Source of the DNA: Clostridiales bacterium
GTDB lineage: Bacteria; Bacillota; Clostridia; Christensenellales; Borkfalkiaceae
Direction: 5' to 3'
NCBI GenBank assembly: GCA_015069365.1
Contig: SVIT01000001.1
Location: 62,001 to 126,000 of the forward strand
DNA length: 64,000 bases
Positions 1-64,000 of this stretch are shown here, piece after piece; position 1 is the stretch's first letter; every line of letters starts with the position of its first letter. The translations under genes were made by a program, and so were the position numbers. The notes beneath the pieces are model-generated. The model worked only from the letters and a program-made list of their open reading frames with translations. It was not told the origin of the DNA and searched no databases.

Positions 1-954
1 TTAGGAACGGGTAATCACGGCGAGACGGTGCAGATGGAAATTATAAAAGATTTTTACAAACGAAGACAACCGCATAAATTTTTTTATGCCAAAGAAATGA
101 AAGTCCGTTCACGGGCTTACGGGGAAGAGGTTCACCGTGAGTTCACCGATTGGCAATCGTACTTTTTTGAAAAGCGCAAGGCATACGGCGACAGATTCGT
201 TTTATCCGAGTTAGAGGATCTTTTCGGGTACGAGCTACAAAGTGAAATGGGCTTGGACAAAGCATTATCGCCGTTGTGCTTAGAGGGGACACGGTTCGAG
301 CTTCGTCCCGACGGTTATATTTCCGTCAGAGGCAGACGTAGCGGTCTGCACGTGGGGAAAGAGATCAAGGCGGGCGCGCTGTTCCATATCCCTGAAGAAA
401 GGGAGACGGTTAGCGGTCTGGCGGTCATCGGCAAACCGGACGGCTCGGATGAGATGAAACTCAGCGTATATTATTGGCGAAAGGGGGACTTTGAGAAACA
501 GAGCTTTGACTCTGTTCCGCTTGCGCCGACGCTGGACGCGAGTAGTCATCTGTTCTGTTTAGGAAGACATATATTTTTGATACATAATTCGGTGTTGGAT
601 TATTATTACATCAACACGGAGGAGAACCGATTAGAAAGGGTTGCAATCGGGGAAGACGGAGACAACGAAACGTTTGATTGGTGCAAGTTCGTTTCCCCCT
701 GTCTTGTGACGAACGGCAAAGGGGACGTCTTTTGGATATCCGATCAAGACGTGTACACTTTCCCGATCGGTTATCCGAGAAAGCTGGCAACCATCAAAAA
801 CAACAAAATTGAAAAGCCCTTGCATTTATTCGGTACGGAAGACGGCGTAGTCATCTACAGAAAACAGCGGGGCACAGACACGGTAGTGTGCGCCAAATAT
901 AAAAAGGCGGGCTCCGGTCGGTACTTGGCTCAGTTGACGAGCACCGACGAATAA
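1..954 (+). CDS. Hypothetical protein, 5' end truncated by the window edge (frame open to base 1)
   Basis: The listed GTG at 28 has no clear SD, and the frame reads through upstream to base 1 (LGTGNHGETVQMEIIKDFYK...). Stop at 952-954. Confidence 0.75.
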   Translation, partial: LGTGNHGETVQMEIIKDFYKRRQPHKFFYAKEMKVRSRAYGEEVHREFTDWQSYFFEKRKAYGDRFVLSELEDLFGYELQSEMGLDKALSPLCLEGTRFELRPDGYISVRGRRSGLHVGKEIKAGALFHIPEERETVSGLAVIGKPDGSDEMKLSVYYWRKGDFEKQSFDSVPLAPTLDASSHLFCLGRHIFLIHNSVLDYYYINTEENRLERVAIGEDGDNETFDWCKFVSPCLVTNGKGDVFWISDQDVYTFPIGYPRKLATIKNNKIEKPLHLFGTEDGVVIYRKQRGTDTVVCAKYKKAGSGRYLAQLTSTDE

Positions 955-998
955 ACGCGAATAAAAAAGAAAAGAGAAGACTCAAGGAGTAATGAGCT

Positions 999-3900
999 AT
1001 GATTGATAAAAATGACGTCAAAATGCCTGTGCAAAAGGAGAACATGAACAATCTTTTGGCAGACAATTCCAGAAGAATGCAAGTTGAAAAACTGCTCGAG
1101 TTGGTAAACGATGCGGAAAACAAGCAAGAATTGCGTTTGAAATCCGATTATTATTCCCGTTTCCATTGGTTTGGGAACAATGCGGGGAGAACGGCAAGCA
1201 GTTACTTTTCTTATCAGGAAGAAGCCGTTTACGACTTCATTTTCAACTTGAACAAGAGCGGTATCTTGTCCGACCAGGTAGGTATGGGTAAGACAATCGA
1301 AGCAGGCATGATCATCAGTGAGCTTGCCAGCCGTAACGAGCTGCGTTCCCTTTTGATTATCGTTCCCAATGAAATCATGGCGCAAAAATGGGAATACGAG
1401 TTAGAGGAAAAATTCGGCGTTAAGAAGCACGTTATCGAGGCGGTAGAGGGGGACCAGTCCAACCAAGTCTATCCCGAAGTAAAAGCATTGAAAAATTACG
1501 ACGATTTCTGCCGTTGTATTTACGAGTGTATCGCTCACGAAAACTTCGGCGATTTGAACGAGGAAAACTTCGAACATACCTATACTCCGAAGAACGGCGC
1601 GGAAGAATCTTTGGAAACGGTCATCAAGAGATTTGTCGAAGAGGATATCAAAAAAGCCGTTGACATGATCAACGACGGTTTGTCCACGGAATACGACGTC
1701 ACCGTATCTTTCAACGGTCAGCAGTTCTCCATCGTTGGGACAAAATTCAAGCGTAGTTACGTATACGACCAAAAGGGAGCGATTGCGGAGTTCTTGAACG
1801 GCAGACAGAATCAGCGCCAGCTGGACAGATACGTCAACGCGTCGAGATTTAAGACGAAATACAAAGAATTGATTACGGGGGAACTCAACGCGCTGTATAC
1901 GCTCGTGGGGGATTATTTCACGACCATTCCTGAAACGATTTCTACGATTTCCAGCAGTATGACCGAAAAGTATCCCATTTTGGTTATTCCCATTGCATAT
2001 TCCAAGCACGAGGGCGACAAGGTTTATTTGGAAGAATTCTTAAACCGCGCGCTGTTGCCTAAAATTGAAAATTACAGACATAAGTACAACGTTAAGGGCG
2101 AGGACGGCAAGATTGTAAGCGTATACGAGGATTACCGTATTATCGACTTCTTCATCGACGTTGCTTACCAGACGATTATCGTCGACGAAGTCCACGATTA
2201 TATCGACGTCAGCGCGAAGATGGAAAGAATGTCTTACCACAACAACGGCGGGTATAACAGCTATCCTTCCAGCGTATACAACCGTTACGAGCTGTTTGAC
2301 GATTATTATTTCATCAAGAAGAGCAGTTTGTATAAAAAGCTGAAAGACCTTGCGGACAAGGCAAACAGAAAGATATTCCTTACCGCAACCCCGATCAAAT
2401 CGGATATGGTGGACTTCTATTTGCTTACCTTGCTTGCAAGTAACAAAGACGCAGAATCGTATGAAAAGGTAAGAAAGAGTTTGAGCCAAGACTTTTCGGA
2501 CAGCGAATCGCGTGAAAATGCGATTGAAGAGCTGTACCGCGATTTCACGGACTGCGTACAGGAAGTAACCGCGCACCATTTCAGCGGTTTCAGCAGCCGC
2601 TTCTTCGTTTTGGAAAAGGATGAAAACGGCAACGATATCCCTGGCAGATACCGTTATCCGTACTTTAACAACTCTTTCCTGAAAGCCAATTTCCACAACG
2701 AAGATTTGATCAAAGATTATATCTTGGGCCAGATCAGCTATATGTCCGTTGAAGAAGTTATCATGGAATTGATTTTGGCATATACGGCGGAAATGAGCGC
2801 CGAGGGAAAATCTGTGCCCGGTATCGTCAACTTGATGAAAAACTTGAGAACTCTCCTTGGCGGAAACGCAACCGAGTTCCAGACCCGCGTCATCTTCAGA
2901 TGTTTGTTTGACAATAACTTAAAAATCCGTTTTGAAGAAGACTTCACCAACGCGGACGGCAAGGCGATCAAGAGAATCCGTGAATTGCTCGAACTGGAAG
3001 AAGGTGCAAGAAAATGGCACAAGACGTACAGAAAGTACGGTATCCGCCATACCCGTCACCAGACGTATAATTTGAGCAAGTGCGAACAGCTGGGCAAACT
3101 GAGCGCAAACAGAATCGAAAGATATCAAAATCTTCCTATCTGGCCTCGCCGTGACGGGAAAGTCATCTTCTTGATGCGTGACGATATTTTCTTCGACTGT
3201 TTCCTTAACGTACAACGTGAGCGTAAAAAGTGGGGCAACAGCGAAGTTCGCGTGGAAGACCTGCCCAACTATGACAAATTCAGCGGCAGCGCGGAACAAA
3301 AGCAAGAACGCTTTGAAAATGCGTTGGCGATCTTCAATTACATCAACGATGCGATGAGCGGCGGCGACGAAACGTATCACGAACCTAAGGGTATCAAATA
3401 CGATTCCGTTGACCTTGACGACTCGAAGGTAGTGGATTATAAACTGGCGCTTGTAAACAAGCTGATGACGGGGGAAGATCGGGCGCTCGGCGCGGTCAGC
3501 AAGAAAGTATTGCTGTTCGTAGAAGAGGGGCGTGAAAAGATCGCGGAATGGTTCCGTTATCAAAAATGCCAGCCTCTTTATAAGGGTGAAGAGTTAGATT
3601 CTGCGAAGCTTGCGGAATATCAGCAGAAATGGATGAATTACGACGTCAGAGACATTGCCAGCGACTGGAAAGTTTCTGAAGACGCCGAATCGCTGAGCCG
3701 TGAAGAAGGGAACGTATTGATCATCATTGACCCGAAGAGATATGAAAAGGGTGTCGACTTGCAGAAAGCAGACACGATTATCAACTTTGACATCAACTAC
3801 TGTCCGTTGAAGATGGAACAGCGTATCGGGCGTATTGACCGTATCCGTCCCAGCGGCCAGAGCCAAGGCATCAACATTATTTCCTTCGTTCTCCTCAACG

Positions 3901-4829
3901 ACATGAGCGGTTTCATCATCAACTTCTTCGCAAACGAACTGAAGATGTTTACGCAGTGGATGGGTGAAACGACGGGTATCGTTTCCGTTCCCGAGGAAGA
4001 AAATTCTAAGGCTTCGGATAAGGGCGAAGACGTTTCCTTTGAAGGAAAGGTCTACGATTTGGAAAAATATTACAAAGCCATCTACAACCTTTGCAAAGAG
4101 AATATTTCCGATGCAGAGATTGATGAAATGGCAAGAGCGTTCAAGACGCGTTTCGGTCTTTCCGAAATCGAATCCAAATTGGATTTCACCTTCTTAAGGA
4201 ATTTGCGTGCGTCGTTTGATAAGGCGTTTAAGAACTCCGTATCCCCGCAGAGATCGGGCTATAACGTTATCGGACAGAGCGGGAAAAAGATCATGCGTTT
4301 CAACAGTACGCTCAGTCCTTTCCAGCCTTGCGCGGCGGTGACCTGCGGAAACTGCAGCAACAAGGCAACCTGTCAGGTAAAGAACAAGAAGGTAAGAAAC
4401 GCATATCCCGAATTCTTCCAGGCTGTCAACGAATTCTTCACGAAAGGCGCTGCGTACTACGAAGAAGAACGTATCAAGTATCAGCACGGCGACAGCGTCA
4501 TTCAGGGCGCAGGGAGCGACCGCGGCAAGCTGTCTGCAATGTTGATTGAACGTGAAGAGAAATTCAAGAGTAAGTTTAGAGAATTAAAATCTTTATTACC
4601 CAACGCTTCTTCTCAATCCTTTACGATGCCTTTTGAAACGTACGAGCGCATCTTTGATCCGATGAAAGAATTGTACTGGGATTTGGTGGTAAGTAAATAT
4701 ATCGACGCAATTTTGAAACAGTACTACAAACAATGCGACAGCGTTTTGCAGGGCGCAAGCTTATTCGAAAGATTCATTAAGACCCTTTCGATTGCGGACT
4801 TCATGAACAACATGGAAGGAACATTATAA
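999..4829 (+). CDS. SNF2/RapA-like superfamily 2 helicase/translocase with C-terminal Cys cluster
   Basis: Walker A-like SDQVGMGKTIEAG, DEVH box (TIIVDEVHDYID), FLTATPIKSD, and C-terminal QRIGRIDRIRPSGQ. Cys cluster CAAVTCGNCSNKATC. SD aaggag. Confidence 0.9.
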   Translation: MIDKNDVKMPVQKENMNNLLADNSRRMQVEKLLELVNDAENKQELRLKSDYYSRFHWFGNNAGRTASSYFSYQEEAVYDFIFNLNKSGILSDQVGMGKTIEAGMIISELASRNELRSLLIIVPNEIMAQKWEYELEEKFGVKKHVIEAVEGDQSNQVYPEVKALKNYDDFCRCIYECIAHENFGDLNEENFEHTYTPKNGAEESLETVIKRFVEEDIKKAVDMINDGLSTEYDVTVSFNGQQFSIVGTKFKRSYVYDQKGAIAEFLNGRQNQRQLDRYVNASRFKTKYKELITGELNALYTLVGDYFTTIPETISTISSSMTEKYPILVIPIAYSKHEGDKVYLEEFLNRALLPKIENYRHKYNVKGEDGKIVSVYEDYRIIDFFIDVAYQTIIVDEVHDYIDVSAKMERMSYHNNGGYNSYPSSVYNRYELFDDYYFIKKSSLYKKLKDLADKANRKIFLTATPIKSDMVDFYLLTLLASNKDAESYEKVRKSLSQDFSDSESRENAIEELYRDFTDCVQEVTAHHFSGFSSRFFVLEKDENGNDIPGRYRYPYFNNSFLKANFHNEDLIKDYILGQISYMSVEEVIMELILAYTAEMSAEGKSVPGIVNLMKNLRTLLGGNATEFQTRVIFRCLFDNNLKIRFEEDFTNADGKAIKRIRELLELEEGARKWHKTYRKYGIRHTRHQTYNLSKCEQLGKLSANRIERYQNLPIWPRRDGKVIFLMRDDIFFDCFLNVQRERKKWGNSEVRVEDLPNYDKFSGSAEQKQERFENALAIFNYINDAMSGGDETYHEPKGIKYDSVDLDDSKVVDYKLALVNKLMTGEDRALGAVSKKVLLFVEEGREKIAEWFRYQKCQPLYKGEELDSAKLAEYQQKWMNYDVRDIASDWKVSEDAESLSREEGNVLIIIDPKRYEKGVDLQKADTIINFDINYCPLKMEQRIGRIDRIRPSGQSQGINIISFVLLNDMSGFIINFFANELKMFTQWMGETTGIVSVPEEENSKASDKGEDVSFEGKVYDLEKYYKAIYNLCKENISDAEIDEMARAFKTRFGLSEIESKLDFTFLRNLRASFDKAFKNSVSPQRSGYNVIGQSGKKIMRFNSTLSPFQPCAAVTCGNCSNKATCQVKNKKVRNAYPEFFQAVNEFFTKGAAYYEEERIKYQHGDSVIQGAGSDRGKLSAMLIEREEKFKSKFRELKSLLPNASSQSFTMPFETYERIFDPMKELYWDLVVSKYIDAILKQYYKQCDSVLQGASLFERFIKTLSIADFMNNMEGTL

Positions 4830-7522
4830 TGTCTTATACGGCAAAAACGGCGGAAGAATACTCCGCTAAAATCACACAAAAATTAAATGATAACGACGGT
4901 AAAATCTTTCTCGTTGATTATTCGAAAAGCTGTGCGGTAAAGACGTTGACGGAAGTGTTATCTTCCAAGGACAGCCACTTTATCTTGGTGGAAAACCGCA
5001 GGATCGCGAAAGATATACTGACGCTGTTAGAACCCGTGCTGGGGACGTTTACGCTGATAGATTCTAAGACGGCGCTTGAGGAGTGTTTAAAGAGCGCAGG
5101 ACTGGATTTTAAAAGAACGCAAAACGAGTTCGTTTCGGGCGCACAGGTATTCAAAAGCCATTTCCCCCGAGTGATCTTTACCTTTCAGGACGAGGAACTG
5201 GGCGGGGATCTGCTCCATGCGGTGCTGTGCAAAGACGGAACGAGAAACGGCGTGTACGAAGGGGAAACAAACAGAAGCGAATTTTGCGTTTCCGATATCC
5301 TCGCCGTCAGCGGTTACGAGAGCGTAGTCATCGACAGCGTCTATAAGTACTTTGCATTCGAGAAAGAAAATATTTACGCGGATCAACAGTTTGTCTGCGG
5401 CGAATACGAAAGAATAGATTTTTTGGGCGAAGCGCATTATATCCACCGTTCGTATTCCTATCGCAGATTGAGAAATATCGTCAACGCCGCTAAAAAATGC
5501 GTTTTGATTTCAGACGTGATTGCAAACGGTGAGGCGGTAGAACTGTACGCGGCGTTGAATATGCTTTGCGAAAAATTCTCCTTGCAGACGGCAAGAGAGA
5601 GAGTTTCCAAGATGACGAGTTATTACGACGCGGATTGCGACGAACTGCTTTCCAACCTTTCCTTTGTGGAAACGGAACAGCCCATCTTAAGCGCATGGCT
5701 GCGTTCGCTGAAAGAAGTGAAACAGACGGTGCCGGGCGATATGGAAAGTCTGTCGCTGTACGTGCGTGAAAACTTTAGGTACATGTCCGAGGAAGAACGC
5801 TTCCTGCGTGCGGTAACGGCGGCGATCGAGGCGAACTTCAAAGGTCAGGCTCCGTCCATGGGGAAACTTTTGGACGGCTTGGACAGCAATACGCAGGCGA
5901 TGGTCAACGCTTTAAAGCAAATGTTCTTCAACGACGAATTGAAAGGGGAGTTGGAGAGCGTTTTGGGACACGGCAGGATCAATCAAATGTCCTCTGAAGA
6001 GATCGGCGGTATGTATTCGGTTTTCCAGAAATACGGGGTGTGCCATTTCTATACCTCTTCGGCAGACGCAACGAAAGTATTACGGTTAAAGCGCGACGAT
6101 TGCGGTTTCGAGTATTTTGTAGCGCGTGAGGGGGAATGCAGAACCCTGCGCGCAGACGATGAATATACCTATTCGATCATTCATTGCGGAAGCACGACGC
6201 TGTATAAGGCGATCGCTCTTCAGAAGATGCTAGACGGACGGGAACCGCGCTGCAAAGCAGAATCGCCTCTTTTGATTGTTACGAGAAAGGACGTGGACGA
6301 GGTTGTGCAGGCAATCGAAAAGGTTTTGATCGGGTATACGTGTACGACGGATATACGCGATTTTACGGAAAAGAAGAAAAACACGGCGGCGGTCGTCACG
6401 TATGAGGCCTTGATAGAAACGCCGTTCTCTCTGCAGATCGGCACGGCGGTATTCTTCGACGTATTGCCCGACGGCGTAGCTATGAAGAATGCGGTGGAAA
6501 AGGCATTGCGTTACGGCAGTGCAAACGCATATATCCTCGCTGATTACGCCAACATGAGCGGACATTTTATGGACGAATGGCAGGACCTTTTGTTCAGCGG
6601 TAAGAAGATGCTTCCGATCAGCGGCGCACAAGTCAACCTCAAAGAGAGCAAAGAGGTTGAATACGGCGAGATTTTGCAAGAGCTGGATACCATGTACCGT
6701 CTGCTCAATCACGTGACGATTTGCGGCGGTAAGAGCTGTGTGGAGAGCTGTATCGACCAGTACAACCGTTTGATTACGGATTATACGCTGCGTGTGCGGC
6801 CGAGGCCTGGGATCTTGCAACGCGATTTTGCGTACTTGGCGTCCCTGACGAAGGAATATCAGACGATCTTCCAAAACTGTATGACGATCGGCGGCGAGGG
6901 TGAAAAGATCGTTTCCGAATCCTACTCGTACGTGAAGATCACGAAAGAGGACGAAAAGACGAAAGAAAAAGTAGAAGAGATTGTAGAGCGGGCGGACAAG
7001 ACCGAAAAGCGGTACATATTCTTCAATGCCTGCGCCAGTATGCTTTTCCGTCACTGCGATTGGAGGACGAAGAACTGCAACGGTTGTGACGGCTATGAAA
7101 AATTCGGCGTCAACGATTTTGAATGTTTTTGTCAAAACCTATTCGAGTTATTAGGGCAGACGAAAAAGTTCATTCAGGAAGCGGAAAAATACCAGTGGAT
7201 CAAAGGAAGCGGAGAACTCATTCAAGGTGGATCCAGCGAGGAAAAGAAGAACCGCTTGGTCATGGAAGAGATTGAGGCGTTTGAACAGGAGGCGAATGAC
7301 GTAATCGGCAACGTCCGACGTAGTAAAGACGGGAAGAAGTTGTTCTGGATCGATTATGAAACGGCAGACGAGCTGAGAGGGATAGCGCTAAAAACCTATT
7401 GTAAGCTCCTTCAAAAATACTATTCCACAGTAATGGAAATATTCAACAAGGCAACAGAAAAAGCAAAAGCAAGCTTTGACACGGTCAACAGCGACGTAGT
7501 CTTCGCAACGAGCGAGGTATAG
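4829..7522 (+). CDS. Degenerate SF2-helicase-like protein (probable pseudo-helicase), with Cys cluster
   Basis: 897-aa ORF, start overlaps the upstream stop (TAATG). Helicase-like blocks with altered motifs: VVIDSVYKYF, KCVLISDVIAN, AVEKALRYGS. CDWRTKNCNGCDGYEKF...CFC. Confidence 0.65.
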   Translation: MSYTAKTAEEYSAKITQKLNDNDGKIFLVDYSKSCAVKTLTEVLSSKDSHFILVENRRIAKDILTLLEPVLGTFTLIDSKTALEECLKSAGLDFKRTQNEFVSGAQVFKSHFPRVIFTFQDEELGGDLLHAVLCKDGTRNGVYEGETNRSEFCVSDILAVSGYESVVIDSVYKYFAFEKENIYADQQFVCGEYERIDFLGEAHYIHRSYSYRRLRNIVNAAKKCVLISDVIANGEAVELYAALNMLCEKFSLQTARERVSKMTSYYDADCDELLSNLSFVETEQPILSAWLRSLKEVKQTVPGDMESLSLYVRENFRYMSEEERFLRAVTAAIEANFKGQAPSMGKLLDGLDSNTQAMVNALKQMFFNDELKGELESVLGHGRINQMSSEEIGGMYSVFQKYGVCHFYTSSADATKVLRLKRDDCGFEYFVAREGECRTLRADDEYTYSIIHCGSTTLYKAIALQKMLDGREPRCKAESPLLIVTRKDVDEVVQAIEKVLIGYTCTTDIRDFTEKKKNTAAVVTYEALIETPFSLQIGTAVFFDVLPDGVAMKNAVEKALRYGSANAYILADYANMSGHFMDEWQDLLFSGKKMLPISGAQVNLKESKEVEYGEILQELDTMYRLLNHVTICGGKSCVESCIDQYNRLITDYTLRVRPRPGILQRDFAYLASLTKEYQTIFQNCMTIGGEGEKIVSESYSYVKITKEDEKTKEKVEEIVERADKTEKRYIFFNACASMLFRHCDWRTKNCNGCDGYEKFGVNDFECFCQNLFELLGQTKKFIQEAEKYQWIKGSGELIQGGSSEEKKNRLVMEEIEAFEQEANDVIGNVRRSKDGKKLFWIDYETADELRGIALKTYCKLLQKYYSTVMEIFNKATEKAKASFDTVNSDVVFATSEV

Positions 7523-7530
7523 GAGGAAGT

Positions 7531-9231
7531 ATGGCTTTAACGGATATAGCAAGACAACTAAAAGAGACGTTTGACGGCTTTGGCGTATCCGAACACCAAG
7601 CGGACGTAGAGCGTTTCCGTAAAATTTACGGTGACGCGGAATGCATCCACATCGGTGAGATGGATTACATAGTTATCAACCAAGCGTATGATACGGAAGA
7701 AAATGCGGACGTACCTGAAAACGTCAGTCCGCTGTTCTTCAGCAGTCTTAATCAAAAGTATGCAATCATTGACGCGCAGACTTCGTCAACCTTAATCGAC
7801 GAAGTATATTCGCGTATCACCTACATGCAGAGGGTTTGTAACATTGACGTCCTTCCGCGTGAAGAGGAAATTCAAGAGAGCTTGAGCAACATCATCGGCG
7901 AAGACGTCAGCATGACGAACGTTATCATCAGAAACGAGGGTGAGGACGTTGCGCACAAAGCAAACATCTTCCAATGTCAGTTGATCAAGGACACGGGTGT
8001 ATCGGCGTCGCCTGACGTATACAGTTTCATGTTGAAAAACGGCGAGATCAAAGAGGTCTCCGAGAGCATCGTCAGACAGATCCGTCACATGGGCGAAGTC
8101 AATATTTTGGAAGACCGTGACGAACTGGAGCAAAACAACACGGCAATCCAGCAGGCGGTATTCGATAAGTATATCAACGCGGATATGGATATCCAAAGCA
8201 TTACGGTAAAATCCATCTTCGAGATCACCATGCCGTTCATGAACATTCTTTTGTTCCTGCGCGATGGGTTAAAACACAACGGCGTTTTCAGAACGGTATA
8301 TTTGGCGAGTGAAAACAACGAGTTCGACGCGCTGAACACAAGCATTCAGGCATGTAACATCTGCGAAAAGGATTTGACCGATTTAAGGGACCCGACCCAG
8401 CTGAACAAACTGCACGTCAACATGGACGCGTACGACGAAATGAGCAACGCGAACGGTTCTCTCAATCAATCGGAGCTTACGTATGCGGTAGGCTGTGAAG
8501 ATTGTTTGGAACAGTGTCCCGATTGCGGCGGCTGGCATTTCAACTATAAGAAATTCATCGGTTCGCGTATTTACGAAAAGGTAAACCTGGTTCCTGGCAG
8601 AGGTTTCATTCGCGGGCTTAGAGACGTGGATGGGGTAAACTACTGCGCTTGCCGCGAGGGGACCGAATGGATCTACGACGAAGAATCGGGCACGGATACC
8701 GAACACGACGTTATCAAGATGGAAAATATCGCGTTCTTGAACTGTGCAAACGAAATGATCGCGTCATATAGGGATTATGCGGCGTTCCGTGAAAAGGAAG
8801 AGCGCAACGCGCCTGACCAGAGTGTGATCAACACCCGTGAATTTGCAATGAGAACACTTGCAAGATTCAAAAAGAGTTTGGCGAACAAGTTCGAGATTGA
8901 TTCTAGAGAGATCAAGGCTTCCTCTGTGGAAAAATGCTGTCGCTGTACGATCTGCGGCGGTAAATATTACAGCGGGAACGTGGGCGACGATTACGATTAC
9001 CGTTGTCCTGTCTGCGACGAAATGATCAGCGAAAAACGTCACATGGTGGCACGTATCGACGGTATGATCTTTATGTATCGTAAAGTCAATAAAAAGTTCG
9101 TGGTCAAAAAGTACGTCATGACAAAATTAGGCAACTTGAAACTCGTCTCGGAAAATATGGACAGTATTTCCCAAGACGCGGCGGAAGAAAGAACTGTAAC
9201 AACCGTTACGGAAGTATTAACGGAAGATTAA
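7531..9231 (+). CDS. Zinc-ribbon protein of unknown function
   Basis: 566-aa ORF with SD taggagg. CNIC...CEDCLEQCPDCGGWHF and CCRCTICGGKYY...YRCPVCDEM ribbons. Confidence 0.75.
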   Translation: MALTDIARQLKETFDGFGVSEHQADVERFRKIYGDAECIHIGEMDYIVINQAYDTEENADVPENVSPLFFSSLNQKYAIIDAQTSSTLIDEVYSRITYMQRVCNIDVLPREEEIQESLSNIIGEDVSMTNVIIRNEGEDVAHKANIFQCQLIKDTGVSASPDVYSFMLKNGEIKEVSESIVRQIRHMGEVNILEDRDELEQNNTAIQQAVFDKYINADMDIQSITVKSIFEITMPFMNILLFLRDGLKHNGVFRTVYLASENNEFDALNTSIQACNICEKDLTDLRDPTQLNKLHVNMDAYDEMSNANGSLNQSELTYAVGCEDCLEQCPDCGGWHFNYKKFIGSRIYEKVNLVPGRGFIRGLRDVDGVNYCACREGTEWIYDEESGTDTEHDVIKMENIAFLNCANEMIASYRDYAAFREKEERNAPDQSVINTREFAMRTLARFKKSLANKFEIDSREIKASSVEKCCRCTICGGKYYSGNVGDDYDYRCPVCDEMISEKRHMVARIDGMIFMYRKVNKKFVVKKYVMTKLGNLKLVSENMDSISQDAAEERTVTTVTEVLTED

Positions 9232-9244
9232 GGAGGTGTAAAAA

Positions 9245-12200
9245 ATGGAGAATCAAGAAGTAAATAAGACCATTCTTACAGAGCACCGTCGGGTCGTTGG
9301 ATCTCGATATTTCCTTGCTCTTCTTAACTTTCTTGCGATTTTAGCGGGGACTGTTGTTACGCTTCTGTTCGTCATCAAGCGCGGTAGTCCTCCCATCATG
9401 CAGATCTATTTGTATGCGTTGATCGGCATCAACGTGGCACAGATCGGTATCTGCGTTGCGGATTATATCTTAAAGACGAAAGTGGGTTCATACGTGAAAC
9501 AGTTGACAACAGCCTCTTACATTGTAGCAGGGGTTTGGTTGGCAATGTTGATCGTTGAATTGGTGACTGGTACCGTATTATACGGCATTTTCCGTATTGA
9601 TCTTTTTTTGGTAACGGTCATTCAGATCCTCGTTGCGTTGGTCGCATATCTTATGTGGCCGCACATGAACCGTCGCGCGATCGATTCGATGATTCATGCA
9701 AAAGCGAGAAATAACCCTGACAAGCGTCGCGGTATTTCCAAACGTTTTATGGCAATGTACGTATTCTTGTCGCTGTTTATTATCGCGGCGCAGATGGGTT
9801 CGTTGCTTGTATACAAAGTACCCCCTCAGCTGTACGATCTGTTCTCCGAATCAAGAGCGGTAAAATACGAGCTTAACGAAGATGGGGACGGATATGTTGT
9901 GGCTTACGTATATACGGGTACTTCCCCTTACGTAAACATTCCCGCAACGTTTAACAACAAACCCGTTGTAGGTCTGAAAGCGGGCGCGTTGATAGACGAT
10001 GGGTTGATGGAAAAATATAAGGTTACGGAGATTACGTTCGGTACGCCTGCTAAAAATGAAGCAGGGGAAGATATCATGGTCAGCAACCTTCAATATATTG
10101 AGAGCGGTGCAATCGCCAACAATAATATTGAAAAATTGACCATTCCCGATACGGTAGTCAGCATCGAAAAAGACGCGATCGTCAGTACTTCCTTGAAGAC
10201 GTTGGAATATACTGCGCGCGCGCAGTTCGACGCGATGTATTTGTCTTCCTGCGTGGGCTTGGAAACGATTATCATGTCGGGCGAAAACGTCGGTACGATC
10301 GAATCTTTGGACGGCTTGAACGCAACGACGACGATTGAGGTTGATAAAGATATCTACAATCAATACCGCAAGGAAAACTTTGCATACGTAACCAAATTCA
10401 GCCCTATTTTGGACGTGGATGAATTCTGTTTGGACTTCTACACCAACTTCGATTATTATATCGACAGTATCTTCTGCAAAAAGGGCGAAGAAATTTCGCT
10501 TAGATACAGCGATTTGAAAGGCGCAGAGACGCAGGGCGTCAGCCCGGTTGTGGATACGCTTGCGTATATCAAAGACAATCACGAATTAGGCACGCAGGGC
10601 GCAAAAGAGGCAAGCGCATTCCGCGGTTGGTATTTCGATCCCGATTTCACCACCGAATGCGTATTTACTGAAAACGGCGCAGTCAGCATTAAGGATAACG
10701 CTACTTTGTACGCAAAGTGGATCACGGAATATACGGGTACGCTCAACTGGGGCACGCATCAGCCTGAAGGTTCTCCTTCGTACGTTTACTGGACGGACGA
10801 GGACACCGTTCCTTTCCCCGTAATCACCGACAGAGCAGGGTATGCAAACGGTGTTGAATGGCGTGTTTCCGATACGAAAGAACAAGTTTTCAATTCTCAA
10901 AACTTTTCCAGAAATATTACGTTGGACGCAACGTGGCTCTTGGATAAACCGACCATTGATATCGTCAGCAATTTCGTTGGGAACGGTTTACAGCAAAGCT
11001 ATGATAAAAATATTGTAAACTATACCTATGACGAGACGTATACGCTCGGGTTGGTGGCAGATTATGCACACCCGTTGCATGGTTTAAGCTATAACGGTAC
11101 CAGCACAAATTATTCCTTCTACTGGTCGAAGGTAGGAGATTCTTCTTCCACCAGTACGAACAGCTCCATCAACCTGACGGAAGTTGCGGATACGGGTAAA
11201 TATAAGCTGGAAGTGACCATTTATTCGCCTTATGGCGAAACCGCTTCTGCGGATACGGAAATCGAGGTCACCATTGATAAGAAAGCAATCGACATGGGCA
11301 ACGTAACCCTTCCCGACGATCATGATTCCATGTTCTATTCGGGCGTATTGCAAAAGAGAGCGTACAACGGCACGTTGGGTTCGGATAACATCAAGGTTAC
11401 CTATACCTACTATGACGCTGAAGGGGAATTGCTCAATATTAACAACGGCGTTATGAATGCGGGTGAATATTCGGTCGTTGCAAAATTCGAAAAGAACAAC
11501 CAGGCGGAAGCAGTTAACTATTTGACGAAGACGTTAGAGGCGACTTTCACGATCTTCCCCAAAGAATTGACGTATGAAGGCTGGGCAGGGAACGGTACTG
11601 GCTGGACGGATAACTCTGTTGTATACAACGGCGAAAGCAAACAGTATAAAATGCAGATCAGCGGCGTATTGCCCAATGATAACGTGGAACTGATCTATGA
11701 ACAAAACAGCCATACGGGCTTGAACGCAGGCACGTACGAATCTGTCTTGACGGGTATCAATAACAGCAACTATACGTGGAGTGAAATGATGAGAAATCAT
11801 TCTCGCCAAGTATGGACGATTGAGCAAAAGGAAGTTACCGTATATGCATGGCAGGTTGATAACGGCGCTTGGACGGACAAGAGTATTGTTTACGACGGCA
11901 AGACGCATGGTATCTATGCAGTCATGAACGGTACGGTGAAAGACCAAAAGGTTAATTTCGTATACTCGACCGATCCCACCTACGTGAACAGTGCAGTAAA
12001 AGCGGCGAAGTACAGCGCAAAAATTATCGGCGTAGACGACGCGAACTATTACTTTGACGTGGAGAGCGAAGACGCAGAATGCGCTTGGGAAATTCTCCGC
12101 CGTGAATTGAGCGTACAGTTCGCGACTCAAAACTTGACGTATAACGGTTTAGACCAAGGTATCAACGTCACGATCGGTAATTTTGTAAAAGAGGAATTTG

Positions 12201-15200
12201 CCGATTTTGAACTGTCGATGTTCGATTTGACGGGCAAGTCTGCAAACGTAGACGTGGACGTATTGGCGAAAAATACAGTGCAATCGACGATTACGCTCAG
12301 CAATAAAGCGCTCAATGCAGGCAAGTATACGGCAATTATTGCCGGGCTGAACACCTCTGAGAACGCAGAACTTTTGAATAACTATACGTTGTCTTCGACT
12401 TCTCAAGAATTTGAGATTAGACAAAGAGAACTGTTTATTGACAATGAATTCGGTTCGTACACGTATAATGGTTTAATCCAGAGCGTGACGGTAAACGTAA
12501 CCAACATTTTACCTGACGATTTGAGCAGCTTTAACTTCAGTCAGTTTAAGACGGGTGAAACGGACGGGGCGATTGTTGCGGCTTCGGGCAGTCTTGCGGC
12601 TGAAAAATATCAGCTCGTATTCCAAGGCAAAGATGCAGGCACGTATACGGTTTCCGTTGACGAATTCGTAAACGGGAACAACAACTATAAATTGGCAAAC
12701 GTCTATACGGACACCTTCCGTATTGCAAAGAAAGCCCTTACTGTCGATAGCTGGACGTTGACGGACAAGACGGGCGCTATGGATGAAGCAAACTATACGA
12801 AAGGGCAATCGTTCTCCGCTACTTATAATTATTACGGATATACCGTAACCCCTGTTTTCAGCGGTGTTATTGACGGAGAGACGGTGGAATTGACGTTGAG
12901 CGGCAACGAACAGACGCAGGCGAAATCCCATACGACCACCGCGGTTTTGGATACCGTTGCATATCCCAACTATACGATGACGAGCGCTCAGGCAAGCTGG
13001 GAGATCCTGCCCTATACGGTAGATCTTAGCTGGAAAGTGGAAGGGCTTGAGCAGACTATGTTTGTCTATGACGGCGAAACAAAGACGGTAACCCCCGTGT
13101 ACACGTTGCTTGGCGACGATACGACGGTGTTTACGTACGTTGACGCGGCGCAGCTTATCCAGAAAAATAAGGGCGATTACTCGGTCGAAGTTAAAACGAT
13201 TGAAAACAGCAACTATACGCTGGGCGTAGGTACGAAGTTCGATTGGAAAATCGGCGCTCAGGTAATCACGCTTACGTGGAACGGCTTGAACAGCTTAACT
13301 TACACGGGCGAATATCAAGGCCCTGGGTTCTCGCTGAGCGGTTTCTCTGCGGAAGACGTGGATAGCGGTACTTTGTCGCTGAGAGCAAATACGCATTCTA
13401 ATTCTTACGTCTATGGTACGAGTGCGAATACGCAGTATTTCGCAATCGACGCTGTAAACAGCTATTCCTTCACTGGGGATCACGGTTTCGCGGTAGACGC
13501 AGGTACGTATAAGATTGACAGCTTCGCGGTTTTGAAGAATGGGCTTGTAGATAAGAACTATACGATTGAAAACGAATTCTCTTACGAGATCGCGAAGAAA
13601 GAACTTACTCTTTCGGGCGTATGGAGCTACTCGAACAACGTTTCCGACAGCGGCGAATACCTCAGCTCGACGAAGCTGATATACAATAAATCTGATTATT
13701 ACGTAACGACGGAAATTGCGACGGGTCTTGTCAGCCGTTTGGGCACAGCGGACGATATTCAGCTGGCTTACGCAAAGGGCGGCGTTTCGCAAGTAGGTAC
13801 GTATACGGAAGAAGTAGAAGGCTTGACGGGTACGTTTGAAAAGAACTACTTCCTGAACCCCGAAAACAGCACGTTTGAGTGGTCGATTCAACCCAAAGTG
13901 CTTGTCCTTGATTGGACGGTAGAAGAGAAGACGTATTCGGGCGCGGAACAAACGCAAAACGCGACGATCAATTACGTCTATAATACGGATACAGTTGACG
14001 ACAACGACGGTAAGGCATACAGAGGGGACGTTATCACTTTGACGTACACCCAGCAGCACATTGCAACCGCACAAGGCAATTATGTTGTAAAGGTTGCCGA
14101 GCAGTTGGATAATCCCAACTATATCTTCGTAGAAGAAAGCAGTAATCTTACCTGTAACTGGTCGATTTCTCCCAAACCCGTTACGTTGATCTGGGAAACG
14201 ACGTCGTTTATCTACAACAAGCAGGTACAATATCCTAAGGCATGGTATGTTCCCGTAGGCGGCGATAAAATCGAGGTTACGAGCTATGAGAACTATGAAA
14301 ACGTCGACGCAGGTCCTCATGAAGTAACGGCAAGCGCGTTGGGTGATCCTAACTATACGATTGACAAAACGGATAATAAACACGTAAAGGTGTATTCGAT
14401 TGCAAAGAAAGTGCTTGAACTTGAGTGGACGGTCAACGGTGAAACCGATTTGGATATTGTCTATGACCGTCAGGTTAAAGCGCTCGTTCCTGCAGCGACG
14501 AACGTTTTCATGGGCGACGTTGTCAATTTGACGTATGGGGAGCATGAATTTACCGATGCGGGCGAATATGCAGTAACGGTAACGGATATTGATAATGGTA
14601 ACTATACCATAGACGGCGTAGGCAACTTAACGCAAAACATAAACATTCAACAGGCGCCTATTACGTTTGTTTGGAAGTGGGATGGCGACGTAGAAGAGAG
14701 AGCCTTCACGTACGACGGTAACGCGCACACGTTGACGGCAACGGCGAGCGGCGTTGTCGCAGGCGATACGGTCAACGTTTCCTATCTTGAAGGAGAAAAC
14801 AGCTACACGAATGTAGAAACCTACACGGTGACGGTCAACGGAATCGATAACGACAACTATTCCTTTGTTAAAGAAAGTAAAACGTTGCAGATCAATCCTC
14901 AAAAGGTAGAGATTACTTGGACGGGTATCGAGACGTTAACGTACGATGGTACTGCGCATACGTTGGAAGCAACGGTTATCGGTAAAGACGATAGACAGCC
15001 AGTTCTCTTCGCTTACGACGTCGCGGGAAATTCGTTTACGAATGCAGATAAGCATACGGTCACGATTGACAGCTTGTCAGACGGTAACTACACGTTGGAC
15101 GAAGCAATCGGGGTGTTAAGTAAGGAATTGCTCATTAACCCGATGATCGTAACGCTTGGTTGGAGCGGTTTAACGAACGAGTATTTCGCAGGCAGAACGT

Positions 15201-18148
15201 ACAAGGCAGAGGCAACGGTAACCAACGCCTGCGGTACGGACGTTGTAACGGTCAACAGCTATGAAGCGAATACAACGTCGAAGTACGGTTCGATCGGCGA
15301 AAATACCAACGCCACTACGTATGCAGGTATATATAAAGTGAAAGCAGCGGGGCTTTCTAACGCCAACTATACGTTGGAGGGTGCAAGCGACGTTGAGCAA
15401 ACTTTGACGGTTGCACAGCAAAAGGTTACGGTGGCATGGAACGATAATTCCGACGTGGAATATGACGGTTCTGCGCACAGCGTTTCGGCTGTGATTAAGG
15501 GCATCGAGGATGGGGTTGCTATTCCGGCAAGCTATAGCATAACGCGCGGCATAGAAACAGTCGTTTCGGCTCTCAATGCAGGTACGTATACCTTCAAGAT
15601 TACCAGCCTGAATGATGATAACTATGTCCTTGATTCTTCTATCACGGAAGAGCAACGCAAATGCAGCTTGACGATCAAACCGAGAGTTGTCACGCTTGCT
15701 TGGGACGAAGACACCTTCACGTATGACGGCAATACGCATGCGTTGGCGGTTATTGCATCCAACAAAGTCGGCAACGACGCGGTAGGGTTTACCTACACGG
15801 CACAAAAATTGAGTGCGAACGGAAATATTGAAGCAAACAGCAACAGCGCAATCACGGTTGGTCAGTACCAGATCAACGTTAAGACTGTGACGAATGCTAA
15901 CTACACGTTGGAAGGCACGTCCTCGAACACAGCGGGTACGCTTACGATCAATCCTCAGAAGGTTACCATTACGTGGCCTACAACGACCTCTTGGGTCTAT
16001 GATGGTATGGTTCATTCCTTGATCCCGACCGTAACGGGTAGCTATCGCGGTGTGAATATGGCGGTGAACTTCACGTACGACGGAAACGGTAATACACGTA
16101 CGAACGAGGGCTCGTTGACTGTGAAAGTGGCTTCCCTCAGCGATCCTAACTATACGTTGGAGGGCGTAACCAACGCTTCGTCGATATTGACGATTGCACC
16201 TCGTCCTATAGAGTTGGTATGGAACGCGCAGACGGTGGAATTTGACGGCGATGCGCATACGGTAACGGCAAGCATCAAGAATAGAGTTATGGGCGATACG
16301 GTCAACTTGACCTACGATCATAACGTATTTACCGATGCGGATACGTATACGGTAACGATAACGGCGCTCGATAACACCAACTACACGTTGGTAAACGGCA
16401 AGAACTTGTCCACAACGTTTACAATTGTTCCTCAAAAGGTAAAGATCACTTGGTCTGATATGAACGTTGTATACGACGGCAACACGCATACGCCTACCAT
16501 CAGCGTAGTCGGTGACAAAGACGGTTTACCCGTAGCGTATACGCTTTCGGATACAAACGCATATAAGAACTTCGGTACGTATCCTATGAGTGTAACTTTA
16601 GGCAATTCTAACTACACAACGGACGGCGTAAGTAATGTAGCACAGAGCTTGGTTATCCAACAGAAAACGGTTACGCTTGACTGGACGTGGGATGGCGGCG
16701 CAGAACAGACTTTCACGTATGACGGAAACGCACATACGTTGACGGCAACAGTGAACGGCGTTGTAGCAGGCGATACGGTTAACGTTTCCTACGTAGGCGG
16801 CAACAGCTATACGAATGTAGGAACCTACACGGTAACGGTTAACGGAATCGACAATAATAACTATACATTGAGTGGTGTAACGTCAAAGACGCTTAACATA
16901 GCCAAGAAAACGGTTACGCTTGACTGGACGTGGGATGGCGGTACAGAACGGACTTTCACGTATGACGGAAACGCACATACGTTGACGGCAACAGTGAACG
17001 GCGTTGTAGCAGGCGATACGGTCAACGTTTCCTACGTAGACGGCAACAGTTACACGGATAAAGGAACGTATACGGTAACGGCTAGCATCGACAATAGTAA
17101 CTATGTGATAGACGGCGTAACGTCAAAGACGCTTAACATAGCCGCGAAAACGGTTACGCTTGACTGGACGTGGGATAACGGCGCAGAACAGACTTTCACG
17201 TATGACGGAAACGCACATACGTTGACGGCAACAGTGAACGGCGTTGTAGCAGGCGATACGGTTAACGTTTCCTACGTAGGCGGTAACAGCTATACGAATG
17301 TAGGAACCTATACGGTAACGATTGACGGAATTGACAATAGTAACTATGTGATAGACGGTGCAAGCGAACTGTCGCAGCCCCTTACGATTGAGAAGAGAAT
17401 GGTTACGTTTGATTGGACGTGGGATAACGGTGCAGAACGGACTTTCACGTATGACGGAAACGCGCATACCTTGAAAGCAATCGCGAAGAACGTTGTAGTA
17501 GGCGATACGGTCAACGTTTCCTACGTAGACGGCAACAGCTACACAAATGCAGGCACGCACACGGTAACCATCGGCGGAATCGATAACGGGAACTATGCCT
17601 TTGTTGCAGAGAGCAAGACGTTGCAGATTGACGCGCAGGTCGTGTCGATTGAGTGGGCGAACACGCAGTTTGTATACGATGGCAATGCGCACAGTGCTAC
17701 GGTCATTGTGACCGGTTCGACAGGGGCAGTAGGCTATACGCTTTCTGCGAATAGTTTCACGAACGCAGGCACGTACACGGTCAGCGTAATTGCGCTCACG
17801 AACAGCAACTATACGTTGGACGGCGCAAGCAATACATCGACGACGCTTACGATCACGCCGAGAGTGCTGGAATTCAACTGGACTGTACCCAACGGCGCAA
17901 CGGAAAACGGACAGACGAAATCTTACACGGTAACCCCGAAGAATAAGGTTAGCGGCGACGTAGTCAACGTACAGGCAGAGATTCAGAAAGACGGAGGCAC
18001 CGTCACCAAGATCGTATCGGCGGGCACGTATGAAATCACGGTTACGGGCATCAGCGGTACGGACGCGGCGAATTACACGATCGTAGGGTCTGCAACGCTT
18101 GAAAGCGGAACGTTCACGATCGCTCAAGCGCCAGTAGTGGCAGAATAA
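9245..18148 (+). CDS. Giant membrane-anchored MBG-repeat protein (2967 aa): N-terminal TM bundle, LRR_5-like segment, InlB-like repeat, many MBG repeats
   Basis: SD aaggaggtg. Several N-terminal hydrophobic helices. FRGWYFDPDF...ATLYAKW repeat. Repeated YDGNAHTLTATVNGVVAGDTVNVSYVGGNSYTNVGTYTVTVNGIDNNNY units. Confidence 0.9.
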   Translation: MENQEVNKTILTEHRRVVGSRYFLALLNFLAILAGTVVTLLFVIKRGSPPIMQIYLYALIGINVAQIGICVADYILKTKVGSYVKQLTTASYIVAGVWLAMLIVELVTGTVLYGIFRIDLFLVTVIQILVALVAYLMWPHMNRRAIDSMIHAKARNNPDKRRGISKRFMAMYVFLSLFIIAAQMGSLLVYKVPPQLYDLFSESRAVKYELNEDGDGYVVAYVYTGTSPYVNIPATFNNKPVVGLKAGALIDDGLMEKYKVTEITFGTPAKNEAGEDIMVSNLQYIESGAIANNNIEKLTIPDTVVSIEKDAIVSTSLKTLEYTARAQFDAMYLSSCVGLETIIMSGENVGTIESLDGLNATTTIEVDKDIYNQYRKENFAYVTKFSPILDVDEFCLDFYTNFDYYIDSIFCKKGEEISLRYSDLKGAETQGVSPVVDTLAYIKDNHELGTQGAKEASAFRGWYFDPDFTTECVFTENGAVSIKDNATLYAKWITEYTGTLNWGTHQPEGSPSYVYWTDEDTVPFPVITDRAGYANGVEWRVSDTKEQVFNSQNFSRNITLDATWLLDKPTIDIVSNFVGNGLQQSYDKNIVNYTYDETYTLGLVADYAHPLHGLSYNGTSTNYSFYWSKVGDSSSTSTNSSINLTEVADTGKYKLEVTIYSPYGETASADTEIEVTIDKKAIDMGNVTLPDDHDSMFYSGVLQKRAYNGTLGSDNIKVTYTYYDAEGELLNINNGVMNAGEYSVVAKFEKNNQAEAVNYLTKTLEATFTIFPKELTYEGWAGNGTGWTDNSVVYNGESKQYKMQISGVLPNDNVELIYEQNSHTGLNAGTYESVLTGINNSNYTWSEMMRNHSRQVWTIEQKEVTVYAWQVDNGAWTDKSIVYDGKTHGIYAVMNGTVKDQKVNFVYSTDPTYVNSAVKAAKYSAKIIGVDDANYYFDVESEDAECAWEILRRELSVQFATQNLTYNGLDQGINVTIGNFVKEEFADFELSMFDLTGKSANVDVDVLAKNTVQSTITLSNKALNAGKYTAIIAGLNTSENAELLNNYTLSSTSQEFEIRQRELFIDNEFGSYTYNGLIQSVTVNVTNILPDDLSSFNFSQFKTGETDGAIVAASGSLAAEKYQLVFQGKDAGTYTVSVDEFVNGNNNYKLANVYTDTFRIAKKALTVDSWTLTDKTGAMDEANYTKGQSFSATYNYYGYTVTPVFSGVIDGETVELTLSGNEQTQAKSHTTTAVLDTVAYPNYTMTSAQASWEILPYTVDLSWKVEGLEQTMFVYDGETKTVTPVYTLLGDDTTVFTYVDAAQLIQKNKGDYSVEVKTIENSNYTLGVGTKFDWKIGAQVITLTWNGLNSLTYTGEYQGPGFSLSGFSAEDVDSGTLSLRANTHSNSYVYGTSANTQYFAIDAVNSYSFTGDHGFAVDAGTYKIDSFAVLKNGLVDKNYTIENEFSYEIAKKELTLSGVWSYSNNVSDSGEYLSSTKLIYNKSDYYVTTEIATGLVSRLGTADDIQLAYAKGGVSQVGTYTEEVEGLTGTFEKNYFLNPENSTFEWSIQPKVLVLDWTVEEKTYSGAEQTQNATINYVYNTDTVDDNDGKAYRGDVITLTYTQQHIATAQGNYVVKVAEQLDNPNYIFVEESSNLTCNWSISPKPVTLIWETTSFIYNKQVQYPKAWYVPVGGDKIEVTSYENYENVDAGPHEVTASALGDPNYTIDKTDNKHVKVYSIAKKVLELEWTVNGETDLDIVYDRQVKALVPAATNVFMGDVVNLTYGEHEFTDAGEYAVTVTDIDNGNYTIDGVGNLTQNINIQQAPITFVWKWDGDVEERAFTYDGNAHTLTATASGVVAGDTVNVSYLEGENSYTNVETYTVTVNGIDNDNYSFVKESKTLQINPQKVEITWTGIETLTYDGTAHTLEATVIGKDDRQPVLFAYDVAGNSFTNADKHTVTIDSLSDGNYTLDEAIGVLSKELLINPMIVTLGWSGLTNEYFAGRTYKAEATVTNACGTDVVTVNSYEANTTSKYGSIGENTNATTYAGIYKVKAAGLSNANYTLEGASDVEQTLTVAQQKVTVAWNDNSDVEYDGSAHSVSAVIKGIEDGVAIPASYSITRGIETVVSALNAGTYTFKITSLNDDNYVLDSSITEEQRKCSLTIKPRVVTLAWDEDTFTYDGNTHALAVIASNKVGNDAVGFTYTAQKLSANGNIEANSNSAITVGQYQINVKTVTNANYTLEGTSSNTAGTLTINPQKVTITWPTTTSWVYDGMVHSLIPTVTGSYRGVNMAVNFTYDGNGNTRTNEGSLTVKVASLSDPNYTLEGVTNASSILTIAPRPIELVWNAQTVEFDGDAHTVTASIKNRVMGDTVNLTYDHNVFTDADTYTVTITALDNTNYTLVNGKNLSTTFTIVPQKVKITWSDMNVVYDGNTHTPTISVVGDKDGLPVAYTLSDTNAYKNFGTYPMSVTLGNSNYTTDGVSNVAQSLVIQQKTVTLDWTWDGGAEQTFTYDGNAHTLTATVNGVVAGDTVNVSYVGGNSYTNVGTYTVTVNGIDNNNYTLSGVTSKTLNIAKKTVTLDWTWDGGTERTFTYDGNAHTLTATVNGVVAGDTVNVSYVDGNSYTDKGTYTVTASIDNSNYVIDGVTSKTLNIAAKTVTLDWTWDNGAEQTFTYDGNAHTLTATVNGVVAGDTVNVSYVGGNSYTNVGTYTVTIDGIDNSNYVIDGASELSQPLTIEKRMVTFDWTWDNGAERTFTYDGNAHTLKAIAKNVVVGDTVNVSYVDGNSYTNAGTHTVTIGGIDNGNYAFVAESKTLQIDAQVVSIEWANTQFVYDGNAHSATVIVTGSTGAVGYTLSANSFTNAGTYTVSVIALTNSNYTLDGASNTSTTLTITPRVLEFNWTVPNGATENGQTKSYTVTPKNKVSGDVVNVQAEIQKDGGTVTKIVSAGTYEITVTGISGTDAANYTIVGSATLESGTFTIAQAPVVAE
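16668..17640 (+). repeat. Four highly similar tandem MBG coding repeats (~240-249 bp period)
   Basis: cggttacgcttgactggacgtggga-type repeat starts at about 16668, 16911, 17151 and 17400. Confidence 0.85.
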
Positions 18149-18170
18149 GTATGATTTACGTAAGAGCGTA

Positions 18171-18192
18171 GCTTGGCATTTACATGCCAAGC
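18171..18192 (+). promoter_or_regulatory. Intra-operon perfect stem-loop downstream of the MBG gene
   Basis: GCTTGGCAT-ttac-ATGCCAAGC, 9-bp perfect stem, no U-tract. Confidence 0.7.
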
Positions 18193-18216
18193 GCGCCTTG
18201 CGGGATAAGGAGAAAT

Positions 18217-18990
18217 ATGGCATCGAATAAAAGTACCCCGGGAACAGATTTAATTATAAAGAGCATAGGCGTATGTCTTGCACAGCCGAATGACAAAAAG
18301 AAACCTCCCAAGGTAGCAATCGCATACAAAAAGGGAGAGGATATTGACAGTGTAAGATTCGTCTTTATCAAAATGCCCGTTAAGACGAATGCGGACAGAA
18401 GCACTTTTTTATCCGCAATCGCAAATGCGGAAGGCGTGAAGAACGTGACTTACGTGGGTTGTGACGGCTTGCCAAAGGATATTTACGTTTGCCGTGAAGA
18501 TAAAGGTACGGTGACGGACATTATCGAGAGAGATTACGTCAACAACTGCTATCCCGACGGCTTTACTGAAATTTTCGCAACCTCCTTAAAATTCTCGATT
18601 GAACAGCCAGGGGACTATGCCAAATCTTTTGACAAAGCTTTCAAGGTGGAGATATCGGCAGGTATTGACGCAGAATATGCGAAAGATTCGTACGAATATG
18701 CCATTATTAACGCATATAACGCATGCCTTTTGGGTTGCGTATTCGAGCGTGAAGAATTGCAGCTGGAAACCAGAAGCGGACAAAAGGTGAAATTCGAATT
18801 CCGTAAAACGAATACGGCGTTTGTCGTACAGGATAAGTTGTATATTTATCCCGTATTCAAGGGTTTGAGCGACTGCATCGATTATTACAAGACGGAAGAA
18901 TTTAGGTATATAGACGGTGATATGAACAAGCTTGTCTATAGAATTATGTATACCAACCGTTTGAACGATTATAATTTAGTGAAAGAATAA
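18217..18990 (+). CDS. Hypothetical protein (258 aa)
   Basis: ATG at 18217 preceded by ataaggagaaat. The track's earlier start at 18184 lacks an SD. Confidence 0.75.
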   Translation: MASNKSTPGTDLIIKSIGVCLAQPNDKKKPPKVAIAYKKGEDIDSVRFVFIKMPVKTNADRSTFLSAIANAEGVKNVTYVGCDGLPKDIYVCREDKGTVTDIIERDYVNNCYPDGFTEIFATSLKFSIEQPGDYAKSFDKAFKVEISAGIDAEYAKDSYEYAIINAYNACLLGCVFEREELQLETRSGQKVKFEFRKTNTAFVVQDKLYIYPVFKGLSDCIDYYKTEEFRYIDGDMNKLVYRIMYTNRLNDYNLVKE

Positions 18991-19064
18991 ATTTGAACCC
19001 GTATGAAAGGCGTAACACGCACTTTTAGGTTCGCCGTTATGGACAGGATTAATTGGAGAGAACA

Positions 19065-22000
19065 ATGGCCAAATCAAAGAAAAACAAAAACATAAAGGGA
19101 ACGCAGGGGAACGATTCCGTAGACGTTGAAAGCGCCGTTTTAGAGACGCAAGAAGGCGTTGCGGAAAAGAAACCCACGCCCGCAGGGAAGAAGAACGTTT
19201 CCATAGAAGAAAAAATGGCTTCTATGGACGAAGCTACCTTTTGGGGTTCTTTTATCAAGGACAATCGTGCGGGAGAGGACGTTGGATATTCTAAAGAAGA
19301 GCAAAACGAGTATTTAGGAAACAGAAACGTCAATCCTTTTTTCAACAGCATTCTCTTATACGATAGATTTGATTATAAAAAGGGGGTCAAGCCCCGCGAA
19401 GAAAAATGCACGCTGTTATTGCGCAAGGATACGGGAAAAAAGGTCGGTCTTTTGGCTCGCTATCCCTTGTCGTACGTATGGCGTACAGCGCAGGTGCTCA
19501 CGAAAAACCGCGCGGAAGAAACGTTCAATTTATCGGGAAAAGAATGGCTTACGCACAGCACTGCCATCAGTGAATATATTGAAAGCACGGAAAATTTCCA
19601 AAAGAGCAAAAAGGAAAAACGCCCTGTTCTCGTACAAGACTTGTTTAAAATAACGGAACTTGAATATGAAGAGCTTTTCTTAGAGAAAGGGAAAGAAGCC
19701 ATTGATATTATCAAGGCGGCGGTAGAACAAGATATTGCAGAATCCGAGCGCCTTGCAAAGAAGTGGAGAAAAATTTGGCGTTATCCTTATAAGGTTTCCT
19801 TGTTAAAAGAAGAGGGTGGGATCTTTTCGAAAAAGGACGCAGAAATTTTGAAACAAAACGGGATTCATTATTTAAACGATATCCGTAAATTCAATATATA
19901 TCAATTGAAAAATATGCTCCTTGATCATTATTTAAAAGATTTGATAGAGGAGCTGAACGCGGCATTCAAGGAAGACCTTGCAAGAAAGAGAGATACGCGT
20001 TATAAAATATATCCTTTTATCCATGGCGGCGCGGCAATGCTTGCTTCCGCGGTCGTTGGATATTATTATCAGTATACACTGTTAAAAAACCAGCCCATGA
20101 CCACGTTGATTTTTATCCTATTGGGTATGTGGGCGGTTGTTGTCGGCACCGTTGTATGGGCAGGATTGAGAGCAAGACTCAGACAGAAAAAACGCCCGGG
20201 TTACGTATTCTACACAAGACCTGTGCGTCAGACGATATTAATGCTGTCGGTATTCTCACTCTTTTCCATAGGTTCTATATCCTTCTTCTACGAAAGATAC
20301 GACGGCTACGACGATTTGGTGTATTACAGAAACCTCGGCAACGACCAAGTTGCCATTGCAGGGCTTGTGGATAAAGAGGCGAAGATTGTAGCAATCCCCG
20401 AGATGATTGACGGGAAGACGGTTGTGGAAATCGACCGCGGCGCATTCTTCCATGATGAGATGGAGATCGTCATTGTTCCTGAAACGGTAGAGCAAATGGA
20501 CGCGCACGTGTTCGTGAATTGCCGTTCGTTGCAAGACGTACAACTTTCCTCTAATATATCCAGAATCAATAAAAAAACTTTCTTAAATTGTGAACAGTTA
20601 GAATCCATTCGTTTACCCGAAGGTATGACGGTAATCGAAGAAAAGGCTTTTGTCAACTGCAATCAATTAAAGCGCATTCAATTGCCTACCACGATTGAAA
20701 GCATAGGTGAGAAAGCGTTTTTAGAATGTTGGTCGCTTAATCAGATCGACAATCTTTCACGTGTAAAGACAATCGGGGCAAAAGCGTTTCAAGCGTGCGG
20801 CTCGTTGGAAAAATTGGATCTTTCCAGCGCGGTCACGATTGGGGAAGCGGCATTCCAAGATTGTACTTGGGTTAATAGCGTGGCCTTAGGGGCTAATGTG
20901 GACGTTATCCGCGACAGTGCTTTCAACGGTTGTTCCTCCCTTGCTGTTGTTGCGGGGCTTGAGGGCGTTGCAAATATCGGGAATGAAGCATTCAAAGATT
21001 GTCACGAATTGAGAAACGTTACTTTTGGCAACGGACTCAATTCCATCGGGAAGAGCGCTTTTGAGAATTGCAGCGCAATGACGGAGGTCATTATTCCCAA
21101 CAGCATCCAAACGATGGGCAAAAACGCGTTTAAGGGATGCAGCGAGGTAAGTTTCTTACAATTGCCTTTCATCGGGAAAACGCGCGAACAGAGTCATAAA
21201 TCGACGCTGGGTTACACCATTACTTGCGACAGCGGTGTATACAAGACGGTTGAGATTACGGATATGCCCGTTATCCACAGCAAAGCGTTTAAGGACTGCA
21301 CCGTCGTGAAAGAGGTAAATTTCAACGACGTCGTTACTCAAATCAATAAAGGCGCGTTTAAAGGGGCGCATAATCTTGAGGCGGTCATCTTATCTGACAG
21401 CATGGATACGATCAGTGCGGACACGTTTAAAGATTGCGGCAATTTGCGGTCGATCACAGGCGGCGCAAACGTTAAATATATCGAAGAAAGCGCGTTTGAA
21501 AACTGCGGCAGTATCAGCACGATCCGTTTCCCTTTGTTGGAACGTATTGGACCAAATGCTTTTGGTTTTTGTTCGACGTTGAGCGATCTTGGCGAGATAG
21601 ACAAGTGGCAGTATATCGGCGCTAGCGCGTTTGAAAGCTGTTCCAGTTTGAAATCCATTGCGCTTCCTTACGGGGTCACAGCAATTTCCGAGAGCGCATT
21701 CGAAAACAGCGGATTGCAGTACGTTGAAATGGCAAACGTAAGCCAAATTTTCGAAAGCGCGTTTATGGGCTGTTCGGAATTAATTGAGATTTGGGGCTTG
21801 GATAACGTTGGATTGATTGAAAAACAAGCGTTCAGCGGTTGCGGACAGCTTGGCGCAGTCCGCCTTGGCGACAGCTTAACGGAAATCGGCAAGAAAGCAT
21901 TTGAAGATTGCTACAGCTTAACAGAGGTTATCGTTCCGACCAGCGTACAGAAGATGGGCAGACGGGTTTTTGAAGATTGTAATTCTTTGAAAGGTTTGAG

Positions 22001-25000
22001 TATGCCGTTCATCGGAAAGACGAGGGAAAAGAGCAAGTGGTATTCGTTGAATTATACGATAGCAAGCCGTAAAGAAGAGGGGCGTCTTACGGTGGAAGTG
22101 ACCGATATGCCCGAAATTCACACAGGTGCGTTTAGATCTTGTTCGATCGTAGAACATATCGTATTCGGCGAAGGGGTTACAGAGATTGCCAAATCGGCAT
22201 TTGCAAATGCAACTGGTTTAAAATCCATCGTATTGCCTTCCACGATCCAAACGATCAAGCAGAATACGTTTAAGAATTGCGAAAGCTTAGTGGATATTTA
22301 CGGCGGGAACAGTGTAACCGCGATTGAGAAAAACGCGTTCAAAAACTGTTACAGTTTAGGTTATATCAATTTCCAATCGTTGCAACATATTGGGGACGGC
22401 GTGTTCATGGGTTGCAGTACGTTGAGCGATCTTGGCGATATAGACAATTTGCAGTACATCGGCGAGGGCGCGTTTGAAAGCTGTTCCAGTTTAAAAAAGA
22501 TCTCTCTTCCTGCGGGGATTACTGCAATTTCGGCAGATGCCTTTAAGGATAGCGGTTTACAGTACGTTGAAATGGAAAACGTAAGCCAAATTTTCGAAAG
22601 CGCGTTTATGGGCTGTTCGGAATTAATTGAGATTTGGGGCTTGGATAACGTTGGATTGATTGAAAAACAAGCGTTCAGCGGTTGCGGGCAGCTTGGCGCA
22701 ATCCGTCTTGGCGGCAACTTAACGGAAATCGGCAAGAAAGCATTTGAAGATTGCTACAGCTTAACAGAGGTTATCGTTCCGACCAGCGTACAGAAGATGG
22801 GCAGACGGGTTTTTGAAGATTGTAATTCTTTGAAAGGCTTAAGTATGCCGTTCATCGGAAAGACGAGGGAAAAGAGCAAGTGGTATTCGTTGAATTATAC
22901 GATTGCAAGCCGTAAAGAAGAGGGACGTCTTACGGTGGAAGTGACCGATATGCCCGAAATTCACACAGGTGCGTTTAGATCTTGTTCAATCGTAGAACAT
23001 ATCGTATTCGGTGAGGGAGTTACGGAGATTGCAAAAGCCGCATTTGCAAATGCAACTGGTTTAAAATCCATCGTATTGCCTTCTACGCTCCAAACAATCA
23101 AGCAGAATACGTTTAAAAACTGCGACAACTTAATGCAGATTTATGGCGGCAACGGTGTAACGGCGATTGAGAAAAAAGCTTTCAAAAACTGTTACAGTTT
23201 GGAAAACGTCAATTTCAAATCATTACAGCGTATTGAAAACGGTGCATTTGCAGGTTGTAGAATGCTGAACGATCTTGGCGATATAGATGATTTGCAGTAT
23301 ATCGGTGAGGGCGCGTTTGAAAGCTGTTCTAATTTACAAACAATCACTCTTCCTGCAGGAATCACTTCGATTTCACCCGACACCTTTAAGGATAGCGGTT
23401 TACAGTACGTTGAAATGGCAAACGTGGGGAATATTTCGTCTCGCGCATTCAAAGATTGTTCGGAATTAATTGAGATTCAGGGCTTGGAAAACGTTACGTT
23501 GATCGAAAAACAAGCGTTCAGCGGTTGCGAACGTCTCAGTGCAATTCGCCTGAGTAACAACTTAACGGAGATTGGAAAAAAAGCCTTTGAAGATTGCGAC
23601 AGTTTGAAAGAGGCAACCATTCCGACCAGCGTACAGAAGATGGGCAGACGAGTCTTTGAAGATTGTAATTCTTTGGAGAGCTTAAGTATGCCGTTCATCG
23701 GAAAGACGAGGGATAAGAGCAAGTGGTATTCGTTGAATTACACGATAGCAAGCCGTAAAGAAGAGGGGCGTCTCACGGTAGAACTGACGGATATGTCCGT
23801 TATTCACAGCGGCGCATTCAAATCTTGTTCGATCGTAGATCATATCGTATTCGGCGAAGGGGTTACGGAGATTGCCAAATCGGCGTTTGCGGACGCAAGT
23901 GGTTTACAATCCATCGTATTGCCTTCCACGATCCAAACGATTAAGAAGAATACGTTTAAGGATTGTCACCATTTGACGAGCGTGATCGGCAGCGAACATA
24001 TTACGCAGATTGAAAAAGGCGCGTTCAAGAACTGCCGCGCATTAGAAACTATCAATTTTGATAACGTACAACGTATTGAAGAAGGTGCGTTTAAAGGCTG
24101 TTATCAGTTGAAGAATATTGGCTCGATCAACGATTTGCAGTATATCGGAAAGCAGGCATTCTACGGATGCAGCAGCTTGTCGAACATCACTTTCCCCGTG
24201 ACGTTGACGGAAATTGAGAAAGAGGCGTTCATGGAAAGCGGTCTGCAAGACGTCAACTTTAGTGGCGGCTTGCAACGGATCGGCGACAGCGCATTCAGGG
24301 CTTGCGGATATTTGAAGTTCGTTGATTTATTCGAAGAACGCAACGTCAGCGTTGGACAGTCGGTATTCAAAGAATGTTATGCGTTGGAAACGCTGATTTT
24401 GCCCGATTCGATGCTGGACATTCCTAAGAAACTGGCGGAAGATTGTACCTCTTTGCAGCACGTGCAAATGGGGCAAAATACAAAAACAATTGGTGAAAAG
24501 GCATTTGCAAATACGGCGCTTCGAGAAGTTTCTATCCCGAACAGCACGGAAGAAATCAAATCCAAAGCGTTCTATGACTGCGGAAAGATGACCTCACTCA
24601 CGATTTCTTCCTCAGTGCAGAAGATCGGCAGAAAAGCGTTTGCTAATGCGGAAAGCTTGGACGTTGTGAAAACGCCGTTCTTGGGTAAGAAGAGAGGCAG
24701 TGCATTCAACGGTTTTGGATATCTGTTCGGTTCGGGTAAACAGCTGACGTATTTAGAAGTAACCGATTTAGACGTTGTAAAAACGGGCACGTTTAACGGC
24801 GCGAAAAACGTTCAGAAGATCGTTTTGGGCGAAGGGATCGAGGAGATTAAGTCAAAAGCGTTCAAGGGCTTTAACTTGCAACAGATTTCATTGCCTAGTA
24901 CCCTTAACACGATCGGGAAAAAGGCATTTGCCAAGTGTGAACACTTGACGGAGATGAACTTGCGGTCTACTGCCGTTTCCGAGCTTGGCAAAGCGGTATT

Positions 25001-25859
25001 CAAAGGCTGCGACAGCATGGTCGCATTGACCTTGCCGGAAACCGTCGAAACCGTACCCGTGAGGATGGCAGAGGGCTGTAGCGCTCTGAAGAACATGTAC
25101 TTGCCTTCCTCTATAAAAGAAGTCAAGAAAAACGCGTTTAAAGATTGTACAGCGTTAGAGTCGTTGGCGATGACGGACAGTGTGGAAAAGATCGGTACGG
25201 GCGTGGCGTACGGTTGCTCCTCGCTCTCCAATCTGATTCTTTCCAACAATTTGGCGGAAATTCCTCAAAACGCATTTAGAGAATGCAGCAATTTGCAGGC
25301 GGTGACGATTCCCGATTCTGTAACACGCATTCGTAAAAATGCTTTTAGAGATTGCAACAGTCTTTCTAGCGCAACGTTTGGCAGCGGCTTAAAGAAGATT
25401 GACAGCAAGGCATTCTACAATTGTTCTTTGGACGTTCTCAAATTGCAGGAGGGTATAGAAAAAATCGGGTCGGAAGCGTTCGCAAGTAACGGCAACTTAT
25501 CCACCGTCGTATTGCCTAAATCCCTCAAAAAATTAGGGATACACGCGTTTGAAGAATGTATGATCGAGTCGTTGACCGTTCCGTTTGTTGGCTGGAATAG
25601 AAGCTTTGCTTTCAATATTTCGTATATTACGGATAGCTACCAGCTTCGTTCGCTTACCATTACGGACGCGAAAAAACTTGCCAACCATTTCTTGCGGAGC
25701 GCGGATAGAATAGACGAGCTTGCAATTACTTGTCCCTTGGAAAAGGTACGTAAGAATACGTTCGCGGAGGGGAGCAACCTTTCGATGGTTGTATTGCACC
25801 GTTCTTTGTCGCAATACGAGACGATGTTCCCGAACGCCAGCGTTGTGTATATGGATTAA
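19065..25859 (+). CDS. Giant membrane-anchored BspA/LRR_5 leucine-rich repeat protein
   Basis: ATG at 19065 with ggagag SD. ~300-aa N-terminal region, three hydrophobic segments, then dozens of AFxxCxxLxxVxLPxxxxxIGxxAF repeats. Confidence 0.9.
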   Translation: MAKSKKNKNIKGTQGNDSVDVESAVLETQEGVAEKKPTPAGKKNVSIEEKMASMDEATFWGSFIKDNRAGEDVGYSKEEQNEYLGNRNVNPFFNSILLYDRFDYKKGVKPREEKCTLLLRKDTGKKVGLLARYPLSYVWRTAQVLTKNRAEETFNLSGKEWLTHSTAISEYIESTENFQKSKKEKRPVLVQDLFKITELEYEELFLEKGKEAIDIIKAAVEQDIAESERLAKKWRKIWRYPYKVSLLKEEGGIFSKKDAEILKQNGIHYLNDIRKFNIYQLKNMLLDHYLKDLIEELNAAFKEDLARKRDTRYKIYPFIHGGAAMLASAVVGYYYQYTLLKNQPMTTLIFILLGMWAVVVGTVVWAGLRARLRQKKRPGYVFYTRPVRQTILMLSVFSLFSIGSISFFYERYDGYDDLVYYRNLGNDQVAIAGLVDKEAKIVAIPEMIDGKTVVEIDRGAFFHDEMEIVIVPETVEQMDAHVFVNCRSLQDVQLSSNISRINKKTFLNCEQLESIRLPEGMTVIEEKAFVNCNQLKRIQLPTTIESIGEKAFLECWSLNQIDNLSRVKTIGAKAFQACGSLEKLDLSSAVTIGEAAFQDCTWVNSVALGANVDVIRDSAFNGCSSLAVVAGLEGVANIGNEAFKDCHELRNVTFGNGLNSIGKSAFENCSAMTEVIIPNSIQTMGKNAFKGCSEVSFLQLPFIGKTREQSHKSTLGYTITCDSGVYKTVEITDMPVIHSKAFKDCTVVKEVNFNDVVTQINKGAFKGAHNLEAVILSDSMDTISADTFKDCGNLRSITGGANVKYIEESAFENCGSISTIRFPLLERIGPNAFGFCSTLSDLGEIDKWQYIGASAFESCSSLKSIALPYGVTAISESAFENSGLQYVEMANVSQIFESAFMGCSELIEIWGLDNVGLIEKQAFSGCGQLGAVRLGDSLTEIGKKAFEDCYSLTEVIVPTSVQKMGRRVFEDCNSLKGLSMPFIGKTREKSKWYSLNYTIASRKEEGRLTVEVTDMPEIHTGAFRSCSIVEHIVFGEGVTEIAKSAFANATGLKSIVLPSTIQTIKQNTFKNCESLVDIYGGNSVTAIEKNAFKNCYSLGYINFQSLQHIGDGVFMGCSTLSDLGDIDNLQYIGEGAFESCSSLKKISLPAGITAISADAFKDSGLQYVEMENVSQIFESAFMGCSELIEIWGLDNVGLIEKQAFSGCGQLGAIRLGGNLTEIGKKAFEDCYSLTEVIVPTSVQKMGRRVFEDCNSLKGLSMPFIGKTREKSKWYSLNYTIASRKEEGRLTVEVTDMPEIHTGAFRSCSIVEHIVFGEGVTEIAKAAFANATGLKSIVLPSTLQTIKQNTFKNCDNLMQIYGGNGVTAIEKKAFKNCYSLENVNFKSLQRIENGAFAGCRMLNDLGDIDDLQYIGEGAFESCSNLQTITLPAGITSISPDTFKDSGLQYVEMANVGNISSRAFKDCSELIEIQGLENVTLIEKQAFSGCERLSAIRLSNNLTEIGKKAFEDCDSLKEATIPTSVQKMGRRVFEDCNSLESLSMPFIGKTRDKSKWYSLNYTIASRKEEGRLTVELTDMSVIHSGAFKSCSIVDHIVFGEGVTEIAKSAFADASGLQSIVLPSTIQTIKKNTFKDCHHLTSVIGSEHITQIEKGAFKNCRALETINFDNVQRIEEGAFKGCYQLKNIGSINDLQYIGKQAFYGCSSLSNITFPVTLTEIEKEAFMESGLQDVNFSGGLQRIGDSAFRACGYLKFVDLFEERNVSVGQSVFKECYALETLILPDSMLDIPKKLAEDCTSLQHVQMGQNTKTIGEKAFANTALREVSIPNSTEEIKSKAFYDCGKMTSLTISSSVQKIGRKAFANAESLDVVKTPFLGKKRGSAFNGFGYLFGSGKQLTYLEVTDLDVVKTGTFNGAKNVQKIVLGEGIEEIKSKAFKGFNLQQISLPSTLNTIGKKAFAKCEHLTEMNLRSTAVSELGKAVFKGCDSMVALTLPETVETVPVRMAEGCSALKNMYLPSSIKEVKKNAFKDCTALESLAMTDSVEKIGTGVAYGCSSLSNLILSNNLAEIPQNAFRECSNLQAVTIPDSVTRIRKNAFRDCNSLSSATFGSGLKKIDSKAFYNCSLDVLKLQEGIEKIGSEAFASNGNLSTVVLPKSLKKLGIHAFEECMIESLTVPFVGWNRSFAFNISYITDSYQLRSLTITDAKKLANHFLRSADRIDELAITCPLEKVRKNTFAEGSNLSMVVLHRSLSQYETMFPNASVVYMD
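21168..24540 (+). repeat. ~840/843-bp (280/281-aa) supra-repeats inside the LRR gene
   Basis: ttcatcgg motif of PFIGKTRE at 21168, 22008, 22851 and 23694. acgttgaaatgg at 21721, 22564 and 23407. Confidence 0.85.
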
Positions 25860-25865
25860 AAATGT

Positions 25866-25888
25866 CGGGATGGCGATTTGCCATCCCG
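25866..25888 (+). promoter_or_regulatory. Intra-operon perfect stem-loop downstream of the LRR gene
   Basis: CGGGATGGC-gattt-GCCATCCCG, 9-bp stem, no U-tract. Confidence 0.7.
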
Positions 25889-25924
25889 CGAAAAGAAGTT
25901 AAATAAATATTTGGAGAATATAAA

Positions 25925-27823
25925 ATGATTTATGCTTGCCAAGTCTGCGGCGCATGGTTTACCTCAGAACAAATTAATAAAGCATCGCAGAACCGTGACG
26001 CAGTCATCACCTGCACGTACTGTCAATCTAATAACGAGTTTTTAAACCCCAACGCTTCCCGTTTGACCAGAGGGTATAGCGCCTTGGAAGAGGGGAGATT
26101 TTCGGACGCAATCAACGTCTTAACAATGGAAATTGAAGAAAGCGAAAGGAAGGGGATGACTCCGTCCCCCGACGCCTTTTTAGGTTTGGCGTTGGCTCGT
26201 TTTGGCGTGCGTACCATCTTTGACAGTACCGATGCTAAGAGAATGGGAACGCCGAAACTGAGTTGTTGGGAATACAACGAGATGTATTTTGTGGATGACG
26301 TTAACTTTATCAATGCAAAGAGGTGCTTAGAACGTCAAGGCGGAATTCCTGCAAGCGATGTCAAGGCGGAGAAGGACAAACTGTTGCATATCCAGGAGCA
26401 TATAGACACTCTGAAGGATTATTACGACGAAAACGCCCAGAGCAAGAAGAAAGATTTTGAATACGGCGTCTTTATTGCGTTTGAAGACGAAGGCAGAAAC
26501 GCAGGATCTTGGGAAAGGATTGCTACTCAGGTGAAAAATAATTTGCCGAAGATGCCCGTTTTCATGCCCCCCGATAAAAATCTTTTCGACTCTGACCTGC
26601 AGTATGAGGCGAAACTGTTGTATGCGTTACATCACTCGAAATGTATGTTGGTTTTGGTTGGCGATAACCCCAGTACCCGTTTGAGAGACTTGTATACGTG
26701 GTATTATCACAACGGCCACAAATATGACGGTGCAAATGGCATCCCTGGGAAAAACCTTGGGTTCGTTTTCCACAACGTGAATATCGCGATCAAAGTCCCC
26801 AGCGGTACGGTGGATAAAAATAGTTCGTTTAGCACTAGCGATCCTGACGGATACGAACAGTTCGTTGCCCGTTGGAATAATATTATCATCAATAAGAAAA
26901 AAGAACCGAAAGAAACCAAAGGCCCAGTTATAGGGGATCCTTTCACGAAAGGTCCCAAAGGGGACCCTGATCCGATAGAACAAGTCTATACGATTTTAGA
27001 CGAACATCATTTGGCGTTTGGGCATTATCCTCAGAATTTGGAAAAATCCTTGGCGGTTACCCAACATTTTAATCAGTATGAAAGACCTGACAAAACGGAC
27101 GCACGTGGGTGGAATATTCTCTTTAGAAACCATAACGGCGAACCGTATACGTGGTATCGTGACGAAGACGTCAACGGGGAAAAATATCGTGCCGTTTATT
27201 TCACGAGATTCCGTGAGAAATGTTCGGTAAGAGAATCCAAAGAAAAGGGGATTTTGCAAAAGGAACACGGCTACGTGCTTAGAACCATCTACTGTTTCAA
27301 ATTCGATCCTCTGATTTGGGACGTTGAAAAGATCAATACCGACACGTCGGTTGCGGTACTGATTTCCGATCGCGGTATCGACAGTCAAGAATATAACAAT
27401 ATTGAAATGGACAACGGTTGGGAATGTTGCAGTATGCATTCTTGGTTAAACCATGAATTTTATGACAATGCTTTTGAGTCCTACGAGAAGAAAGTTCTGT
27501 GCCGTTTTGAGAATGGTTCGGACGACAAGGTCTTTTTGATGGATAGAGAAGAGGACAGAATTTTCGTTGACAGACACAACAGTATCGCAGGGAGCGATTA
27601 TTACAAGTGCCTTGGCGGTATGGGGGACAGATGTATCAGCAATTGCTGGATCACAGACAAGAGCCTCGATCATAACGGCGAAGCGTCCGTTATCTATCCT
27701 ACGACCAGATACAGTCTGGACAGAGTGAAGGTTGACCTCACGTCGGTGGCTGTATTGCCCAAAGTCATCATCACCTTAAAAAGCGGTGACGAAAAACGTT
27801 TTGCGAAGAATGAGGAAAAATAA
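25925..27823 (+). CDS. TIR-like domain protein with N-terminal Cys ribbon and C-terminal DUF6273-like domain
   Basis: CQVCGAWF...CTYCQSN ribbon. FEYGVFIAFEDEGRNAGSWERIATQVKNNL...LQYEAKLLYALHHSKCMLVLVGD resembles TIR. WECCSMHSWLNHEFYDNAFESYEKK...DKVFLMDREE resembles DUF6273. SD tggaga. Confidence 0.75.
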   Translation: MIYACQVCGAWFTSEQINKASQNRDAVITCTYCQSNNEFLNPNASRLTRGYSALEEGRFSDAINVLTMEIEESERKGMTPSPDAFLGLALARFGVRTIFDSTDAKRMGTPKLSCWEYNEMYFVDDVNFINAKRCLERQGGIPASDVKAEKDKLLHIQEHIDTLKDYYDENAQSKKKDFEYGVFIAFEDEGRNAGSWERIATQVKNNLPKMPVFMPPDKNLFDSDLQYEAKLLYALHHSKCMLVLVGDNPSTRLRDLYTWYYHNGHKYDGANGIPGKNLGFVFHNVNIAIKVPSGTVDKNSSFSTSDPDGYEQFVARWNNIIINKKKEPKETKGPVIGDPFTKGPKGDPDPIEQVYTILDEHHLAFGHYPQNLEKSLAVTQHFNQYERPDKTDARGWNILFRNHNGEPYTWYRDEDVNGEKYRAVYFTRFREKCSVRESKEKGILQKEHGYVLRTIYCFKFDPLIWDVEKINTDTSVAVLISDRGIDSQEYNNIEMDNGWECCSMHSWLNHEFYDNAFESYEKKVLCRFENGSDDKVFLMDREEDRIFVDRHNSIAGSDYYKCLGGMGDRCISNCWITDKSLDHNGEASVIYPTTRYSLDRVKVDLTSVAVLPKVIITLKSGDEKRFAKNEEK

Positions 27824-27864
27824 CAATAAAAGCAAAACGATAGGGGCAGGTATGCGTTGAATTA

Positions 27865-27893
27865 AAAAACGACGGTGTAAAACCGTCGTTTTT
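27865..27893. terminator. Bidirectional intrinsic terminator closing the giant operon and the minus-strand radical SAM operon
   Basis: AAAAACGACGGT-gtaaa-ACCGTCGTTTTT perfect stem with A and T tracts. Confidence 0.9.
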
Positions 27894-27912
27894 GCTTGCT
27901 TTAAATTTTTCG

Positions 27913-29232
27913 TTAAAAAATATTCGGCGCTACTTTTCTCTTTATATTGCTGCGGTATACCATATTGATACCGAAGAAGAAAAGGGTTCTAAACGGATGT
28001 TTTAACATGCGCTTGTTAAAAATGGTTCTTCTGAGGATATTCTTGATAGAATACAGTTCTTTGTATACCCGCCAGTATTGCTCGGTTACTTCGTCAGCGG
28101 TAAAATGAGGAGTATTTAAGACCGATTTTGAGGGACAGTATTCTAAAATATTTTGGTCGGCAATTCTTCCCAACGCGTTCATTTCTTTGTTTAATACCGT
28201 ACCTGGTATGGGGGTATAGCAATAGAATTTAGGCGCAATGATATTGCTTTTCTTGATAAACTCAATCGTTTGATCTAAAGATTCTTTCGTATCCGTATCA
28301 ATCCCGATGATCATTTCGCTGGCAACCTCTATACCTGCGTCGTTCACCTTTTTGATTACGCGGAGATAATCGTCAGGATCTGCCCAAGTTTTGTTGATTT
28401 CTTTCATAGCGTCCTTGACAATGCTTTCAAACCCAAAACTCAGTACGTAACAGCCGCTGTCTGCAACGGCTTTCAATAGCTCGTCATTATCCGCTATTTG
28501 AATGGCGCACTGGGTCATCCAACGCATTTTAAGAGGTTTGATTTGTCTGCAAAGCTCCAACATATACGCAGGATCGGATACGATATTATCGTCTACCAGT
28601 AAAAATTCTTTAAACCCAAGCGCTTTTACGTGTTTGATATCCCGCATTACTTCGTCGATGTTTCTTCTGATGTATCGGCCTTTAAACAAACAAGCGATCG
28701 TGCAAAACTTGCAAGTATTCGGACAGCCTCTGCCTGCTTGAACGGGGAGGAAGTGCCCGATTTTTTTATTTAAAACGAGTTCGTATTTCGGCAGGGGGAA
28801 GGAAAGGGAAGTCAGTTTCTTCTCGTAAAATTTCTGCAATGTATTATTTTCAATATCATGGCACAGCTGTGCAATCGTTTCTTCCGAATCCCCGATCATA
28901 ACGCTGTCGCAATATTCTATTGCCACGTCGGGGATCAAACTGACCATAGGCCCGCCCATGAAAACGATTTTTCCGCGTTTTTTAAATTCAACCGCGATAT
29001 CTTTCGCTCTTTTCGCCGCATGGCCCACGCCCCCGATCCCGATCACGTCGCAATCGGTGTCCCAAGGAATGTCTTCAATGACTTCCAAACATATTTCACT
29101 TGTCCAACCATCGGGTAAAAGGGAGGACAAAAGGGGATAAGCCAGTCCTACAAAATACAGCTTGTTTTTCTTTAACAGTTTTCCTTTATCGTCATAGATG
29201 GTGGGTTGAATAAATAATATTTTCTTATTCAT
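27913..29232 (-). CDS. B12-binding-domain radical SAM protein
   Basis: GCPNTCKFCTI (CX3CX2C) preceded by a Rossmann-like region DVIGIGGVGHAAKRAKDIAVEFKKRGKIVFMGGP. Confidence 0.85.
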   Translation of the reverse strand: MNKKILFIQPTIYDDKGKLLKKNKLYFVGLAYPLLSSLLPDGWTSEICLEVIEDIPWDTDCDVIGIGGVGHAAKRAKDIAVEFKKRGKIVFMGGPMVSLIPDVAIEYCDSVMIGDSEETIAQLCHDIENNTLQKFYEKKLTSLSFPLPKYELVLNKKIGHFLPVQAGRGCPNTCKFCTIACLFKGRYIRRNIDEVMRDIKHVKALGFKEFLLVDDNIVSDPAYMLELCRQIKPLKMRWMTQCAIQIADNDELLKAVADSGCYVLSFGFESIVKDAMKEINKTWADPDDYLRVIKKVNDAGIEVASEMIIGIDTDTKESLDQTIEFIKKSNIIAPKFYCYTPIPGTVLNKEMNALGRIADQNILEYCPSKSVLNTPHFTADEVTEQYWRVYKELYSIKNILRRTIFNKRMLKHPFRTLFFFGINMVYRSNIKRKVAPNIF

Positions 29233-29241
29233 AAAAAACTC

Positions 29242-30594
29242 CTATCTTGAAAATATCATTAGCCTTACGTATTGAAAAAAGATTTTCGCCGCGCCTTTTT
29301 TCACTCGGTTATACACTTTTTTACCGTAACGCTCTTTGATGAACTTTCTCTGTTTTTTATTCGCAGACGTTTTCAAATATGCCCTGACGATGTGATAATA
29401 ATATAATCTTTTGGACATATTCAAGGGCTTGAATACCACGTGCGCCATATCCCACCAGGCATATTTTTCCCTTGGAACGACAATTTCGTGATTGTATTCA
29501 TCGAACAAAGGAGTGCCTGGCATAGGGGTAATCGGCTGAATGTTTACAAGCGGGTGATCAAATGTGTTCAGGTGTTTGATCAGCGTGTCAAAATCTTTCT
29601 TGACCCAGTCCTCGCCGACGATCAAACCGCTGTAACACTGAAGCCCGTTTTTCTCCAAGATATTTACCGCTTTTACGTTGATTTCTACACTCGATTTTTT
29701 TGTGTAGTCGGACAGCTCGGAGTCTTTGAAAGACTCAATCCCTACAAAGAAAGCGTCAAAGCCGTGTTCGTGCAGTAAAACAATCAAGTCTTCATTTTCC
29801 GCGATAAAGTCAGCTCTGCCAAAAGCGATATAATGCTTTTTTATATTTCTCTTTTCCAAGCCGTCGACGAATTTGAGGATTCTCTCTCTTGAAATTAAAA
29901 AATTGTCGTCGACGATAAAAACGTTCTCTTCTTCGATCGTTTCCAGCTCATCTAATACGCTGTCAATCTTTCTTGCGCTGTATTCGCATATTTGCGTGCA
30001 AAAGCAGAACTTGCATTTGTAGGGACAGCCGAAAGACGTTTTTATGGTGGCGCAGTTATTGTGGTAGATATAGTTGTAGTGATTTCTGTATTTGGCGGTT
30101 ATTTTCCTGTTTGGAAAGGGGAGACTTCCGTTTACCGCCGTTGGCTTGTTTTTTCCTTGTACGTATATACCAGGTATGAGATGAACGTCGATTTTTGGGT
30201 AATGCTCCGCGATAGAAATTAACGTTTCAACGCCGTTCGCCCATAATACGTAATCAATATTTTTATCCGTAAAATCAGTAGGGACAACCTCTGCATGTAC
30301 ACCGCCCACGCAGGTGATAATCTTTTGATTATACTCCTTTATGATTTTTGCATACTCTTTGACGACGCCTACCGTCGTTATGTAAGCGGTGAGGCAAACC
30401 ATATCGTAGTCTTTTTGTTTCAAGAAATACGTAAGCGGCTTTTTTTCCAACAGCATATCCACCAAATCCACTTCGTGATTGTGTTCTAAAAGGCTTGACG
30501 CTACGTATTCGAGTTCTAACGGCTCGCAGATCATAAAGCTTTGCAAGTTAATGGATTGCTTGGGGGTATTCGGTCTTACTAATAATACTTTCAT
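29242..30594 (-). CDS. B12-binding-domain radical SAM protein
   Basis: SFGCPYKCKFCFC (CX3CX2C). N-terminal MKVLLVRPNTPKQSINLQSFMICEPLELEYVASSL and VCLTAYITTVGVVKEYAKIIKEYNQKIITCVGGVHAE. Confidence 0.87.
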   Translation of the reverse strand: MKVLLVRPNTPKQSINLQSFMICEPLELEYVASSLLEHNHEVDLVDMLLEKKPLTYFLKQKDYDMVCLTAYITTVGVVKEYAKIIKEYNQKIITCVGGVHAEVVPTDFTDKNIDYVLWANGVETLISIAEHYPKIDVHLIPGIYVQGKNKPTAVNGSLPFPNRKITAKYRNHYNYIYHNNCATIKTSFGCPYKCKFCFCTQICEYSARKIDSVLDELETIEEENVFIVDDNFLISRERILKFVDGLEKRNIKKHYIAFGRADFIAENEDLIVLLHEHGFDAFFVGIESFKDSELSDYTKKSSVEINVKAVNILEKNGLQCYSGLIVGEDWVKKDFDTLIKHLNTFDHPLVNIQPITPMPGTPLFDEYNHEIVVPREKYAWWDMAHVVFKPLNMSKRLYYYHIVRAYLKTSANKKQRKFIKERYGKKVYNRVKKGAAKIFFQYVRLMIFSR

Positions 30595-31589
30595 ACGTCC
30601 TCCTTAAACACTTTATAATCGGTTGTAATCGGCTGATATTCTATATATTTTGCCAGCTTTTTATTGATCGAATTTACCAGTTTGTTAGAATGGTGCAAAT
30701 ACGCATACAGCATGGTGTATTTTGAACCGAGCTTCAATTTCGATTCGTCCGCGGTTTGCCCGAAATCAATCGTTTTAAACCCGTGTTCTATGCTGTATTT
30801 TACAATTTCAAGCAAGATTCTATGGTAGGTATCGTAGGCGTTATTATATTTGTAATCTACGCCGACAAACTCGAAGATGAGTTCTCCGCCGTTTTCTACC
30901 ATCTGTCCAAAACCGACGACGGTTTCATCCTTTTTTAAGACAAAAATCTTGAAAAATTCCCCTCTGAAAAACTCGATGGGGAGCTTTTCAACGCGTATTT
31001 TTGACTTGTTATACACCTGCAAATAGCAGTTGTACATTTCTTCCGTAAACTCTTTATTGTCTTTTAAATATTCAATCTTGAGAGGACTGGATTTTTTCAG
31101 ACATTTGGTATAGCGGTATCTATAATTGCTCCTTAAGCTGTTCAAATACCCCTCAAAGGAATCAAATTGATTTGTCCATATACATTTGGGGCAGGTTAAC
31201 CCTTTGGCATAACCGCGGGGCTCGACGTCCTCAATGTTCAAGATCATTTTCGGGCCTTTTATCGTTTTAATATAATCCATCACCGCGTCCAAGCGTTTGT
31301 TGTATGCAATGCCTGGTCTTGTCACCGACAAGGGGACGTAAACCATGGTCATTTTCTGATACAGATTGAATTTGGTGAACATGGCAAGGTTGTATTTTTT
31401 TCTGACGTAGGTCATAAAGACGCTGTCTAAAACTCCGTCGTCATACAGCATATAATAGGTTTGCCCGCATTGATCAACGCTTTCCATGAAGGACAAAAAC
31501 TTCTTTGAAAGGTAGAGGTTGTCGCCTATAAGGCTATCCCAGGTGTCGGGGACCTCATGAATTGTGGAATATTTGTCTACCTGTATCAT
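30591..31589 (-). CDS. FemAB/GNAT-like transferase
   Basis: FEGYLNSLRSNYRYRYTKCLKK...KDETVVGFGQMVENGGELIFEFVGVDYKYN...IDFGQTADESKLKLGSK resembles the FemAB-like/Acetyltransf_6 fold. Overlaps the next gene by 4 nt. Confidence 0.7.
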   Translation of the reverse strand: MIQVDKYSTIHEVPDTWDSLIGDNLYLSKKFLSFMESVDQCGQTYYMLYDDGVLDSVFMTYVRKKYNLAMFTKFNLYQKMTMVYVPLSVTRPGIAYNKRLDAVMDYIKTIKGPKMILNIEDVEPRGYAKGLTCPKCIWTNQFDSFEGYLNSLRSNYRYRYTKCLKKSSPLKIEYLKDNKEFTEEMYNCYLQVYNKSKIRVEKLPIEFFRGEFFKIFVLKKDETVVGFGQMVENGGELIFEFVGVDYKYNNAYDTYHRILLEIVKYSIEHGFKTIDFGQTADESKLKLGSKYTMLYAYLHHSNKLVNSINKKLAKYIEYQPITTDYKVFKEDV

Positions 31590-32635
31590 ACGTTTACCTC
31601 GTACACAACGAATCTTCTTTCAACGTGTTTCAATAACCGCTTGTTAATCGCCATTGATTTTTTATTGTTGCACCAAACGAAATTCGTTTCTATCGTATCA
31701 TAATTTTTGACCAACTTGCCGACTTCTCTTAAAAGCTTTATCGTGACAAACCCCTGATACTCTTTTTTAACGCCGATAGAATTGAGTTTCACTTTTTTAA
31801 TTTTCTTTTTAAACAAGGTATATCTAATTGCGATAGAAAGCAGGCTGTTTTGTCTGCCCTTTTTCAATACTTCGTTATAATCGGGGTGCCAAAAAACAAA
31901 ACCGACCACTTCGCCGTTATGTTCTGCGAATAAAATATTTTCAGGCTTTAAGAAGAAGAGCATGGGCTCTAACAAATCGTAAAAATGCCCTTTGTCCGTT
32001 TGGGAAAAAAGGAAAGTCGTACCGATCGTTTCGTTGCAAATATCCCGAAATTTTTCCATTTCCGCATCGAAATTTTTGAGGTCAATTTTCCGTATAGTAA
32101 CGTTGGAATCCCGTTCGATTAAGGACGGAAACACAGCAGAGGGATTGTTGCTAAAAGCGACAAGCTCGTGCTTTTGGTATTTGTCAAAATAGCGCGCATA
32201 ATATAATTTTGAATAGGTTGAGTCAAAGGTGTTCGGGGAGCTCATATCCACGCTAAGCCCGACGCCGTAACTCAAATGCCCGTTGAGACCGATGATAATT
32301 CTATGCAAACCTAAGCTTTTCGCAAAGTCTTTTACATAGTCCATAAAAATATCAACTTGCTCGTCAATATTTTCCAACGCTTCGAAAAAGGAAAGCTGTA
32401 AAAAATCGTCTTTAGGATTATGAATCAGCAAAGCGGTGATGAGGATTTTATCCTCTTCTATCCCCATTACAGGGAAAATATGGATATTCTTGGCGAACGC
32501 AGTTTCCTTATACAGCAACATATCCAACGTAAATTCAACGGTGGAAACGTAATAGGGATCGTTGCGGTACAAATCCTTTCTAAATTTTTTAAACAAGCGT
32601 TTTTCTTTTGCAGTTTTTACGGATATGACTTGCAT
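31586..32635 (-). CDS. GNAT-like N-acetyltransferase
   Basis: MQVISVKTAKEKRLFKKFRKDLYRNDPYYV N-terminus; ENILFAEHNGEVVGFVFWHPDYNEVL. First gene of the minus-strand operon. Confidence 0.65.
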   Translation of the reverse strand: MQVISVKTAKEKRLFKKFRKDLYRNDPYYVSTVEFTLDMLLYKETAFAKNIHIFPVMGIEEDKILITALLIHNPKDDFLQLSFFEALENIDEQVDIFMDYVKDFAKSLGLHRIIIGLNGHLSYGVGLSVDMSSPNTFDSTYSKLYYARYFDKYQKHELVAFSNNPSAVFPSLIERDSNVTIRKIDLKNFDAEMEKFRDICNETIGTTFLFSQTDKGHFYDLLEPMLFFLKPENILFAEHNGEVVGFVFWHPDYNEVLKKGRQNSLLSIAIRYTLFKKKIKKVKLNSIGVKKEYQGFVTIKLLREVGKLVKNYDTIETNFVWCNNKKSMAINKRLLKHVERRFVVYEVNV

Positions 32636-32823
32636 GAAGCACCTTCTTTATCCGCCCGAAAAGAGGGCGGCCGTTTGTATGAATATAGTCATTATAACAT
32701 ATTTTTTTTCTGAATGAAAGTATTTTAGAAAATTTTTAATTAGGAATAACTGTTTTGAGGCGGAGCGTAAGCAAAAACGATAAAAAAAATCCAAAAAAGA
32801 TGGAAAAATTTTTCAAAAAGCTA

Positions 32824-32877
32824 TTGACAGACGGGGAATCGGCTGTTATACTATAACAAAAAATATAACACGTTATA
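32824..32877 (+). promoter_or_regulatory. SigA-type promoter with double palindromic operator of the TetR gene
   Basis: TTGACA (32824-32829), 17-bp spacer, TATACT (32847-32852). GTTATA-c-TATAAC (32845-32857) and TATAAC-ac-GTTATA (32864-32877). Confidence 0.8.
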
Positions 32878-32918
32878 GAACGAGTAATACAAACGTGTGG
32901 AGCAAGAGGGATAAAGTT

Positions 32919-33575
32919 ATGGCAGGGGACGTAAAATCGAAGGTGTTGCATGCGGCGGCGGAGATGTTTTTATCGCAGGGATATCAGGCTTCGACGGTGC
33001 GCGAAATCGCAAAGGCGGCAGGGGTAAACGTAGGTTCGCTGACTTTCGCGTTTGGGAACAAGGAACAAATCTTGTGCGAGCTGGTGGCGTACGTACTGGA
33101 AGGGCAGTTCAGCGCGACGAAGAAAATGCTGGAAGGGAAGACGGAAGATAAAGTGCTCTTTTACGCGGCGGAAACCACTTTACAGCTGTATATGGCGGAA
33201 AGCAGCGAGCATATTCGTGAAATGTACAACGTTTCCTATTCGTTGCCGCACTCCGCGCAGGTCATCTTTCATACGATAACAAGGAAACTGCAGGATATTT
33301 TCGGGGCGAGTCTGTCTCATTTGGAGAGAAAGGACTTTTTCGAGCTGGAAATTGCATCCGCAGGAATTATGCGGAATTTCCTTTCCGTGCCCTGCGATAT
33401 GTATTTTACGATGGAGCGCAAGGTGGCGCGGTTTTTGGAAACCACATTCCTTGTGTACCGTGTTCCCGATGAAAAAATTGCGGAGGCAATTCAATTTGTA
33501 TCACAGTTCGATTTTGTAAAAATCGCGAAAAGCGTTATCGAGTCGATGTTGAGTTATTTAAAATCCAAAGTGTAA
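32919..33575 (+). CDS. TetR/AcrR family transcriptional regulator
   Basis: VKSKVLHAAAEMFLSQGYQASTVREIAKAAGVNVGSLTFAFGNKEQI helix-turn-helix. ATG at 32919 has SD agaggg; the track's GTG at 32895 is less likely. Confidence 0.9.
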   Translation: MAGDVKSKVLHAAAEMFLSQGYQASTVREIAKAAGVNVGSLTFAFGNKEQILCELVAYVLEGQFSATKKMLEGKTEDKVLFYAAETTLQLYMAESSEHIREMYNVSYSLPHSAQVIFHTITRKLQDIFGASLSHLERKDFFELEIASAGIMRNFLSVPCDMYFTMERKVARFLETTFLVYRVPDEKIAEAIQFVSQFDFVKIAKSVIESMLSYLKSKV

Positions 33576-33612
33576 CCTCACAACGTAAATAGAGGATTAG
33601 GAGAATAAAAAG

Positions 33613-36600
33613 ATGAAAAAAATGATAGCAATTTTGGCGGGTATAGCAATGGTTGGTTCGGTGTTTGGCGTTACGGGGGCTTTACGCGTAAAGGCAGACG
33701 AAACGGTGGAGGCAAACCAAGCGTCCGTCACCGTAAACGGTACTACGACGGAATATGCGACGTTGGAGAAGGCGTTTGAATCCCTTCAATTGGACGCAGC
33801 GAGATACGCGACGGTAACTCTGCTTACGGACGTTGCGTTGACAAGGAGCTTATCTACGATGCCCAACGAGCGTACGACCGTGGATTTGAACGGTAAAAAA
33901 GTAACGGGGGGAGCTTTGTTATTTACTGGCACGGACACTGTGAAAGACAGCTCTCAAGAGGGCACGGGCAGCGTTGAGAAGAACTTGGAAGTAAACACGG
34001 ACGCTACGCTTACCGTGAAAGGCGGGCATTTTTACGGGGACTATCCGCTGTATCTTTATGAAAATGCAACGGCAATCGTTGCAGGCGGTAGCTTTTATGC
34101 AGAGAACGACGTTTTATTGAACGAAGGGTCTGAACTTGTATTGAAAAATGCACAGTTCCCCGCAGTAGACGGACAATACGGCGGTTTCGATTTTGCCGAT
34201 TATACGGGAAAGGCGAAAACCTTTGCGGATTTCTTGGACGTGAGCGCGGCGTATTATATCGGTGAAACCAAGGTAGAGGACGCCAGCTCAGTTACAGCAG
34301 ATCAAATCACTTCGGTAAAACAGCAATACGTTGCGACCTACGAGCAGGAGGGACAGCCGACGGTGTATATTACCGACGTTGGGTCGATTAACAATGCGAT
34401 ATATACAGCCAGCCTTTTTGGCCCGCAAAGCTTTAGCTGGGTGGATGATACGATTCCCGCAACGCTGACGTTGTATGCGGACGGGAAAGGGGGATCCATG
34501 ACGCAGACGCTGGAAGAGCTTACGATTGATTTGAACGGAAACGTTATGGCGGAGGCAACGCACCGTGTGGAAACGACTCTCCATTTGATGGATAGTAGCA
34601 CGTATCAAACGGGGTTGTTGGAGAACTGTTCGTTTATGCTTAACGAGTGGGGAGAAGTCACTTCGGAAGTAAATATCACGTTGAACTGTAACAGCTATGA
34701 ATTGTCAATCTATGTGAATACATACGGAAAATTTGTCACAACCGGCGGTCAGCATTACGGCGAGTTTGATCTTTCCACCTATAGTAGTACGACGAGCGCG
34801 CAGATTTCTTTGCAAGGCGGCGTTTACGAGGCGTTATGGACTAATATACAAAAAGCCGAAGACGTGCAGTGTACTGTAACAGATATTTCTGTGATCGGCG
34901 ATCCGCTGAGTAGGACGTGGGATTTGGGGAGTGGTGAAGATTACGCGCTGGGTGACGTGTTGGCAGACGGTTATATGCTGCAATATGAAGACGGCACGTA
35001 TGAAAAGGACTTAGCAAAACACGATATATATGGTCCGTTTACAGTACTTGCTCATGAACACAGCTATATAGGGCATTATAACGCAGATTCACATTGGAAA
35101 GAATGCGACTGTGGCATGATTGAGGCGGGCAGCGAGGGGGAACATAGCCACAGCGGGGACGTTTTCTCCATGGATGAAACGGCGCATTGGTATCCGTGCG
35201 ACATCTGCGGGGCGTATATGTCGTACGAGGGACATGACTACGAAGCGGTTTCGGGTACGCATACGAACGAAAACGGTTATGACGAACATCAAGCGACGTG
35301 CAGAATTTGCGGTTACGAAGGCATGGACAGCTGCATTACGGAATATACAGACAATCAGCCTGCAACGGAAACGGAGATGGGATATTATATCTATGAGTGT
35401 GTTTGCGGTTATACGGAAACAGAAGCGTATTGCGACCATCTTGGCGGCGTCACTTATACGAAAGTAGGCACGGCAGAGGATGCAACGCACGAATATGTTT
35501 GTAATATCGAGGGTTGCGGCGAAACGTGGACGGAGAATTGTGATCGTACCCTGATAGACGAACAGCCTGCAACGGAAACGGAGATGGGATATTATACCTA
35601 TGAATGTGCTTGCGGTTATACGGAAACGGAAGCGTATTGCGACCATCTTGGCAGCGTCACCTATACGAAAGTAGGCACGGCAGAGGATGCAACGCACGAA
35701 TATGTTTGTAATATCGAGGGTTGCGACGCGGTTTGGACGGAAGATTGCTCGTTTGAGTCGGAACCAGTATATCCTACGGACGTAGTTGACGGTTACTACG
35801 TGTATACCTGCGATTGCGGTTATACCTATAACGAAGTTTCAGAGGACTTGACAGCGTTTGGGGATAAAACGTTGGTGACGATCGGCGGGTTGGAAATGTC
35901 TTTGCGCGGCAATGCGTATTACGTAAACGGCGAAAACGGCGGGGTTGGTACGGTACATAGCGAAGCGCCTGCAACCTATCACGCGCACTTGACGTGGGAA
36001 GCGGCGGCGGACGGCAAGCCGATCATTACGTTGGCGGTGAACGGCTTAGATCTTTCCGTAACGAGTGGCAGCGCGTTGATTTTGGCGGATGATGTTGGGA
36101 TCAGCGTAAGCGGCGAAAACAATATCGCGGCAACCTATGACGAAACCTGCATAGCGATCGATATGCTCGGTGATAATGCAATCGTGAGCGAGGAAAAGAA
36201 CGGAACGATGAACGTGACAGTCAACGCTGCGGAAGACGTGGAGGTGCTTGCGCTTAAGGGCAGAGTACTTCAAATTACCGAGGCTGTCTTGAACGTGAAG
36301 TTCAATGCAATCGGCTATGCGATTGACGCGCAGAATCAGTTATTCGTAGATGATTCGACGGTTAGCGTAGAGACGAGTGCGGCAGGCATTGCGGCAAGCG
36401 CGTTCACGTTGGAGTCGTCCACCTTAAACGTAGACATGAAGAATGAAACGAGTGAGGGCGGGGCGATTGAAACGGAAAATTTATCTGCGTATCGCTCGGT
36501 GGTAAACGTTTCCGTTGCGAGCAACGCTGGCATGGCACAAGGCGTTTATGCAGAGGAATATTTGTACGCTTGGCAATCGGAGTTCAAGGTGGAAATAACG

Positions 36601-38892
36601 CGGTTGACCCCTAAATCAGAAGAAGAAACGGAAGAGGAGACGGGTGTTATAGCAATTGGTTTTGCCGGTGTAGAACTTGAGTTTAACCATACGAACGTGA
36701 ACGTTTCCATAAAAGATGCCTATTATGCATACGCCATGGAGGCAGACAGATCTATAGAAGTTATCGGAAGCACTCTTTCCGTTGAACTTATTGGCAGTGA
36801 TATGCTTACAGGTTTGGCTATTAACGAGGGGTACGACGGCGGTTTGCTGATTGAAAACTCGACGGTGGATATTGCGATGAGCGGCGGTGCTAGCGGTATC
36901 ACTGTAAACGCGGAAGGATATACGGACTATGGCTTGAAGATATACAATTCAAGAGTGAACGTGGAGATGAGCGGCGAAAACGTTATTATACAAGGTATTC
37001 GCGTGGACTATGCACCATATGAAGACGGCGGCGCGGCAATCCTTATCGACAATTCTACGGTGATTGTGGATACGAGTAAGACGATCGCGCAACTTCAGCA
37101 CGGCATATACGCAGAGTTGGAAGAAGAAGCGGAAGACGATACCGCGGACGCGTACGGTTTGTACGTAAAAAACAGTAAGGTGTACACGTACTACGGCGCG
37201 GGTATAATTGCGAGGGGTATTGCGGTAGAGTACAATATCTACAACGATTACAACTCCAGTAAAGAGGCAATGTACGTGAGAAAGAGCACCATTCACTCTG
37301 AAAATAAAATCGCAGCTGATTGGGACGAGGAAACGTTGGAAGATTACGCTACGTGGGAGAATGTTGCCCTTAGCATAAACGCGGATTTTGACGAGTCGGA
37401 AAAGTATAGATTAATTACCTTGGACGATACGAACGTAACGACGGTTGCAGGTGACGGGGTAATATCCGCAGGCTTTAAAATTTCTATCAAGGAAGAAAGC
37501 TACCAATCGTATATCGAAGAAGTGTTGTATGCAACCGATTGCAAACTGACGTTCATAAGCGGTGCGGGTCATATGGAAACCGCAGGTTTGAGACTTAACG
37601 CCGAGGAAGATGTCTACGGGGAATTCGGTATTCTTCTTATTGATTGCGAAACGCTTGTAATCAGTGGCGAAGCAAGCCGTATGCCACTGGAAGAGGATTT
37701 CTGGTACGGAACGACAGCGGCAATGTATTTGGAGATGGATACGAGCGATGAATTACTGTATCTGGAAGGCGGACGTACGGTTTTGATCGCGCCTGAATCC
37801 TATGAAATGGAAGAGGACGGAGAAACCGTTCCCTATAACAAGCACAGCTATGCGCTCATCGTGGATGGGGACGATGCGGAAATCGTCAGCGGTACGCTGG
37901 AGATGTGGGCAGGCACCTATTGTGTCGACGGGGATTTGGATACGAAGAACGAGGTATATCCTGCGTCCAGTATGACCTACGGCGACGAGGAGCTGGATGA
38001 CGATTTCGGTTCGGATATCCGCTTCGAAGAGGACATGGAAGAGGATACGCCTAAATACGTATTTATCGGCGGGAATGAAGTATACGTCGGCGGTTTGGCG
38101 ATGGCGGATGGGGAATATTACGTCAACGGCGCGTACGGCGAGGTTGGCGAAGTTTACAGAGAAGAGCCTGAAAACTGGAATGCGAAGTTAGAGGCTGTAT
38201 TTGACGAGGAAGGGGAATTTGTAAAATACGTCCTTACCTTAAACGGCTTGTATCTTGCAGCGCAAGAGAACAGCTTACTGTTCGCGCAGATTTGGAGTTT
38301 GGCTGATCTGGATATCGTCTTGGCTGACGGCAGTAAAAACATAGTGGAAGCGAACGAGCTTTCGAACGCGTATGCGGCATACCGTATGGCAAGCGCGATC
38401 GACGCGAGGGCTTGGTCTGTTGAAGAGCGCGAGGACGAAGAATACGGTGACACGTATAACGTTTACTCGATGAAAAAAGGCGGTACGATAACGGTATCGG
38501 GCGAGGGCGAATTGACGCTCGCAGGCGCGGAAAACGGAGTGACGCACGATGGGAAACTGTACGTAGCAATGGAGTCCTATTTTGAGAATGGTGTATACAC
38601 CTTGAAAAACCTTGAAAATGCAGTGGAGGCAACGGACGGAAGCTGGACGGTAAAAGCGCACGCGCATGCTTATGGCGAATGGACGGTTACCGAGGAAGCG
38701 ACGAAGAAAGAGGAAGGTTCACGTGAAAAGATTTGCGAAACTTGCGGAGACAAAGTGACCGAAACGATTCCTGCTAAGGGCAAAGGCTGCGGAAGTACGA
38801 TCACGGGTGTATCGTTTGGTTCGATTGGACTTTTGAGTGTTTTTGGTTGTTTATTGGCAAAGAAAAAAAGGGAAGACGATTTCCAGAATTGA
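33613..38892 (+). CDS. Large secreted surface protein (1759 aa) with signal peptide and C-terminal CGS-TM-KKKRED tail
   Basis: MKKMIAILAGIAMVGSVFGVTGALRVKADE signal peptide. Cys-rich repeats. C-terminus GCGSTITGVSFGSIGLLSVFGCLLAKKKREDDFQN. Confidence 0.9.
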   Translation: MKKMIAILAGIAMVGSVFGVTGALRVKADETVEANQASVTVNGTTTEYATLEKAFESLQLDAARYATVTLLTDVALTRSLSTMPNERTTVDLNGKKVTGGALLFTGTDTVKDSSQEGTGSVEKNLEVNTDATLTVKGGHFYGDYPLYLYENATAIVAGGSFYAENDVLLNEGSELVLKNAQFPAVDGQYGGFDFADYTGKAKTFADFLDVSAAYYIGETKVEDASSVTADQITSVKQQYVATYEQEGQPTVYITDVGSINNAIYTASLFGPQSFSWVDDTIPATLTLYADGKGGSMTQTLEELTIDLNGNVMAEATHRVETTLHLMDSSTYQTGLLENCSFMLNEWGEVTSEVNITLNCNSYELSIYVNTYGKFVTTGGQHYGEFDLSTYSSTTSAQISLQGGVYEALWTNIQKAEDVQCTVTDISVIGDPLSRTWDLGSGEDYALGDVLADGYMLQYEDGTYEKDLAKHDIYGPFTVLAHEHSYIGHYNADSHWKECDCGMIEAGSEGEHSHSGDVFSMDETAHWYPCDICGAYMSYEGHDYEAVSGTHTNENGYDEHQATCRICGYEGMDSCITEYTDNQPATETEMGYYIYECVCGYTETEAYCDHLGGVTYTKVGTAEDATHEYVCNIEGCGETWTENCDRTLIDEQPATETEMGYYTYECACGYTETEAYCDHLGSVTYTKVGTAEDATHEYVCNIEGCDAVWTEDCSFESEPVYPTDVVDGYYVYTCDCGYTYNEVSEDLTAFGDKTLVTIGGLEMSLRGNAYYVNGENGGVGTVHSEAPATYHAHLTWEAAADGKPIITLAVNGLDLSVTSGSALILADDVGISVSGENNIAATYDETCIAIDMLGDNAIVSEEKNGTMNVTVNAAEDVEVLALKGRVLQITEAVLNVKFNAIGYAIDAQNQLFVDDSTVSVETSAAGIAASAFTLESSTLNVDMKNETSEGGAIETENLSAYRSVVNVSVASNAGMAQGVYAEEYLYAWQSEFKVEITRLTPKSEEETEEETGVIAIGFAGVELEFNHTNVNVSIKDAYYAYAMEADRSIEVIGSTLSVELIGSDMLTGLAINEGYDGGLLIENSTVDIAMSGGASGITVNAEGYTDYGLKIYNSRVNVEMSGENVIIQGIRVDYAPYEDGGAAILIDNSTVIVDTSKTIAQLQHGIYAELEEEAEDDTADAYGLYVKNSKVYTYYGAGIIARGIAVEYNIYNDYNSSKEAMYVRKSTIHSENKIAADWDEETLEDYATWENVALSINADFDESEKYRLITLDDTNVTTVAGDGVISAGFKISIKEESYQSYIEEVLYATDCKLTFISGAGHMETAGLRLNAEEDVYGEFGILLIDCETLVISGEASRMPLEEDFWYGTTAAMYLEMDTSDELLYLEGGRTVLIAPESYEMEEDGETVPYNKHSYALIVDGDDAEIVSGTLEMWAGTYCVDGDLDTKNEVYPASSMTYGDEELDDDFGSDIRFEEDMEEDTPKYVFIGGNEVYVGGLAMADGEYYVNGAYGEVGEVYREEPENWNAKLEAVFDEEGEFVKYVLTLNGLYLAAQENSLLFAQIWSLADLDIVLADGSKNIVEANELSNAYAAYRMASAIDARAWSVEEREDEEYGDTYNVYSMKKGGTITVSGEGELTLAGAENGVTHDGKLYVAMESYFENGVYTLKNLENAVEATDGSWTVKAHAHAYGEWTVTEEATKKEEGSREKICETCGDKVTETIPAKGKGCGSTITGVSFGSIGLLSVFGCLLAKKKREDDFQN

Positions 38893-38913
38893 TTTATTAT
38901 GACGTTATATGAA

Positions 38914-38950
38914 GAGCCCCCAACTTGATTTCACTCAAGTTGGGAGCTCT
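38914..38950 (+). terminator. Intrinsic terminator of the surface protein gene
   Basis: AGAGC-c-CCCAACTTGA-tttcac-TCAAGTTGGG-a-GCTCT followed by ttgctttttt. Confidence 0.85.
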
Positions 38951-39087
38951 TTGCTTTTTTAGGTATTTTTCTACAGAAGATTGTTGAATAATCTGTTCTC
39001 CAAACATTGCAAGGGAGAGTGTTTTGCTCTCGAAAAATGTGTCGGCCATCAATTTTTGTCGTATATGTGCTAATAAGTCAAACAAAA

Positions 39088-39107
39088 AAGCACCCATATG
39101 GGTGCTT
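39088..39107. terminator. Perfect 20-bp palindrome, probable terminator
   Basis: AAGCACCCATATGGGTGCTT flanked by an A-run and T-rich sequence. Confidence 0.6.
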
Positions 39108-39280
39108 ATTTATTTGACGCACCACTTTCAGTCACCGTTGAGCTTTCTACTCACCGTACGGAACCCATACTCATATGCATATGAAAAGGTTTTCCTTGAG
39201 GAATACTGTGTGACGTATTATGGGTATTTGTGTCATAATAAGTCGTGACAGATGTCATAACATTTAGTGACGAAATATAT

Positions 39281-39310
39281 TTGCAAACCAAATCAGGGGG
39301 GTGTTATAAT
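39281..39310 (+). promoter_or_regulatory. Putative promoter of the GT2 fragment
   Basis: TTGCAA, 18-bp spacer, TATAAT (39305-39310). Confidence 0.6.
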
Positions 39311-39378
39311 AGAAAACAGGTTGGCGTGCCGAGCCTCAAATTAGCAGGTAATTACCTATACAAAGGAGAAAACCGATC

Positions 39379-39969
39379 ATGAAAGACGTTTTGTTGGATA
39401 TCTATTTTGTTTGTCTTGCGATCACCTTATTCTATGCAGTTTATTATGCATTTTTAGGGGTAATCGGGTTGTTTATGCGGAAACAAAAATATCCTATCAT
39501 TGAGGATCAATCGAAATTTTGCATCTTTGTTCCTTGCCACAATGAAGAATCCGTTGTAGCTGCAACGGTGGAAAATTACACAAAGATTCAATATAATCCC
39601 GAGCTGTTTGATATTTATTTCTTGGCTGATAATTGCAGTGACCAAACGGCTGAAAAGGCGAGGACAGCGATTGAAAAAGCGGGGATGAAAAATTTTTACG
39701 TATTAGAAAGAAATGTCGATGACCCAGCCAAAAGGGGAAAGCCGCACGCATTGAACTGGGGTATTCAAACCTTAGAGGCGGAAGACCGCTTTTATAATAA
39801 ATATGATATGTTTATGATTTTAGACGCAGACAACTTTGTTGACGCTGATATTTTGAGACACGTGAACAGTCAATATTGGTCGATTACGAGACCTGTACGA
39901 GATGTAATTACACGACGTATGAAGAGATTTCTACGACGGGTCATAGCTACGGTGAGGTTCAGACGGTAG
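39379..39969 (+). pseudogene. GT2 family glycosyltransferase, 3'-truncated
   Basis: SKFCIFVPCHNEESVVAATVENYTKIQYNPELFDIYFLADNCSDQTAE...MFMILDADNFVDADILRHVNSQ, then an unrelated out-of-frame tail. Confidence 0.75.
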
Positions 39970-40298
39970 AGGCGACGTGTACGGAAGAGGGATATACTTA
40001 TCGCGTTTGTAAAGATTGCAGTCACGAAGAAACTCTTTCTACGATAGAAGCCAAAGGACATACCGCAGGCGAATGGATAATCGATAAAGAAGCACAAGAA
40101 GGCGTGGTTGGTAAACGGCATAAGGAATGTATTGATTGCGGCGAAAAACTGGATGAAGAGGAGATTCCTGCTTTGCTCGTTCCATGGATGGGTTGCGGAA
40201 GTACGATCACGGGTGTATCGTTTGGTTCGATTGGACTTTTGAGTATTTTTGGCTGTTTATTGGCAAAGAAAAAACGCGAAGACGATTTCCAGAATTAA
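39876..40298 (+). pseudogene. 3' remnant of a surface protein paralogous to 33613-38892
   Basis: VDYETCTRCNYTTYEEISTTGHSYGEVQTVEATCTEEGYTYRVCKDCSHEE... ending GCGSTITGVSFGSIGLLSIFGCLLAKKKREDDFQN; no RBS or signal peptide. Confidence 0.75.
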
Positions 40299-40319
40299 TT
40301 TGCTATGACGTTATATGGA

Positions 40320-40355
40320 GAAATCCCAACTTGATTTTACTCAAGTTGGGATTTC
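40320..40355 (+). terminator. Intrinsic terminator of the surface-protein remnant
   Basis: GAAATCCCAACTTGA-ttttac-TCAAGTTGGGATTTC, 15-bp perfect stem, then tttgctttt. Confidence 0.9.
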
Positions 40356-40453
40356 TTTGCTTTTACTCCCGTTCGCGGTTCTTCATTCTCAATTCCCGTC
40401 GAAGAAAACAAAATAAACAAAAAAGGAAACCTCGAATGAGATTTCCTTTTTTG

Positions 40454-40538
40454 TGGTGCGGTCGACAGGAATTGAACCTGCATGGAGTTACCCACAAGAT
40501 CCTTAGTCTTGCGCGTCTGCCAGTTCCGCCACGACCGC
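40454..40538 (-). tRNA. tRNA-Leu (anticodon AAG), CCA encoded
   Basis: Reverse complement GCGGTCGTGGCGGAACTGGCAGACGCGCAAGACTAAGGATCTTGTGGGTAACTCCATGCAGGTTCAATTCCTGTCGACCGCACCA; anticodon loop CTAAGGA. Confidence 0.92.
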
Positions 40539-40688
40539 ATTAACGTGATTAATTATAGCTGAATGTTTCCCATTTGTCAACTTATTTTATCCCACTTTAG
40601 AAAAAATTTTATTTTTTTATTGAATTTCCTTTTTTAAAGTGCTATAATGTTTTTATATTCAAGACTGTAACGAAAAGGAGGATTCGTT

Positions 40689-41120
40689 ATGAGGAAAATA
40701 ATTCTCGTTATATTCTTATTAGTTACGAGCTTTTGTTTCAGCGGTTGTTGGGGGAATGCCTTGACAAAAGAAGCGGAAACTGCGCTGGGATTGTCCCTTT
40801 CTTCGGCGGAAGTGATTGAGGAATGGGATACGCACGGCGGTTTTCACGGTGATGGAACTTCGTTGATCGTGTTCTCCGTAGAGGACGGTTTTGAGGTGAA
40901 CGTAAAAAGCAAATGGCAACGGTATCCGTTGACGGAGACGGCGTATGAATATTATTACGAATGGGGCGGTATGTTTGATACGCCGAAATCCGAGGGGAAA
41001 GCGATTCCTGAAATAACAAACGGGTACTGGTATTTTGAGGATACGGGTCCGCAAAACTGGATATTCGCTGCTTTTGATGAGGATAATAACTTGTTATATT
41101 ATTATACATTTGACAGTTGA
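40689..41120 (+). CDS. Small putative lipoprotein
   Basis: MRKIILVIFLLVTSFCFSGCWGN lipobox-like N-terminus. SD aaaggagg. TTGAAT-17-TATAAT promoter at 40620-40648. Confidence 0.8.
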   Translation: MRKIILVIFLLVTSFCFSGCWGNALTKEAETALGLSLSSAEVIEEWDTHGGFHGDGTSLIVFSVEDGFEVNVKSKWQRYPLTETAYEYYYEWGGMFDTPKSEGKAIPEITNGYWYFEDTGPQNWIFAAFDEDNNLLYYYTFDS

Positions 41121-41125
41121 TAATT

Positions 41126-41156
41126 AAAAGGATATGCCGATATGACATATCCTTTT
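41126..41156. terminator. Bidirectional intrinsic terminator
   Basis: AAAAGGATATG-ccgatatga-CATATCCTTTT plus T-run. Confidence 0.85.
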
Positions 41157-41162
41157 TTTCAA

Positions 41163-42311
41163 TTATGCGCGTTCGGGGCGGACGCATTCGCCCGTAGCGG
41201 CGCTTTGGAAAATGACGAAATATCCTCCCGTTTCGTATGGAGAAATGGGGACGAAAGAGCAGACGTTTTTGATCTCCGCAGGGGGATTGTCCTTATCTTC
41301 CGCCCATAAGGCGTAACAGATGTGTTGAACACGTCCGTCCGTGCGTAAAACGCCTACTAAATATTCAGGTTTTTTAGAGGTCCCTTTTACGCGTACCCAT
41401 TCACTGCAGGAAAACGCCCCCGATAGTTTACGATCGCGGGGATATCGGCGGAATAATCCGTCGATTTCCTCTTTTACGGCAAGGTAGTATCCGTCGGGAT
41501 CGGTTTTAACCGATTGGCGTACGCGCGGAGCATCGACATCTTCCTCAGCGCATGGCCGCGCTTTTTTTCCTTGCTCTTTAGCTGTGCTTTCAGCGTGTGC
41601 ATTTTGGCTAGTTTTTTCAGGCAAACAGCGTCCATTCTTTATCTCCTCGTAATAATTCTCGTCGGCGACGCTCTCGTCGTTATAGGGGGCTTTTTTCATG
41701 CGTATTTCCGTCTCGGTGGCGGGGGGGTCGATATCCTCTCGAGGGGGCAGGGGAGCAGGGGGCGGCGGAGGAGTGATCGGCTCTTCAGGCTTTTTGGGCG
41801 GCTGTTGAATGGGAAGGGGCTCAGGGAACGGTTCGGGCGGAGTTTCATAGATTGGCTGAGAGGATTTTTCTTGGCGAGAAAGCCCGACGCTCCCTGCAAT
41901 TTCTCCGCTGGCTGTTTCCTGCTTGATTGAGGGAAAGACGGGGGGCAGGGTTGCGTTGAGTATCGTTTTCCAGTCATAAGATTTGTTTCCATTGATCCCG
42001 TAAGCAATGGGGACGACTTCGTTTTTTACGTAGCAAATAATCCCGCAAAAACCGCCTGAAACGTCCAGGTCGGTGAGCAGGTTAAAAAGACTCTTTCCGC
42101 GAAGAGCGAGCATTTCTGTCTTCCCTTTTCCGTCGGAAAGCAGGCAGTAATATTCCCCTGAGGCGAGCGGGGCGAAGTTGATAACGGAGATTTCCACAGC
42201 GAGGTTTTTTCCGTATTGTTCGAGTTTAATTAATCCCGATAGAGATTTCCCGTCTCCTGAAAATCCCTGGCGTATTTGGCGCAAGATACACATTTTTTTT
42301 ACATAGTTCAT
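41163..42311 (-). CDS. Hypothetical protein with Pro-rich linker
   Basis: Long ORF; likely start MNYVKKMCILRQIRQGFSGDGKSLSG. PP-rich middle (PITPPPPPAPLPPREDIDPP). Confidence 0.7.
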   Translation of the reverse strand: MNYVKKMCILRQIRQGFSGDGKSLSGLIKLEQYGKNLAVEISVINFAPLASGEYYCLLSDGKGKTEMLALRGKSLFNLLTDLDVSGGFCGIICYVKNEVVPIAYGINGNKSYDWKTILNATLPPVFPSIKQETASGEIAGSVGLSRQEKSSQPIYETPPEPFPEPLPIQQPPKKPEEPITPPPPPAPLPPREDIDPPATETEIRMKKAPYNDESVADENYYEEIKNGRCLPEKTSQNAHAESTAKEQGKKARPCAEEDVDAPRVRQSVKTDPDGYYLAVKEEIDGLFRRYPRDRKLSGAFSCSEWVRVKGTSKKPEYLVGVLRTDGRVQHICYALWAEDKDNPPAEIKNVCSFVPISPYETGGYFVIFQSAATGECVRPERA

Positions 42312-42445
42312 ATTTATCCAAACCTTATGTGTTTTTGTATAAGTATATATGCTGAAACAGAGAAAAAATTGACGTTTTTTCACGGTTTTTAGGTAGTATT
42401 CGGGAAAAAAAATTAAGTAAAAAACAAAAAAAGTCCGTCAAGATA

Positions 42446-42474
42446 TTGACCCGAACGTTTTTTTAGCGTATAAT
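42446..42474 (+). promoter_or_regulatory. SigA-type promoter abutting the VanZ-like ORF
   Basis: TTGACC (42446-42451), 17-bp spacer, TATAAT (42469-42474). Confidence 0.75.
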
Positions 42475-42480
42475 AGAAAT

Positions 42481-43044
42481 ATGTTGCAAAAGAAAGGACA
42501 AATAGGAATATACATATTGCGCGTGCTGTTTATTGCGTTATGTTTGCTGGTAATAGCGTATATATTTTCAAACTCCTTAAAGACGGGCGAGGTATCTTCG
42601 AAACAAAGTTCGAGTGTGGTGGACACGATCCAAGACTGCGTTGGTTCTATCGCGCCCGATTCTAAGATCGCCACCACGAAAGGCTTGGGGTATAAAAAGA
42701 TGCATGCTTTTGTACGGAGAATGGCACACTTTTCCGAATTTGCGGTGCTTGGCGTTTTGTTGGTTTGCACATATTTTTGTTTTACTCATAAAAAGAAAGG
42801 TCTGTTTATTCCCTTGATTATATTGCTTGCTGTGGCGTGTATTGATGAGGTGTTGCAAGGGTTTATGGCAGGTCGTGTTGCGGATATTACCGACGTTGTT
42901 ATGGACGTTTTGGGTGGATTGAGTGGGGGCATGGTCGCGTTGGCGGTCATTTTGTGGATGTTTTTAGCGCAAGGGAAAAAACCAAAACGGCTCGTTGAGG
43001 GGGAAGACCTTGGTGTAGACATGGTCGTTGTAAGACATGGATAA
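42481..43044 (+). CDS. VanZ-like family membrane protein
   Basis: RRMAHFSEFAVLGVLLVCTYFCF...ACIDEVLQGFMAGRVADITDVVMDVLGGLSGG. Confidence 0.85.
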   Translation: MLQKKGQIGIYILRVLFIALCLLVIAYIFSNSLKTGEVSSKQSSSVVDTIQDCVGSIAPDSKIATTKGLGYKKMHAFVRRMAHFSEFAVLGVLLVCTYFCFTHKKKGLFIPLIILLAVACIDEVLQGFMAGRVADITDVVMDVLGGLSGGMVALAVILWMFLAQGKKPKRLVEGEDLGVDMVVVRHG

Positions 43045-43064
43045 GCTTGAAAAGGAGAGTAAGC

Positions 43065-44042
43065 ATGGAGAGAGATGATCTGGAGATCGCCTTAATCAAA
43101 TACAATAAAAAAAGCTGGTGTAAAAGTGTCGTATTAGGCTTTTTTATCGGGCTTGCGGTAATCGTTCCTGGAATCAGCGGTTCGACGGTGGCGATTATAT
43201 TTCGATTGTATGATCAGTTTTTATGTGCAATCAGCAATCTGTTTAAACAGTTCAAACGTTGTTTTATCTTTCTTTTGCCGATAGGAATTGGTGCTGTCCT
43301 TGGTTTGGGATTGGGTTTTATTGGCGTGAAAGAGTTGGTAGAATTGTTACCGTTTGCATTTGTTTGTCTTTTTTCAGGATTGATGACGGGTGCGTTTCCT
43401 GCCGTGTACGACGAGGTGAGAGAGGGTGAGTGGACGCTGAAACGTATTGTATTATTTGCGGTAGGGGTTTTTCTTCCCGTGGCAATCGGATGTGTATCGG
43501 CATGGCTGTCGATCGGTATGCCAAATGGCTCCGTAGGCGTACAAAAATTTGCAGATATTGAAATTACGCATATATTGTTGGCGGTGTTGTTTGGATTTGT
43601 AGTCGGATTGACGCAGATTGTGCCTGGATTGAGTGCTAGTGCCTTTTTAATGGCGGTGGGTTGGTTCCAAGGGCTGTTGAAGAGTGTTAGCCTTACCTAC
43701 TGGAAAAGTAATCCCGCTATATTTGGGATATATCTTGCTTTGGTTATCGGGTTTTTATTGGGGCTGGTCGCTTTTTCTAAAGTATTGACCTACTGTTTTT
43801 CCAAGGCACGACGTACTACCTATTCGTTGATTGTGGGGCTGTCTTTGGGGTCGATTTTATCCATGTTCTGTAACGGTGATATCATCATGACCTATATCGG
43901 CTGGGCAAACGGCGGCGCATGGATTTTGGAAGTGATACTCGGTGTGGTATTGTTCGCGCTCGGTGCTGTCGGTGCGTATGCTTTGGTAAAGTATCAACGC
44001 AAACAAGAAGCGAAAGAAAAAACCTCAAAAACAGAGGAATAA
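43065..44042 (+). CDS. DUF368 domain membrane protein
   Basis: GFFIGLAVIVPGISGSTVAIIFRLYDQF...GLTQIVPGLSASAFLMAVGWFQGLL. ATG at 43065 with aaaggagag SD. Confidence 0.85.
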   Translation: MERDDLEIALIKYNKKSWCKSVVLGFFIGLAVIVPGISGSTVAIIFRLYDQFLCAISNLFKQFKRCFIFLLPIGIGAVLGLGLGFIGVKELVELLPFAFVCLFSGLMTGAFPAVYDEVREGEWTLKRIVLFAVGVFLPVAIGCVSAWLSIGMPNGSVGVQKFADIEITHILLAVLFGFVVGLTQIVPGLSASAFLMAVGWFQGLLKSVSLTYWKSNPAIFGIYLALVIGFLLGLVAFSKVLTYCFSKARRTTYSLIVGLSLGSILSMFCNGDIIMTYIGWANGGAWILEVILGVVLFALGAVGAYALVKYQRKQEAKEKTSKTEE

Positions 44043-44058
44043 GGGGTACAGGTACGAG

Positions 44059-44841
44059 ATGAACGGTATAAAAGAACTGTTTTCACGCATGCATGGGCGC
44101 ATACGAGAGTATGCTGCCGACCATGGTTTTACCTGTGACGGATGCGGTGCGGAACTGTTCGATTACCCCCAAACGCGGTTGTGCAGCGTATGTGAGCAAG
44201 CGTTGGAAAGAAACGACGGAAAAGTGTGTCCAAAATGCGGAAGAAAAACGATATCGGACGGAGTTTGTCTAAATTGTAAACAGGAGCTTCCGAAATTTAC
44301 CCGCGCGATCACTCCTTTTGTATATCGAGGAGAGACGGCGGGTTTTATCAATCGCATTAAGACGGGTACGCCCGTTCTTGCGTACTATTTTGCGGAAAAA
44401 GTTGCGGATGAATTTCTTGCGAAATATCCTCAAGCGGAGGATTTCCTTTTAGAAAAAGAGGAGACATTGTTGATTGTTCCCGTGCCTTTGACGAAAGCGA
44501 GAAAACGGGGGAGGGGATACAATCAAGCGGAGTTGTTGGCAGAGGCCCTTTGTCGACGATTGCGTGCAAGAGACTATGCGGCGAAAGTGGACACGGGAAT
44601 CTTGATCAAACGTCGGGAAACATCTCAACAAAAGCATATGGGACGCAACGAACGTGTAGAAAACGTTGCGGGTGCATATCACGTAGCCAAGCGAAAGGAA
44701 TGCCGAGGACGTACAATCTTATTGATTGACGATATTTTGACAACGGGTGCAACGGGGAGTGAATGTGCCGCGCGGTTGTTGGCGGCAGGCGCAAAAGAGG
44801 TTATCTTCCTTGTTTGCGCGGCGGTGCCCGAACGGAAATAA
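44059..44841 (+). CDS. comF: ComF family phosphoribosyltransferase-like protein
   Basis: Zn-ribbon CDGCGAELF...CPKCGRKTISDGVCLNC. PRPP loop TILLIDDILTTGATGSECAARLLAAGA. Confidence 0.9.
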   Translation: MNGIKELFSRMHGRIREYAADHGFTCDGCGAELFDYPQTRLCSVCEQALERNDGKVCPKCGRKTISDGVCLNCKQELPKFTRAITPFVYRGETAGFINRIKTGTPVLAYYFAEKVADEFLAKYPQAEDFLLEKEETLLIVPVPLTKARKRGRGYNQAELLAEALCRRLRARDYAAKVDTGILIKRRETSQQKHMGRNERVENVAGAYHVAKRKECRGRTILLIDDILTTGATGSECAARLLAAGAKEVIFLVCAAVPERK

Positions 44842-44879
44842 AGCGTCTTGGAATAGTATTCTTTAAAATCACAAATAAG

Positions 44880-44909
44880 AAATACCCTCTCGGATTCGAG
44901 GGGGTATTT
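44880..44909. terminator. Bidirectional intrinsic terminator
   Basis: AAATACCCTCTCG-gatt-CGAGGGGGTATTT then ttt. Confidence 0.85.
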
Positions 44910-44924
44910 TTTACAAATTTTAGA

Positions 44925-45869
44925 TTATAAAAACCGTCTTGCTTCGATATAATACGACCAACGTTTTTGAGAGATTTGTTCGATTCTCGCATAATCGGAC
45001 GCGGTGTGTAAGATGTAATTATCCCCAAGGTATAAAGCGACGTGGCCAACCCGTTCTATCCCCGTGTTGTTTACGCGGTCTTCATTCGTGAAGAAGATAC
45101 AGTCTCCGCGTTGTAAATCTTTCGGTGCGACGTATTTTCCTTGCTTTATCTGTGTTCTCGTGGTAACGTCGAGTTTCACCCCTGCGCCCTTGTAGAAGAT
45201 ATACTGTATCAAAGAAGAACAGTCGAATTTTTGTGCGGAAAACCCTGCCAGCAGTTTTCCCTTGCCGTTATGAAAACGCACTGCGCCGTACACGTAGGGC
45301 ACGCCCAGCAGTTTATAGCCCTCTGCAATTACGTCTTCCGTTTCGTCATCCTTGGATTTTTCAATGGTGAAGACAGAAGCATAGGACGCGTATACGTACG
45401 CCGTTTGGTTCTTATAATAGGTTTTGTACCAGTTGCCGCTTTGTCCTAAAACGATATAATTCGTTCCCTTTTCCGCGCTGCCGAGGACGGAATAGGACGT
45501 GCCTGCGCCTGAACGAATATTTACGCTGCTGCCCGTGCAACGTATGTACTGCGCCTTGGAGGAAACGGTCGGTGTTTCGGGTGCGGGTGTGGAAGGAACG
45601 GTCGGCTTGGAAACGGGGGGAGTAGGTGTAGGAGTAGGTGTAGGAGTAGGCGTAGGTGTGGGCGTAGGTGTAGGAACGGTTGGTTCGTCCTCTTCTTCTT
45701 CTTCGGTTTCCGAGGAGCTGTCTAGAGAGCTACTGCTGTCAGCGGAAAATTCTTCTGAGGAGGAAATGTCGGAGGAGGGAAGATCCAGGCTTTCCTTGCT
45801 ACAAGCAAATAGGGGAGTCAATAGGGTTAGCGACAGCAAAAATGCTGCCAAGGTTTTTGTTTTTTTCAT
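44925..45869 (-). CDS. NlpC/P60 endopeptidase lipoprotein with SH3 domain and PT-repeat linker
   Basis: Lipobox LTPLFACSKE. SH3 region SVNIRSGAGTSYSVLGSAEKGTNYIVLGQSGNWYKT. KFDCSSLIQYIFYKGAG...RGDCIFFTNEDRVNNTGIERVGHVALYLGD. Confidence 0.9.
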   Translation of the reverse strand: MKKTKTLAAFLLSLTLLTPLFACSKESLDLPSSDISSSEEFSADSSSSLDSSSETEEEEEDEPTVPTPTPTPTPTPTPTPTPTPPVSKPTVPSTPAPETPTVSSKAQYIRCTGSSVNIRSGAGTSYSVLGSAEKGTNYIVLGQSGNWYKTYYKNQTAYVYASYASVFTIEKSKDDETEDVIAEGYKLLGVPYVYGAVRFHNGKGKLLAGFSAQKFDCSSLIQYIFYKGAGVKLDVTTRTQIKQGKYVAPKDLQRGDCIFFTNEDRVNNTGIERVGHVALYLGDNYILHTASDYARIEQISQKRWSYYIEARRFL

Positions 45870-45979
45870 ATTCTACCTCACTTTTCAATAATACGTTTTT
45901 ACCCCGATGGAGGTGCGAGGGAGCGACGGGGCAAAAACGCCTTCCTGACAAAAGAACGTGCTTTCGGCAGGTTGGAGGT

Positions 45980-46009
45980 ATTTTATCGCAAAAAATATGT
46001 TGTTGTCAA
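45980..46009 (-). promoter_or_regulatory. Promoter of the NlpC/P60 gene
   Basis: Reverse strand TTGACA, 18-bp spacer, TAAAAT; ~100-nt leader follows. Confidence 0.6.
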
Positions 46010-46142
46010 TAGGGGAAAATAGGCAAAAAAGGTAAAAATGGGCAGGGCATGTATGCGTCGAGTGGCTAAATTCTCATTTTTGGGCGGTTTTGGAAAGAAA
46101 ACCGAAATTTACCGAGTTTTACAATATAGCGAGCCGCTTAGC

Positions 46143-46171
46143 TTGCAAATTTTTTTGCGATATGCTATAAT
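46143..46171 (+). promoter_or_regulatory. Promoter of the PHP gene
   Basis: TTGCAA, 17-bp spacer, TATAAT. Confidence 0.65.
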
Positions 46172-46203
46172 GTTAGGCGAAAGAATTTTATATAGAGGCA
46201 GAT

Positions 46204-47034
46204 ATGAAAAAAATGTTGACGGATATGCACACGCATACGACCTTTTCTCACGACGGTAAGGATTCGCCTGCGAAAATGTTGGAGTCGGCGCAAAGGCAGG
46301 GGATTGCTTTTTATGGTGTGAGCGAGCATTTTGACTACGATTACGACTATACACAAATGACCGAGGAGGAGCGTTTGGCGCTGGTCAACGGTGATGAGGA
46401 GAGCTATTTTCACGAGTTGCGTCATCTTCAAGAGGATTACGAGGGAGTCATGAACGTTGCCGTGGGGGCGGAGTTTGGATATTCTGACAATCCCGACGTG
46501 CAAAGGCAGTATTTGGAAACGTATGAAAAATACCGTCCCGATTTCGTGATCAATAGCGTACATGGGGTGGACGGTAAGGATTTTGCTCGTTACTCATTCG
46601 GCGGAATGACAAAAGCCGAAATATTTAGAAGCTATCTTGCTTTGGTTCGGCGAAGTTTGGACGTTCCGTATCCGTATGACATTGTAGGTCACGTTGGCTA
46701 CGTTGCAAGATACGTACCGTTTGAGAACAGAGCGTTTGATTTGAAAGAGTTCGGCAAGGAGATTGACGAGCTTTTAAAGACAATTATTAAAAAGGGAAAG
46801 ATCTTAGAGGTGAATACGCAAAACAAGACGTTGGAGAACCGTACTTTGCCCGCCGAACCTATCCTTAGAAGATATTACGAGTTAGGGGGGAGAAAAATAT
46901 CCTTTGGCTCGGACGCACATTTGACTGAACGTATCGGCGATAAGCGGGAAGAGGTAATGGAAATGCTGAAGAAAATCGGGTTTACGTACGTGACTGTCCC
47001 TTTCCGCGGCGAATATATAAAAATTGAGCTATAA
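46204..47034 (+). CDS. PHP-domain histidinol-phosphatase
   Basis: MLTDMHTHTTFSHDGKDSPAKMLESAQRQGIAFYGVSEHFDYDYD...ISFGSDAHLTERIGD. Confidence 0.88.
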   Translation: MKKMLTDMHTHTTFSHDGKDSPAKMLESAQRQGIAFYGVSEHFDYDYDYTQMTEEERLALVNGDEESYFHELRHLQEDYEGVMNVAVGAEFGYSDNPDVQRQYLETYEKYRPDFVINSVHGVDGKDFARYSFGGMTKAEIFRSYLALVRRSLDVPYPYDIVGHVGYVARYVPFENRAFDLKEFGKEIDELLKTIIKKGKILEVNTQNKTLENRTLPAEPILRRYYELGGRKISFGSDAHLTERIGDKREEVMEMLKKIGFTYVTVPFRGEYIKIEL

Positions 47035-47044
47035 GGGAGAAATT

Positions 47045-47254
47045 ATGTCAGAGTTGGATATATTAAAACTGTTGCAAACGTATGGCGAGGAAACGGAGCT
47101 TGGGGATTTCTCTCCCGAAGAATTGCAGGAACTGTTATATGAAATGCAATCGAACGGCGAGCCGTTGCCCTTGACGAAAGAGGCGTTTAAGGAGAGATAT
47201 TTTGCCTACTATGACGACGTTAAGGATAAATCCTTAAAAAAGCAGGATTGGTAA
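47045..47254 (+). CDS. Small acidic hypothetical protein
   Basis: ATG at 47045 after aagggagaaatt; 70 aa. Confidence 0.65.
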   Translation: MSELDILKLLQTYGEETELGDFSPEELQELLYEMQSNGEPLPLTKEAFKERYFAYYDDVKDKSLKKQDW

Positions 47255-47394
47255 AACGCTGAGAAAGGGCTAAAAGAGGATACTCGACAAAAAAAGTTAT
47301 AAAAAAGAGTGGATTTTTTTGTAAATAGTATAGCTTTCTGCGCTAAAATGTGTTATAATGGTTCGGATAAAGGGGCGCAAAGGAGGAAAAGGTC

Positions 47395-48102
47395 ATGCAG
47401 CCTAAATACAAAAGAGTATTATTGAAGCTTTCGGGCGAAGCGTTGGCGGGCGATCAGAGGTTCGGTTTGAATCACGAAGTGATTGAACCGGTCGTAAAAC
47501 AGATCGTTGAGATACACAACATGGGTGTCGAGGTTGGTTTGGTAATCGGCGGCGGCAACTTTTGGAGAGGCCGCCAAGGTACGAAGATGGACAGAACGAC
47601 TGCCGATCATATGGGGATGTTGGCGACGGTTATGAACTCGCTAGCGATGATGGACGCGATTGAACAGCACGGTGTGCCCGTGCGCGTGCAGACGGCGCTG
47701 AACATGATCTCTGTTGCAGAGCCTTTGATCCTGCGCAAAGCGTTGCGCCATTTTGAGATGGGTAGAGTGGTTATCTTCGCCTGCGGTACGGGGCATCCTT
47801 ATTGCTCGACGGATACGGCGGCGGCGCTGCGTGCGTGCGAGATTGACGCGGATATTTTGCTGATGGCAAAGAACGTGGACGGGATTTATGATTCCGATCC
47901 CAAAACCAACCCCAACGCAAAGAAATACGACGTGTTGAAATATTCGGATATTATCAACCGTAATTTAAAAGTGATTGACTTCACTGCGGCGACGATGTGT
48001 ATGGAAAACGACGTACCGACCCTTGCTTTTGGGCTTAACGAGGAAAATTCGCTCGTTCGTGCTGTCTGTGGCGAGAGTTTGGGTACGATAATTGAAGTTT
48101 AA
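47395..48102 (+). CDS. pyrH: Uridylate kinase
   Basis: YKRVLLKLSGEALAGDQRFGLN...VGLVIGGGNFWRGRQG; SD aggagg. Confidence 0.97.
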   Translation: MQPKYKRVLLKLSGEALAGDQRFGLNHEVIEPVVKQIVEIHNMGVEVGLVIGGGNFWRGRQGTKMDRTTADHMGMLATVMNSLAMMDAIEQHGVPVRVQTALNMISVAEPLILRKALRHFEMGRVVIFACGTGHPYCSTDTAAALRACEIDADILLMAKNVDGIYDSDPKTNPNAKKYDVLKYSDIINRNLKVIDFTAATMCMENDVPTLAFGLNEENSLVRAVCGESLGTIIEV

Positions 48103-48129
48103 AGAAAAAACGGTAAGGAGAATACTGAT

Positions 48130-48702
48130 ATGATTGAAAATGAAAAGATTGAAGAAATGATGTTTGAACTGGAAGAAAAGGCGGAGAATACCATCACCGC
48201 TTTGGATAGAGATTACGGCGCGATCCGTACGGGCAGAGCGAACCCCCGTATTCTTGACAGATTAGAGGTAGAGGCTTACGGCGGTATGAGCAAGCTGATC
48301 GAGCTGGGCAACGTATCTGCTTTGGATGCAAAATGTCTGCAGATCAGCCTTTGGGACAAGTCTTTGTTGAAGGCTGTTGAAAAGGCAATTTTGCAATCGA
48401 ACATCGGTTTGACCCCCTCCAACGATGGTAACGTAATTCGTCTTGTATTCCCCGACATGACGGAAGAAAGAAGAAGAGAACTGGTAAAACAGGCAAAGAA
48501 GATGGGGGAAGAATCCAAGGTTGCTATCCGTAACCACCGCCGTGAAGCGATGGATATCATCAAGAAGATGAAGACGGCAAAAGAAATTTCTGAAGACGAG
48601 GCAAGCGGCTGCGAAGCAGACGTAGAAAAGACGGTTTCCAGTTACATGACGAAATTGGAAGCAATTATTTCCGCAAAAGAAAAAGAATTGATGTCTATTT
48701 AA
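48130..48702 (+). CDS. frr: Ribosome recycling factor
   Basis: GAIRTGRANPRILDRLEVEAYGG...FPDMTEERRRELVKQAKKMGEESKVAIRNHRREAMD. Confidence 0.97.
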   Translation: MIENEKIEEMMFELEEKAENTITALDRDYGAIRTGRANPRILDRLEVEAYGGMSKLIELGNVSALDAKCLQISLWDKSLLKAVEKAILQSNIGLTPSNDGNVIRLVFPDMTEERRRELVKQAKKMGEESKVAIRNHRREAMDIIKKMKTAKEISEDEASGCEADVEKTVSSYMTKLEAIISAKEKELMSI

Positions 48703-48723
48703 ACCATGCAAAGGAATAAGATA

Positions 48724-49422
48724 ATGCAAGGGGTTACGATCCCCAAACATATCGCTATTATCATGGATGGAAATGGGCGTTGGGCAAAAAAGCGAATGTT
48801 GCCCCGCTCGGTTGGACACAAATTCGGCATGGAACGAATGGTTAGCCTTATGGAGCACGCGTTCGATTTAGGGGTGGAACATATTACCGTGTATGCATTG
48901 TCCACGGAGAATCTGCAACGCCCGAAAGATGAGCTGGAGGCTTTATTCGATCTAATTCGCAAAAATTATCGTGAATATTTAATGCCCATTTGCCAAAGGG
49001 GTGTACGTGTCCGTTCGGTTGGGAATATAGCATTATTACCCGAAGACGTACAAAAGATCTTGCGTGATACCGAGGCAGAGACAAGTCAATACGAGAAAAA
49101 AAGCATCAATATTGCCGTGTGTTATGGGGCAAGAGATGAAATCATTCGCGCGGTAAATAGCGCTGTGGAAAGGGGGGAAAAGGTGACGGAGAAAAGCTTT
49201 TCCTCTCTGCTGTATACCAAAGACGTACCCGACCCCGATTTGATTATTCGGACGGGGAAAGAGGTGCGTTTGTCTAATTTTCTCTTGTATCAAGCGGCGT
49301 ATGCAGAACTGTATTTTTCCAAAAAAATGTTTCCTGCGTTTTCCGATAAGGATCTGGATAAAGCAATCGTTGATTTTTCCCTTCGCACGCGGCGTTTTGG
49401 GAAAACGGACGAACAATTATAA
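48724..49422 (+). CDS. uppS: Isoprenyl transferase (undecaprenyl diphosphate synthase)
   Basis: PKHIAIIMDGNGRWAKKRMLPRSVGHKFGM. ATG at 48724 preceded by aaagga. Confidence 0.95.
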   Translation: MQGVTIPKHIAIIMDGNGRWAKKRMLPRSVGHKFGMERMVSLMEHAFDLGVEHITVYALSTENLQRPKDELEALFDLIRKNYREYLMPICQRGVRVRSVGNIALLPEDVQKILRDTEAETSQYEKKSINIAVCYGARDEIIRAVNSAVERGEKVTEKSFSSLLYTKDVPDPDLIIRTGKEVRLSNFLLYQAAYAELYFSKKMFPAFSDKDLDKAIVDFSLRTRRFGKTDEQL

Positions 49423-49498
49423 ACAAACGAAGGGGGCAGGTATGCGTTCACCGATGTCGGCAGCGTATTGCCCCTTACATTTTGGCTAAGGAGAAATT

Positions 49499-50392
49499 AT
49501 GAAAATACGATTGATATCGGGGACGTGTTACGTCCTTTTGTTGGCGGCGTTTTTCTGTCTGAAAATATTTTTACCGTATGGAGATTTTTATTTTGACGGA
49601 TTGCTGTATGCGTTTGCTTTGATCGGGACGTTTGAAATGCTCCGCGCGGTGAAAGAGAAGACGACGAAAGCGGAACGCGCGCTTGTGTATGCATTCACGG
49701 CGATCACTATCCCTGCATCGGTTGTGATACAGCAGTTCTACGGAATCGGTTTTTCCGCATTGGCGGTTTGTTTCTTTGCGTTGGCGGTGGCGCTTTTGGC
49801 ATTGCTCGTAATCCGTCACGAGGAAACCTCTTTGGAAGGGTTGGGGCTCAGCTTTTTATCGGCGGTTTATCCCACCGTATTTTTGACGGTGATGGCGCTG
49901 ATGAATCATGCAGTTGCGCCGTTAGAATTGCAAGCGTTCGGGTTTGATTCCCGTATCCTTATCTTGTTCGTGTTCGTCGTTTCCCCTTGTTCCGATTCAA
50001 TCGCGTACGTATTCGGTTGTTCGATGGGCAAACGTTTCCCTAAAAAGATGGCGCCTACTCTCAGCCCGAAAAAGACGGTGATCGGCGGTATCGGCGGTTT
50101 GGTCGGCGGACTTTTGGGTGCGGCGGCGTTGTACTTTATCTACAACGCGCTTGCGGGATCTTACGCGCAGATGTATATTTGGCTCCCCGTATATTTACTC
50201 ATCGGGCTCGTAGCGTCCGTAGCAACGATGTTTGGGGATTTGGTGGAAAGCTGTATAAAACGCAAACTCGGTCTTAAGGACATGGGCAATATCATGCCTG
50301 GGCACGGCGGTGCGCTCGACCGCTTGGACAGTGCATTCTATTCCACGGTCGTTGTATATTTGGCGTTTGCGATTATTTCTTTGATCGTATAA
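49499..50392 (+). CDS. cdsA: Phosphatidate cytidylyltransferase
   Basis: SPCSDSIAYVFGCSMGKRFPKKMAPTLSPKKTVIGGIGG...FGDLVESCIKRKLGLKDMGNIMPGHGGALDRLDS. Confidence 0.95.
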   Translation: MKIRLISGTCYVLLLAAFFCLKIFLPYGDFYFDGLLYAFALIGTFEMLRAVKEKTTKAERALVYAFTAITIPASVVIQQFYGIGFSALAVCFFALAVALLALLVIRHEETSLEGLGLSFLSAVYPTVFLTVMALMNHAVAPLELQAFGFDSRILILFVFVVSPCSDSIAYVFGCSMGKRFPKKMAPTLSPKKTVIGGIGGLVGGLLGAAALYFIYNALAGSYAQMYIWLPVYLLIGLVASVATMFGDLVESCIKRKLGLKDMGNIMPGHGGALDRLDSAFYSTVVVYLAFAIISLIV

Positions 50393-50401
50393 GGTGTATC
50401 T

Positions 50402-51544
50402 ATGAAAACGATTGCTTTAATCGGTTCGACGGGTTCTATCGGCAGACAAGTCTGTTCGGTTGTGCGCCGTCACCCTGAAAAATTCAAGATTAAAAGTATC
50501 GTGGCGAATGCGTTTTCCGAGTTGTTTTTAGAGCAGGTGCGTGAGTTCATGCCCGAATATGCCGCTCTCGCTAATGAGGAGGCAGGGCGTGCGATAGCAA
50601 AGGATATTCCGCAGGGAGTAAAATTTGGCTATGGAGAAAAAGCGGCAGAGGAAGCGATCGCATACGGTGACGTTGCATTTGTCGCGGCGACGGGTTTTGC
50701 GGGGCTGAAATACAGCCTTAAGGCGATCGAGTTAAAGAAGGACATCGCCCTTGCCAACAAGGAAACGTTGGTATGCGGCGGCGAGCTTGTTATGGGCAAA
50801 ATCAAGGGGGCAGGTACGAGTCTAATGCCCGTTGACAGTGAACATTCGGCATTGTGGCAGGCGCTTTCATTTCGTGCAGACGCACCGTTTAGAAGATTGA
50901 TTATCACCGCGAGCGGCGGGCCTTTTTATCATTACAGTGAAGAGCAGCTGCGCTTGGTCACGCCTGCGTCGGCATTGAAACACCCCACATGGCAGATGGG
51001 GGCGAAGATCACGATTGACAGTGCGACTTTGCTCAACAAAGGCTTTGAAGTGATCGAGGCGAGGTGGTTATACGACGCGCCGTTGGAGAAGATTCATACG
51101 ATCGTTCAACCAGAAAGTATCATTCATTCGATGGTGGAGTTCGAGGACGGTGGGATTTTGGCACAGATGAGCTATCCCACGATGGAGTTGCCTATTCAGC
51201 TTGCGCTTACTTATCCCGAACGTTTCGATTGCGGTCTGCAACCGTTGGATTTTGAAACGCTGGGTGCTATTCGGTTTTTACCTTTAGAGAGAAAACGTTT
51301 CCCTTGTTACGATCTTGCTTTACGAGCGTTGGAGTTGGGGGATAACTATCCTTGTGCATTGAACGGAGCGGGAGAAATTGCCGTTCATGCGTTTTTAGAC
51401 GGGCGGATATCTTTCTTGGAGATTGCCAAGACTATGGAAGAGGTTTTGGAAAAGACGGAGCGCATGAAAGCAGATTCTTATGCGGTATTAAAAGAAACAG
51501 ACGCGCGTGCGCGCGCGCTGGCGCGAGAGCTCATTGACCGCTAA
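50402..51544 (+). CDS. dxr: 1-deoxy-D-xylulose 5-phosphate reductoisomerase
   Basis: IALIGSTGSIGRQVCSVVRRHPEKF...PVDSEHSALWQAL...ITASGGPF...MGAKITIDSATLLNKGFEVIEA. Confidence 0.97.
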   Translation: MKTIALIGSTGSIGRQVCSVVRRHPEKFKIKSIVANAFSELFLEQVREFMPEYAALANEEAGRAIAKDIPQGVKFGYGEKAAEEAIAYGDVAFVAATGFAGLKYSLKAIELKKDIALANKETLVCGGELVMGKIKGAGTSLMPVDSEHSALWQALSFRADAPFRRLIITASGGPFYHYSEEQLRLVTPASALKHPTWQMGAKITIDSATLLNKGFEVIEARWLYDAPLEKIHTIVQPESIIHSMVEFEDGGILAQMSYPTMELPIQLALTYPERFDCGLQPLDFETLGAIRFLPLERKRFPCYDLALRALELGDNYPCALNGAGEIAVHAFLDGRISFLEIAKTMEEVLEKTERMKADSYAVLKETDARARALARELIDR

Positions 51545-52095
51545 GCCCCATGACCAAGGGTCAAGGGACGTGGTCCCTTGCGGATTGTAAAGGCAGAGCC
51601 TTTACGACCCCGCGTCAGCGGTTGCGCGGAAGCGCAAAAAGGTACCCTAAAGAGCAACCAAAGGTTGCGTTACTACCGCGTTAGCGGTACAATCGCTATA
51701 GGCAAACGTACACCTTTGCAAAGGGTCAAGGGACGTGGTCCCTTGCGGATTGTAAAGGCAGAGCCTTTACGACCCCGCGTCAGCGGTTGCGCGGAAGCGC
51801 AAAAAGGTACCCTCTAAAAGCAACCAAAGGTTGCGTTACTACCGCACAAGCGGTACAATCGCCATAGGCGAACGCACATCCTTGCAAAGGGTCAAGGGAC
51901 GTGGTCCCTTGTCAGGGAGGTTGAGGGGCAGAGAGCCCCTCGCATACTAGCCCCCCAAAAAGCAACCAAAGGTTGCGCTACTACCGCGTCAGCGGTTACG
52001 CGAAGCGCAAAAGGGTACCCTAAAAAGCAACCAAAGGTTGCGCAATCACCGCACAAGCGGTACAATCGCCGTTAGGCGAAACACCCCTTAACAGT
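51545..52095. repeat. Tandem ~165-bp-period array of short perfect hairpins
   Basis: gggtcaagggacgtggtccctt at 51558, 51723 and 51889. Recurring modules AAGGGACgtgGTCCCTT, TAAAGGCagaGCCTTTA, CCGCgtcaGCGG, GCGCggaaGCGC, GCAACCaaaGGTTGC, CGCCataGGCG. Confidence 0.9.
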
Positions 52096-52117
52096 AAACA
52101 AAAAAAGGAAATAGAAT

Positions 52118-53374
52118 ATGATAGGTAATTTGTTATCATTTGCGAGTGTGATGAAGAGTATCGGCGGCGTTTTGCTGGCGGTACTGATTTTGCTTGCGAT
52201 GATCACCGTGCACGAGTTTGGACATTACGTAGCAGGTAAAATTCTCAATTTTAAGATCAACGAATTTTCCATCGGGTTCGGTCCTGCAATCTTTAAAAGA
52301 CGTAGTAAAAAAACGGGCGAACTGTTCGCGATCCGTGTGATTCCTTTGGGCGGCTATTGCGCTTTTGACGGTGAGGACGGTCTGGAAGAGGAGCAAAAGA
52401 AAGAAACGGTGCAGTCGCCCCTCTTTGAAGAATTCTCTCCTCAATCCCTCGAAAAAGAGGAAAATGACGGGGGCAGGTACGAGACGAAAGAGGAAAACAG
52501 CAAGGATAGATGCGAGGTAAAAAAAGAAAACGAGTATCCCGAACCGAAAGGGGAACAATTCACCGACCAAGCGCCTTGGAAGAGGATTATCGTCTTAATC
52601 GCAGGCGCGACCATGAATTATATTCTTGCGCTTTTTTTGATTATCCTGATGTTTGCCTGCGTGGGAAGACCGATGTATAAGGTGGTGGAAAAGATGCCCC
52701 TTGGTACGGAAGAAACGGCGATATTGCAGGAGATGGACGAGGGGTTGCTCGTCGGTGACGTCATCAAAAAAGTCGACGGAAAAAACGTCTACATGATCAC
52801 CGATTATATGGACATTTTAAACGGAAGAAAGCAGGGTGACGTGGTGCCTGTACTCGTTCTTCGTGGCGGGGAAGAGATTACGGTAGATATGATTTTGCGC
52901 GTGGACGCGAATATCGTCAATATGTCGGATACGAATACGCTGCTCACCGCGATGGGGGTTAATTCCATGTACGCCGTGACGGAGAGAGAGGGATTTTTCC
53001 CCACAATCGGACATTCATTGGCGTATTCGGTTAAGATCGGCGGTACGGTACTGCGCTCTTTGGGAGAATTGTTGACGGGGAAACTCGGGCTGGATTCGAT
53101 GGGCGGACCGATCACCACGATACAAGTCACTTCGCAGGCGGCGTCCAGCGGATTGATGTCTTTCCTCAATATTGCGGCGTTTATCGGGGTCAACCTTGCC
53201 GTGTTTAATCTGTTGCCGATCCCTGCGCTCGACGGTTGTAAGGTCATTTTCTGTATCATAGAATGGATCCGCAAAAAGCCCGTCAACCGCAACGTGGAAG
53301 CAATGATACACTTTATTGGAATCATTTTCCTCTTTGGGTTTGCAATCTTGGTAGATTTGCTACAATTATTTTAG
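52118..53374 (+). CDS. rseP: RIP site-2 metalloprotease
   Basis: ITVHEFGHYVAGKILNFKINEFSIGFGPAIF. PDZ region, C-terminal NLLPIPALDGCKVIF. Confidence 0.95.
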   Translation: MIGNLLSFASVMKSIGGVLLAVLILLAMITVHEFGHYVAGKILNFKINEFSIGFGPAIFKRRSKKTGELFAIRVIPLGGYCAFDGEDGLEEEQKKETVQSPLFEEFSPQSLEKEENDGGRYETKEENSKDRCEVKKENEYPEPKGEQFTDQAPWKRIIVLIAGATMNYILALFLIILMFACVGRPMYKVVEKMPLGTEETAILQEMDEGLLVGDVIKKVDGKNVYMITDYMDILNGRKQGDVVPVLVLRGGEEITVDMILRVDANIVNMSDTNTLLTAMGVNSMYAVTEREGFFPTIGHSLAYSVKIGGTVLRSLGELLTGKLGLDSMGGPITTIQVTSQAASSGLMSFLNIAAFIGVNLAVFNLLPIPALDGCKVIFCIIEWIRKKPVNRNVEAMIHFIGIIFLFGFAILVDLLQLF

Positions 53375-53385
53375 AAAAAATGTCG

Positions 53386-53432
53386 AGTGTCAAGTAAAAA
53401 TGCTTGACACTTATTTTTTAATCGTATATAAT
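53386..53432 (+). promoter_or_regulatory. Terminator hairpin whose 3' arm contains the -35 of a consensus promoter
   Basis: AGTGTCAAG-taaaaatg-CTTGACACT. TTGACA (53404-53409), 17 bp, TATAAT (53427-53432). Confidence 0.85.
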
Positions 53433-53463
53433 AGACTACGGAAATTAGGTAGGAGGAAGAAAA

Positions 53464-53877
53464 ATGAAAGACGATTTGCATTTTCTTCGCCTCTGGGATC
53501 TGTATTCGCCGCTGTTGACGGCAACGCAGAAAGAGGTCACCGACCTGTATTTCAATTACGACCTTTCGCTCGGCGAAATCGCGGAACAGAAAGGGGTATC
53601 CCGTCAAAGCATTTCCGACTGCTTGCAAAAATGCAGAAAACAGCTGGAAAAATATGAAGAAAAGCTCTGCTTTTTAAAGGCTTTAGACGAACTGTCTTTA
53701 GAATATTCCGCATATATGACGGAGACGTCGCGGTTTATCGAAAGAGAAAAAGAGAATTTTCCCATGCTGGCAGAGTTGAAAGAAAAGCTGGACGGCGTGC
53801 ATAGAAGATTCGGCGCGGAAACGGAAAAGACGGACGGCGGCGAGATTGTCGGACGAGTATTCCGCGAAGAGGAATAA
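53464..53877 (+). CDS. ylxM: YlxM/p13-like DNA-binding protein of the SRP operon
   Basis: LWDLYSPLLTATQKEVTDLYFNYDLSLGEIAEQKGVSRQSISDCLQKCRKQLEKYEEKL; directly upstream of ffh. Confidence 0.9.
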   Translation: MKDDLHFLRLWDLYSPLLTATQKEVTDLYFNYDLSLGEIAEQKGVSRQSISDCLQKCRKQLEKYEEKLCFLKALDELSLEYSAYMTETSRFIEREKENFPMLAELKEKLDGVHRRFGAETEKTDGGEIVGRVFREEE

Positions 53878-53887
53878 GGAGAGTTAA

Positions 53888-55207
53888 ATGGCTTTATTCG
53901 GTTCATTATCGGAAAGATTAAATCATATATTTTTCAAATTGACGAAAAGGGGTAAGCTGACGGAGTTAGAAATCCGCACGGCGATGCGCGAAGTGCGCGT
54001 AGCGCTTCTAGAGGCGGACGTCAACCTCAAGGTTGCAAAACAGTTTATCGCAGACGTTTCGGAAAAGGCGGTCGGGCAGGAAATCTTGTCCTCGCTCAAT
54101 CCCGCGCAGCAGGTAATCAAGATCGTCAATGAAGAATTGATCGCGCTCATGGGTGCGAAGAATGCGAAATTAGAGGTTTCGCCCAAGCTCCCGACCGTGA
54201 TTATGATGTGCGGTTTGCAGGGTGCAGGTAAGACCACTCTTTGCGGAAAGCTTGCAATGCTGTTGAAAAAGCAGGGCAAACGTCCGTTGCTTGTGGCGGG
54301 GGATATTTATCGTCCCGCAGCGATTACGCAGTTGCAGGTCGTTGGTAAAAACGCGCAGGTCGAGGTCTTTGAAAAGGGTACGCAGAGCCCTGTAAAGACC
54401 GCTCGTCAGGCGATTGAATATGCAAGATCTATGAACTACGATACCGTCATTTTGGATACGGCAGGCCGTTTGCAGATTGACGATACCTTGATGCAGGAGT
54501 TGGAAAACATCAAGAAAGAGGTAGAGGTGACGGAAACGTTGCTCGTCGTCGACGCGATGACTGGTCAAGAGGCGGTGAACGTTGCAGAGACGTTCAATGC
54601 GCGTCTGGACGTTACGGGGGTTATCCTCACGAAACTGGATGGCGATACGCGCGGCGGTGCATGTCTTTCGATTAAAGCCGTTACGGGCAAGCCGATTAAG
54701 TTCATCGGCGTGGGAGAGAAAATGGGCGATCTCGAGCCGTTCTATCCCGACCGTATGGCGTCGAGAATCCTCGGTATGGGGGACGTTTTGTCCTTGATTG
54801 AAAAGGCGCAACAGGCGATTACGGAAGAGGACGCGAAGAAAATGCAGCAAAAAATGCTGGCAAACACGTTCACCCTCACCGATTACCTGGAACAGTTTTC
54901 GATGATGAAGAAGATGGGCGGTGCCTCTGCGATGCTTTCTATGTTGCCCGGCGCAGGGAAACTGAAGGTAAACGAAGGGGATATCGACGAAAAGAAAATA
55001 GAGCGTACAAAGGCGATCATTCTTTCGATGACCAAGCAAGAACGCGACAATCCCTCAATCATTGACAGCAAGAGAAAACGCCGTATTGCAGCGGGATCGG
55101 GTACGACGGTACAAGAAATCAATCAACTGTTAAAACAGTTTGATCAAACGAAAATGCTGATGAAACAGCTGAAGGGCGGAAAGGGTAAGTTCCGTATGCC
55201 TTTCTAA
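53888..55207 (+). CDS. ffh: Signal recognition particle protein
   Basis: MMCGLQGAGKTTLCGKLAMLLKKQGKRPLLVAGDIYRPAAITQLQ...Met-rich M domain. Confidence 0.98.
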   Translation: MALFGSLSERLNHIFFKLTKRGKLTELEIRTAMREVRVALLEADVNLKVAKQFIADVSEKAVGQEILSSLNPAQQVIKIVNEELIALMGAKNAKLEVSPKLPTVIMMCGLQGAGKTTLCGKLAMLLKKQGKRPLLVAGDIYRPAAITQLQVVGKNAQVEVFEKGTQSPVKTARQAIEYARSMNYDTVILDTAGRLQIDDTLMQELENIKKEVEVTETLLVVDAMTGQEAVNVAETFNARLDVTGVILTKLDGDTRGGACLSIKAVTGKPIKFIGVGEKMGDLEPFYPDRMASRILGMGDVLSLIEKAQQAITEEDAKKMQQKMLANTFTLTDYLEQFSMMKKMGGASAMLSMLPGAGKLKVNEGDIDEKKIERTKAIILSMTKQERDNPSIIDSKRKRRIAAGSGTTVQEINQLLKQFDQTKMLMKQLKGGKGKFRMPF

Positions 55208-55279
55208 CAAACGAAAAACAACGGTGTAAGCCGTAAAAAAATAAGAAAAAATTTTTAAGATACTTTGGAGGTATTTATT

Positions 55280-55570
55280 ATGGTTAAAATGAGACTTTTC
55301 AGAATGGGCGACAAGAAGAACCCTATCTACCGTGTTGTAGTTGTTGACAGCAGAAAGGCTGCTACCGGCGAATACATTGACTGCGTTGGTCACTACAGAC
55401 CTACCTGCGATCCCGTTGAATTGACGATCGACGTAGAAAAGGCAAAGGGTTGGCTCGCAAAAGGCGTTCAGCCCACCGAAACGGTAAAGAGCCTTCTCGT
55501 TAAGACTGGCGCAATGGAAAAGAGCACGAAGCTCAGCGCTTCCAAGACCAAGACGAAGAAATCCAAATAA
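55280..55570 (+). CDS. rpsP: 30S ribosomal protein S16
   Basis: MVKMRLFRMGDKKNPIYRVVVVDSRKAATGEYIDCVGHYRP; ATG at 55280 with ttggaggt. Confidence 0.97.
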   Translation: MVKMRLFRMGDKKNPIYRVVVVDSRKAATGEYIDCVGHYRPTCDPVELTIDVEKAKGWLAKGVQPTETVKSLLVKTGAMEKSTKLSASKTKTKKSK

Positions 55571-55590
55571 GCTTAAAGGGCGGTAAAAAT

Positions 55591-55617
55591 GCGTGTTTCG
55601 ATAGAAACGCGCGGTTT
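55591..55617 (+). terminator. Intrinsic terminator/attenuator after rpsP
   Basis: GCGTGTTTC-gata-GAAACGCGC then ggttttt. Confidence 0.75.
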
Positions 55618-55669
55618 TTGCTAAGCCGAAACGGCTTATTCTTTCAATTCAAAAAGGAGGCATAGATAT

Positions 55670-55933
55670 ATGCTGGATTTAATCAAGTACATTGTTGGAC
55701 AGTTTGCGGAAGACAAGGAAAACGTAGAATATATCGTGAATGAAAAAGATCACGTGATCGAGGTTTCCGTTGTGCTTTCCCCCTCTGACATGGGAAAGGT
55801 AATCGGCAAACAAGGTAAGATCGCGAAAGCAATGCGTACGATCGTGCGCGCGGCTACTCCTGCGAGCAGCAAAAAATACGTGATCGAGATCTGTGAACGC
55901 GGCGGCGAAACGAAAGACGTCGATGCAGAATAA
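55670..55933 (+). CDS. khpA: KH-domain RNA-binding protein
   Basis: VVLSPSDMGKVIGKQGKIAKAMRTIVRAA; between rpsP and rimM. Confidence 0.93.
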   Translation: MLDLIKYIVGQFAEDKENVEYIVNEKDHVIEVSVVLSPSDMGKVIGKQGKIAKAMRTIVRAATPASSKKYVIEICERGGETKDVDAE

Positions 55934-55962
55934 GGCGCAGGCCTTTTGAGGAAAACGTAGCG

Positions 55963-55990
55963 AAAAAGGCTTTTGACTAAAAGCCTTTTT
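55963..55990 (+). terminator. Intrinsic terminator after khpA
   Basis: AAAAAGGCTTTT-gact-AAAAGCCTTTTT. Confidence 0.9.
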
Positions 55991-56044
55991 TTCGCTTAAG
56001 ACGGGGGCAGGTATTTGATGAATGCCCAAAGTAAGGAGAAAATC

Positions 56045-56545
56045 ATGGATCGTCTTTTGATCGGAGAAGTGTTAAAACCGCAGGGTATCCGCGGGGAATT
56101 GAAGGTAAAGACGTTTACCGATTATCCCGAGGACGTAAAGGAATTCGGTACGGTGTATATCGATGATAAGCCGTACAAAATCCTTTCTTTCCGCGTAGGT
56201 CCTGACGGAGCGGCGTATATGGGACTGAGAGGGATCCCCGATAGAAACGCGGCGGAATTGTTCCGCGGTAAAAAACTGGAAGGGAATAGAGAAGACGCCC
56301 CCCCGTTGGAGGAGGGACGTCATTATATCGTAGATATTTTAGGGCTTGCGTGTGAAACGGAAGAGGGGGAATTCCTCGGTACCGTCAAACATATCGTAAA
56401 CCTTTCCTCGGACGTATATACTCTGGAAAAAGATGGGAAAGATATCCTTTTCCCTTCCGTCAACAACGTCATCGTCAAAGTGGATATTGAAAACGGAAAA
56501 ATTATCGTCAACAAGGAAAAATTCGACCAGATCGCCGTATATTAA
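56045..56545 (+). CDS. rimM: 16S rRNA processing protein RimM
   Basis: LLIGEVLKPQGIRGELKVKTFTDYPE...PSVNNVIVKVDIENGKIIVN. ATG at 56045 with taaggag. Confidence 0.95.
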   Translation: MDRLLIGEVLKPQGIRGELKVKTFTDYPEDVKEFGTVYIDDKPYKILSFRVGPDGAAYMGLRGIPDRNAAELFRGKKLEGNREDAPPLEEGRHYIVDILGLACETEEGEFLGTVKHIVNLSSDVYTLEKDGKDILFPSVNNVIVKVDIENGKIIVNKEKFDQIAVY

Positions 56546-57663
56546 ACGTGCGCCTTTTTCTCTGTAAGGAGAATGGGGAATTTGCGGATTTCTTTTACAA
56601 ACGCTTTCGAGCTGAAAAGCGCGATTCCAACGGCGACGGCGATTGCAAGATCGGGCAGGACGTAACCTGCTTGATAGAGAAAACTGTACAAAAGTACGGG
56701 CGTTCCCTCGGGGGCAAATACACCGAATGCGAATGCACCCGATAAAAAGTGCATAGCAAACCTGCCAAGACCGCTTAAAATTCCACCAAGGGCAAATTGC
56801 AACTGAGGATATTTTTTAAGGGGCTTCAAATGTGCGAAAATTCCCGCAAGCCCGATCCAGGCGAATGCCACGGGATAGTCCAAAAGGAACTGGGCAGGGT
56901 GTAATACGCTGGGGTCTTGGAAAGCCTGCAATAAGCCGTAGACAAATCCTGCAAAGACGCCTTTTTTCACTCCAAACATACACGCGTATAACATGAGGGG
57001 TAATAGGGAGGCAGGCGTGATCGAACCACCTTGGGGCAAGCGTACGATACGCATGAAAGAAAGAGCAAAGCTCATGGCGATACAGATCGCCGCATAGGTG
57101 ACGGATTTAGAATCGAACCCGTTGCGCTCCTTTCTTCCAAAGAACCAAGCGAGCGTGATTAAAACGGCGACGGAAAGGACGCTTGAAACGTACAAAGCAA
57201 CCGATTGTACGTCCTCGTTTTTCAGCCAATTGTTTTCCGCGGCTTTGCCCGAGGAGAAATGTATACCCATGCAGATAAGGGTGGCGATAAACGCGGTGGC
57301 AATAAGAGCCGCCCCTATAATCACAATTGTTTTTTTGCGGGTGAAACATAATACTGTTAAAACACTTGCGATCGAGATGAGCAAGGCGAGCAAAGGAATA
57401 AATAATATTGTTTCAATCCCGTCTTCGTGAAAAGAGAGGGTTAAAAAGAGTATACCGAGCGCGCATGCGTATGCCGTGACAATCGGGAAAGAAATGGACA
57501 AAAACCGTTTTCTTTTATCTGTCTTGAGTACAGAGAGGCATACCAGGTATGCGACGACGGCGGTTAGCGTCACCCAGATGGCGACGGAACGGACAGCGTT
57601 AAGGGGGGTATCGAACAGAATGGGATACCACGTTACGCTATCCAAAAGGGAATAGAGAAACAT
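56542..57663 (-). CDS. thiT: ThiT-like ECF thiamine transporter S component with extra N-terminal TM region
   Basis: RIVRLPQGGSITPASLLPLMLYACMFGVKKGVFAGFVYGLLQAFQDPSVLHPAQFLLDYPVAF; TPP riboswitch upstream. ATG at 57663 with aaggaggt. Confidence 0.88.
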   Translation of the reverse strand: MFLYSLLDSVTWYPILFDTPLNAVRSVAIWVTLTAVVAYLVCLSVLKTDKRKRFLSISFPIVTAYACALGILFLTLSFHEDGIETILFIPLLALLISIASVLTVLCFTRKKTIVIIGAALIATAFIATLICMGIHFSSGKAAENNWLKNEDVQSVALYVSSVLSVAVLITLAWFFGRKERNGFDSKSVTYAAICIAMSFALSFMRIVRLPQGGSITPASLLPLMLYACMFGVKKGVFAGFVYGLLQAFQDPSVLHPAQFLLDYPVAFAWIGLAGIFAHLKPLKKYPQLQFALGGILSGLGRFAMHFLSGAFAFGVFAPEGTPVLLYSFLYQAGYVLPDLAIAVAVGIALFSSKAFVKEIRKFPILLTEKKAHV

Positions 57664-57690
57664 AAAACCTCCTTTTTGTACCGCCGTAAA

Positions 57691-57855
57691 TAAAAACACC
57701 CAAATACTGCATAGTACGTGGGTGCGTGTTTCTTTCGTAAAGCGTAAAATAATACGCGAAAAAAAGTAACGGAATTCGATCTCTCGCTCAGGGATTACCC
57801 TGCCGATTCAAATGGTATAATCTCAGCCTGCAGTAGCAGGCACCCACGACGATAC
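57691..57855 (-). ncRNA. TPP (thi-box) riboswitch with downstream terminator
   Basis: Reverse strand CGTGGGTGCCTGCTACTGCAGGCTGAGATTATACCATTTGAATCGGCAGGGTAATCCCTGAGCGAGAGA, then a CACCC...GGGTG hairpin and TTTTTA. Confidence 0.92.
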
Positions 57856-57943
57856 GTTATGAACTTGTATTTACATTATATTGAAAAAATTTCCGTTTGT
57901 CAACAGTCAAACGGATAAAAATAAGAAAAAAGAGGAAAAAAAT

Positions 57944-58531
57944 ATGCGTTACGATTTCTATGCCTATATGGACAGAATGAAATATATCAAGCGTTGGCAG
58001 TTGATGCGTTCGGTGCGCGAAGAGAACGTAATGGAGCATTCTCAGTGTGTAGCGATCATCGCGCATGCCTTGGCGAGCATTCACAACGAGGTATTCGGCG
58101 GTAAAGCGGACGTATTGAAGACAGTGCTGTACGCGATCTATCACGAGACCAGCGAAGTGCTGACTGGGGATCTTCCCACGCCCATCAAATATTATAACCG
58201 CAACATTCACGGCGCATATAAAGAGTTGGAAAAGACGGCTTGCGAAAGAATCGTCAGCACGTTGCCTGAAGAGTTGCAGGGCTCGGTTTCCCCGTATATT
58301 CTTGCCGACGAAGAGAGTGTGGAATACCGTCTTGTGAAAGCGGCGGACAGAATGGCGGCATATATCAAGTGTTTGGAAGAGCTGCGTTCGGGCAACAAAG
58401 AATTTTCCAAGGCAAAGAAGAGTATTGAAAAGGATTTACTCGGCAGAAAAATCCCCGAAGTAGATTATTTCTTCGAGAAATTTATCCCTTCGTTTTCTTT
58501 GAATTTGGATGAATTAGAAGTGTTTGAATAA
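57944..58531 (+). CDS. HD-domain 5'-deoxynucleotidase (YfbR-like)
   Basis: YDFYAYMDRMKYIKRWQLMRSVREENVMEHSQCVAIIAHAL...YHETSEVLTGDLPTPIKYYN. Confidence 0.88.
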   Translation: MRYDFYAYMDRMKYIKRWQLMRSVREENVMEHSQCVAIIAHALASIHNEVFGGKADVLKTVLYAIYHETSEVLTGDLPTPIKYYNRNIHGAYKELEKTACERIVSTLPEELQGSVSPYILADEESVEYRLVKAADRMAAYIKCLEELRSGNKEFSKAKKSIEKDLLGRKIPEVDYFFEKFIPSFSLNLDELEVFE

Positions 58532-58634
58532 TTATCGGTAATTATCACATAATTTTCAAAAACCCTTAAAAGGATAAACAAAAAAGAAGAATATAATAAT
58601 CTTGACAATGATTATTTGTTGACAAGGAGTTAAC

Positions 58635-60032
58635 ATGAAAAGAATTTGGAAGAGCATTATGGCAGTGCTGAGCGTAGCGATTCTTGGGGGCTCCCTTGCT
58701 TCGTGCGCTGAGAGTGCGTATGATATAGCAGTTAGAAACGGCTTTGTCGGTACGGAAAAAGAATGGATTCAAAGTCTTCGCGGCGCAGACGGTGAAGATG
58801 CGAGCGACGTTACCGCGCAGGATTTGTATCAAGCGGCAGTGGAAGATGGTTTTTCTGGTACGTACCTCGATTTCTGTCGAGAAGTATTAAAATTTGAAGT
58901 CCAAGAGGACAACGATGTGGATTTGATCGCGAAGAACATGACCTCGGTCGTTAGCATTTACTGCGGTTTCTCCCGTACGATCGTGGGGGGCGGCTGGTGG
59001 CAGCCCACGCAGACGGAATATTACAGTTCGGCTGGTAGCGGCGTTGTGCTCAATATTGACAAGGAAACGGGGAATGCGCTTGTTGTGACCAACTATCACG
59101 TAGTCTACGACGCAGGAACCAGCACTGCAGCCGCAGGTGATATTTCCAAGAATATTTATCTGTATCCTTACGGCAGCCTTAACGGCTTTTCCGCAGAGGA
59201 CGGAGATACGCTGGGGACGGGTATTCAGGCAACGTTTATCGGTGGATCGATGGATTACGATATTGCGCTGTTGGAAGTACGCGGTAACGATATCTTAAAA
59301 GAGAGCATTTTGACGGCGGCGGAGATGGGGGATTCCAACGAGATTGTCGTAGGGGAAAAGGTCTTTGCGATCGGTAACCCCGACGGGGCTGGGATTTCCG
59401 TGACGGAAGGTATGATCTCCGTCACTTCCGAATATATCGCAATGTCGGCGTTGGACGGCCGTGACGAAAACGGGGATAGATACGTGGATGAAGTGCCTTT
59501 CCGTGTTATGCGTACGGACGCAGCGATTAACGGCGGGAACTCGGGCGGCGGCTTATTTGATAAAAGTGGAAAACTGGTCGGTATCGTCAATGCAAAGAGT
59601 ATCGGTTCGGAAACGGATAACATGGGGTACTCTCTCCCGATCACGCAGGTGAAATACGTTTGCGACAACATTCTTGCAAACGGCGGGAAAGTGAAAGTGG
59701 CGACCCTCGGCGTTATGGTTTCCATCACCGAATCCAAGGCATATTATAATGAACAAGGCACTCTTTCGATATTCGAAAAGTTTGAGATTGCGACTGCGGC
59801 AACGACAGGTGCGTCCTCGTACGGAAAACTTACTGCGGGGGATCAGTTCAAAGAAATGCAGATCAACAACGGCGAATGGCACGTGTTTACCCGCCGTTAT
59901 GAGTTGAATGATTTGCTCATTTCCGTCAAGAAAGGGGACACGGTACGCTTTAAGGTTGTGAACTCTAACGGAAACGAGGAAACGGTAGAGATCGTCTTTG
60001 ATAACGACGCATACTTTACCTTATACAAGTAA
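58635..60032 (+). CDS. S1C-family (HtrA/DegP-like) serine protease lipoprotein
   Basis: Lipobox GGSLASCAES. VVTNYHVV, DYDIALLEV, AAINGGNSGGGLFDKSGKLVGIVNAK. Confidence 0.92.
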   Translation: MKRIWKSIMAVLSVAILGGSLASCAESAYDIAVRNGFVGTEKEWIQSLRGADGEDASDVTAQDLYQAAVEDGFSGTYLDFCREVLKFEVQEDNDVDLIAKNMTSVVSIYCGFSRTIVGGGWWQPTQTEYYSSAGSGVVLNIDKETGNALVVTNYHVVYDAGTSTAAAGDISKNIYLYPYGSLNGFSAEDGDTLGTGIQATFIGGSMDYDIALLEVRGNDILKESILTAAEMGDSNEIVVGEKVFAIGNPDGAGISVTEGMISVTSEYIAMSALDGRDENGDRYVDEVPFRVMRTDAAINGGNSGGGLFDKSGKLVGIVNAKSIGSETDNMGYSLPITQVKYVCDNILANGGKVKVATLGVMVSITESKAYYNEQGTLSIFEKFEIATAATTGASSYGKLTAGDQFKEMQINNGEWHVFTRRYELNDLLISVKKGDTVRFKVVNSNGNEETVEIVFDNDAYFTLYK

Positions 60033-60104
60033 GAAAAAACAAGAGATGTCTTTCGAGGAAGAATAAATAGGATTACACAAACTTCTCTTTTAGTTTTTTT
60101 GTGG

Positions 60105-60127
60105 GAACGCGTCCGTTTCGGGCGCGT
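60105..60127 (+). terminator. Probable intrinsic terminator
   Basis: AACGCGTCCG-ttt-CGGGCGCGTT with G-U wobble. Confidence 0.6.
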
Positions 60128-60175
60128 TTCTTCCATATATCGGGATATATCGCGGGAGCGTTTTCTTCAGGATAC

Positions 60176-60204
60176 TTGACAATCAGCGCGGATTATAGTA
60201 TAAT
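60176..60204 (+). promoter_or_regulatory. Consensus SigA-type promoter
   Basis: TTGACA (60176-60181), 17-bp spacer, TATAAT (60199-60204). Confidence 0.85.
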
Positions 60205-60248
60205 AAAAAAGTTAAGGCGAGTTGAACAAAGCAACAAGGAGGCAGAAT

Positions 60249-60992
60249 ATGCGTACGGAAGATTTTATCACGTCGGTTTCTAAATTAGCAAAGGAAAACG
60301 AACGCTTTGAGGAGCTTAGAAAGGGAGTGCCCATCGGTGAGGACGTGACGGGGAATGTTGTTCTCGCGCAAAAACGTGAAAAAGTGCTCACCGTGCGCAA
60401 CGTTTGCGTGACGGGCGCAGGCAGAACGAACTTTATCCGCCGTATGCTCATTACCCTGTCTTGTCTTTATGAAAAGGACGAGGCTTGTTTCCTCGTGCTG
60501 TCACCGCATAACGAGTACGGAGAACTGTTGCGTCTGCATAATGCAGATATCACCACTCCGTATATCCGCACGAAAGAGGACGTCAATGAGGCGGTGGTGA
60601 CCTTGAAAGAGCTGATTCGCATGCGCGAAACGGGCAAGGGATATCCTCGGCTGATTTTGGTGTTGGACGGCTTGGATGAACTGCCCGATTGTAACAAGAA
60701 CGGCGATTTGGAAGAATATAGAGAAATTTTCGAGCTGTTGATGAGAAAGCCCGACGTACAGATTATTTGTGGTGCGGATCTTATGCGCAGTATTTTCAGC
60801 GGTTATCCTGGGGCATTCCTCGGCGTGGGGAACTGTCTGGTTACCACTCGCGAAGAGGGAAAGGCGGACGTAACGTACGTTCATGACGATTCGTCTTTGT
60901 CCTTGCCCATTCCCATTCGTTATCCAGACGAGCCGACCGTGATGGAGAGCGTTATTTTCCTCAACGCGTTGCCTGCAGAGAAGGAAGAATAA
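60249..60992 (+). CDS. Stand-alone FtsK/SpoIIIE-like P-loop ATPase domain protein
   Basis: PIGEDVTGNVVLAQKREKVLTVRNVCVTGAGRTNFIRRMLITL...RLILVLDGLDELPD. SD aaggagg. Confidence 0.6.
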   Translation: MRTEDFITSVSKLAKENERFEELRKGVPIGEDVTGNVVLAQKREKVLTVRNVCVTGAGRTNFIRRMLITLSCLYEKDEACFLVLSPHNEYGELLRLHNADITTPYIRTKEDVNEAVVTLKELIRMRETGKGYPRLILVLDGLDELPDCNKNGDLEEYREIFELLMRKPDVQIICGADLMRSIFSGYPGAFLGVGNCLVTTREEGKADVTYVHDDSSLSLPIPIRYPDEPTVMESVIFLNALPAEKEE

Positions 60993-61001
60993 GCCTTACA
61001 T

Positions 61002-62039
61002 ATGCAAAAATTCGACTTTCATCAAATACCTGCCCCCCTCCTTTCATGGTATCGGGAGAATAAACGCGCGCTTCCTTGGCGCGAAAATCCTACTCCGTAC
61101 CGCGTATGGGTTTCTGAGATTATGTTACAGCAGACCCGTGTGGAGGCGGTAAAGGAATATTATCTTCGTTTCATGCAAACATTGCCAACGGTGTGGGATT
61201 TGGCGGAATGCGAGGAAGAAAAACTCTTAAAATTGTGGGAAGGGCTGGGATATTATAGCCGCGTCCGCAATATGCAAAAGGCGGCGAAAATCATCGTTTC
61301 CATGTACGCAGGAGAATTTCCGCGCAGCTATGAAGACTTGACTTCGCTCCCTGGTATCGGAAGTTACACTGCAGGCGCAATCGCCTCGATTGCGTACGGT
61401 CAGCCCGTGGCGGCTGTGGATGGAAACGTATTCCGCGTGGCGTCCAGATTAGAGGAAAACCCGACCCCTATTTCCGATCCAAAATATCGGAAATATTTGG
61501 AAAGCACGCTTTCGGCGGTCTATCCAAAAAACGGGGAAGAGTGCAGCGCGTTTACCCAAAGCATTTTCGAGTTGGGAGCGTTGATCTGTAAACCGCAATC
61601 CCCCGATTGCCATCTTTGTCCCTTAAAAGGAATATGCCGAGCGAATCAAAAGGGCACGCAAGGGGATTTTCCCGTGATGCCTATAAAGAAACCAAAACGC
61701 ATAGAAGAGGTGTACGTCTTTGTGATTGAGACTCCGTCGGGGATTTGTATTCGGCGGAGAGAACAGGGCGTTTTGCGGGGCTTGAACGAATTTCCCTCCC
61801 ACGTGGCGATAGAGGGAGAAACTCCCGAAAACATATTAAACGGGTGGGGCATGTACGAGTTTAAGGAAATAAACCGCCGTAAATATCGGCATATATTCAC
61901 GCATATTCGTTGGGAGATGACCTGCATACGGATACGCACGGACAGCGCGCCGTTCGATGCCTATACCTTGGACGAAATCAACGAATTTATTTCTTTGCCC
62001 ACGGCGTTTCGGCAGTGCATGGGGATATTACAAGAATGA
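61002..62039 (+). CDS. mutY: A/G-specific adenine glycosylase
   Basis: LPWRENPTPYRVWVSEIMLQQTRVEAVKEYY...LPGIGSYTAGAIASIAYGQPVAAVDGNVFRV...CKPQSPDCHLCPLKGIC. Confidence 0.96.
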   Translation: MQKFDFHQIPAPLLSWYRENKRALPWRENPTPYRVWVSEIMLQQTRVEAVKEYYLRFMQTLPTVWDLAECEEEKLLKLWEGLGYYSRVRNMQKAAKIIVSMYAGEFPRSYEDLTSLPGIGSYTAGAIASIAYGQPVAAVDGNVFRVASRLEENPTPISDPKYRKYLESTLSAVYPKNGEECSAFTQSIFELGALICKPQSPDCHLCPLKGICRANQKGTQGDFPVMPIKKPKRIEEVYVFVIETPSGICIRRREQGVLRGLNEFPSHVAIEGETPENILNGWGMYEFKEINRRKYRHIFTHIRWEMTCIRIRTDSAPFDAYTLDEINEFISLPTAFRQCMGILQE

Positions 62040-62491
62040 AAAAGACGTATAAACTTACCTTTGAAATGGTACCTGAAGAATGTTGGTATTCTAACTTGCG
62101 TTCGGTATTAAAGCCCAGCGACTGGGATAAAGTCCGTCGGGACGCGTATGCGCGCGCGAACGGGTGTTGCAGTATCTGCGGTCGGTGGACGAAACGTTTA
62201 GAGGCGCATGAAAAATGGAGCTATGACGAGAAAAAGGCGTTGCAAAAGTTAGAGGACGTCGTTGCTCTTTGTCATAACTGTCACGAAGTAAAACACATCA
62301 GCCGTACGCAGCTTATCGGGCGAGGTATGGAAGCAATGGAGCATTTTATGAAAGTGAACGGCTGCGCGCAGATGGATTTTCATGCGGCGCTCTCCGAGGC
62401 GAACGAAGAGTATTTCCGTCGCAACCGTGTAGAGGGTTGGGTCACCGATATTTCATGGCTCAAAAACAAATTTGATATAGAATTAAAATAA
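62036..62491 (+). CDS. HNH endonuclease-like protein
   Basis: ATGA overlap with mutY. CCSICGRWTKRLEAHEKWSYDEKKALQKLEDVVALCHNCHEVKH. Confidence 0.8.
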   Translation: MKKTYKLTFEMVPEECWYSNLRSVLKPSDWDKVRRDAYARANGCCSICGRWTKRLEAHEKWSYDEKKALQKLEDVVALCHNCHEVKHISRTQLIGRGMEAMEHFMKVNGCAQMDFHAALSEANEEYFRRNRVEGWVTDISWLKNKFDIELK

Positions 62492-62502
62492 GGAGAATTG
62501 AT

Positions 62503-63120
62503 ATGAAAGTATTACTCGTCAACGGAAGTCAACACGAAAAAGGATGCACGTACACCGCGCTCAACGAGGTTGCGAAAGCATTGAATGCGAACGGCGTGGA
62601 AACGGAGATTTTTTGGATAGGCAAGCACCAGGTAAGCGGCTGCAGAGGTTGCTGGGTATGCAAGAAGACGAAAAAATGCGTGATCGAAGACGGCGTGAAC
62701 GAGTTTGTAGAAAAAGCTGCGGAATTCGACGGTTACGTATTCGGTTCGCCCGTATATTACGCGTCGGCGGCGGGTGCTTTGGTCAGCTTTATGGACAGAG
62801 TATTCTATAGCGGCGGTAAAAATCTTGCTTACAAACCTGCCGCAGCGGTGGTGAGCTGCAGACGTGCGGGCGCAAGCACGACGTTCGACGTTATCAACAA
62901 ATATTTCACCATCAACAATATGCAGATCGTCGGGTCGAATTACTGGAACGAGATCCACGGAAACACCGCAGAAGAGGCGGCACAGGACGAGGAAGGTTTG
63001 CAGACCATGCGCATTTTGGGGAACAATATGGCATGGCTGCTCAAATGCATTCAGTTGGGGAAAGAGGCAGGTCTTGCTCCCGAGCGCGAACGCAAAATTA
63101 TGACGAATTTTATCCGCTAA
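62503..63120 (+). CDS. NADPH-dependent FMN reductase / flavodoxin-like protein
   Basis: MKVLLVNGSQHEKGCTYTALNEVAKALNANGVETEIFWIGKHQVSGCRGCWVC...FGSPVYYASAAGALVSFMDRVFY. Confidence 0.92.
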   Translation: MKVLLVNGSQHEKGCTYTALNEVAKALNANGVETEIFWIGKHQVSGCRGCWVCKKTKKCVIEDGVNEFVEKAAEFDGYVFGSPVYYASAAGALVSFMDRVFYSGGKNLAYKPAAAVVSCRRAGASTTFDVINKYFTINNMQIVGSNYWNEIHGNTAEEAAQDEEGLQTMRILGNNMAWLLKCIQLGKEAGLAPERERKIMTNFIR

Positions 63121-63127
63121 CAAAAGA

Positions 63128-63150
63128 AAACATCCCCTCGTGGGATGTTT
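63128..63150 (+). terminator. Intrinsic terminator
   Basis: AAACATCCC-ctcgt-GGGATGTTT followed by attttg. Confidence 0.85.
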
Positions 63151-63159
63151 ATTTTGCAG

Positions 63160-63218
63160 GTTTTACAAAAGTTTTACATATTTGAAACTATACGCATACA
63201 GGGATATAGTATACTATA
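63160..63218 (+). promoter_or_regulatory. Response-regulator promoter with direct repeats and palindromic -10
   Basis: GTTTTACA at 63160 and 63171 (11-bp phase). TTGAAA (63182), 17 bp, TATAGT (63205). TATAGTATACTATA palindrome 63205-63218. Confidence 0.65.
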
Positions 63219-63240
63219 GAAAACACGGAGAGAGGATAAT

Positions 63241-63912
63241 ATGGCAAAAATTTTGGTGGTAGAAGACGACAGAGCAATCAACGGACTGGTGTGTTCGTGT
63301 CTTAAGAGCGAGGGGTACGAAACAACCGCTTGCTATGACGGTGAAGAGGGGCTGAACGCCTTTGCGGAGGGGACGTATTCCTTAATCATCAGCGATATCA
63401 TGATGCCGAAGATGGATGGGTTTGTATTCGCCGAAGAGGTGCGCGCCCGCAATAAACAGATCCCCATTTTGTTCATGACGGCAAAGGACGATAAGCCCTC
63501 TAAGCTATACGCATATCGGTTGGGAGTGGACGATTACGTAGTCAAACCCTTTGACATCGACGTGTTCGTTTTAAAGGTCTCGGCAATACTGAGAAGAATG
63601 AAGATTGAGGAGAAAAAGGTGTTGACGGTGGGGAATCTTACCATGAACGCCGAAGAGAGAACGGTCACAGTGGACGGAGAAGAACTCTCTCTCACCGTTC
63701 GTGAGTTCGACCTCTTGTTTAAATTCCTCTCCTATCCCAAAAAAACGTTTACCCGTTCGGCATTGATGGACGAGTTCTGGGATTATGATTCTTCCGCGAC
63801 TTCGCGCACGGTGGACGTGTATATGGCAAAACTGAGAGATAAAACTTCGGCTTGCGATGGGTTTGAGATTGTTACGGTGCACGGACTGGGATATAAGGCG
63901 GTACTCAAATGA
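63241..63912 (+). CDS. OmpR/PhoB-family response regulator
   Basis: AKILVVEDDRAINGLVCSCLKSEGYE...LIISDIMMPKMDGFVFAEEVR...TSRTVDVYMAKLRDKTS...IVTVHGLGYKAVLK. Confidence 0.95.
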   Translation: MAKILVVEDDRAINGLVCSCLKSEGYETTACYDGEEGLNAFAEGTYSLIISDIMMPKMDGFVFAEEVRARNKQIPILFMTAKDDKPSKLYAYRLGVDDYVVKPFDIDVFVLKVSAILRRMKIEEKKVLTVGNLTMNAEERTVTVDGEELSLTVREFDLLFKFLSYPKKTFTRSALMDEFWDYDSSATSRTVDVYMAKLRDKTSACDGFEIVTVHGLGYKAVLK

Positions 63913-64000
63913 AACGGAAGAAAAATGGGTTTACCTTTTTCGGCGGCGCATTGTTTTTCATCACCATATCCATTGTTGTTGCGATAGGAGTTTTATTTTA
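63909..64000 (+). CDS. N-terminus of the partner membrane histidine kinase, truncated by window end
   Basis: ATGA overlap with the response regulator; MKRKKNGFTFFGGALFFITISIVVAIGVLF. Confidence 0.75.
   Translation, partial: MKRKKNGFTFFGGALFFITISIVVAIGVLF

Follow-up and report, generated by a model that had tools for sequence, protein, structure and literature searches.

A hairpin array between dxr and rseP probably represents a genus-specific, modular, BOX-like interspersed repeat of Clostridia

Here we describe an array of small perfect hairpins in a Clostridiales bacterium (GenBank assembly GCA_015069365.1), together with the repeat family found around it. The analysed window comprises 64,000 nucleotides of contig SVIT01000001.1 (positions 62,001 to 126,000, forward strand), and coordinates given without a locus name refer to this whole stretch. 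According to Pfam matches, the window contains the gene run pyrH-frr-uppS-cdsA-dxr-rseP-ylxM-ffh-rpsP-rimM, in which dxr and rseP stand approximately 570 bp apart with the array (51545-52095) in the gap, oriented sense relative to rseP. The features of this region, with the unit hairpins numbered hp1 to hp7, are as follows.

50402..51544, + strand: dxr, upstream of the array (Pfam DXP reductoisomerase domains)
51556..51720, + strand: unit 1, defined by hairpin parse, direct repeat with unit 2 and a covariance-model tail hit at 51642-51708; hp1 51562-51580, hp2 51587-51605, hp3 51610-51621, hp4 51622-51637, hp5 51654-51668, hp6 51674-51689, degenerate hp7 at about 51693-51704
51721..51886, + strand: unit 2, defined by hairpin parse, direct repeat and a tail hit at 51808-51874 (70 bits, E 1.3e-18); hp1 51727-51745, hp2 51752-51770, hp3 51775-51786, hp4 51787-51802, hp5 51820-51834, hp6 51840-51855, hp7 51859-51871
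51887..52013, + strand: unit 3, chimeric, defined by hairpin parse and a tail hit at 51950-52013; hp1 51893-51911, alternative hp2 (GAGGGGC-agaga-GCCCCTC) 51923-51941, hp5 51962-51976, hp6 51983-51996, followed by an hp4 remnant (gcgaagcgc)
52014..52082, + strand: extra tail copy, defined by hairpin parse and a tail hit at 52015-52082; hp5 52027-52041, hp6 52048-52061, hp7 52066-52079
52118..53374, + strand: rseP, downstream of the array (Pfam Peptidase_M50, with a weak sub-cutoff PDZ match)

The extra tail copy ends 36 bp before the start of rseP, and a promoter-like match (10/12) overlaps 52088-52117, and no terminator-like site was found on the coding strand. In RseP itself, a charged, Glu/Lys-rich stretch of about 60 residues (52360-52565) leads from the N-terminal metalloprotease part to the next membrane segment. 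The window also holds three tandem repeats unrelated to the array, at 16662-17568 (240-bp x 3.7), 35349-35725 (207-bp x 1.8) and 45619-45675 (a GGAGTA-type short repeat).

The first-pass annotation of this sequence had reported more than a dozen perfect inverted repeats with a periodicity of about 165/166 bp, and both statements were borne out. The array contains 18 perfect hairpins (stem of at least 5, loop of 3-5); in 500 dinucleotide shuffles of 51545-52095 the average was 1.6 (sd 1.2) and the highest count 6. Among 551-bp tiles drawn across the window, two overlapping array tiles held 15 and 14 hairpins, the next best 6 and the median tile 2. All previously listed hairpins were located, at 51562-52079, some of them with longer stems than had been given (CAAGGGAC-gtg-GTCCCTTG, TTGCGC-ggaa-GCGCAA and GTAAAGGC-aga-GCCTTTAC). 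The units are spaced by 165 and 166 bp, a periodicity that spans two and a half units only; units 1 and 2 share a 93-bp block with 100% identity, and unit 3 is chimeric, carrying its own type of hp2 and two copies of the tail. RNA folding of the array gave z-scores of -10.2 for the + strand and -9.3 for the - strand. An Rfam search returned no family matching the window array or the arrays at eight other loci; a lysine riboswitch (RF00168, 75.5 bits) lies near another array copy, outside the array itself (L090:5021-5201).

Copies in the same genome follow one constant order of slots: hp1, hp2, optional hp3/hp4, hp5, hp6 and hp7. A unit is approximately 120-170 bp long, carries five to seven hairpins and starts with agggt followed by hp1 of the form CAAGGGAC-nnn-GTCCCTTG. 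The hp2 slot is filled by GTAAAGGC, GAGGGGC, GTGGGC and other alleles. In the conserved tail, a linker ending in cccataaaa precedes hp5 (GCAACC-nnn-GGTTGC, with the variants GCAAGC, GCAACT, GCAAAAC and GCAAGGC), hp6 (ACCGC-type) and hp7 (CGCC-type). Units are arranged as single arms, head-to-tail arrays and head-to-head palindromes of approximately 250-400 bp, and inverted hp1 ends are present in the head-to-head copies (L095, L099, L100) and absent from single arms and tandem arrays. The middle hairpins are swapped between copies, as 27 classified hp1-to-hp5 spans of this genome comprise 21 slot combinations, an approximate figure, as a few of these spans come from palindrome arms that were read along the opposite strand. 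Both the unpaired linkers and the slot order are kept across about 25 species.

Used as a DNA query against its own genome, the array matched 41 times, at about 20 places. The counted copies probably understate the true number, because this genome is available as a 1.35-Mb draft bin (74% complete) in which several copies are located at the ends of contigs (C28, C49, C58, C19). A covariance model of the unit tail (R1; 31 sequences, 69 positions) gave 44 hits in the same genome. Counting this one, 26 of the 61 genomes searched had hits, and all 26 belong to a single uncultured gut genus of Clostridia, with none in the other 24 of the 25 genera represented. In 396 genomes of the order, with at most 12 candidates per genome scored, multi-copy hits were confined to this genus, and seven genomes outside it had one weak hit each. 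By itself, the hp1 head was further found in G044, a species from a different family. Thus the family is dispersed through genome and genus, in agreement with the palindromic-unit expansion proposed earlier, and the window array is not a single-site artefact. The hp1 alleles are species-typical, for example with gat loops in G009, gaa plus a G·U pair in G005, and tta in both G004 and G011; such a pattern would follow from amplification, within each species, of source copies of its own. Phage and plasmid collections searched with the array, as well as viral contigs scanned for the hp1-hp2 pattern, gave no match, and literature searches returned no matching repeat described in Clostridia.

Other hairpin repeats were met during these searches. 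A weak tail-model hit in another family (L246) was rejected as a different hairpin array; this one (L246:1350-1650) and L084:6491-6681, both from other Clostridia, have varying stems and a constant linker (cttcac or atttcac) and form a separate kind of variable-hairpin array. In one genus member (G028; L179:7930-8190 and 11700-11900; L120) arrays of the family adjoin a second hairpin repeat, CCTTT...AAAGGgagctGTCATGC...GCATGACtgagggattgtc, and a further palindrome, AAAACTTAACcatgGTTAAGTTTT, recurs around arrays at L043:60-175 and L122:1470-1650.

The stems of the tail covary, as the structure-level constraint suggested in the first reading would have it. Paired cells made up 94.6% and 94.8% in two overlapping groups of tail hits, of 102 and 134 distinct hits respectively, these figures being inflated by a seed choice that favoured perfect hairpins. 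Double-changed cells numbered 184 and 267, against 52 and 61 in shuffles, and the covariation score reached 0.351 and 0.361, compared with no more than 0.08 for slid partners. One hp5 pair is GC in 48, AU in 46, CG in 38 and UA in 2 of 134 copies, with zero intermediates; despite the seed bias, a search for hp5 anchored on its outer bases only agrees with this, giving 56/56 Watson-Crick combinations at that pair. Folding of the canonical strand would predict G·U in excess of A·C, and hp1 and hp2 fit, with GU 52 vs AC 3 (13 vs 3 distinct) in an anchored search of hp1 and 11 vs 0 in hp2. In a whole-stem R/Y-pattern search, where G·U and A·C were equally allowed at one pair, plus one free mismatch, the counts were GU 22 vs AC 2; by distinct allele and genome they came to 9 vs 2 (p = 0.065), a weak polarity. 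It is reversed in hp5 (GU 2 vs AC 7), and hp7 has no GU excess, its polarity being absent or obscured by alignment register. These counts hint that the GU-rich strand of hp1 and hp2 acts single-stranded and, as judged from sequence variation, strand-specific folding of the repeat is likely.

The insertion site varies among species. The dxr-rseP gap is at most 64 bp, or the genes apparently overlap, in 72 of 79 relatives with both genes called; the wider gaps measure 279 bp (L022), 91 (L028), 1592 (L029), 81 (L033), 2161 (L040), 342 (L043) and 129 (L068). At this junction L043 (4041-4400) carries a different array, in which about a dozen GTTGACA...TGTCAAC hairpins occur with ccgtgc and ctgcga linkers in alternation. 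Within the same gene run of other species, arrays of the repeat family were found at cdsA-dxr in antisense orientation (L010), at ffh-rpsP (L048, L036, L022), beyond rpsP (L048), at rseP-ylxM (L024) and upstream of frr (L043). Among 102 arrays from about 15 species, with genes called by a simple ORF caller (minimum 150 aa), no clear orientation bias relative to neighbouring genes was found: single-direction arrays between co-directional genes were 19 sense vs 13 antisense, so no required relation to the neighbour's transcript is seen. Five arrays apparently located inside ORFs were examined and discarded as such. For four of the ORFs Pfam gave no match, and they look spurious; in the fifth (L234) the Ribonuc_L-PSP domain covers only residues 57-173 and thus lies downstream of the array, and the start of this ORF was probably placed too far upstream.

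Several explanations of these observations have to be weighed. Hairpins acting as cis-regulatory RNA, which set the expression or stability of the gene downstream (rseP in this case) and are kept paired by selection for that role, would suit the strong covariation with some strand polarity, the sense orientation of the window array, its end only 36 bp before rseP and the promoter-like match beside it. Nevertheless, arrays stand at varied junctions beside many genes and in both orientations, the dxr-rseP gap is near zero in most relatives, and neither an Rfam match to the array nor a terminator-like site on the coding strand was found, which makes such a role unlikely. The specific modulation of rseP envisaged by the first-pass annotation is left unsupported, since this junction is nearly gapless elsewhere and arrays occupy other junctions or the antisense orientation. 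Alternatively, the hairpins may be a mutational by-product, perfected and multiplied by template switching (quasi-palindrome correction) and unequal crossing-over without any folding requirement. The exclusively matched changes at the hp5 pair and the lack of GU excess in hp5 are just what one would expect if one arm templates the other, and tandem units, commonly lost unit parts and several array-rich genomes in which no transposase was found point the same way. Against it speak the excess of GU over AC in hp1 and hp2 and the conservation of unpaired linkers and slot order, and local correction does not explain dispersal to unlinked sites; we consider this origin rather unlikely.

As candidate mobilisers, seven families were searched: Y1/RAYT, reverse transcriptase (RVT_1), TnpB, IS110, rve, DDE_Tnp_1 and IS256. 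All seven were absent from G005, G006, G009 and G022, drafts of 72-89% completeness with 26-63 tail hits each, and one rve-domain gene was the sole match in the own genome. Inspection by eye of about eight palindromic copies revealed no target-site duplication, and no autonomous parent element with matching ends was seen among the own-genome matches or fetched loci of these incomplete genomes. Repeats of REP/REPIN type mobilised by RAYT (a Y1 HUH transposase) are likewise palindromic, intergenic, of high copy and partly head-to-head, and the possible importance of one strand recalls IS200/IS605 mobility. Y1_Tnp (PF01797) is, however, absent from the own genome (G000) and from the array-bearing, near-complete G010 (94% complete), G036 (96%) and G034 (93%), and Y1-positive genus members mostly have few or no arrays, with the exception of G028, G030 and G011, which have both. 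As the units are moreover multi-hairpin elements of 120-170 bp and not 20-40-bp REPs, the link to REP/RAYT lacks support and is very improbable; from the REP-like expansion suggested at first, the dispersed palindromic units are retained and the RAYT relationship is dropped. Equally little credence can be given to an ordinary DDE-type MITE, an IS deletion derivative with the hp1 end as its terminal inverted repeat. The inverted hp1 ends of palindromic copies and the rve-domain gene would agree with it, but many copies are single arms devoid of inverted ends, the tested DDE families are missing from the four array-rich drafts, and neither target-site duplications nor an autonomous copy in the fetched loci came to light.

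We therefore favour, with a probability of about 0.68, the reading that the array represents a composite insertion of a modular, BOX-like small interspersed repeat specific to the genus, and a passenger rather than a switch of rseP. The repeat is best read as non-autonomous and would be moved in trans. Its copies would arise in each species from a small number of source alleles particular to that species and insert into intergenic gaps irrespective of the direction of neighbouring genes. Stem pairing would persist because folding of one strand, as RNA or single-stranded DNA, is required, presumably at some stage by which the element propagates or is tolerated. The dxr-rseP copy may then be a read-through passenger inside the pyrH-frr-uppS-cdsA-dxr-rseP run, neutral for rseP. 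A more particular route, in which no known transposase or reverse transcriptase class takes part, folded single-stranded copies (RNA or one-strand DNA) are reinserted by host replication or repair and whole hairpins serve as exchangeable modules, seems improbable to us.

This is a large repeat family for which we found no prior description. Much of one genus carries it at tens of copies per genome, its covariation is unusually clean, and in several genomes rich in copies the common transposases were not found. It could be used as a natural system for studying why hairpin repeats in bacteria stay folded and by what means repeats spread when no transposase is evident. It is also a warning that intergenic structure of this kind should not readily be taken for gene-specific regulation.

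Among known systems, REP/REPIN sequences with their RAYT (PMC3116915, PMC3733652) resemble the Clostridia repeat in being palindromic, intergenic and sometimes paired in inverted orientation. They are defined by a 20-40-bp unit with a single imperfect palindrome and by a Y1 transposase, whereas the units described here are several times longer, contain many hairpins and occur in array-rich, near-complete genomes that have no Y1 transposase. MITEs such as Correia elements, RUP and Nezha (named in PMC3049150) share the short, non-coding, structured character and, with the palindromic copies, the inverted ends; the Clostridia repeat differs in having no recognised target duplication or parent IS, and in its common single-arm and tandem forms. 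The closest likeness is to BOX of Streptococcus pneumoniae and S. suis, modular intergenic repeats with a variable number of internal modules and strong predicted RNA structure, which are dispersed at many loci, show no clear insertion duplication, have an uncertain mobiliser and were judged by their describers to be parasitic and unlikely to serve one host role (PMC3049150). Modularity, structure, intergenic dispersal (here 41 DNA matches and 44 tail hits in the own genome) and a fixed module order with variable internals are common to both, and no target duplication was recognised by eye in the Clostridia repeat. BOX comes from an unrelated organism, and the Clostridia repeat departs from it in its hairpin-per-slot design with five to seven small perfect hairpins, in repeated whole units and head-to-head palindromes, and in stem alleles that covary widely between species. 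We thus regard the Clostridia repeat as a new family that appears to work like BOX, likened to it by organisation and not by boxA/boxB/boxC sequence homology.
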